Shown in pieces: positions 1 through 23,442 of a DNA stretch of 23,442 bases. Both the position numbers and the translations under genes were made by a program. Every line of letters begins with the position of its first letter. Position 1 is the first letter of the stretch. The stretch comes from a virus. The DNA lies in the IMG/VR virus record IMGVR_UViG_3300017717_000084, positions 1 through 23,442 of that record. One strand, written 5' to 3'. Below the pieces are notes generated by a model. That model was not told the origin of the DNA. It saw only the letters and a list, made by a program, of their open reading frames with translations, and did no database searches.

Positions 1-2
1 CT

Positions 3-1169
3 GCTGGTGATGGACTTCATGTTTTAAATGTAGAACCTTGGGATGAATTACCAATATGTATGTTCTGTCCAGATCCTGAACCACATACAGCTATTGGTTC
101 ATGTCCAGCTGATTATCTAAAACCAATTCAGGCTGCTAAATCACAAATTATGCGTGATACTTTAGATTCACTAGGTCATTCAATCTTCCCAAGAATGGGT
201 ATTGTTGAAGGCCAAGTAAACGTAGATGACGTATTAAATACTGATATCGGTCAACCAATAAGAATGAGAGCGCCAGGCATGGTACAACCATTCGCAGTAC
301 CTTTTGTTGGTAAAGAAGCTTTCCCAGTTTTAGGATATTTAGACGAATCTAAAGAAAACAGAACAGGCGTATCTAAAGCAAGTGCAGGATTAAACGCAGA
401 AGCTTTACAATCTACAACTTCCGCAGCTGTAACTGCTACTATGAGCGGTGCGCAAGGCAGAGTAGAACTTATATGCAGACATTTTGCTGAAGGTGGTCTA
501 AAAGCCATGTTTAAAACAGTAAATAACTTGGTAATCAAACACCAAAATGCACAAGATATCTTTAGATTAAACGGTAAATTTATCCCTGTAGATCCAAGAT
601 ATTGGGATTCAGATAAAGATATGGTGGTAAATGTAGCTATATCTAAGTCATCCGACCAAGAAAAATATCAAGTTTTAACAGGATTAGCTGCAAAACAAGA
701 ACAAATCATGCAATTACTAGGCCCACAAAATCCATTGGTATCAATGCAACAATATGCTAATACTTTGACTAGAATGATTGAGTTAGCTGGTTTCCAAGAC
801 GCACAATCGTTTATAAATACAGAAGTTCCGCCAATGCCACCAATGCCACAAGAGCCACCACAGCCAGACCCAGCTGCTTTACTAGCACAGGCTGAAGCTC
901 AGAAAGCACAGGTACAAGCACAGAAAGCTATCATTGATGCAGAAACCGATAGAATGAAAATTATCATGGATGATGATAGACAAAGAGACATCGAAGAAGC
1001 ACAACTTAGAGTTAAAGCTTTAGAGTTACAAGCTAAGTATGGTGCGCAAATAAACATTGCAGAAATTAATGCTATTATGGAGCGAGATAGAGAAAATATT
1101 AGACAAAATGCAAAAGATCAAGCTCAAGGATTATTTACAGGCAATGTACCACCAACACAAAATATTTAA
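3..1169 (+). CDS. Phage portal protein, P22-type (C-terminal part; 5' end outside window)
   Basis: The portal forms the dodecameric ring at the capsid vertex through which DNA is packaged and ejected. The reading frame is open from the first complete codon at position 3, so the ATG at 60 is an internal methionine and the gene is truncated by the window edge. Recognised by the P22-type segment around RTGVSKASAGLNAEALQST followed by AQGRVELICRHFAEGGLKAMF, a pattern shared by portals of many podoviruses. The C-terminal third starts with a Pro-rich linker (PPMPPMPQEPPQPDP), then a long Ala/Gln/Glu-rich predicted coiled coil, which fits the helical barrel that extends into the capsid in this family. 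The terminase large subunit would be expected upstream, outside the window. The next gene overlaps its last 26 bases. Family assignment is good; the exact subfamily is inference. Confidence 0.88.
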   Translation, partial: AGDGLHVLNVEPWDELPICMFCPDPEPHTAIGSCPADYLKPIQAAKSQIMRDTLDSLGHSIFPRMGIVEGQVNVDDVLNTDIGQPIRMRAPGMVQPFAVPFVGKEAFPVLGYLDESKENRTGVSKASAGLNAEALQSTTSAAVTATMSGAQGRVELICRHFAEGGLKAMFKTVNNLVIKHQNAQDIFRLNGKFIPVDPRYWDSDKDMVVNVAISKSSDQEKYQVLTGLAAKQEQIMQLLGPQNPLVSMQQYANTLTRMIELAGFQDAQSFINTEVPPMPPMPQEPPQPDPAALLAQAEAQKAQVQAQKAIIDAETDRMKIIMDDDRQRDIEEAQLRVKALELQAKYGAQINIAEINAIMERDRENIRQNAKDQAQGLFTGNVPPTQNI

Positions 1170-1323
1170 TTTAGAAGTATTGGAAGGCGATATGGTTTAT
1201 GTTGGCAAAGAAATAAAAGCAAAAACTAAAGATGATGCGTTAAGAATTATGTCGCTTATGTCTGGTGGTGAAGTAAATTCAGATTCAGAAATTATATTTA
1301 TTGAAGAGAAGGAGTTACACTAA
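1144..1323 (+). CDS. Small hypothetical protein (59 aa)
   Basis: Not recognised. The frame is open upstream to 1057, but the ATG at 1144 is preferred because the upstream part lies inside the portal gene and only this start gives a short portal overlap (26 bases); an AGGA lies about 13 bases upstream. The protein begins MYHQHKIFNLEVLEGD and has an alternating strand/helix look: VLEGDMVYVGKEIKAKT, then DDALRIMSLMSGG, then an acidic IIFIEEKELH tail. No membrane segment or known motif is visible. Its stop codon overlaps the next start as TAATG, so it is translationally coupled to the AT-hook-like gene that follows. Possibly a small virion-associated or host-interaction protein; function unknown. 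Confidence 0.6.
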   Translation: MYHQHKIFNLEVLEGDMVYVGKEIKAKTKDDALRIMSLMSGGEVNSDSEIIFIEEKELH

Positions 1324-1451
1324 TGAAATACATAAGAAAGTTTTGGGTATGGTTGAAAGAAACGATACATAAGTTTTTAAACTGGTTTGATAGTTTTATG
1401 ACACCAGCACCAGTTATTAAAAAAAGAGGTAGACCAAGGAAGAAAAAATAA
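1323..1451 (+). CDS. Tiny basic protein with AT-hook-like tail (42 aa)
   Basis: This 42-codon gene fills the gap between its neighbours exactly: its ATG overlaps the previous stop (TAATG at 1321-1325) and its own stop overlaps the next start (TAATG at 1449-1453). The first 25 residues are aromatic and basic (KFWVWLKETIHKFLNWFDSF), consistent with an amphipathic helix that could lie on a membrane or protein surface. The C-terminus reads KKRGRPRKKK, containing the RGRP core of the AT-hook, which binds the minor groove of AT-rich DNA in known proteins. Whether it binds DNA here is inference; a lysine-rich tail can also bind RNA or phospholipid. The exact gene fit and coupling support it being a real gene. 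Confidence 0.6.
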   Translation: MKYIRKFWVWLKETIHKFLNWFDSFMTPAPVIKKRGRPRKKK

Positions 1452-1966
1452 TGACACCAGAATCTTTGCAAGAATTACAGCGCATATTGCTAACCAAGCA
1501 ACCAAGAGGTGCTGTTGGTTCTACGACTCCAGATGTAGGATCTATTACACCACTAAGTCCTTATGAAGCTTTGCAGGCAGAAAGAAGTCAATTAAGTTCT
1601 GATCCAGTTATAGCTAATTTACAAAAGTTTGGTCGTGGTGTTAAAGGTTTGTTTGAGCCTGAGACACCATTAGATTATCTTAGTATGGCTGCCCCACCAT
1701 TAAAAACAATTTCAAAACCATTAAAAACAATTTCAAAACCATTAAAAACAATTCCAAAAGCCAAAAAAATACAAAAAGGTGTTTATCAATATAGAGGTCA
1801 TATTATTGAAGATATGGGAGGTTATTGGAATTGGGGCGTATTGCCTAAAAAAGCAAAACATTGGACAGAAGCACAATATGAAGATGCTTCTAACAACTTA
1901 AAAGATGCAAAAAATTCTATTGATTCTATAATAGAAAAATCTGGTAAAAATTATTATAAAAATTAA
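1451..1966 (+). CDS. Hypothetical protein with internal tandem repeat (171 aa)
   Basis: Not recognised. Residues 1-75 are polar and low in structure (repeated SITPLSPYEALQAER-type segments). Residues 83-103 are three copies of a seven-residue unit (PLKTISK, PLKTISK, PLKTIPK) encoded by a 21-bp tandem repeat. The last 65 residues look like a compact small domain: YQYRGHIIEDMGGYWNWG, then a predicted helix HWTEAQYEDASNNLKDAKNSI. The first region may be a flexible arm and the repeat a linker to the C-terminal domain. The start overlaps the previous stop by one base, and the stop is followed 3 bases later by the next gene. Position between portal and capsid genes suggests a virion or morphogenesis role, but nothing in the sequence proves it. 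Confidence 0.65.
   Translation: MTPESLQELQRILLTKQPRGAVGSTTPDVGSITPLSPYEALQAERSQLSSDPVIANLQKFGRGVKGLFEPETPLDYLSMAAPPLKTISKPLKTISKPLKTIPKAKKIQKGVYQYRGHIIEDMGGYWNWGVLPKKAKHWTEAQYEDASNNLKDAKNSIDSIIEKSGKNYYKN
1697..1759 (+). repeat. 21-bp tandem repeat, three units
   Basis: Three head-to-tail copies of ccattaaaaacaatttcaaaa (1697-1717, 1718-1738, 1739-1759); the third differs by one base (t to c). It is in frame and encodes three PLKTI(S/P)K units in the 171-aa hypothetical protein. The near identity at DNA level suggests a recent expansion by slippage or unequal exchange. Confidence 0.9.
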
Positions 1967-1968
1967 TT

Positions 1969-2220
1969 ATGAGTATTACATATAGAGGCGAAAGATTTAG
2001 CGGTTATAACAAACCAAAACGAACACCAGGCAAATCTAAAAAGTTTGCTGTTCTTGCAAAAGTAAAAGACCAAGTTAAATTAATTAGATTTGGTGATCCG
2101 AATATGACAATTAAAAAAGACCAACCAAAAAGACGAGCATCTTTTCGCGCCAGACATAAATGTGATACTAACCCACCAAACAAATTAACAGCAAGATATT
2201 GGAGCTGTAAAAAATGGTAA
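1969..2220 (+). CDS. Conserved basic phage protein, DUF5754-like (83 aa)
   Basis: A small basic protein beginning SITYRGERFSGYNKPKRTP, with KFAVLAKVKDQVKLIRFGDP in the middle and an end of the type ARHKCDTNPPNKLTARYWSC. This combination (LIRFGD, RASFRARHKC, LTARYWSCKKW) matches my recollection of the DUF5754 family, found in cyanophages, pelagiphages and other viruses, function unknown. Length is usual for the family. Three cysteine/tryptophan-rich positions near the C-terminus are the most conserved part. The gene starts 2 bases after the previous stop and overlaps the next gene by 7 bases (stop codon inside ATGGTAA), so it is part of the coupled small-gene run. Family label is from memory and should be searched. 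Confidence 0.75.
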   Translation: MSITYRGERFSGYNKPKRTPGKSKKFAVLAKVKDQVKLIRFGDPNMTIKKDQPKRRASFRARHKCDTNPPNKLTARYWSCKKW

Positions 2221-2396
2221 GGAAGTTTAAAAAAGTTTCAAAAACTAAAAAAGGTGTACCTAAGAAATATGTTAAAGGTGCAAAGAATCCTAAAGCTAGA
2301 GAAAACGAAATACTTAGAACGCAAAGGTTATACGCATCTGGTAAATTAACAAAAGCTATGATGGATGCAATTTCAAAACAAAGAAGTAAAGGATGA
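2214..2396 (+). CDS. Small lysine-rich phage protein, DUF6321-like (60 aa)
   Basis: A 60-residue strongly basic protein. The N-terminal half is Lys-rich (VRKFKKVSKTKKGVPKKYVK); the second half is a predicted helical hairpin, ARENEILRTQRLYASGKLT followed by KAMMDAISKQRSKG. The VPKKYVKGAKNPKARE...EI..T..LY..GKLT pattern recurs in marine phages and I recall it as DUF6321-like, with moderate certainty. Function unknown; the charge suggests nucleic acid contact or packaging inside the capsid. Overlaps the upstream gene by 7 bases and the downstream gene by 4 (ATGA), so translation is coupled. Confidence 0.7.
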   Translation: MVRKFKKVSKTKKGVPKKYVKGAKNPKARENEILRTQRLYASGKLTKAMMDAISKQRSKG

Positions 2397-2626
2397 GTAA
2401 AAAAGCTTGTATAGATAAATATTCAAAGTCTAGTGGTATTTCAAGAGGTACACTTTCAAAGGTTTATCAACGTGGATTAGGTGCATATTATTCATCTGGT
2501 TCACGACCAAAAGTATCTGCACACCAATGGGCTTGTGGTAGAGTTCGATCATTTGCAACAGGTAGCGGTGGTGCAAGAAAAGCAGATTCAGATTTATTCA
2601 GACCTAAAAAATCTAAAAAGAAATGA
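2393..2626 (+). CDS. Conserved phage protein, DUF5824-like (77 aa)
   Basis: Recognised by the run of small motifs GISRGTLSKVYQRGLGAYYSSGSRP, AHQWACGRVRSF and GSGGARKADSDL, which is the DUF5824 pattern seen widely in phages of marine and other bacteria (label from memory). The middle of the protein combines a short helix-turn-helix-like segment with a conserved Trp-Ala-Cys-Gly-Arg-Val core; the C-terminus is a lysine tail. Its biochemical role is unknown. It overlaps the gene before it by four bases (ATGA) and the 31-codon gene after it by four bases, continuing the coupled chain. Confidence 0.75.
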   Translation: MSKKACIDKYSKSSGISRGTLSKVYQRGLGAYYSSGSRPKVSAHQWACGRVRSFATGSGGARKADSDLFRPKKSKKK

Positions 2627-2718
2627 GGTTATTAAAAGATTTATTAACTAGATTTTTAGAATGGTCTTTTGAACGAAAAGCTAATAAAATGTTTTTAAAA
2701 GCACAACAAGGAGAATAA
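2623..2718 (+). CDS. Tiny amphipathic protein (31 aa)
   Basis: An ATGA overlap with the preceding stop opens a 31-codon frame: MRLLKDLLTRFLEWSFERKA then a short basic tail. It would form a single amphipathic helix with a Leu/Phe/Trp face. The segment AAGGAGAATAATT before the next ATG gives that gene a good ribosome binding site, and it lies in the last codons of this one. Not recognised; kept because it exactly bridges two genes in a compact operon. A non-coding leader for the next gene is the alternative. Confidence 0.45.
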   Translation: MRLLKDLLTRFLEWSFERKANKMFLKAQQGE

Positions 2719-2720
2719 TT

Positions 2721-2798
2721 ATGCCAGGATATGGATATGGTAAACCAGCAATGAAACCTAAAAAGAAAAAAACAAAACCTAAGAAAAAAGGAAAATAA
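2721..2798 (+). CDS. Tiny polylysine protein (25 aa)
   Basis: A 25-residue product, MPGYGYGKPAMKPKKKK followed by TKPKKKGK; about half of its residues are lysine. It has a strong ribosome binding site (AAGGAGAATAATT ending 2 bases before the ATG region) and its stop is followed immediately by the next ATG. MPGYGYGK-plus-lysines peptides occur, as far as I recall, in many marine phage genomes between head genes. It cannot fold alone; binding to DNA, RNA or an acidic partner such as the scaffold is a reasonable inference. Confidence 0.55.
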   Translation: MPGYGYGKPAMKPKKKKTKPKKKGK

Positions 2799-2799
2799 T

Positions 2800-2913
2800 A
2801 TGCCTTTTAGTAAATACTCACCAAAACAAAAAAAATTAGCTAAAGTAGCAAAACCAAGAAATAAAATTACTGCTGCTGATTTTAAAAAATTACAAAAGAA
2901 AAAGAAAAAGTAA
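2800..2913 (+). CDS. Tiny lysine-rich protein (37 aa)
   Basis: Encodes MPFSKYSPKQKKLAKVAKPR, then NKITAADFKKLQKKKKK. The pattern SKYSPKQKKLA.VA.PR.KITAADF..L is one I recall from other marine phages as a conserved small protein of unknown role. It is predicted to be helical, with a fully basic C-terminus. The start lies one base after the previous stop and its stop shares a base with the next start (TAATG at 2911-2915), so it is inside the coupled chain. Confidence 0.6.
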   Translation: MPFSKYSPKQKKLAKVAKPRNKITAADFKKLQKKKKK

Positions 2914-3053
2914 TGAAAATAAAAGCACCTAAAGGTTATCACTTTATGAAAGATGGTAAGACTTATAAACTTATGAAACATACTGGTGGGTTTGTAAAAC
3001 ACAAAGGTGCTTCGCTTACAGCAGAGCTTCCTGTAATTAAAAAACATAAATGA
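2913..3053 (+). CDS. Tiny basic protein with GYHFMK...FVKHKGASLTA motif (46 aa)
   Basis: A 46-residue protein: MKIKAPKGYHFMKDGKTYKL, then MKHTGGFVKHKGASLTAEL and a PVIKKHK tail. The GYHWMK.G..YKLMK......KGASLTA pattern is recurrent in marine phage genomes as I remember it, which supports a real gene. Predicted to be mostly beta strand, with His and Lys spread along it. It overlaps the previous stop by one base and the nuclease-like gene that follows by four bases (ATGA at 3050-3053). Function unknown. Confidence 0.6.
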   Translation: MKIKAPKGYHFMKDGKTYKLMKHTGGFVKHKGASLTAELPVIKKHK

Positions 3054-3415
3054 AACCACAATCTGCCAAGGCTAAAGGCAGAGCTTTACAACAATGGGTT
3101 GTAGATAAGCTCGTTGAATTACTTGGTTTCGATCCTGAAGATTTAGAATCAAGACCCATGGGTTCTAATGGTGAAGATATTATTATGGGTGTTCAATCAA
3201 GAAAACAATTCCCTTACTCAATAGAGTGCAAAAACCAAGAATCAGTTAATGTATGGAAAGCATACGAACAATCGCAAGAAAACTGTAAAGCTTACGAACC
3301 TTTGGTTATAATAAAGAGAAATAGAACAAAGCCTCTCGCGTTAGTCGATGCTGAATACTTTATAAGGTTACATAATGATAGACAAACTAATACAACCAGT
3401 AACGAAGATTCTTGA
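3050..3415 (+). CDS. PD-(D/E)XK-like endonuclease / Holliday-junction-resolvase-like protein (121 aa)
   Basis: Likely a small DNA-cleaving enzyme. After a helix (QQWVVDKLVELLGF) comes MGSNGEDIIMG with an acidic pair at E42-D43, a short gap, then the strand SIECKNQE with E59-x-K61; this order (acid, then E-x-K on a strand) is the PD-(D/E)XK active-site layout. The segment EQSQENCKAYEPLVIIKRN and a final ALVDAEYFIRL strand/helix are typical of the phage resolvase-like members. Possible jobs are resolving branched DNA before packaging or host DNA breakdown. It overlaps the upstream gene by 4 bases, and its last 41 bases are also the start of the holin gene, an unusually long overlap. Fold call is by eye; catalysis is not proven. 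Confidence 0.68.
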   Translation: MKPQSAKAKGRALQQWVVDKLVELLGFDPEDLESRPMGSNGEDIIMGVQSRKQFPYSIECKNQESVNVWKAYEQSQENCKAYEPLVIIKRNRTKPLALVDAEYFIRLHNDRQTNTTSNEDS

Positions 3416-3746
3416 TAAGTTCATACCAGACGCAGATACAAAACAACAAATAGCGCATGAACTTGCAACTATGTCTGAAAAGCACATCCATGAGATTGCA
3501 AAAGCACAAATAGAAGTAAACAAAGAAGAAGCTAAAGGTAATTGGTTTCAGTCATCTTGGCGACCTGCAACAGCATGGATTTGTGTTTGTGGTTTTGCAG
3601 TAAACTTTTTAATTAGTCCACTTGCTGCTCCTTTTGGTATTGATATACCACAAGCAGATACATCAACCATGTTGCCTGTTTTAATGGGTATGTTAGGATT
3701 AGGTGGTATGAGAAGTTATGAGAAAACTAAAGGATTAACAAAATGA
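3375..3746 (+). CDS. Holin, 3TM / GTA-type (123 aa)
   Basis: Holins make the inner-membrane holes that time lysis and release the endolysin. The N-terminal 50 residues are charged and helical (ILDKFIPDADTKQQIAHELA), followed by NWFQSSWRPATAWICVCGFA entering a first membrane segment, a short loop with FGIDIPQADTS, and a second hydrophobic segment TMLPVLMGMLGLGGMRSYEK. The W.ratsWRP...W pattern followed by LPVLMGMLGLG.MRSyEK is characteristic of the 3TM holin family named from gene transfer agents (PF11351 type). Overlap of 41 bases with the upstream nuclease-like gene and 4 bases with the endolysin supports a lysis cassette. Confidence 0.85.
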   Translation: MIDKLIQPVTKILDKFIPDADTKQQIAHELATMSEKHIHEIAKAQIEVNKEEAKGNWFQSSWRPATAWICVCGFAVNFLISPLAAPFGIDIPQADTSTMLPVLMGMLGLGGMRSYEKTKGLTK

Positions 3747-4114
3747 GTTGGGAGAATTTCAGAATAGAAGAGTTCGCTTGTAAGCATTGTGGTGAAAATA
3801 AGATTGAACACGAACTAATAGATAAGTTACAATTACTAAGAAGCGATGTAGGCTTTCCATTTAAAATAACAAGTGGATATAGATGTGCAGATCATCCGAT
3901 AGAAAAAGTCAAATCTGAACCAGGCACGCACGCATTAGGACTAGCTGCTGACATATTACTCAGAGGCGAGCAAGCACTAGAAGTAATATCAAAAGCAACT
4001 GATTATGGATTTACAGGCATAGGAATTAACCAAAAAGGCAATGCAAGATTTATACACTTGGACATCTCAAAAGACTCACAGGGTAGGCCACGCCCTCATG
4101 TGTGGAGCTACTAA
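3743..4114 (+). CDS. M15-family zinc peptidase endolysin (123 aa)
   Basis: Predicted L,D/D,D-peptidase that cuts peptidoglycan cross-links, acting in the periplasm after the holin opens the membrane. The whole length matches Peptidase_M15_3: FRIEEFACKHCG at the start, FKITSGYRCADHP at 40-52, H63-A-L-G-L-A-A-D70 and H105-L-D107, giving the expected zinc ligands H63, D70 and H105. No signal peptide is visible, so export depends on the holin. The loop after GYR, normally containing N..V.GG, is here PIEKVKSEPGTH, a slight departure. Overlaps the holin by four bases (ATGA). The family call is strong; the exact bond cleaved is inference. Confidence 0.9.
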   Translation: MSWENFRIEEFACKHCGENKIEHELIDKLQLLRSDVGFPFKITSGYRCADHPIEKVKSEPGTHALGLAADILLRGEQALEVISKATDYGFTGIGINQKGNARFIHLDISKDSQGRPRPHVWSY

Positions 4115-4354
4115 ATGGAAATAAGCTCTATTTTATTGTGGAATATTATAATGACCTTAGTATTTGGTCCTATCATTTATAGTATTCGTTCTAACGCGAC
4201 AGAAATCAAAAGAGTTGATATACTACTCAATAAGACAAGAGAAGAGTCTGCTATGCGATTTGTTACCAAAGAAGAATTGATAATGAATATGGATAGAGTG
4301 ATTGAGCGTATAGATAAGCTAGACGCTAAAATAGATAAACTAATTACACATTAA
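4115..4354 (+). CDS. Small membrane-anchored coiled-coil protein; possible lysis accessory (79 aa)
   Basis: The N-terminus holds one hydrophobic segment (ISSILLWNIIMTLVFGPIIY), followed by a charged heptad-patterned helix ending MDRVIERIDKLDAKIDKLI. This is a single-pass membrane protein with a coiled-coil tail, starting directly after the endolysin stop. The layout resembles an i-spanin or a holin accessory, but no partner lipoprotein (o-spanin) with a lipobox is embedded or adjacent, so a spanin role is only one option. It could also be a holin regulator. It ends one base before the next gene. Confidence 0.65.
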   Translation: MEISSILLWNIIMTLVFGPIIYSIRSNATEIKRVDILLNKTREESAMRFVTKEELIMNMDRVIERIDKLDAKIDKLITH

Positions 4355-4355
4355 T

Positions 4356-5546
4356 ATGGAAATAGACGCTTTAAATAGAATGTTGGAAGGCATGAGAGAG
4401 AATGAGGACTTTAGACGAAGAGAAAGATCGCTAGATATACCAGGTATATATCAAAACCAAGGAGGCATGGGTAATGTTGCTAGTTTTGGTGATAGCGGTG
4501 GTTTTAATTTTTTAGGTATACCTTCAGGCGGAAATGGTGGTTTTGGCGGAAGTGGTGGTTATATGCAAATTTTAAGAAATCTTGCAACTCAACAACCACA
4601 ACTAGGTCCAGATGATTTCGGCAGTTATACAATACCCTTGTCAGATCCTACATATCGTTCTGGTTTTGATTATGCGCGTTCTATAGCAGGCGGCATACCA
4701 ATGGAACAAGTCATTGCACCAGGCGTAAGCTATTCTCCAGAACAACCAGGTGGTTATACACAAGAACAATTAAACATACCTAGAGATGTAGAAAGACTTA
4801 CACCTCCACCAATTTTACCTCCAACAAGAGAACCTGATGATCCAAGATATTTTGGCACAGGTATTGGTGGTGTAAATATTCCAGTAGATAGAAAACAAAT
4901 ACCGAGTAGATTATTACCTCCGATATATGGTCCAGGTCGTTTTGATATTAGAGATTTTGCTACAGGTATTGATGGTGTTCAAATACCAGATGTGCCTACA
5001 GGTAGGGATTTCTCTATAGATAGAGAGGTTTTGGAAAGACCTATGATATCTGGTTTAGAGAACAGAGATTTAATGGATGTTGATTCTTTAATTACACAAG
5101 TTCCAACAGGTAGAGATTTTTCAGTAGATAGAGAACGAATCCCACCACAAGACTTTGGATATGGTCCAGGTGTACTACCACCTTCACCCCCAATGGACAT
5201 AAGGGATATACCCCCAATGGATATAATAGATATACCACCAATGGATATAATAGATATACCACCAAAAATAAACGACCAGATATTTATTGATGACAGACCA
5301 ATAATTGATGAAAGAATAGTAGACCGTGGTTATGGACCAGGTATAATGCCTCCATTACCACCAATGGATATTGATAAGGTAATACCACCAGTAGATATAC
5401 CACCAATAGATATACCTTTTATACCTTTTATAAAACCTCCATCAATTATGGATAGGCCTTTAATTATAGATACCCCAACAATTATGGATAGGCCTACAGG
5501 TGATAGGTTTTCAATAGCACGATCAAAACCAATGGGATTATTTTAA
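4356..5546 (+). CDS. Pro/Asp/Ile-rich repetitive protein (396 aa), probably disordered
   Basis: Not recognised. The first 30 residues form a charged helix (MEIDALNRMLEGMRENEDFR); residues 35-75 are Gly-rich (NGGFGGSGGY); the rest is composed of recurring short blocks: PTGRDFS(I/V)DRE twice, GYGPG(V/I)(L/M)PP(S/L)PPMDI twice, FGTGIGGVNIP/FATGIDGVQIP, and tandem PPMDIIDI units. It is low-complexity and likely intrinsically disordered or an extended polyproline-like rod. Pro-rich anchors and multiple similar DFSIDRE pegs would suit a binding scaffold for a partner protein. The location between lysis and capsid genes does not settle whether it is structural. It overlaps the next gene by one base (TAATG). 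Confidence 0.65.
   Translation: MEIDALNRMLEGMRENEDFRRRERSLDIPGIYQNQGGMGNVASFGDSGGFNFLGIPSGGNGGFGGSGGYMQILRNLATQQPQLGPDDFGSYTIPLSDPTYRSGFDYARSIAGGIPMEQVIAPGVSYSPEQPGGYTQEQLNIPRDVERLTPPPILPPTREPDDPRYFGTGIGGVNIPVDRKQIPSRLLPPIYGPGRFDIRDFATGIDGVQIPDVPTGRDFSIDREVLERPMISGLENRDLMDVDSLITQVPTGRDFSVDRERIPPQDFGYGPGVLPPSPPMDIRDIPPMDIIDIPPMDIIDIPPKINDQIFIDDRPIIDERIVDRGYGPGIMPPLPPMDIDKVIPPVDIPPIDIPFIPFIKPPSIMDRPLIIDTPTIMDRPTGDRFSIARSKPMGLF
5187..5258 (+). repeat. 24-bp tandem repeat, three units
   Basis: Three in-frame copies of a 24-bp unit (5187-5210, 5211-5234, 5235-5258) encoding PPMDIRDI, PPMDIIDI, PPMDIIDI. Units 2 and 3 differ at one base. Further decayed copies (PPMDIDKV, PPVDIPPID) follow to about 5420, so the gene has grown by repeat duplication. 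Confidence 0.85.
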
Positions 5547-5812
5547 TGTCAGTATCACATGAAGAAGTAGTTAAGGCTGCACAAGCTGAACAAATATTAA
5601 CAAGCGATGTTTTCAAAGAAGCAGTAGAAAATCTTAAAAACGAATATATAACCCATTGGTTAAATTCAAGAGATATCTCAGATGTTACTGCTAGAGAAGA
5701 TATCCATAGATCATTATTACTATTACCAGAGGTTGAAAGACATCTGCGTATCATTGCAGAAAAAGGTAAGCTAACAAAAGCTAATATAAACAAAATTAGA
5801 AAAATCGGCTAA
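5546..5812 (+). CDS. Small helical conserved hypothetical protein (88 aa)
   Basis: All-helical look: EEVVKAAQAEQILTSDVFKE, then VENLKNEYITHWLNSRDIS, then TAREDIHRSLLLLPEVERHL and a short basic end. The pattern (AEQIL.s..FKEA...L...Y...W......D...RE....L.LL..V...L) recurs in small proteins next to scaffold and capsid genes of podovirus-like phages, as I recall it; function is unknown. Candidates are a head decoration/scaffold-assisting or packaging accessory protein. It begins by overlapping the previous stop by one base and is followed by a 61-base gap with a promoter-like -10 and a strong ribosome binding site. Confidence 0.65.
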   Translation: MSVSHEEVVKAAQAEQILTSDVFKEAVENLKNEYITHWLNSRDISDVTAREDIHRSLLLLPEVERHLRIIAEKGKLTKANINKIRKIG

Positions 5813-5839
5813 ACCTTCCCTTTTTACACATTATTAAGC

Positions 5840-5866
5840 TAAAATACCCTTAAATACATTAAGGAG
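5840..5866 (+). promoter_or_regulatory. Candidate -10 box plus strong ribosome binding site before the scaffold gene
   Basis: In the 61-base gap 5813-5873, GCTAAAAT (TAAAAT at 5840-5845) resembles a -10 hexamer and shares eight bases with the -10 at 7877-7883. A matching -35 is not evident. AAGGAG at 5861-5866 lies 7 bases before the scaffold ATG and is an excellent Shine-Dalgarno. The gap itself is AT-rich, with no hairpin that I can see. Confidence 0.45.
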
Positions 5867-5873
5867 TATTTAT

Positions 5874-6878
5874 ATGAGCAATAACGGAAAACCGACTGCT
5901 TTACAAACAGATAGTGAAATAGCTGCCACTATGTTTGAAAGTTTCTTGACCCCTGAAGAGGATAAGGTTGAAGAGGCAGTCGCAGAAACAGAAGAAGCAG
6001 TAGAAGAAGTCCTTGAAGAAGAACTTGAAGCACCTGAAACTCTTGAAGAAGATGTGGAAGATGAAGAAGAGTTTGACGAAGAGGACGAATTAGATGAAGA
6101 ACAAACCGATGTTGAAGAGGAAGCCTTGCAACCTCAGACATTTACAGTAAAAGTAGATGGTCAAGAAGTTGAGGTTACGCAAGATGAACTTATCAACGGA
6201 TATTCTCGTCAGCAAGATTATACGCGCAAGACACAAGAACTCTCTCAACAGCGTAAGACTATTGAGCAGCAGCAAGCAGAGTTAGCGCAAAGAGATGCGA
6301 TATATTCGCAGTTGTTACCGAAGATGGAAGCCCAATTAAAGGGCGAACTGGCTAACGAACCAGATTGGAACGCTTTGTATGAAGATGATCCTGTTGGTTA
6401 TGTTCGCGAAAAACAGCTTTGGGATGAAAAGAAAGAAAAGCTTAGTGCTGTAAGTGCTGAACAACAAAGACTTCAACAAGAAGCCTTGGTAAAACAGCAA
6501 CAACAAATACAACAATTTGTTGAATATGGCAATCAAAAGCTTCTTGAAATAATCCCAGAATGGCAAAACCCAGAGGTTGCTGCCAAAGAAAAAGCTGCTA
6601 TAAGCGAGTATGCAATGAGGGAGTTGGAATATACTCCTGAAGAGATACAACAGGTTTATGATTATCGTGCTTTGCTTGGTTTAAGAAATGCTTGGTTAAA
6701 CTCTCGAACAGTTGAAGCCACAAAGAAAAAACCAACACAAAAAGCACCAGCAAGAGTTGCTAGACCTGGTACGACTAACCGACCAAAAACGACAACACCT
6801 GTGAAGAAAGCAAAACAAAGGTTGGCCAAAACTGGGAAAACCTCAGATGCGGCTAAAGTATTTGAACAATTAATTTAA
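5874..6878 (+). CDS. Capsid scaffolding protein (334 aa)
   Basis: Directs procapsid assembly and leaves before or during DNA packaging. The N-terminal 25-85 region is extremely acidic (long Glu/Asp runs), followed by a short beta motif TFTVKVDGQEVEVTQDELIN and RQQDYTRKTQELSQQRKTIE, the start of a long Gln/Glu-rich coiled coil. The C-terminal 60 residues are basic (KKKPTQKAPARVARPGTTNR and PVKKAKQRLAKTGK), the usual coat-binding end. This acidic N, coiled-coil middle, basic C plan, and the position directly before the coat gene, are typical of tailed-phage scaffolds. The start at 5874 is fixed by AAGGAG 7 bases upstream. The acidic arm could contact the lysine-rich small proteins encoded upstream (inference). 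Confidence 0.88.
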   Translation: MSNNGKPTALQTDSEIAATMFESFLTPEEDKVEEAVAETEEAVEEVLEEELEAPETLEEDVEDEEEFDEEDELDEEQTDVEEEALQPQTFTVKVDGQEVEVTQDELINGYSRQQDYTRKTQELSQQRKTIEQQQAELAQRDAIYSQLLPKMEAQLKGELANEPDWNALYEDDPVGYVREKQLWDEKKEKLSAVSAEQQRLQQEALVKQQQQIQQFVEYGNQKLLEIIPEWQNPEVAAKEKAAISEYAMRELEYTPEEIQQVYDYRALLGLRNAWLNSRTVEATKKKPTQKAPARVARPGTTNRPKTTTPVKKAKQRLAKTGKTSDAAKVFEQLI

Positions 6879-6890
6879 AGGAATATAACA

Positions 6891-7826
6891 ATGGCTAAAG
6901 TAACAAACGCCTTTGATACATATACAGCTACTGCTGACAGAGAAGATTTAAGTAATATTATTTACAACATTTCTCCAATGCAAACTCCGTTTATGTCATC
7001 AATCGGAAAAAGAAATATAAAAAACGTAGTATTTGATTGGCAGACAGAAAGTCTACCTACTCCAAGTGCCGCTGGACAGCTTGAAGGTTTTGAACTATCA
7101 AGAGCTGCTTCTACAGCTACAGCAAGAGCAAGTAATGTTGCTATGATTTCAGCTAGAGATGCAACTGTAACAGGTTCACAAGAAGCTTCAGATGCAGCTG
7201 GTAAGAGATCAGAAATGGCTCACCAACTTGCTATTATGGCTAAAGCACTTAAAAGAGATATGGAAGAAGCTCTATGTCAAAAAGGTGCTAAAACAACTGG
7301 TAATGCTACAACAGCTAGGGTAACTGGTGGTTTCGAGTCTTGGATTACAACTAACGATTCAAGAGGAACTAACGGTGCTTCTACTGGTGGCGGTGCTGCT
7401 CCAACAGACGGAACACAAAGAGCATTAACAGAAACTTTATTAAAAGATGTATTACAACTTATGTTTGCTAGTGGTGCAGAGCCTAACATGGCAATCTGTG
7501 GTCCTGTAAATAAGCAGAAGATTTCTGCTTTCACAGGTAGAACACAAGCTAGACAATTTGTTGATGCAAACACAGTCGAAGCTTCAGTATCAATCTATTC
7601 ATCTGACTTTGGTGAACTAAAAATCGTTCCATCAAACAGATCAAGAGAAAGATCATTGTTGTTAGTAGATCCAGAGTTTGCAAAAGTGTCATACCTAAGA
7701 GATTTCCAAACTATTGATATCTCAACAATAGGTGATGCTGAGACTAAGATGATTATTTGTGAGTACGGATTAGAAGTATCTAATGAAGCTGCTCATGGTG
7801 TCGTTGCAGACTTAACAACATCATAA
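6891..7826 (+). CDS. Major capsid protein, SU10/DUF5309 type (311 aa)
   Basis: Forms the icosahedral shell. The N-terminus DREDLSNIIYNISPMQTPFM followed by VFDWQTESLPTPSAAGQLEG is the signature of the SU10-like coat family (DUF5309), which adopts the HK97 fold in studied members. The middle (SQEASDAAGKRSEMAHQLAI and RDMEEALCQKGA) corresponds to the long spine helix and the C-terminal half (PSNRSRERSLLLVDPEFAKV and YLRDFQTIDISTIGDAETK) to the beta P/A domains. Length is normal. It has its own AAAGGA site 9-12 bases upstream and is followed by a strong terminator, fitting a highly expressed gene at the end of a transcription unit. Confidence 0.93.
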   Translation: MAKVTNAFDTYTATADREDLSNIIYNISPMQTPFMSSIGKRNIKNVVFDWQTESLPTPSAAGQLEGFELSRAASTATARASNVAMISARDATVTGSQEASDAAGKRSEMAHQLAIMAKALKRDMEEALCQKGAKTTGNATTARVTGGFESWITTNDSRGTNGASTGGGAAPTDGTQRALTETLLKDVLQLMFASGAEPNMAICGPVNKQKISAFTGRTQARQFVDANTVEASVSIYSSDFGELKIVPSNRSRERSLLLVDPEFAKVSYLRDFQTIDISTIGDAETKMIICEYGLEVSNEAAHGVVADLTTS

Positions 7827-7845
7827 GTTTAGTTAAATAAGCTTT

Positions 7846-7873
7846 AAGGGAAGTTTCGGCTTCCCTTTTTTTT
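7846..7873 (+). terminator. Rho-independent terminator after the capsid gene
   Basis: A perfect 8-bp stem, AAGGGAAG (7846-7853) with CTTCCCTT (7860-7867), a six-base loop TTTCGG, then a run of eight T (7866-7873). This is a canonical intrinsic terminator 20 bases past the capsid stop. It separates the capsid unit from the downstream tail unit. Confidence 0.95.
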
Positions 7874-7874
7874 G

Positions 7875-7890
7875 TGCTAAAATCTCTACA
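7875..7890 (+). promoter_or_regulatory. Extended -10 promoter, predicted leaderless transcript start
   Basis: TGCTAAAAT at 7875-7883 fits the extended -10 consensus TGnTATAAT with one mismatch in the hexamer. Seven bases beyond the hexamer is 7890, which is the A of the next gene's ATG, so the message would be leaderless. There is no Shine-Dalgarno between the terminator and the ATG, which agrees. No good -35 is present (TTCGGC overlaps the terminator loop). Confidence 0.6.
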
Positions 7891-8180
7891 TGGCAAAAAC
7901 TACATTAATAGATCATAAGACAGGACTGCAATCTATCTTTGCAACTGAAGATGATAAGGTTGTTTATCAGACAAAACAGAATATTCAACCAACACTAGAC
8001 TATGTAAAACAGTTATCTGAAAATGCTCCAGGTAAAGATTTTCGTCATGTAGCAGAAGTACCAATGGTAATATATCAACAAGCAATCAGAGAAGGTTGGT
8101 CAAAGGATTCTGCACAATGGAAGAAATGGTTAAACCATTCTGATAATAAACCCTTTAGGACATGGAAAGGTAAAGTATGA
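7890..8180 (+). CDS. Conserved hypothetical head-region protein (96 aa), probable leaderless start
   Basis: Follows the capsid terminator and opens the second structural unit. The sequence shows FATEDDKVVYQTKQNIQPTL, then GKDFRHVAEVPMVIYQQAIR, then WLNHSDNKPFRTWKGKV. The RHVAEVPM.iyqqA..EGW...s..WkkwLN.sdnkpFRTW.G pattern recurs directly after major capsid genes in marine podoviruses, as I recall it, so a head-completion or neck role is plausible, function not known. No ribosome binding site is present ahead of the ATG, but the start is supported by the MAK start and the family-like N-terminus. Its stop overlaps the next start by four bases (ATGA). Confidence 0.7.
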   Translation: MAKTTLIDHKTGLQSIFATEDDKVVYQTKQNIQPTLDYVKQLSENAPGKDFRHVAEVPMVIYQQAIREGWSKDSAQWKKWLNHSDNKPFRTWKGKV

Positions 8181-8827
8181 CATATGATGAATTAAAAACT
8201 AATATTGCAAATTTCTTAAACAGGTCAGATTTAACAGACCAGTTAGATTTTTTTATTGATGCAACAGAAGGTGAATTTAACAGAAGATTAAGAACCAAAG
8301 ACATGATTAAACGTGCTACTGCTACAGCAGATGCACAATATATGTCATTACCAACAGACTGGTTAGAAGCTATTAATGTAGAAATTACATCAAATGATTT
8401 TAGACCATTGTTTCAACAGTCTATAGAATCACTAGATGTCTATAGAAAAGCTAATAACAATGTAACTGGTCAACCAATCTATTATGCAATTGTAGATAAT
8501 TCATTAGAGTTAGCACCTACCCCTGACACAAGTTATACGCTACAATTAACATACTATGGCACTATTGATGCTTTAAGCAGTTCTAATACAACGAACTTTA
8601 TATCCACAGGATATCCAGATGCTTACTTATATGGTGCTTTAAAACACGCTTCTATCTATCTAATGGAAGATGAAAGAGTGCCTTTATTTACAGCACAATT
8701 TGAAAAAGCATTAGAAGAGATGAGAATGGAACAAGAGAAAGCAGAATTTGGCAAAGGATCTCTAATACAAAGAAGAAGAACTTATGGCAAGTCTGGTAAA
8801 AAAATGTATTATTGGAATAATAATTAG
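8177..8827 (+). CDS. Head-to-tail adaptor protein, SU10-like (216 aa)
   Basis: Sits under the portal and links it to the tail in related phages. The N-terminus MTYDELKTNIANFLNRSDLT followed by FFIDATEGEFNRRLRTKDM is typical of the adaptor family, in which a helical N-terminal bundle is followed by a beta domain (here LPTDWLEAINVEITSNDFRP and NSLELAPTPDTSYTLQLTYY) and a C-terminal helix KHASIYLMEDERVPLFTAQF. The C-terminal tail is Lys/Tyr-rich (SGKKMYYWNNN). It overlaps the preceding gene by four bases and is followed by a good ribosome binding site for the next gene (TAGGAGATAAA). Assignment by pattern is good. Confidence 0.8.
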   Translation: MTYDELKTNIANFLNRSDLTDQLDFFIDATEGEFNRRLRTKDMIKRATATADAQYMSLPTDWLEAINVEITSNDFRPLFQQSIESLDVYRKANNNVTGQPIYYAIVDNSLELAPTPDTSYTLQLTYYGTIDALSSSNTTNFISTGYPDAYLYGALKHASIYLMEDERVPLFTAQFEKALEEMRMEQEKAEFGKGSLIQRRRTYGKSGKKMYYWNNN

Positions 8828-8835
8828 GAGATAAA

Positions 8836-9228
8836 ATGGCTGGATTTAGTGATTATTTAGAGGATAAAGTATTAGACCATGTATTTGGTGGTAATGCTTA
8901 TACAGCACCAGGAACATTATATGTTGCTTTGTATACTGTAGCACCTACAGATACAGGTGGTGGTACAGAAGTATCAGGCGGTGCTTATGCAAGACAATCA
9001 GCTGCATTTACTGTATCTGGTACAAACCCAACCACAGCAACAAACTCAGCTGCGGTTGAATATCCAACAGCTACAGCAGACTATGGTACAGTCGTTGCGG
9101 TAGGTATATTTGATGCCTCATCAAGTGGTAATCTAATGGCTTATGCAAACTTAACAGCTTCTAAGACTGTAAGTTCAGGCGATGTATTCAGATTTGACGC
9201 TGGCGATTTAGATATAACATTAGCGTAA
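8836..9228 (+). CDS. Gp80-like tail/fibre-associated beta protein (130 aa)
   Basis: Pattern: MAGFSDYLEDKVLDHVFGGN, then LYVALYTVAPTDTGGGTEVS, then YARQSAAFTVSG and AVGIFDASSSGNLMAYANL. This is a widespread small tail protein family (Gp80-like, sometimes called fibre or structural) with an Ig-like beta fold predicted by its Thr/Gly/Ala-rich strands. The end (SSGDVFRFDAGDLDITLA) completes the domain. Likely a virion surface or tail protein. Its stop codon is 4 bases ahead of the following gene, so both should be co-translated. Confidence is high in the family and low in the precise role. Confidence 0.78.
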   Translation: MAGFSDYLEDKVLDHVFGGNAYTAPGTLYVALYTVAPTDTGGGTEVSGGAYARQSAAFTVSGTNPTTATNSAAVEYPTATADYGTVVAVGIFDASSSGNLMAYANLTASKTVSSGDVFRFDAGDLDITLA

Positions 9229-9232
9229 TATC

Positions 9233-9904
9233 ATGGCCTCAGTAGGCTATGGCTTATACACATACGGAAAGTCCAATTACGGAACTCCTGTATATCATTT
9301 TGGTGCAGCCACTATTGCTGCAACATCCAATGTAACAGCGGTTGGAACTGTTGAAGTTCCAGTATTAGGTTCTGCTACCATAGCGGCAACTTCAAGCGTT
9401 ACAGCAACAGGAAGATTTGTAATTACAGGTGCATCTACCATTGCTGGTACATCTGGATTTACAGCAGTTGGAGCAATAATACTTGATGGTGCTGCAACAA
9501 TATCAGCAACATCTGGTGCTTCAGCAGTAGGAACACAAATTGATTTAGGTTCTTCCACCATATCAGCAAGTTCTGGTATGACCGCTACTGGTAAACAAAT
9601 AGACCGTGGTGCATCTACAATAGCATCTGTATCAAGCATGACAGCTACAGGTAGATTTACTGTATCAGGTTCAGCAACATTAACAGGAGTAAGCGGTTTT
9701 GATGCAATCGGTGGTCTTGTAGTAGCAGGAACATCTGTAATTGCACAAACAAGTGGATTTAATGCAGTTGGTGGTCTAAAATGGGAAGATATTATTGTTC
9801 CTGGTGAGACTTGGACCGATCAAATAGTAGCAGAAGAAACTTGGACAGAACAAACTAATCCAAGCACATCATGGACAAACTTAGGCGAACAAGACGCAGC
9901 TTAG
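9233..9904 (+). CDS. Beta-repeat structural protein with eight ~20-aa units (223 aa)
   Basis: A YGLYTYGKSNYG N-terminus leads into eight successive units of the type GASTIAATSSVTATG + 5 residues. Seven are exactly 20 residues, the first is 22 (residues 24-185). Each unit is a Ser/Thr/Ala-rich pair of predicted strands with a fixed Gly at the start and a Gly at position 15, giving a regular rod-like beta repeat such as a solenoid or stacked hairpins (inference). The C-terminal 38 residues change style, with three ETWTDQ / ETWTEQ / TSWTNL elements that could be a plug or attachment point. No ribosome binding site is present, so translation must depend on coupling with the gene 4 bases upstream. 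It is probably a tail or virion surface protein; a variable adhesin role is possible. Confidence 0.72.
   Translation: MASVGYGLYTYGKSNYGTPVYHFGAATIAATSNVTAVGTVEVPVLGSATIAATSSVTATGRFVITGASTIAGTSGFTAVGAIILDGAATISATSGASAVGTQIDLGSSTISASSGMTATGKQIDRGASTIASVSSMTATGRFTVSGSATLTGVSGFDAIGGLVVAGTSVIAQTSGFNAVGGLKWEDIIVPGETWTDQIVAEETWTEQTNPSTSWTNLGEQDAA
9302..9787 (+). repeat. Eight in-frame ~60-bp coding repeats
   Basis: The coding region repeats with a 60-bp period: eight diverged units, the first 66 bp and seven of 60 bp (9302-9367, then 9368 to 9787). Protein identity is highest at the G(A/S)(A/S)TI and TS..TA.G positions. The DNA has diverged much more than the 21- and 24-bp repeats elsewhere, so these copies are older and under protein-level constraint. 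Confidence 0.85.
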
Positions 9905-9916
9905 AGGAATTTTTTT

Positions 9917-11152
9917 ATGGCAGATACATTTACAACGAATTTAAACTTAACCAAACCAGAAGTAGGCGCATCTACTGATACTTGGGGTACAAAGATTAAT
10001 AATGATCTTGACTCTGTAGACGCATTATTTAGTTCTACTGGTACTTCAGTAGCTATGAACCTAGACGGAGCAGTAATAGATAGCTCTGTTATCGGAGGCA
10101 CAACACCAGCAGCAGGAACATTTACAACACTTACAGCTAATACATCTATAACAGGTACACTTGCTACAGCAGCTCAACCTAATATTACAAGTGTTGGTAC
10201 GCTTACAGCTCTTACTGGTGGTACAGGAGATTTGAATTGGGATAGCGGAACTTTATTTGTAGATTCTTCAGCTAATGCTGTTGGAATTGGAACGAGTAGT
10301 CCAACAGAAAAACTAACAGTCAATGGTGCATTAGCTATAACAGGTGCTTTAGCAGATGATAGAACATCTACTGCTGCTATGGATTTTTCAGGTGGTACAA
10401 CAAGATTTATTTCTTATGGTGCTAGTGGAACTGGTGGTATTTTTGCATTTAGAACAGCATCAGGTGGGGCAAGTTCATCAGAAAGAATGCGTATTGATGG
10501 TTCAGGCAAGGTATCTATAGGCACTACATCAGCTACAGAACTATTAAATGTTGCTGCTGGTTCAGGTAGTGGTGCTGCTATGGAATTTGCAGGTAATGGA
10601 ACAACAGTAGGTTCTACTTCAATGTTTGTTGGTCATGGTAGTAATAATGATGGTTATGTATATCAAAGAGCAAACTCACCATTAATTTTCGGCACAAATA
10701 ACACAGAAAGAATGCGTATTCTTGCAGGTGGTGGCTTAACCTTTAACGGAGACACAGCAGCAGCTAACGCACTTGACGATTATGAAGAAGGTACTTGGAC
10801 TCCAGCTTGTGGAGCTACTTTAAGTACCGCTACAGGTAAATATACAAAAATTGGTAATCTAGTTACTGTTCATTATCGTATAATTACTACTGGTGGACTG
10901 CCTTCAAGTGGAGGACAAGTTCAAATAAGTGGATTACCTTTTACTATAGATAGTAGTGGAGCAGGGTCAATATATGCAAGATATTACACTCCAAATGACT
11001 CTACATTAACAACCATTTTAATTGATGGTGAAAGTGTTATTAGGCTTATTAATATAAATGAACAAAATTATGATTATACAATTTGGGGTGAATTAGAAGC
11101 ATCAAGTAATAACTCTGTTGATATAAGAGGAACAGCAACATATCAAGTTTAA
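9917..11152 (+). CDS. Tail fibre / receptor-binding protein (411 aa)
   Basis: Typical marine-phage tail fibre. The N-terminus [20 protein letters not shown] is the conserved virion-attachment start; the middle contains fibre-type repeats ([31 protein letters not shown], two copies of (S/T)ERMRI), and the C-terminus begins [19 protein letters not shown], a conserved domain of such fibres, followed by a diverged beta-rich head [14 protein letters not shown] that is the likely receptor-binding part. It has a GAGGA ribosome binding site 8 to 12 bases upstream. A 17-bp direct repeat encoding the two ERMRI motifs lies inside the gene. The next gene is a small conserved partner. Confidence 0.88.
10479..10720 (+). 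repeat. 17-bp direct repeat pair inside the fibre gene
   Basis: cagaaagaatgcgtatt occurs at 10479-10495 and 10704-10720, both in frame and both encoding the ERMRI motif; spacing is 225 bp (75 codons). Such a repeat could recombine to delete or swap the 225-bp segment between them without a frameshift. Confidence 0.85.
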
Positions 11153-11199
11153 TAACTAATATACTTAGTGGATGCTAGGTACGGACATAGGAGAAAAAA

Positions 11200-11493
11200 A
11201 TGGCAATAACAAAAGAACTAATAGAAGATAAAATAGAAGTTGTAGGCGACTACAAAACTATACAAGTAAGAACAGCTACAGTTATCAAGGAAGATGGTGT
11301 AGATATTTCAAGGTCTTTTCATAGACACGCATTAGAATGTGTAAGTTCTGTTCAAGATGAAGATGGTAATTGGACTCATACAGATACAGATGTTTCTGAA
11401 GAATCTACAGATGTTCAAGGTATAGCTTCAACTGTTTGGACTGATTCTGTAAAAGCTGCTAAAAGAACAGCTAATGAATCATCTGCAATATAA
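11200..11493 (+). CDS. Small conserved protein after the fibre gene (97 aa)
   Basis: Not assigned a function. Sequence: KIEVVGDYKTIQVRTATVIK, then DGVDISRSFHRHALECVSS, then QGIASTVWTDSVKAAKRTA. The IEVVGDYK..QVRTATVIKEDG..ISRSFHRH pattern is common, as I recall it, in marine phages directly after tail fibre genes. A fibre chaperone or a small fibre-associated protein is plausible. It has an excellent ribosome binding site, ATAGGAGAAAAAA, just before the ATG. The 47-base gap before it holds a 5-bp hairpin (ACTAA, loop, TTAGT at 11155-11169) without a T-tract, which I do not count as a terminator. Confidence 0.7.
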   Translation: MAITKELIEDKIEVVGDYKTIQVRTATVIKEDGVDISRSFHRHALECVSSVQDEDGNWTHTDTDVSEESTDVQGIASTVWTDSVKAAKRTANESSAI

Positions 11494-11507
11494 TTTAGGA
11501 GAATAAT

Positions 11508-13016
11508 ATGGCACTACTGCCTGTAACTCCGCCAGCTGGCATAGTCAAAAACGGAACTGACTATGCTAACAAAGGTCGTTGGGTTGACGGCAATCTTGTG
11601 CGTTTTGAAAACGGATTTCTAAAACCTATTGGTGGTTGGACTAAACTAAGAAACACAGCATTAACTGGTGAGCCTATAGGTATGTATGCCTATAAGGATA
11701 ATCTTGGTGAATCTATACTAGCTGTAGGTACAAGACAAAAGGTATATGTCTTATACGACAATACTTGGACTGATATAACACCATCTGGTTTTGTAAACGA
11801 TGCTGCCAATGATCCTCTTGGTTATGGTGCATACCACTATAACGTAGAAGATTATGGCGATGCTAGAAGTCAATCTGGGCTACCTCTTGCTTCAGGTCAT
11901 TTCTCCTTTGACAACTGGGGTGAAGATTTAGTCTTTTGTTTTTCTGGTGATGGAAAAATATACAAATGGAGGCCAGTTTCAGGCGGTACAGCAGATACCA
12001 TTGCCACAGTCGTAACAAACGCTCCTACAGGCTGTCAGGCTGTCCTAGTAACTAATGAAAGGCATTTAGTTGCTATTGGTTCTGGTGGCGACCCTAGAAA
12101 AATATCTTGGAGTGATAGAGAAGATAGAAATACTTGGACATCTAAAGCTACAAATACAGCAGGTGATGTACAAATACCTACAGGTGGTCGTGCATTATTA
12201 GGTGTTAAATACCAAAACGATGTCATAGTTTTTAGTGATACTGGTATAGATAGAATGAGCTATGTAGGCTCACCTTTTGTTTATGGTATTGCAGCAGCAG
12301 GCGCAAACTGTAAAGCTGTAAGTAGAAGATCAGTCGTGCAAACAGGAAACTTTCTTGCGTGGATGGGTGAAAACTCATTCTTTGTTTACGATGGTGTTGT
12401 AAGAGAAATAAAATGCGATGTGCATGATTATGTGTATGACAACTTGAATGTGCCAGGCAGGCAAGCGTGCTGGGGTGGACATAACTCTAACTTTAATGAA
12501 ATATGGTGGGGTTTTCCTGTAGGTGATGGACAATACACACCAAACAAATATGTAGTTTGGAATTACTTAGAAAATACTTGGTCTATAGGTTCTTTAGATA
12601 GAGGCTGTTGGATTGACCAAGGTGCGTTTGATTATCCTATTGCTGGTGATTCAAGTGGTTTTATTTATGAACACGAATCAACCACATTATCTAATTCACC
12701 AAACTTAAATAGTGATGCACCATTTTGTACAAGTGGTCCAATAGAGTTAGGTAACGGCGATAACTATGTGCAATGTAATCAAATTATCCCAGATGAAGAA
12801 GCAAATACATTACCAGGTGTAACGATAAGTTTTAAAGGTAAGTTTACCCCATTAGGTAGCGAAACAGACTTTGGTAGTTTTACCTTTGAAAATGACGGAT
12901 ATACTGATGCTAGGTTTACAGCAAGACAAGTACAAATGACCGTAACAGGTAGCACAAATCAAGACTTTCAAGTTGGTAATATAAGATTGAATGTAAGAAC
13001 CAGAGGTAGAAGATAA
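11508..13016 (+). CDS. Tail hub / nozzle protein (P22 gp10 or T7 gp12 class) (502 aa)
   Basis: Large beta-rich protein that probably makes the tail tube or DNA-stabilising nozzle. The start LLPVTPPAGIVKNGTDYANK followed by GRWVDGNLVRFENGFLKPIG is the usual opening of this podovirus tail family. Repeating propeller-like motifs (LLGVKYQNDVIVFSDTGIDR, WMGENSFFVYDGVVREIKC, WWGFPVGDGQYTPNKYVVWN) continue through the middle, which is typical of a beta-propeller hub. Length fits. It starts with TTTAGGAGAATAAT, a good ribosome binding site, and its stop shares a base with the next start (TAATG). The exact homologue (gp10-like or gp12-like) was not resolved by eye. Confidence 0.85.
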   Translation: MALLPVTPPAGIVKNGTDYANKGRWVDGNLVRFENGFLKPIGGWTKLRNTALTGEPIGMYAYKDNLGESILAVGTRQKVYVLYDNTWTDITPSGFVNDAANDPLGYGAYHYNVEDYGDARSQSGLPLASGHFSFDNWGEDLVFCFSGDGKIYKWRPVSGGTADTIATVVTNAPTGCQAVLVTNERHLVAIGSGGDPRKISWSDREDRNTWTSKATNTAGDVQIPTGGRALLGVKYQNDVIVFSDTGIDRMSYVGSPFVYGIAAAGANCKAVSRRSVVQTGNFLAWMGENSFFVYDGVVREIKCDVHDYVYDNLNVPGRQACWGGHNSNFNEIWWGFPVGDGQYTPNKYVVWNYLENTWSIGSLDRGCWIDQGAFDYPIAGDSSGFIYEHESTTLSNSPNLNSDAPFCTSGPIELGNGDNYVQCNQIIPDEEANTLPGVTISFKGKFTPLGSETDFGSFTFENDGYTDARFTARQVQMTVTGSTNQDFQVGNIRLNVRTRGRR

Positions 13017-13381
13017 TGGATCTATCCTCGCAAAGACAATATATACAGCGTGCAATTAATGTTAAATATGCTTTTGCAGCTACAACAAAACAAACCATCT
13101 ATACTGCACCAACTGGTGATGATTTTACTTTTGCTATTATAAAAGGTTTTTTAGCTTGCGATCATGGTAATCAGCAAACCAATTTAGATGTATCTATAAC
13201 TGATACAGGCTCTAATGAGTTTTTTATTTATAAACAACATAATATAACAGCACACGCTACTGACGAGTTGCAAACCAATGCAGGAATCGTATTACAACAA
13301 GGCGAAATATTAAAAGCACAAGTAAACCATGCAAACATACACTTAGTTTTAAGCATTATAGAATATGGCAAAGGCGACTAA
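13016..13381 (+). CDS. Small beta-rich virion protein (121 aa)
   Basis: Not recognised by name. A beta-rich sequence: FAATTKQTIYTAPTGDDFTF, then IIKGFLACDHGNQQTNLDVS, then NAGIVLQQGEILKAQVNHAN. The last segments (VLQQGEILKAQVNHANIHLVLSIIEY) resemble small jelly-roll-like phage structural proteins found after the hub gene. It overlaps the upstream gene by one base and its last 17 bases code also for the next protein. Likely a tail or head accessory subunit. Confidence 0.65.
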   Translation: MDLSSQRQYIQRAINVKYAFAATTKQTIYTAPTGDDFTFAIIKGFLACDHGNQQTNLDVSITDTGSNEFFIYKQHNITAHATDELQTNAGIVLQQGEILKAQVNHANIHLVLSIIEYGKGD

Positions 13382-13772
13382 TAAGGTAGTTGATATAAAC
13401 CAAGCGAAAAAAGATCCTTGGGAAATTGAATGGGAAAGATGTAAACCTTATATAGCAAAAGCTGTAAAGTATCAAGATTCCTATACAATTGACGATATAG
13501 AAGATAAAATAAGACATGGTATATTCCATTTATGGCCAGGCAAAAAGTCTGCATACATAACAGAATTTGTAATATATCCACAAGTTAAAGCAATGAATCT
13601 ATTATTTTGTGGTGGTGATTACGAAGAACTAGAAGAAATGCTACCATCAATAGAAGCATTTGCAAAAGCCGCAGGTATCAAAAGATTATATGGTGGCGGC
13701 AGAAAAGGATGGATTAGAAAGATAAAACATCTAGGATTTGAAACAGAACATTTAATTAGAAAAGACTTATGA
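13365..13772 (+). CDS. GNAT-like internal core protein, T7 gp13 / DUF2833-like (135 aa)
   Basis: The pattern YQDSYTIDDIEDKIRHGIFHLW, then SAYITEFVIYPQVKAMNLLF, GGDYEELEEMLPSIEAFAKA and GIKRLYGGGRKGWIRKIKHL matches the family of small phage proteins related to T7 gp13 that share the N-acetyltransferase (GNAT) fold. In T7 it is needed for virion assembly but has no known enzyme activity. Here the GG(R/K)KGWIRK..KHLGF end is in the usual CoA-binding position, but I cannot say that an acetyl-CoA site is intact. It precedes the ejection proteins, matching a role in building the inner core. Overlaps both neighbours (17 bases upstream, 4 bases downstream). Confidence 0.72.
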   Translation: MAKATNKVVDINQAKKDPWEIEWERCKPYIAKAVKYQDSYTIDDIEDKIRHGIFHLWPGKKSAYITEFVIYPQVKAMNLLFCGGDYEELEEMLPSIEAFAKAAGIKRLYGGGRKGWIRKIKHLGFETEHLIRKDL

Positions 13773-14866
13773 GTAAAGGAAAAAGCACAACAGTACAAGA
13801 AGCAAGTTTACCAGCATTTCAAGAAGCACAATTTAAAGAACTTTTTGGCGCAGCTAGAGGTGTAGCGCGACAGCCGTTTCTACCCTATACAGGTCCAATG
13901 GTCGCTGGCTTTTCACCAGATCAATTACGACAGTTTCAAGCTACTAGAGGTTTATTTGAAACTGGTATGGGTTTTGACCCAACTAAAGGGTTACAAGCTT
14001 TAGCACAAGAAGCTAGACCTGTTACTGGTCAAGTTGGTTCTTTATTAACAGCTCCTATTAGCCAATACCAATCTCCTTATCAACAACAAGTTATAGATGC
14101 AACTATGCAAGATATACAGCGACAAGCTGATATAGCGCGTGGCGGTGCGCAGGAAAGAGCTATAAGAGCAGGTGCTTTTGGTGGTTCACGTTCTGCAATA
14201 TTAGAAGCAGAATCACAAAGACCTTTTGCAGAAGTTATGGCTAGAACAGCCGCTGAACAAAGAGAAAAGGGTTACGGTCAAGCTTTAAGAGCCGCTGAGT
14301 CTGATATTGCAAGACAAATGCAAATGGCACAGTTTGCACCAGAGCTTGAATTAAGAGCGAGACAACAACAAGCAGGACTGCTTGGTGGCTTACAAGGACA
14401 ACAATTACAACAACTAGGTTTATTAGGTCAAATAGGCACACAGCAACAAATGCTACAACAAAGAGCTATAGATGCTTCAAGAGGCGAGTTCCAAAGAGCA
14501 TTAGGTTATGGACCACAACAAATAGGTTTACTGAGTTCTGGTATGGGAACACCATTAGTAAGTAGCACAACAACGCAAGGACAAAAAACTGGTGCAGGAG
14601 ATGTTCTAGGAACAGCAGCACAGTTATATGGAACGTACTTGTTAGCAACTGGCTCTGACGAAAGAATGAAAAAAGACATTACTTTTGTTGGTAAGGAAAA
14701 AGGTCATAATATTTACACTTGGAATTGGAAAGATGAAGCCAAAGAAATAGGTTGGGATAAATTCCCAACAATCGGTGTACTTGCTCAAGAAGTTATGAAG
14801 TATATGCCAGAGGCAGTAATCAAAGATGCTAATGGTTATTACATGGTCAATTACGGAGTTTTATAA
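13769..14866 (+). CDS. Internal virion / DNA ejection protein with C-terminal S74-like chaperone fragment (365 aa)
   Basis: The first ~290 residues are Gln/Ala/Arg-rich helical (QQQVIDATMQDIQRQADIAR, AIRAGAFGGSRSAILEAESQ, LQGQQLQQLGLLGQIGTQQQ), as in proteins ejected with phage DNA. From residue 296 comes SDERMKKDITFVG, then IYTWNWKDE, then IGVLAQEVMKYMPEAVIKD and GYYMVNYGVL at the very end. These are the motifs of the intramolecular chaperone / S74 peptidase domain (SDxxxK...I, G(V/L)xAQEV, PEAV, VxY..L); S296-D297 would be the Ser-Asp self-cleavage pair. The domain is short: it stops at NYGVL, so the C-terminal helical coil of full S74 domains is missing. Start overlaps the previous stop by four bases. 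Confidence 0.82.
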   Translation: MSKGKSTTVQEASLPAFQEAQFKELFGAARGVARQPFLPYTGPMVAGFSPDQLRQFQATRGLFETGMGFDPTKGLQALAQEARPVTGQVGSLLTAPISQYQSPYQQQVIDATMQDIQRQADIARGGAQERAIRAGAFGGSRSAILEAESQRPFAEVMARTAAEQREKGYGQALRAAESDIARQMQMAQFAPELELRARQQQAGLLGGLQGQQLQQLGLLGQIGTQQQMLQQRAIDASRGEFQRALGYGPQQIGLLSSGMGTPLVSSTTTQGQKTGAGDVLGTAAQLYGTYLLATGSDERMKKDITFVGKEKGHNIYTWNWKDEAKEIGWDKFPTIGVLAQEVMKYMPEAVIKDANGYYMVNYGVL

Positions 14867-15480
14867 TGGCTTATTATAATTTTAAATATCCTTACGCTTT
14901 AGCTGAATCACAACCAAGTCTTATGGGTGAAATAACCGTGCCATCAGAACAAGCACCAACAACACCACAACCACAACAAACACCTAATCCTATGGGCGGT
15001 GCTAAAAACGAAAAACTTGCATTAATGCTTTATGCTTTGGGTGGTGCTTTAAGAGGTGATAAAAACTTTATGCAAAATACTTTGCAATTACAACAAATGC
15101 AAGAAGGTAAAAAGAAACAAAAAGAACAAGAAAAAGCTTGGGAAGAATGGAAGGGTAAAAATTTAGATACATTACCTGAATCTTTTAAAAATTTAGCAGA
15201 TATTATAACTCCAGAACAGGGTATTAACTTAGCAATTCAAACAGCAACCGCAAAAGCTAAACCAGTAGATCCAAGCAAGGCAATTAAACAACAAGAATTA
15301 AATGTATTAAATAAACTTAAAGATCTTGGTGGAGATGTTGAAAAGTTAAGTTCTTATGAAAAATTAGTTTATGATAATTTTATTAAAAAAGAAGACTCTC
15401 AATCTCTTCTTGAACAATTAGGTTTAATCCCAACAGATATATCTAAACAAGAATTAAAAATAGAAAAAATTGAAGGCTAA
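14866..15480 (+). CDS. Internal virion protein, helical (204 aa)
   Basis: Helix-rich protein beginning AYYNFKYPYALAESQPSLMG, followed by a Pro/Gln-rich linker (APTTPQPQQTPNPMGG), a small hydrophobic helix LALMLYALGGALRG, and a charged coil MQEGKKKQKEQEKAWEEWKG. The second half is mixed charged helices. Position between the S74-type ejection protein and the 1012-residue protein suggests it is one of the three ejected core proteins, like T7 gp14 in place but not clearly in sequence. No enzymatic motif is visible. Its start overlaps the previous stop by one base. Confidence 0.65.
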   Translation: MAYYNFKYPYALAESQPSLMGEITVPSEQAPTTPQPQQTPNPMGGAKNEKLALMLYALGGALRGDKNFMQNTLQLQQMQEGKKKQKEQEKAWEEWKGKNLDTLPESFKNLADIITPEQGINLAIQTATAKAKPVDPSKAIKQQELNVLNKLKDLGGDVEKLSSYEKLVYDNFIKKEDSQSLLEQLGLIPTDISKQELKIEKIEG

Positions 15481-15486
15481 AATGCT

Positions 15487-18400
15487 ATGCCTGTATATCA
15501 AATAACAGACCCTGAAACTGGTAAAGTAATAAAAGTAACCGCTAATAGGCAACCAACACAAGAAGAAGCTTTACAAATATTTGCTGAACAACAACAAATA
15601 CCGAAGCAAGCACAAATTCAAGAACCAAAAGATTTAAAATTAACTGAGTCTGCTCTTAAACAAGATACTTCTTGGATTGAATCTTCTAAAAAAATATACC
15701 AACTAAATGAAGGTGATGATGCGCCTGAACTAGACTCAGATGAACAATATGCTAACTATGGTTTAAGATATATGGGTTGGTTTAATTACAACCTTCCTAA
15801 AATGAGTTTGGAAGCAACTCAATTAACACAAGCAACAGACGATCAGAAAAAAGCTTTTGTTAATTTAATGGATATGTATGACCAAAAACAATCAAGTTTA
15901 GCTGGTTTTGGTAGAGCATTGAAAGGACTTGCTACAGACCCAAGCACTTACGTTGGTATAGGAACTTTTGGTGCAGCTACAGCTGGCGCACAAGCAGTCA
16001 AACAAGGAATAAAAGAAGGTGTCAAACAAGCAACTAAAGCTGGTATAAAAGAAGGTGCAAAGATTGGAGCAATAGAAGGTGCAGTATATACAGCAGCAGA
16101 TAATGCTTTAAGACAATCAGCTAGAATTACGGCAGGAGAACAGGATAGTTTTGATGTTGGACAAAACTTAAAATCTGCTGCGTTTGGTGGAACAATAGGT
16201 GCAGGACTTGGAAGCTCATTAGGTGGCTATGGTAGCAATGTTGCGGCTAAAGCAGAAAAGGCGGCACAACAAGATACTTTTATAAAACAAACACAAAAAG
16301 AAATAGCAGAAGAGCAAGAAGTAACTGATGCAATATATGACTGGGCGGATGTTGTAACTGGACAAGAACCACCAAAAACAGCATATTCAAGAGAGTTGGC
16401 AGAAGAGGCAAGAGAGGAATTAGCTGACACAACACCAGATGTACAAGCAGACATTAATTTAGGTTTAAATCAAAATATTATTGATGTTGGTGTTGAATTA
16501 TTAAATGAATTAAAAATACCAAGAAATCCATCTATACAAATATCCGATCAACTGTTTGATGCTTTACAAGGTATAGATGAAGAACCTCTTAAAAGAGGAA
16601 TATTTGATGAAGTTTTAAAAAGAAATAATATAAAAGATCCAATGGAGCTTTTACAGTTATTTAAAATAGCTGCGTCTGATTCTGGTAAAAGATTAAATCA
16701 ATTAAGCCTAGCTCAAAAAAGATTACAAACTATTGCTGATGATTTATCTAATAATATTCCTACTGAAGATTGGCCATCAACGGTTTTAAGAAAGCTAGGC
16801 ATTAAGAAAGAAAATATATATGCTTTAGATAATATTAGAAGAGGTTTACTGGTTAGTCAGATTGCTACTTCTATGCGTAACTTTACCGCACAAATTGGTA
16901 GGGTTGGTATGAATACAGTTACTGATATTTTTGATAACGTTTTAAATCAAACATTCAACCCAGTAAAAAGACTTTTTGGTAAAGAAACTGCACCAGTAGA
17001 CCATACACAATCATTTAAGTTGTTGGCAAATTTAACGACAGATGTAAAAAAATCTAAAGATATTACTGACTTTGTTACTGATTATTTTGTAAATGAAAAA
17101 AATAGATTATTTACAAATTATGCATCTGATGTTGCAAAAGCAACTGATAGTAAGCCTTTTACAAGAGCGCAAAAAGTTGTTGATGGTTTAAATACTTTAA
17201 ACAGGATGCAAGAATATTTTTATAGAAGAGGTATGTTTGCCGCATCATTAGATGATACTTTAAGAAAAAAAGGTATAAATCTTGACGATGTTATTAAGGC
17301 AAATGATATATCCAAAATTACAGAGGCAGATGTAACAAAAGCAGTTGATGACGCCTTACAGTTTACTTATGCAAAAACACCAGACAATGCATTATTAAAA
17401 GGTTTTGTAGATACAGTAAATAAAATGCCATTTGTAGCCACAGGAGTTTTACCTTTCCCTAGGTTCATGGCTAACGCTATAGACTTCCAATTCAAACACA
17501 GTCCTCTTGGTTTTTTATCTTTATTATCACCAAAAGAAAGAACCAAAATAGCTAAAGGAGATTTTAAAACTTTAAGTCAAGCTATGCTAGGAACAGGTTT
17601 GTTAATGGGTGCTATTGAGGCAAAAAGAACTGGATTTGGTGGAGAAAAATGGTATGAATTAAAAGGCACAGACGGAACAACAATAGATGCAAGACCATAC
17701 TTTCCTTTGACTCCATATTTATTAGTAGCAGATTTGGTTGTAAGGTCTGAAGAAGGAAGAATACCACCAGATGCTAAAGATATTTTACAGGGATTAACTG
17801 GAGCGCAGTTCAGAGCAGGAGCAGGTTTAGCATTGGTTGATAATTTAATAAATGATTTATCTGGTATAGATAGTGAAGATAAAATTAATAAAGCTATAAC
17901 AAGATTTACCTCAGATGTTCTTGGCGGATATTTAACACCTCTTAGAATGTTTAATGATTTTGTAGATCAACAACAAGAATTTAGAACCACAATTCCAACA
18001 GGAGATATTACAACAGATATTGGACAACAACTTGGTACAAGCGTACCTTTTTATAGAGAAAGATTCCCTACTGTTGAATCTCCTACAAGAGCAGCAATAC
18101 CAGGTAGACCAGAAACTGTAAGAATACCTTTAACAGATGTGGAAGTCCCAGGACCTTTAGCAAGACAGCTAACTGGTATTACTGTAAGAGAGGCAAAAAA
18201 CCCAGCAGAAAAAGAACTTGATAGACTGGGATTTAAAAGAAGAGACATACTTCCATATACAGGTGATAAACAGGCAGATCAATTAGTATCTAAATATATG
18301 GGTCCAGTTGTAGAAAATGTAATTTCAAGATTGGTTATATCTCCAACATATCAAAATTTAAACAATCCAACAAAAGAATTGGTTATGAGAAAAGCTTTAA

Positions 18401-18525
18401 CGGAAATAAGAGCGGAAGTAAAACCTTTTGCTGAAGCGGAAGATCCAGAAAGATTTGCAAAAATTAAATATAACAGACTTAATAAAAGCATTAGAAAAAT
18501 ACTAGAAAGACAAAGGATAGAATAA
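15487..18525 (+). CDS. Large internal virion protein / DNA ejection protein (1012 aa)
   Basis: The largest gene in the window. The N-terminus YQITDPETGKVIKVTANRQP followed by TQEEALQIFAEQQQI is a signature opening of large podovirus internal virion proteins (a DPETGK beta unit then a helical PT..E..IF). Residues about 150-250 contain Gly/Ala-rich amphipathic stretches (GIGTFGAATAGAQAVKQGIK and AFGGTIGAGLGSSLGGYGSN), which could insert into or cross the host envelope at ejection. The rest is long alpha-helical (LRKLGIKKENIYALDN, FVDTVNKMPFVATGVLPFPRF). I see no lysozyme or transglycosylase motif, so cell-wall cutting may be done by another virion protein. The start at 15487 is chosen for the family N-terminus; ATG at 15482 is out of frame. 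Confidence 0.8.
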   Translation: MPVYQITDPETGKVIKVTANRQPTQEEALQIFAEQQQIPKQAQIQEPKDLKLTESALKQDTSWIESSKKIYQLNEGDDAPELDSDEQYANYGLRYMGWFNYNLPKMSLEATQLTQATDDQKKAFVNLMDMYDQKQSSLAGFGRALKGLATDPSTYVGIGTFGAATAGAQAVKQGIKEGVKQATKAGIKEGAKIGAIEGAVYTAADNALRQSARITAGEQDSFDVGQNLKSAAFGGTIGAGLGSSLGGYGSNVAAKAEKAAQQDTFIKQTQKEIAEEQEVTDAIYDWADVVTGQEPPKTAYSRELAEEAREELADTTPDVQADINLGLNQNIIDVGVELLNELKIPRNPSIQISDQLFDALQGIDEEPLKRGIFDEVLKRNNIKDPMELLQLFKIAASDSGKRLNQLSLAQKRLQTIADDLSNNIPTEDWPSTVLRKLGIKKENIYALDNIRRGLLVSQIATSMRNFTAQIGRVGMNTVTDIFDNVLNQTFNPVKRLFGKETAPVDHTQSFKLLANLTTDVKKSKDITDFVTDYFVNEKNRLFTNYASDVAKATDSKPFTRAQKVVDGLNTLNRMQEYFYRRGMFAASLDDTLRKKGINLDDVIKANDISKITEADVTKAVDDALQFTYAKTPDNALLKGFVDTVNKMPFVATGVLPFPRFMANAIDFQFKHSPLGFLSLLSPKERTKIAKGDFKTLSQAMLGTGLLMGAIEAKRTGFGGEKWYELKGTDGTTIDARPYFPLTPYLLVADLVVRSEEGRIPPDAKDILQGLTGAQFRAGAGLALVDNLINDLSGIDSEDKINKAITRFTSDVLGGYLTPLRMFNDFVDQQQEFRTTIPTGDITTDIGQQLGTSVPFYRERFPTVESPTRAAIPGRPETVRIPLTDVEVPGPLARQLTGITVREAKNPAEKELDRLGFKRRDILPYTGDKQADQLVSKYMGPVVENVISRLVISPTYQNLNNPTKELVMRKALTEIRAEVKPFAEAEDPERFAKIKYNRLNKSIRKILERQRIE

Positions 18526-18529
18526 CCTC

Positions 18530-18943
18530 ATGCCACGCCAATCAGAAAGAGTTGGCCGATCTGGAGAATACTTAGTAGCCTCGTTACTTTCCTTATACGC
18601 TGATACTGTAATGGTAGTTCCACATAGCGCAGAAGCAGACATCATATTTGATGTTGACCACACGCTTTATAAATGCCAGGTTAAAACACAATCTAAAATA
18701 AGAAGCCATAGAGTATCATGGGAATATGACTTTAGGCGTGGTTCTTTTACCAAGAAAAGACAATACGATAAAGATGCAATAGATGTCTATGCCTTGGTTG
18801 CATTAGACCCACAAAAGGTTATCTTTACTTTTCCAGACGGAAGCAAACAGAAAACTATTAAAGACGAAGAGATGCAAGCGATGGACTCGCTTACTAATGT
18901 CAAAAACCTATTTAAAGAGCTTCGATGTCAACAGACACTTTAG
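18530..18943 (+). CDS. PD-(D/E)XK-like endonuclease (137 aa)
   Basis: Pattern: VGRSGEYLVASLLSLYADTV with an acidic residue at E13, then HSAEADIIFDVD with D37, and KCQVKTQSK with Q50-x-K52. This E...D...(E/Q)xK order on helix and strands is the PD-(D/E)XK nuclease core; the GRxGEYLVASLL and QVKT pieces are like those of archaeal-type resolvase or group-I-intron-like PDDEXK_5 proteins. It lies at the end of the structural unit and could act in DNA branch resolution, packaging or superinfection exclusion; this is inference. The end of the gene overlaps the last 32 bases of the leftward gene 18912-19127 in a convergent arrangement. A weak AAGGA is 12 bases ahead of the ATG. Confidence 0.7.
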   Translation: MPRQSERVGRSGEYLVASLLSLYADTVMVVPHSAEADIIFDVDHTLYKCQVKTQSKIRSHRVSWEYDFRRGSFTKKRQYDKDAIDVYALVALDPQKVIFTFPDGSKQKTIKDEEMQAMDSLTNVKNLFKELRCQQTL

Positions 18944-19127
18944 GTTCTTCATAGTATTTAACAGAATTCATACCTAAAGATATTAGATATTCAGCCACTT
19001 CATGTGGGTCTTTCTGCTCACTCTTACAAAAGTTTTTAAACTTTTCTGCAAGGTGTTTGTTTACATATATAGGTTTTCTTCCGTTTCTTTCTTTTAAGAT
19101 TCGATCATCAAACTCATATAAGTTCAT
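18912..19127 (-). CDS. Ribbon-helix-helix-like small protein (71 aa)
   Basis: Leftward gene. After an acidic start, RKPIYVNKHLAEKFKNFCKS reads as a beta-ribbon then helix, and DPHEVAEYLISLGMNSVKYY as the second helix: the Arc/CopG ribbon-helix-helix layout. It would be a dimeric DNA-binding regulator, probably of the nearby divergent promoter, by analogy with similar small phage proteins. The start at 19127 is fixed by a perfect AAGGAGGT Shine-Dalgarno (19132-19139 on the minus strand). The last 32 bases overlap the convergent nuclease gene; no terminator is apparent there. It follows the DUF3310 gene with a 21-base gap, so both are one leftward operon. Fold call is moderately sure; function is inference. 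Confidence 0.6.
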   Translation of the reverse strand: MNLYEFDDRILKERNGRKPIYVNKHLAEKFKNFCKSEQKDPHEVAEYLISLGMNSVKYYEEPKVSVDIEAL

Positions 19128-19131
19128 GTTT

Positions 19132-19139
19132 ACCTCCTT
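19132..19139 (-). promoter_or_regulatory. Perfect ribosome binding site of the RHH-like gene
   Basis: On the minus strand the sequence before the start is CAAGGAGGTAAACATG: an uninterrupted AAGGAGGT match to the 16S rRNA end, four bases from the next start-proximal AAAC. It is the strongest Shine-Dalgarno I saw in the window, implying strong translation of this small regulator. Confidence 0.85.
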
Positions 19140-19148
19140 GGTAAATCC

Positions 19149-19442
19149 CTACAACTCCTCGTAATATTTAACTAACTCGTTTAAATACCATTGACATTTT
19201 TTTAAGTCTTGTATGTTCTCTTCTTTATCCTTATGTCTATACAAATATTTCCAAATATTAGATTCTAAATAAGCGGCATATCCTTTAGAACCAACTCTAT
19301 CTCTTATTAAATCTATACACTCAACAATACCTTGGTAATGTGCTGGCTTATTAACCATATCTGGTTTTATATCAGTTACATTATCCTGTTCGCCTTTACG
19401 AACTTGATCCCACTCTTTTGGTTTTATATCGTCTATCGACAT
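19149..19442 (-). CDS. DUF3310-family protein (97 aa)
   Basis: Leftward gene. Residues 30-95 match DUF3310: VNKPAHYQGIVECIDLI, then GYAAYLESNIWKYLYRHKDK and NIQDLKKCQWYLNELVKYYE. The family is spread through phages, often near replication or nucleotide-metabolism genes, and is sometimes annotated as nucleotide kinase-like; no Walker motif is visible here, so I do not accept a kinase role on this evidence. It is the first gene of the leftward operon, with a GGGAG ribosome binding site 7-12 bases ahead of the ATG and the extended -10 at 19497-19505 upstream. A charged 30-residue N-terminus precedes the domain. Confidence 0.85.
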   Translation of the reverse strand: MSIDDIKPKEWDQVRKGEQDNVTDIKPDMVNKPAHYQGIVECIDLIRDRVGSKGYAAYLESNIWKYLYRHKDKEENIQDLKKCQWYLNELVKYYEEL

Positions 19443-19529
19443 ATTTCTACTCCCTTTTTTAAATTAACTGTTGTATTCAAGTACATTTACATATATATTA
19501 TAACAAATCAAAACAAAAAGGGAGATTAA
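19443..19529. promoter_or_regulatory. Divergent early control region
   Basis: The 87-bp gap between the leftward DUF3310 operon and the rightward replication genes. CTCCCTTTTT (19450-19459) and AAAAAGGGAG (19515-19524) form a perfect 10-bp inverted repeat about 55 bases apart; these are also the two Shine-Dalgarno sites, so both first genes have the same AAAAAGGGAG leader. The centre is an AT-rich core (19485-19505) with TATATT/TATTAT hexamers possibly serving the rightward promoter with TTGTAT at 19471-19476 as a weak -35. Likely binding site for the RHH-like or the HTH protein (inference). Confidence 0.6.
19497..19505 (-). promoter_or_regulatory. Leftward extended -10 promoter
   Basis: On the minus strand this reads TGTTATAAT, an exact match to the extended -10 TGnTATAAT. 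The start would be near 19490, about 48 bases ahead of the DUF3310 ATG. No good -35 is present, as expected for an extended -10 promoter. Confidence 0.75.
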
Positions 19530-19730
19530 ATGGAAAAAGAAAAAACTTTTCTTGATACTAAACAACTCGCTCAAAGGTGGAGTAGATCTCCAAGAACGAT
19601 AGAGGGATGGCGCGCAAAGAAGATTGGGCCAGACTATCTAAACCTTAACGGTAAAATTTTATATGATATTGACGAAATCATAAGAGCAGAGGAAGAAGCA
19701 AGGGTATCACATGAAGCACGCCAAACTTAG
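19530..19730 (+). CDS. AlpA/excisionase-like helix-turn-helix protein (66 aa)
   Basis: Short winged-HTH: FLDTKQLAQRWSRSPRTIEG, then WRAKKIGPDYLNLNGKILYD and IDEIIRAEEEA. This is the HTH_17/MerR-like pattern of excisionases and AlpA regulators, where helix 2-3 is LAQRWSRSPRTIEGWR and the wing is the YLNLNGKILYD strand pair. Such proteins bend DNA or activate promoters; with no integrase in the window, a transcription role at the early promoter is as likely as recombination. GGGAG 6-10 bases upstream is its ribosome binding site. The stop overlaps the next gene by 20 bases. Confidence 0.8.
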   Translation: MEKEKTFLDTKQLAQRWSRSPRTIEGWRAKKIGPDYLNLNGKILYDIDEIIRAEEEARVSHEARQT

Positions 19731-20448
19731 CCCATCAGCAGCTGAAAAATGGACTAATTGCCCTGGCATGCCAACATTGGCAGCCAAGGTTGATTATCAA
19801 GTTGGTTTACCAGCCGCTGTTGGTACATTAATTCACAACATGACAGAACAACTCTTAAAGGGATTCTTGGTTGATGTAACACTTGAAGATTATTGGCTTG
19901 GTAAAAAAGAATATGTAGAAGATTTTGAAATAGAAGTCGACCAAGACATGATTGATTGTGCAAAGATTTATGTTGAATATGTGCAAGACAGAGCAAAAAG
20001 ATTAAATGGCAAACTATTAGTAGAACAAAAAGTTAGATGCCAAGAAATATCAGAAGATTTATACGGTTATGCAGATGCATTAATAATCACTCCACATAAA
20101 ATGTGCGTGATAGATTTAAAGACAGGTAAATATCCTGTTAGTCCAGAACACAACAAACAAGCCATGATATATGCAATAGGTGCATTATCTCGTTATGGTA
20201 ATGAAGATACTCAAGTAGAGATTACAATAGTCCAGCCACGCGCAACATGGGGTGGCGGACCTATCAAGACATGGACTACCACCGCAGAGTTTTTGGTGGA
20301 TTGGGCATACGATTTCTTAAAGCCGCGTGTGGATGCGTGCTTGGAAGAAAACCCTGTATTTGTTTATGGGGATCATTGTCGCTTTTGTAACGCAAGAAGC
20401 ATTTGCGATTTATATAAACAATATAATAAAGGAGAAACTAATGAGTGA
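19711..20448 (+). CDS. Cas4/RecB-like PD-(D/E)XK exonuclease, DUF2800-like (245 aa)
   Basis: Probable DNA-end-processing nuclease. Motifs in order: H42-N-M-T-E46 (motif I helix, GTLIHNMTEQ), D122 in YGYADALII, D135-L-K137 in VIDLKTGK and the downstream helix EHNKQAMIYAIG (Q..Y motif). Together these are the RecB/Cas4 PD-(D/E)XK active site. C17 in NCPG and C223, C226, C232 in HCRFCNARSIC are arranged as the four Fe-S ligands of Cas4/AddB nucleases (one N-terminal, three C-terminal). Adjacent to the Sak4-like ATPase and the SSB, it would supply 3' tails for annealing. It overlaps the HTH gene by 20 bases. The nuclease fold call is strong; the polarity is not known. Confidence 0.88.
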   Translation: MKHAKLSPSAAEKWTNCPGMPTLAAKVDYQVGLPAAVGTLIHNMTEQLLKGFLVDVTLEDYWLGKKEYVEDFEIEVDQDMIDCAKIYVEYVQDRAKRLNGKLLVEQKVRCQEISEDLYGYADALIITPHKMCVIDLKTGKYPVSPEHNKQAMIYAIGALSRYGNEDTQVEITIVQPRATWGGGPIKTWTTTAEFLVDWAYDFLKPRVDACLEENPVFVYGDHCRFCNARSICDLYKQYNKGETNE

Positions 20449-20701
20449 AAAAGATAAAGCTGTTGATGAACCAACAGTTAAGTTCGCTGATGATGGCAAG
20501 GAACATAAAATAAATGATATGCCAGATGAGGCAAAGCAATTATATATTCGTTGGCAGGAGAAAAAACAAATCAGAGATGATTTTATTGTCAAAGCTAACA
20601 ACGATATAGATGACTTAAATACTTTACTTTCATCTTACGAGGCTCGTATGAAAAACATATTAGAGCCAGTTGAGGAAAAAAAGATTGAGGTGTCTAAATG
20701 A
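20441..20701 (+). CDS. Small conserved protein, DUF6447-like (86 aa)
   Basis: The frame is open from 20327, but the ATG at 20441 is preferred: it has AAAGGAGAAACTA just upstream and its protein starts MSEKDKAVDEPTVKFADDGK. The rest, EHKINDMPDEAKQLYIRWQE then a helix of coiled-coil type (NNDIDDLNTLLSSYEARMKN), matches the short DGKE(Y/H)....L.dEAK....L... pattern I recall as DUF6447-like, function unknown. It overlaps the nuclease gene by 8 bases and the ATPase gene by four. A small partner protein for the recombination genes is plausible. Confidence 0.7.
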   Translation: MSEKDKAVDEPTVKFADDGKEHKINDMPDEAKQLYIRWQEKKQIRDDFIVKANNDIDDLNTLLSSYEARMKNILEPVEEKKIEVSK

Positions 20702-21420
20702 GTTTAGCTGATATACGAAAAAAGACTAAACAGAAACCACCAAGAATTATTGTTCATGGTGAAGCTGCTGTTGGTAAAACTTATTTAGCATCACAAACTA
20801 GAAACCCAATTATGTTAGACGTTGAAGATGGTTTAGGTAAGATTCAAATGGATCATATACCATGTAAAACATATTCTGATGTAATGAGTAATTTAGACGA
20901 ACTTTATAATGAGAAACATGAATATAAAACTGTTTGTGTTGATTCATTAGATTGGTTTGAACGATTACTTTGGGATAAAGTTTGTGAAGATAATAGCTGG
21001 AAATCAATAGATCAACCTAGCTATGGTAAAGGTTATGCAGAGACACTTCGATATTGGGGTGAATATGTAGAAAAACTTAATAGATTAAGAGATAAAGGAA
21101 TGATGATATTCCAGATATGTCATAGTGAAGTTAGAAAAGTGGAAGATCCACGAATCGAAGCTTACGATAGATATTCTCTTAAACTTCATAAGAAAGCTTC
21201 AGCATTATTGTTGGAACATTCTGATGCGTGCTTTTTTGCGGCTAAGAAGTTAGGAACTATTAAGGTGCAAGGTAAGAGTGGTATGACTACCAAAACTGTG
21301 TCTGGCGATAGAATCATCTATACCAATAACGACCCAGCTTTTCTTGCAAAGAACAGATATAACTTACCAGACGAATTACCAATGGATTGGAATACAATCC
21401 GTGAGGAAATGTTGAAGTGA
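20698..21420 (+). CDS. Sak4-like RecA-fold ATPase, single-strand annealing/recombination (240 aa)
   Basis: A RecA-like core without the N-terminal domain. Walker A is GEAAVGKT (residues 21-28); Walker B is TVCVDSLDW with D82; GMMIFQICHSEVRKVED corresponds to the sensor strand and following loop. This resembles Sak4 / AAA_24 proteins of phages, which promote annealing or strand exchange and typically need an SSB partner, encoded two genes downstream. It overlaps the preceding gene by four bases and the GTG-initiated following gene by four. A replicative helicase is unlikely because the protein is too short. Fold call is strong; annealing activity is inferred from family and context. Confidence 0.85.
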   Translation: MSLADIRKKTKQKPPRIIVHGEAAVGKTYLASQTRNPIMLDVEDGLGKIQMDHIPCKTYSDVMSNLDELYNEKHEYKTVCVDSLDWFERLLWDKVCEDNSWKSIDQPSYGKGYAETLRYWGEYVEKLNRLRDKGMMIFQICHSEVRKVEDPRIEAYDRYSLKLHKKASALLLEHSDACFFAAKKLGTIKVQGKSGMTTKTVSGDRIIYTNNDPAFLAKNRYNLPDELPMDWNTIREEMLK

Positions 21421-21617
21421 GTATCTTATCTGATATAGACGTGGTACAGCGAGACTTAGACAGGATAACTAAAAGACTTGATTCATTATTAATTAAAGTT
21501 GATTTTGAAAACGAGTCTTATCCAGTTGAAACCTACGATAGGCTTGCTGATTTAAAAAAGGATTGTGAGGACTTGAATGAGTATCTAAATACTTATTCGT
21601 CTTACGATCCAGGTTAA
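21417..21617 (+). CDS. Small coiled-coil protein (66 aa), GTG start
   Basis: Starts with GTG overlapping the previous TGA (GTGA), giving MSILSDIDVVQRDLDRITKR, then LDSLLIKVDFENESYPVETY and DRLADLKKDCEDLNEYLNTY. Two helices with heptad-like leucines suggest a short coiled-coil hairpin. Not recognised. It lies between the Sak4-like ATPase and the SSB-like gene, so it may be a loader or clamp for one of them (inference). No other start is better positioned; the upstream GAGGAAATG of the ATPase end supplies a ribosome binding site. Confidence 0.55.
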   Translation: MSILSDIDVVQRDLDRITKRLDSLLIKVDFENESYPVETYDRLADLKKDCEDLNEYLNTYSSYDPG

Positions 21618-21635
21618 TCTAAATAGGAGTAAAAA

Positions 21636-22127
21636 ATGGATTTAAGTAATTTTAATGTAGATACCTCTAATGAAGGTAAGTCGGTTGTTGAACCAGGTAG
21701 GCACGTTCTACATTGGCAAGGCGAAGATGAAGATTTGGTAGAAGGTAGAAACGGTTGGCGTGGTTGTAAGATGTACTTTGAAATTGATGGTACTGGTATA
21801 AGGTTAAATCATACCTTTACTGTAGGACACGATAATGAAAAGTATGTTCAAAGTGGTGTTAAATCTATGATGCTTATGGCACAAGCTATGGGTATTAAAG
21901 AAGCACCAAAAAATACTGCAACTGAATTTATGGGTAAAAGTGTCTCAGCTGAATTAGTCAAAGATGAAAACGGTTATCTGAAGATTAATGAAGATTGGGG
22001 TAGAACTTGGCAAGCTACCGATAAAAAAGCAGAAGCCGTTGATGACAATATTAAAACTGGTCCGTCTGATTCAGATTTAGCAGCAATGGGTACAACTACT
22101 GTTGATGATGACGATACACCATTTTAA
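21636..22127 (+). CDS. SSB-like single-stranded DNA-binding protein, DUF669-like (163 aa)
   Basis: Small beta-rich protein with aromatic positions (HVLHWQGEDEDLV, NGWRGCKMYFEID, RTWQATDKK) and a DUF669-like central region, KYVQSGVKSMMLMAQAMGIK, then GKSVSAELVKDENGYLKI, as in phage single-stranded DNA-binding proteins. The last residues are DDDDTPF, closely matching the DDDIPF-type tip of bacterial SSBs that recruits replication and repair enzymes. It has a good ribosome binding site (AATAGGAGTAAAAA). It is placed with the nuclease, Sak4-like ATPase and primase. The last ~23 bases also encode the start of the next gene. OB-fold membership is inferred, not seen. Confidence 0.75.
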   Translation: MDLSNFNVDTSNEGKSVVEPGRHVLHWQGEDEDLVEGRNGWRGCKMYFEIDGTGIRLNHTFTVGHDNEKYVQSGVKSMMLMAQAMGIKEAPKNTATEFMGKSVSAELVKDENGYLKINEDWGRTWQATDKKAEAVDDNIKTGPSDSDLAAMGTTTVDDDDTPF

Positions 22128-22509
22128 GTTTAATGGTAATAACAAGCCCACGCTGTGTGCATATTGTAAAGCACCAGCTGGGCCACTACTTCACAAAGAC
22201 GGAGACTATTGGTTAGGTGCGTGTAGTATGAAACATTTAAAAAAGATTGGAGAAGGTAAGCGATTACCAAACAAAGCACAGCTCAATGACGAAGGTGTTG
22301 AATACTCCATAGCACAAACCAGAGAAGTTTATTTAGAACTATCAAGAGAGGAAAATAATCAACCATTACATAAATGGGATAGGGATAAAAGAAAAAGGGT
22401 GTTTACTTCTATAGTAAGAGAATATTTAAACTGGGCTAACGCTGTAGCTCAACAAGACGATGAAAGGGCAAAACATGGATCTGACGAAATACTTTCCAGA
22501 AGGAAATAA
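22105..22509 (+). CDS. Zinc-finger protein of replication region (134 aa)
   Basis: A C-x2-C...C-x3-H zinc site: C18, C21, C40 and H44 (CAYCKAPAGPLLHKDGDYW with ACSMKH after it, counting from the ATG at 22105). The rest is a charged helix-rich segment (REVYLELSREENNQPLHKWD and RVFTSIVREYLNWANAV). Such single zinc ribbons occur in small phage replication or DNA-end proteins; no known family was identified. Start choice is open: TTG at 22102 and ATG at 22105 or 22108 are all in frame, within the SSB gene's last 26 bases. It overlaps the primase gene by 35 bases. Confident as a gene, not in role. Confidence 0.65.
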   Translation: MMTIHHFKFNGNNKPTLCAYCKAPAGPLLHKDGDYWLGACSMKHLKKIGEGKRLPNKAQLNDEGVEYSIAQTREVYLELSREENNQPLHKWDRDKRKRVFTSIVREYLNWANAVAQQDDERAKHGSDEILSRRK

Positions 22510-23442
22510 TTTAGAACAAAATAAACCAAAAGATTTAAGCGACTTAATAAATGAAATGCAAGCACAAGGTTTGCGTATCGATCATTTACAAATAACAGGA
22601 GAGATAGTAAGAGTACCAGTTACTGATATTGCTGGTACTAAAGCTGATACTAACCAAAAGTCTGGCTATTATGTAGTCAATGAAGTAAACGGTAATTACT
22701 TTTCAACCTTTGGTAATTGGAAAACAGGGTTTGAGGGTAAATGGTCAAGTGTCAATCATCAATCCATGACACCCCAACAAAGAGAAGATTTACAACGTCA
22801 ACTGCAAGAGGCTAAGCAAAGGGCTGATGAAACTAAAAAACAAAGGCATAACGAAGTGGCCAAAAAAGTTGAACGCTGGTTCGACTCTTATCCGAATGTT
22901 GTTGAACATGACTATCTCACAAATAAAAAGGTTAAAAATTATGGTTTAAAGCAATACCAGGATATGTTGGTTTGCGGTGTGTATTCTACAACAGGAAACA
23001 TTCGTTCTCTACAGTTTATTAGTAAAAATGGTGATAAAAGATTTGCTTCTGATTCAGAAATAAAAGGAAACATATTTCTCATTGGTGCAGACATAAAAGA
23101 CATTCCCAAATTAGATAAAATTATATTAGCAGAGGGTTATTCAACTTCTGCAACTATTTATGAAGCTACCCAGATTCCTGTAGCTTGCGTATTTTCTGCC
23201 AATTTCGTCATGGCAGTAGCCCTTCAAATACGCAAGCTTTCAGGTGCTAGAATTGTTGTTGCCCTTGATAATGATGAGAGCGGAGTCGGAGAGAAGAAGG
23301 CGCAGGAGTGCGTGCAGGCGGTGATTAATTCATGCGTGCGTTTGCCGAGTGAACACGGAGACTTCAACGATTTATATTTACGTCATGGTTTAGAAAAAGT
23401 AAAAGCTGAACTGATAGAACATAAATTAGGCATACAAAAATA
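22475..23442 (+). CDS. Toprim-domain DNA primase (N-terminal part; runs off window end)
   Basis: The frame from ATG 22475 is open to the last base (the final 'ta' is an incomplete codon), so the end is unknown. An N-terminal beta region (IVRVPVTDIAGTKADTNQKSG, YFSTFGNWKTGFEGKWSS) is the phage primase N-terminal pattern; a charged helix (QREDLQRQLQEAKQRADETK) leads to KNYGLKQYQDMLVCGVYSTT and a Toprim core with E220 in LAEGYSTS and D265-N-D267 in VVALDNDESG. These are the Toprim Mg-binding acids. Later PSEHGDFNDLYLRHG matches the primase C-terminal extension. A full helicase domain could follow. Upstream overlap is 35 bases. An unusual GC-rich patch lies in the Toprim part. Confidence 0.85.
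   Translation, partial: MDLTKYFPEGNNLEQNKPKDLSDLINEMQAQGLRIDHLQITGEIVRVPVTDIAGTKADTNQKSGYYVVNEVNGNYFSTFGNWKTGFEGKWSSVNHQSMTPQQREDLQRQLQEAKQRADETKKQRHNEVAKKVERWFDSYPNVVEHDYLTNKKVKNYGLKQYQDMLVCGVYSTTGNIRSLQFISKNGDKRFASDSEIKGNIFLIGADIKDIPKLDKIILAEGYSTSATIYEATQIPVACVFSANFVMAVALQIRKLSGARIVVALDNDESGVGEKKAQECVQAVINSCVRLPSEHGDFNDLYLRHGLEKVKAELIEHKLGIQK

Follow-up and report, generated by a model that had tools for sequence, protein, structure and literature searches.

A swappable cassette of small genes with a putative effector slot among the late head genes of an SU10-like podovirus

The internal head proteins of bacteriophage T4 are packaged in the head and ejected with the DNA. The T4 protein Alt is likewise packaged in the head and ejected with the DNA (PMC5512222). 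The MuF polymorphic toxins of temperate phages carry ART and RelA-like domains, are encoded by portal-adjacent genes together with small immunity ORFs, and have been proposed to be ejected with the DNA (PMC5576092). Polyvalent proteins also carry RelA/SpoT and ART domains and are predicted to be injected (PMC5512222). In the window, i.e., the whole stretch of 23,442 nucleotides analysed here, ten small ORFs (g01–g10, Table 1) form a block which is a swappable, modular accessory cassette. It lies among the late head genes of an SU10-like podovirus, apparently a marine bacterial virus. Like the MuF toxins, the g03 family of this cassette has a constant N-terminus and exchangeable C-termini including RelA-like and ART modules, and one variant has a candidate immunity ORF, also small, as its neighbour. 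The g03 gene lies just downstream of the portal region, with the tiny g01 and g02 in between; the MuF toxin gene directly follows the portal gene. The constant region of g03 is only ~75 aa long, its phage is a podovirus with an SU10-type head, and the candidate immunity gene has a convergent orientation and occurs with the RelA/SpoT variant only. No match to a MuF domain (e.g., PF04233) was found in g03 or its relatives. The g03 family shares with polyvalent proteins the ART-PolyVal family, RelA/SpoT effectors and encoding among virion genes, but polyvalent proteins combine at least two disparate effector domains per polypeptide (2–15; PMC5512222), while g03-type proteins are short and have one each. 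The likeness to T4 Alt and the internal head proteins would lie only in the mode of working proposed for g03, namely head packaging and ejection with the DNA.

Table 1. Features of the region from portal to capsid genes (dN/dS by NG86).
Feature	Position	Strand	dN/dS	Evidence or occurrence
Portal protein, C-terminal part (SU10_portal)	3..1169	+	0.08	Pfam PF23899 E 1.7e-97; phrog_1216
g01, 59 aa, acidic, overlaps portal end, cassette anchor	1144..1323	+	0.14	63/63 sequences
g02, 42 aa, aromatic N-terminal stretch and AT-hook KKRGRPRKKK	1323..1451	+	0.25	51/63 sequences
g03 (171 aa), constant N-terminal region, ~75 codons	1451..1675	+		common to all g03 types
g03, variable C-terminal module	1676..1966	+		other modules take its place in relatives
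g04, 83 aa, phrog_7595 domain	1969..2220	+	0.12	phrog_7595 E 2.6e-22
g05, 60 aa, DUF5824 N-terminal half	2214..2396	+	0.23	g05+g06 concatenate against PF19141
g06, 77 aa, DUF5824 C-terminal half	2393..2626	+	0.13	PF19141 E 7.7e-13
g07, 31 aa	2623..2718	+	0.44	11 sequences of gene-order set
g08, 25 aa, 44% Lys	2721..2798	+	0.04 (6 distinct sequences)	14 sequences
g09, 37 aa, Lys-rich	2800..2913	+	0.11	24 sequences
g10, 46 aa	2913..3053	+	0.14	17 sequences; homologues in cultured phages
RusA-like / PD-(D/E)XK nuclease, downstream border of block	3050..3415	+		phrog_244 E 3.5e-20
Holin + M15 endolysin	3375..4114	+		PF11351 4.9e-17, PF08291 3.6e-10
Acidic scaffold + SU10-type major capsid protein (MCP)	5874..7826	+	scaffold 0.27; MCP 0.21	phrog_3927 8.6e-57; PF17236 1.1e-86

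A preliminary description had placed ten consecutive tiny genes with almost no spacing between the portal and lysis genes, and this arrangement is confirmed, with the lengths in Table 1; the portal gene is followed by the block, the RusA-like gene and then the holin and endolysin. Read directly off the sequence, six junctions are of the TAATG (g01/g02, g02/g03, g09/g10) or ATGA type (g05/g06, g06/g07, g10/RusA-like gene), in agreement with the claim that most are; g04 and g05 overlap by 7 nt, and the spacers at g03/g04 (2 nt), g07/g08 (2 nt) and g08/g09 (1 nt) leave none above 2 nt in the block. When ORFs that start with ATG and are no shorter than 25 aa were chained across junctions of −8 to +8 nt, the longest chain was 10 in the block, compared with a mean of 1.2 and a maximum of 3 in 100 dinucleotide-preserving shuffles, at most 3 in the window's other 2-kb blocks and 1 on the reverse strand. 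NG86 estimates over relatives, computable for every gene of the block except g03, range from 0.04 to 0.44, with g07 the weakest, and these nine ORFs are under purifying selection rather than neutral. The short spacers, the chain length and the selection, together with recurrence in tens of relatives, show the ten ORFs to be real. Their order varies: the 63 sequences of the cassette display 42 gene orders. The pair swapped in relatives consists of DUF5872 halves, to which a kinship of g05/g06 was not supported; a homology between the replacement family f06 and g04, suspected by eye, likewise found no support (hhalign probability 16%). Homologues of g10 occur in HTVC103P, HTVC104P, HTVC106P and CRP-901, and tblastn of g05 and g09 against isolate phages gave no homologue. 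Promoter matches did not exceed chance, and the tRNA search found none.

At the g03 slot, a constant N-terminus of ~75 aa is joined across relatives to interchangeable C-termini. The 87% DNA identity between the window and L014 stops near window position 1675, and L274 is 98–99% identical to L268/L270 as far as the g03 joint and once more from a point shortly upstream of g04, so that near-identical genomes differ at the slot in the C-terminal module alone. The modules include RelA_SpoT (variant L178, 4.5e-7, above cut-off), Zeta_toxin (L274, 2.7e-16), ART-PolyVal (L041, 8.6e-11) and phrog_2579 (L068, 2.2e-25), besides further ones, and the family thus combines a constant N-terminus with exchangeable toxin-like C-termini, as polymorphic toxins do. 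The window's own g03 has no recognisable toxin domain: its C-terminal module, which opens with a 21-bp tandem repeat, matched no known family, and a homologue search returned only its own near-identical contig. The constant N-terminus likewise matched no known family, and a possible kinship with the 1012-aa late protein was rejected, there being no match. Searched against the PDB, the RelA/SpoT and phrog_2579 variants brought up nothing meaningful.

A convergent gene of 72–73 aa, with a dN/dS of 0.07–0.21, adjoins the RelA/SpoT variants of g03. All ten contigs with this gene also carry that variant, and it was found with no other; it is a candidate immunity gene of the RelA/SpoT variant. A TATAAT-like element lies directly upstream of it. 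No such gene stands beside the window's g03, and in bacterial genomes the candidate immunity protein gave pattern matches only, with no homologue confirmed.

The g04 product matches phrog_7595 over its full length (profile 6–96 of 96), and its AF2 model (pLDDT 88.9) finds as structural matches ICP1 gp125 and an XkdF fusion. In other phages, this family is fused to XkdF-type prohead proteases in both orders, the domain being C-terminal to Peptidase_S78_2 in ICP1 gp125 and N-terminal in phiA019. Alone, g06 scores 49.2 bits against PF19141 (curated cut-off 25), and concatenated with g05 it covers positions 1–117 of 127 (51.5 bits, E 1.4e-13); judged by these profile matches, the two are one Pfam family, DUF5824, split here into halves encoded by overlapping genes. 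The g06 model is helical (pLDDT 79.5); a DNA-binding fold for g04 or g06 was rejected, as neither sequence nor fold comparison with the PDB gave a match. Unrelated phages, too, have members of both families as neighbours of their head genes; in KBS-S-2A and MED4-184, g04- and DUF5824-type genes adjoin those for MuF, scaffold and MCP. Some homologues lie elsewhere, close to genes for lysis or tail proteins or as part of nucleotidyltransferase fusions. DUF5824, DUF5872 and phrog_7595, the last of which makes up the additional domain of ICP1 gp125, are all without assigned function and are known from phages and partly from large algal viruses; the literature searched contained no paper on DUF5824.

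The explanation that we favour, at roughly an even chance of being right, is a late accessory cassette with an effector slot at g03 and small, mostly basic head-region proteins, delivered via the virion. Situated between the portal and the lysis, scaffold and capsid genes, the cassette would be translated as a coupled chain, and its genomic location suggests that its products are made late. The constant N-terminus of g03 would load the protein into the procapsid, from which it would be ejected with the DNA to act, perhaps as a toxin, on the next host, while the basic proteins (g04, g05+g06, g08–g10) may accompany the acidic scaffold into the head or aid its maturation. Since the back ends of g03 are exchangeable and toxin-like in relatives, the block may encode head-borne, host-acting proteins. 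Of the two roles proposed earlier, a host-takeover set delivered early keeps its host-acting part, which is plausible for g03 because its relatives carry toxin-like C-termini, but there is no sign of early expression and the location argues for late; for the packaged factors, late proteins associated with the head fit the late head-region position and the head-gene neighbourhoods, but a single DNA-condensing set does not. Proteome notes exist for the portal, scaffold and MCP of phiM5, among the nearest isolates by portal, and the lack of one for the pair of short genes that separates its portal from its scaffold gene counts against packaging. Other points against the favoured explanation are the window's own g03, with its C-terminus outside any known family, confined to one near-identical contig and lacking a convergent neighbour, the absence of family matches for the constant N-terminus, and those g04 and g06 homologues that lie away from head genes. 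Less likely than not is a broader reading in which the constant N-terminus would be a new capsid-loading and ejection signal, a general port injecting interchangeable toxin-like effectors, with split DUF5824/DUF5872 and phrog_7595 as a new class of head-interior proteins. Its effectors would be an alarmone synthetase, a Zeta kinase and an ADP-ribosyltransferase, and its head-interior class would be shared with other phages and perhaps with giant viruses.

The composition of the strand bears on two of the alternatives. An A-rich strand favours Lys-rich open frames, and the ORFs could be spurious for that reason; yet the chain statistics against shuffles, the dN/dS values and the conservation in tens of relatives contradict this, and we reject it as having practically no chance. 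The idea of a single polycationic set, made up of the ten products together and condensing DNA in the head, draws on real features: seven of the ten are strongly basic, g08 is indeed about half lysine (11 of 25 residues), the acidic scaffold gene announced downstream is there (net charge −35), and the AT-hook reported for one product belongs to g02, whose RGRP core, with basic flanks, persists in 47 of 51 sequences, a sequence motif from which DNA binding is predicted. Nevertheless, g01 is acidic (net −5), g03 (+8 over its whole length) and g07 (+3) are weakly charged, and g03 is effector-like. The mean net charge per residue of the block, 0.21, exceeds the 0.16 of shuffled-sequence ORFs but stays below their 95th percentile of 0.30; the polycationic composition is thus largely what the A-rich strand yields, and basicness alone is weak evidence. 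As cassette members from several families are also replaced independently, and the g04 and g06 models have no significant PDB match, a single condensing set is very improbable.

Less improbable, though still unlikely by a wide margin, is that g04 and the DUF5824/DUF5872 proteins are assembly or protease-adaptor cofactors which leave or are degraded during prohead maturation. The protease fusions in both orders agree with it, as does the placement of small genes amid those for MuF, scaffold and MCP in other phages; however, none of the window genes examined was identified as a prohead protease gene, many relatives dispense with the cassette genes concerned, and g03 is left unexplained. A more serious contender, which we nonetheless consider unlikely, is that the late cassette works within the infected cell without ever being packaged, its toxin-like g03 variants excluding competing phages or serving anti-defence, and the small proteins being assorted accessory genes. 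The frequent turnover of g03, which is optional (slot empty in 60 loci and filled in 36, overlapping copies of some contigs counted), would suit it, and the TATAAT-like element before the candidate immunity gene fits self-protection of the producing cell. Against it, retention of the N-terminus across exchanges of the C-terminus points to a trafficking step common to the variants, and g04 and DUF5824 are repeatedly associated with head genes and prohead protease.

With the g03 slot, the polymorphic-toxin theme of phages gains an effector site that is not of the MuF type, and because near-identical genomes differ there in the effector module alone, the question of delivery is directly testable. 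In addition, phrog_7595, DUF5824 and DUF5872 are tied to head-gene neighbourhoods, and phrog_7595 also to the prohead protease, a link which gives three unnamed families their first testable function.

The sole large gene in the chain, g03, is built of two parts: its first ~75 residues are found again in relatives, always directly 3' of g02 or g01, and the sequence beyond them is replaced among relatives by different modules (see table). Three more C-terminal modules, those of L265, L061 and the window, gave no family match and, because the window's own effector module is one of them, what this slot would carry is read from the relatives. DNA identity of L274 to both L268 and L270 is 98–99% as far as roughly codon 59 in the aligned reading frame of g03, is lost beyond that point, and returns to 98–99% shortly ahead of g04; a comparison of the window with L014 gives the same pattern at 86–87%. 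Among loci with both borders, 60 lack an insert and 36 carry one; in these counts some contigs enter more than once through overlapping copies, and a few of the inserts or gaps are short. At the constant/variable joint of the window g03, a 21-bp unit encoding PLKTISK is present in three tandem copies, and unrelated larger ORFs fill the slot between g01/g02 and g04 in L179 and L051.

Variants of g03 with a RelA/SpoT module are followed by a convergent ORF of 70–73 aa, with a TATAAT-like element just upstream, protein identity of 46–100% and dN/dS of 0.07–0.21. In a scan of IMG/VR it was present in ten contigs, all ten with the RelA/SpoT variant, and it was seen solely beside g03 variants of this type; the L037 variant extends to the contig end, and that contig holds no neighbour sequence. 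The protein has no Pfam family, and a search of bacterial genomes gave no confirmed relative. No such gene adjoins the window g03, where g04 starts 2 nt later. We regard this gene as a candidate immunity protein.

Coordinates and loci of the features discussed
Feature	Locus	Position or remark
Exchanged part of g03	window	~1676–1966
21-bp tandem copies	window	1696–1769
396-aa ORF	window	4356–5546
g03 module RelA_SpoT, above cut-off	L178, L269, L271	
g03 module RelA_SpoT, below cut-off	L014, L037, L075	
g03 module ART-PolyVal	L041	
g03 module Zeta_toxin	L274	same contig as L045
g03 module, phrog_2579 C-terminal domain	L031, L068	
Convergent ORF	L013	6245–6463, minus strand
Convergent ORF, equivalents	L014, L027, L062, L075, L178	
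DUF5824 + nucleotidyltransferase-like fusions, T4-like marine phages	L082, L091, L161	2364–4313, 2040–3827, 3373–6174
Proteins with C-terminal RGCGAVMxxRRKKTR-like tag	L120, L123, L220, L241, L212, L236	1734–2372, 690–1313, 3818–4303, 2412–2873, 6089–6406, 2035–2355
f08 and f13	L018	1595–3113 nt past portal end

The ten coupled ORFs of the preliminary description are all present in the window. Between g01 and the RusA-like gene there are ten junctions: TAATG or ATGA in six, spacers of 1–2 nt in three and a 7-nt overlap in one. Such a chain is not chance in this composition, since shuffled sequence, like the rest of the window per 2 kb, reaches at most three chained ORFs. Nine cassette genes are under purifying selection (dN/dS 0.04–0.44, relatives found via the portal; for g03 the filter left a single distinct sequence of full length), so that neither of two results named beforehand as counting against the description, no conservation and neutral evolution, was found. 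The polycationic character is real, but it is weak evidence, because on this A-rich strand even shuffled sequence yields ORFs with a mean net charge of +0.16 per residue, against +0.21 in the cassette; g01 is acidic, and g03 and g07 are weakly charged. The observation is confirmed and its interpretation, as DNA-condensing, portal- or scaffold-binding or host-takeover factors, is partly supported.

The region could be compared in 63 sequences, the window among them, that extend far enough downstream. It comprises 44 ORF clusters arranged in 42 orders, some of which differ solely via contig ends or a doubtful short ORF call; g01 occurs in all 63 and g02 in 51. No locus has both g04 (35 loci) and f06, a basic family (24 loci); the Fisher p of about 1e-13 overstates independence because the sequences share ancestry. 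Each of g05 and g06 encodes one half of DUF5824 (concatenated match 1.4e-13 over 1–117 of 127); the halves are fused into one in L120 and L123, and the C-terminal half is joined to g04 in L143. In an alternative pair, f09 and f10, each member matches one half of DUF5872, the second half on its own falling below the Pfam cut-off; in 159 wider loci no DUF5824 half is found with the DUF5872 pair, a count biased by the picking of loci with g04 or g06 queries. In L018 and about 20 more relatives of another lineage, f08 and f13 follow the small genes in place of the RusA/holin/endolysin genes; by eye they resemble CsgG and curlin, a possible phage curli module.

The 23.4-kb record has portal, scaffold and major capsid protein (MCP) of SU10 type, with Sinorhizobium phage phiM5 among the closest isolates by portal (42%); related isolates suggest a marine origin. 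In phiM5 the portal-to-scaffold gap holds no more than two short genes, whereas in the window it spans ~4.7 kb with the small-gene chain, RusA-like nuclease, holin, M15 endolysin and others; the chain therefore appears to have been inserted into the late head region as an accessory element. The 396-aa ORF, rich in Pro, Ile and Asp, is very variable among relatives (36–70% identity) and has no family match.

The g04 family, phrog_7595, has matches in 159 isolate phages. In ICP1 gp125 its domain follows, on the C-terminal side, a prohead protease of XkdF type (Peptidase_S78_2, 7.5e-10), and the order is reversed in Aeromonas phage phiA019. The AlphaFold2 model of g04 (pLDDT 88.9) matched no PDB entry; predicted viral structures gave matches to ICP1 ORF125 and to a fusion bearing the XkdF name, besides a weak one (E 0.07) to a protein of the giant virus Tunisvirus. 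Head-morphogenesis genes on one side and scaffold-MCP genes on the other flank a g04-type gene in KBS-S-2A and a DUF5824 gene in MED4-184. Melnitz and HTVC008M have DUF5824 as a fusion with a nucleotidyltransferase-like domain. In HTVC106P, a distinct pelagiphage, genes of g04, g10 and DUF5872 type lie in a cluster, and there is DNA similarity over g09–g10. Proteins of the g04 and DUF5824 types thus recur in the late regions of aquatic phages, in many cases beside head genes, though with exceptions. Melnitz likewise has a g04-like domain fused to a nucleotidyltransferase-like domain, and a further overlapping chain of tiny genes, among them one of DUF5872 type, precedes GroES and capsid genes in HTVC027P (gp44–gp54, L258). 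The C-terminal tag listed in the table, shared in other phages by proteins of DUF5824 and DUF5872 type and by related basic ones, and absent from the window cassette, might be a common targeting signal.

MuF toxins are marked by a constant N-terminus, an exchangeable toxin-like C-terminus, a portal-adjacent site and an immunity-type neighbour; ART and RelA-like domains are reported among them, and they have been proposed to enter the head and be delivered along with the DNA (PMC5576092). Some polyvalent proteins, predicted to be injected, carry RelA/SpoT and ART domains, and phage T4 packages and injects its Alt protein (PMC5512222). The g03 genes share the constant N-terminus and, in relatives, the exchangeable toxin-like C-termini; they lie downstream of the portal after g01 or g02, and the candidate immunity gene accompanies RelA/SpoT variants. 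Since g03 has no MuF domain, that definition does not make it a MuF toxin. For the cassette products we infer packaging, ejection, timing and toxicity, and the leading rival reading has the late cassette act only within the infected cell. Under the packaging model, the basic cassette proteins may enter the head together with the acidic scaffold (net −35), and g03, by analogy, plausibly works like a MuF toxin.
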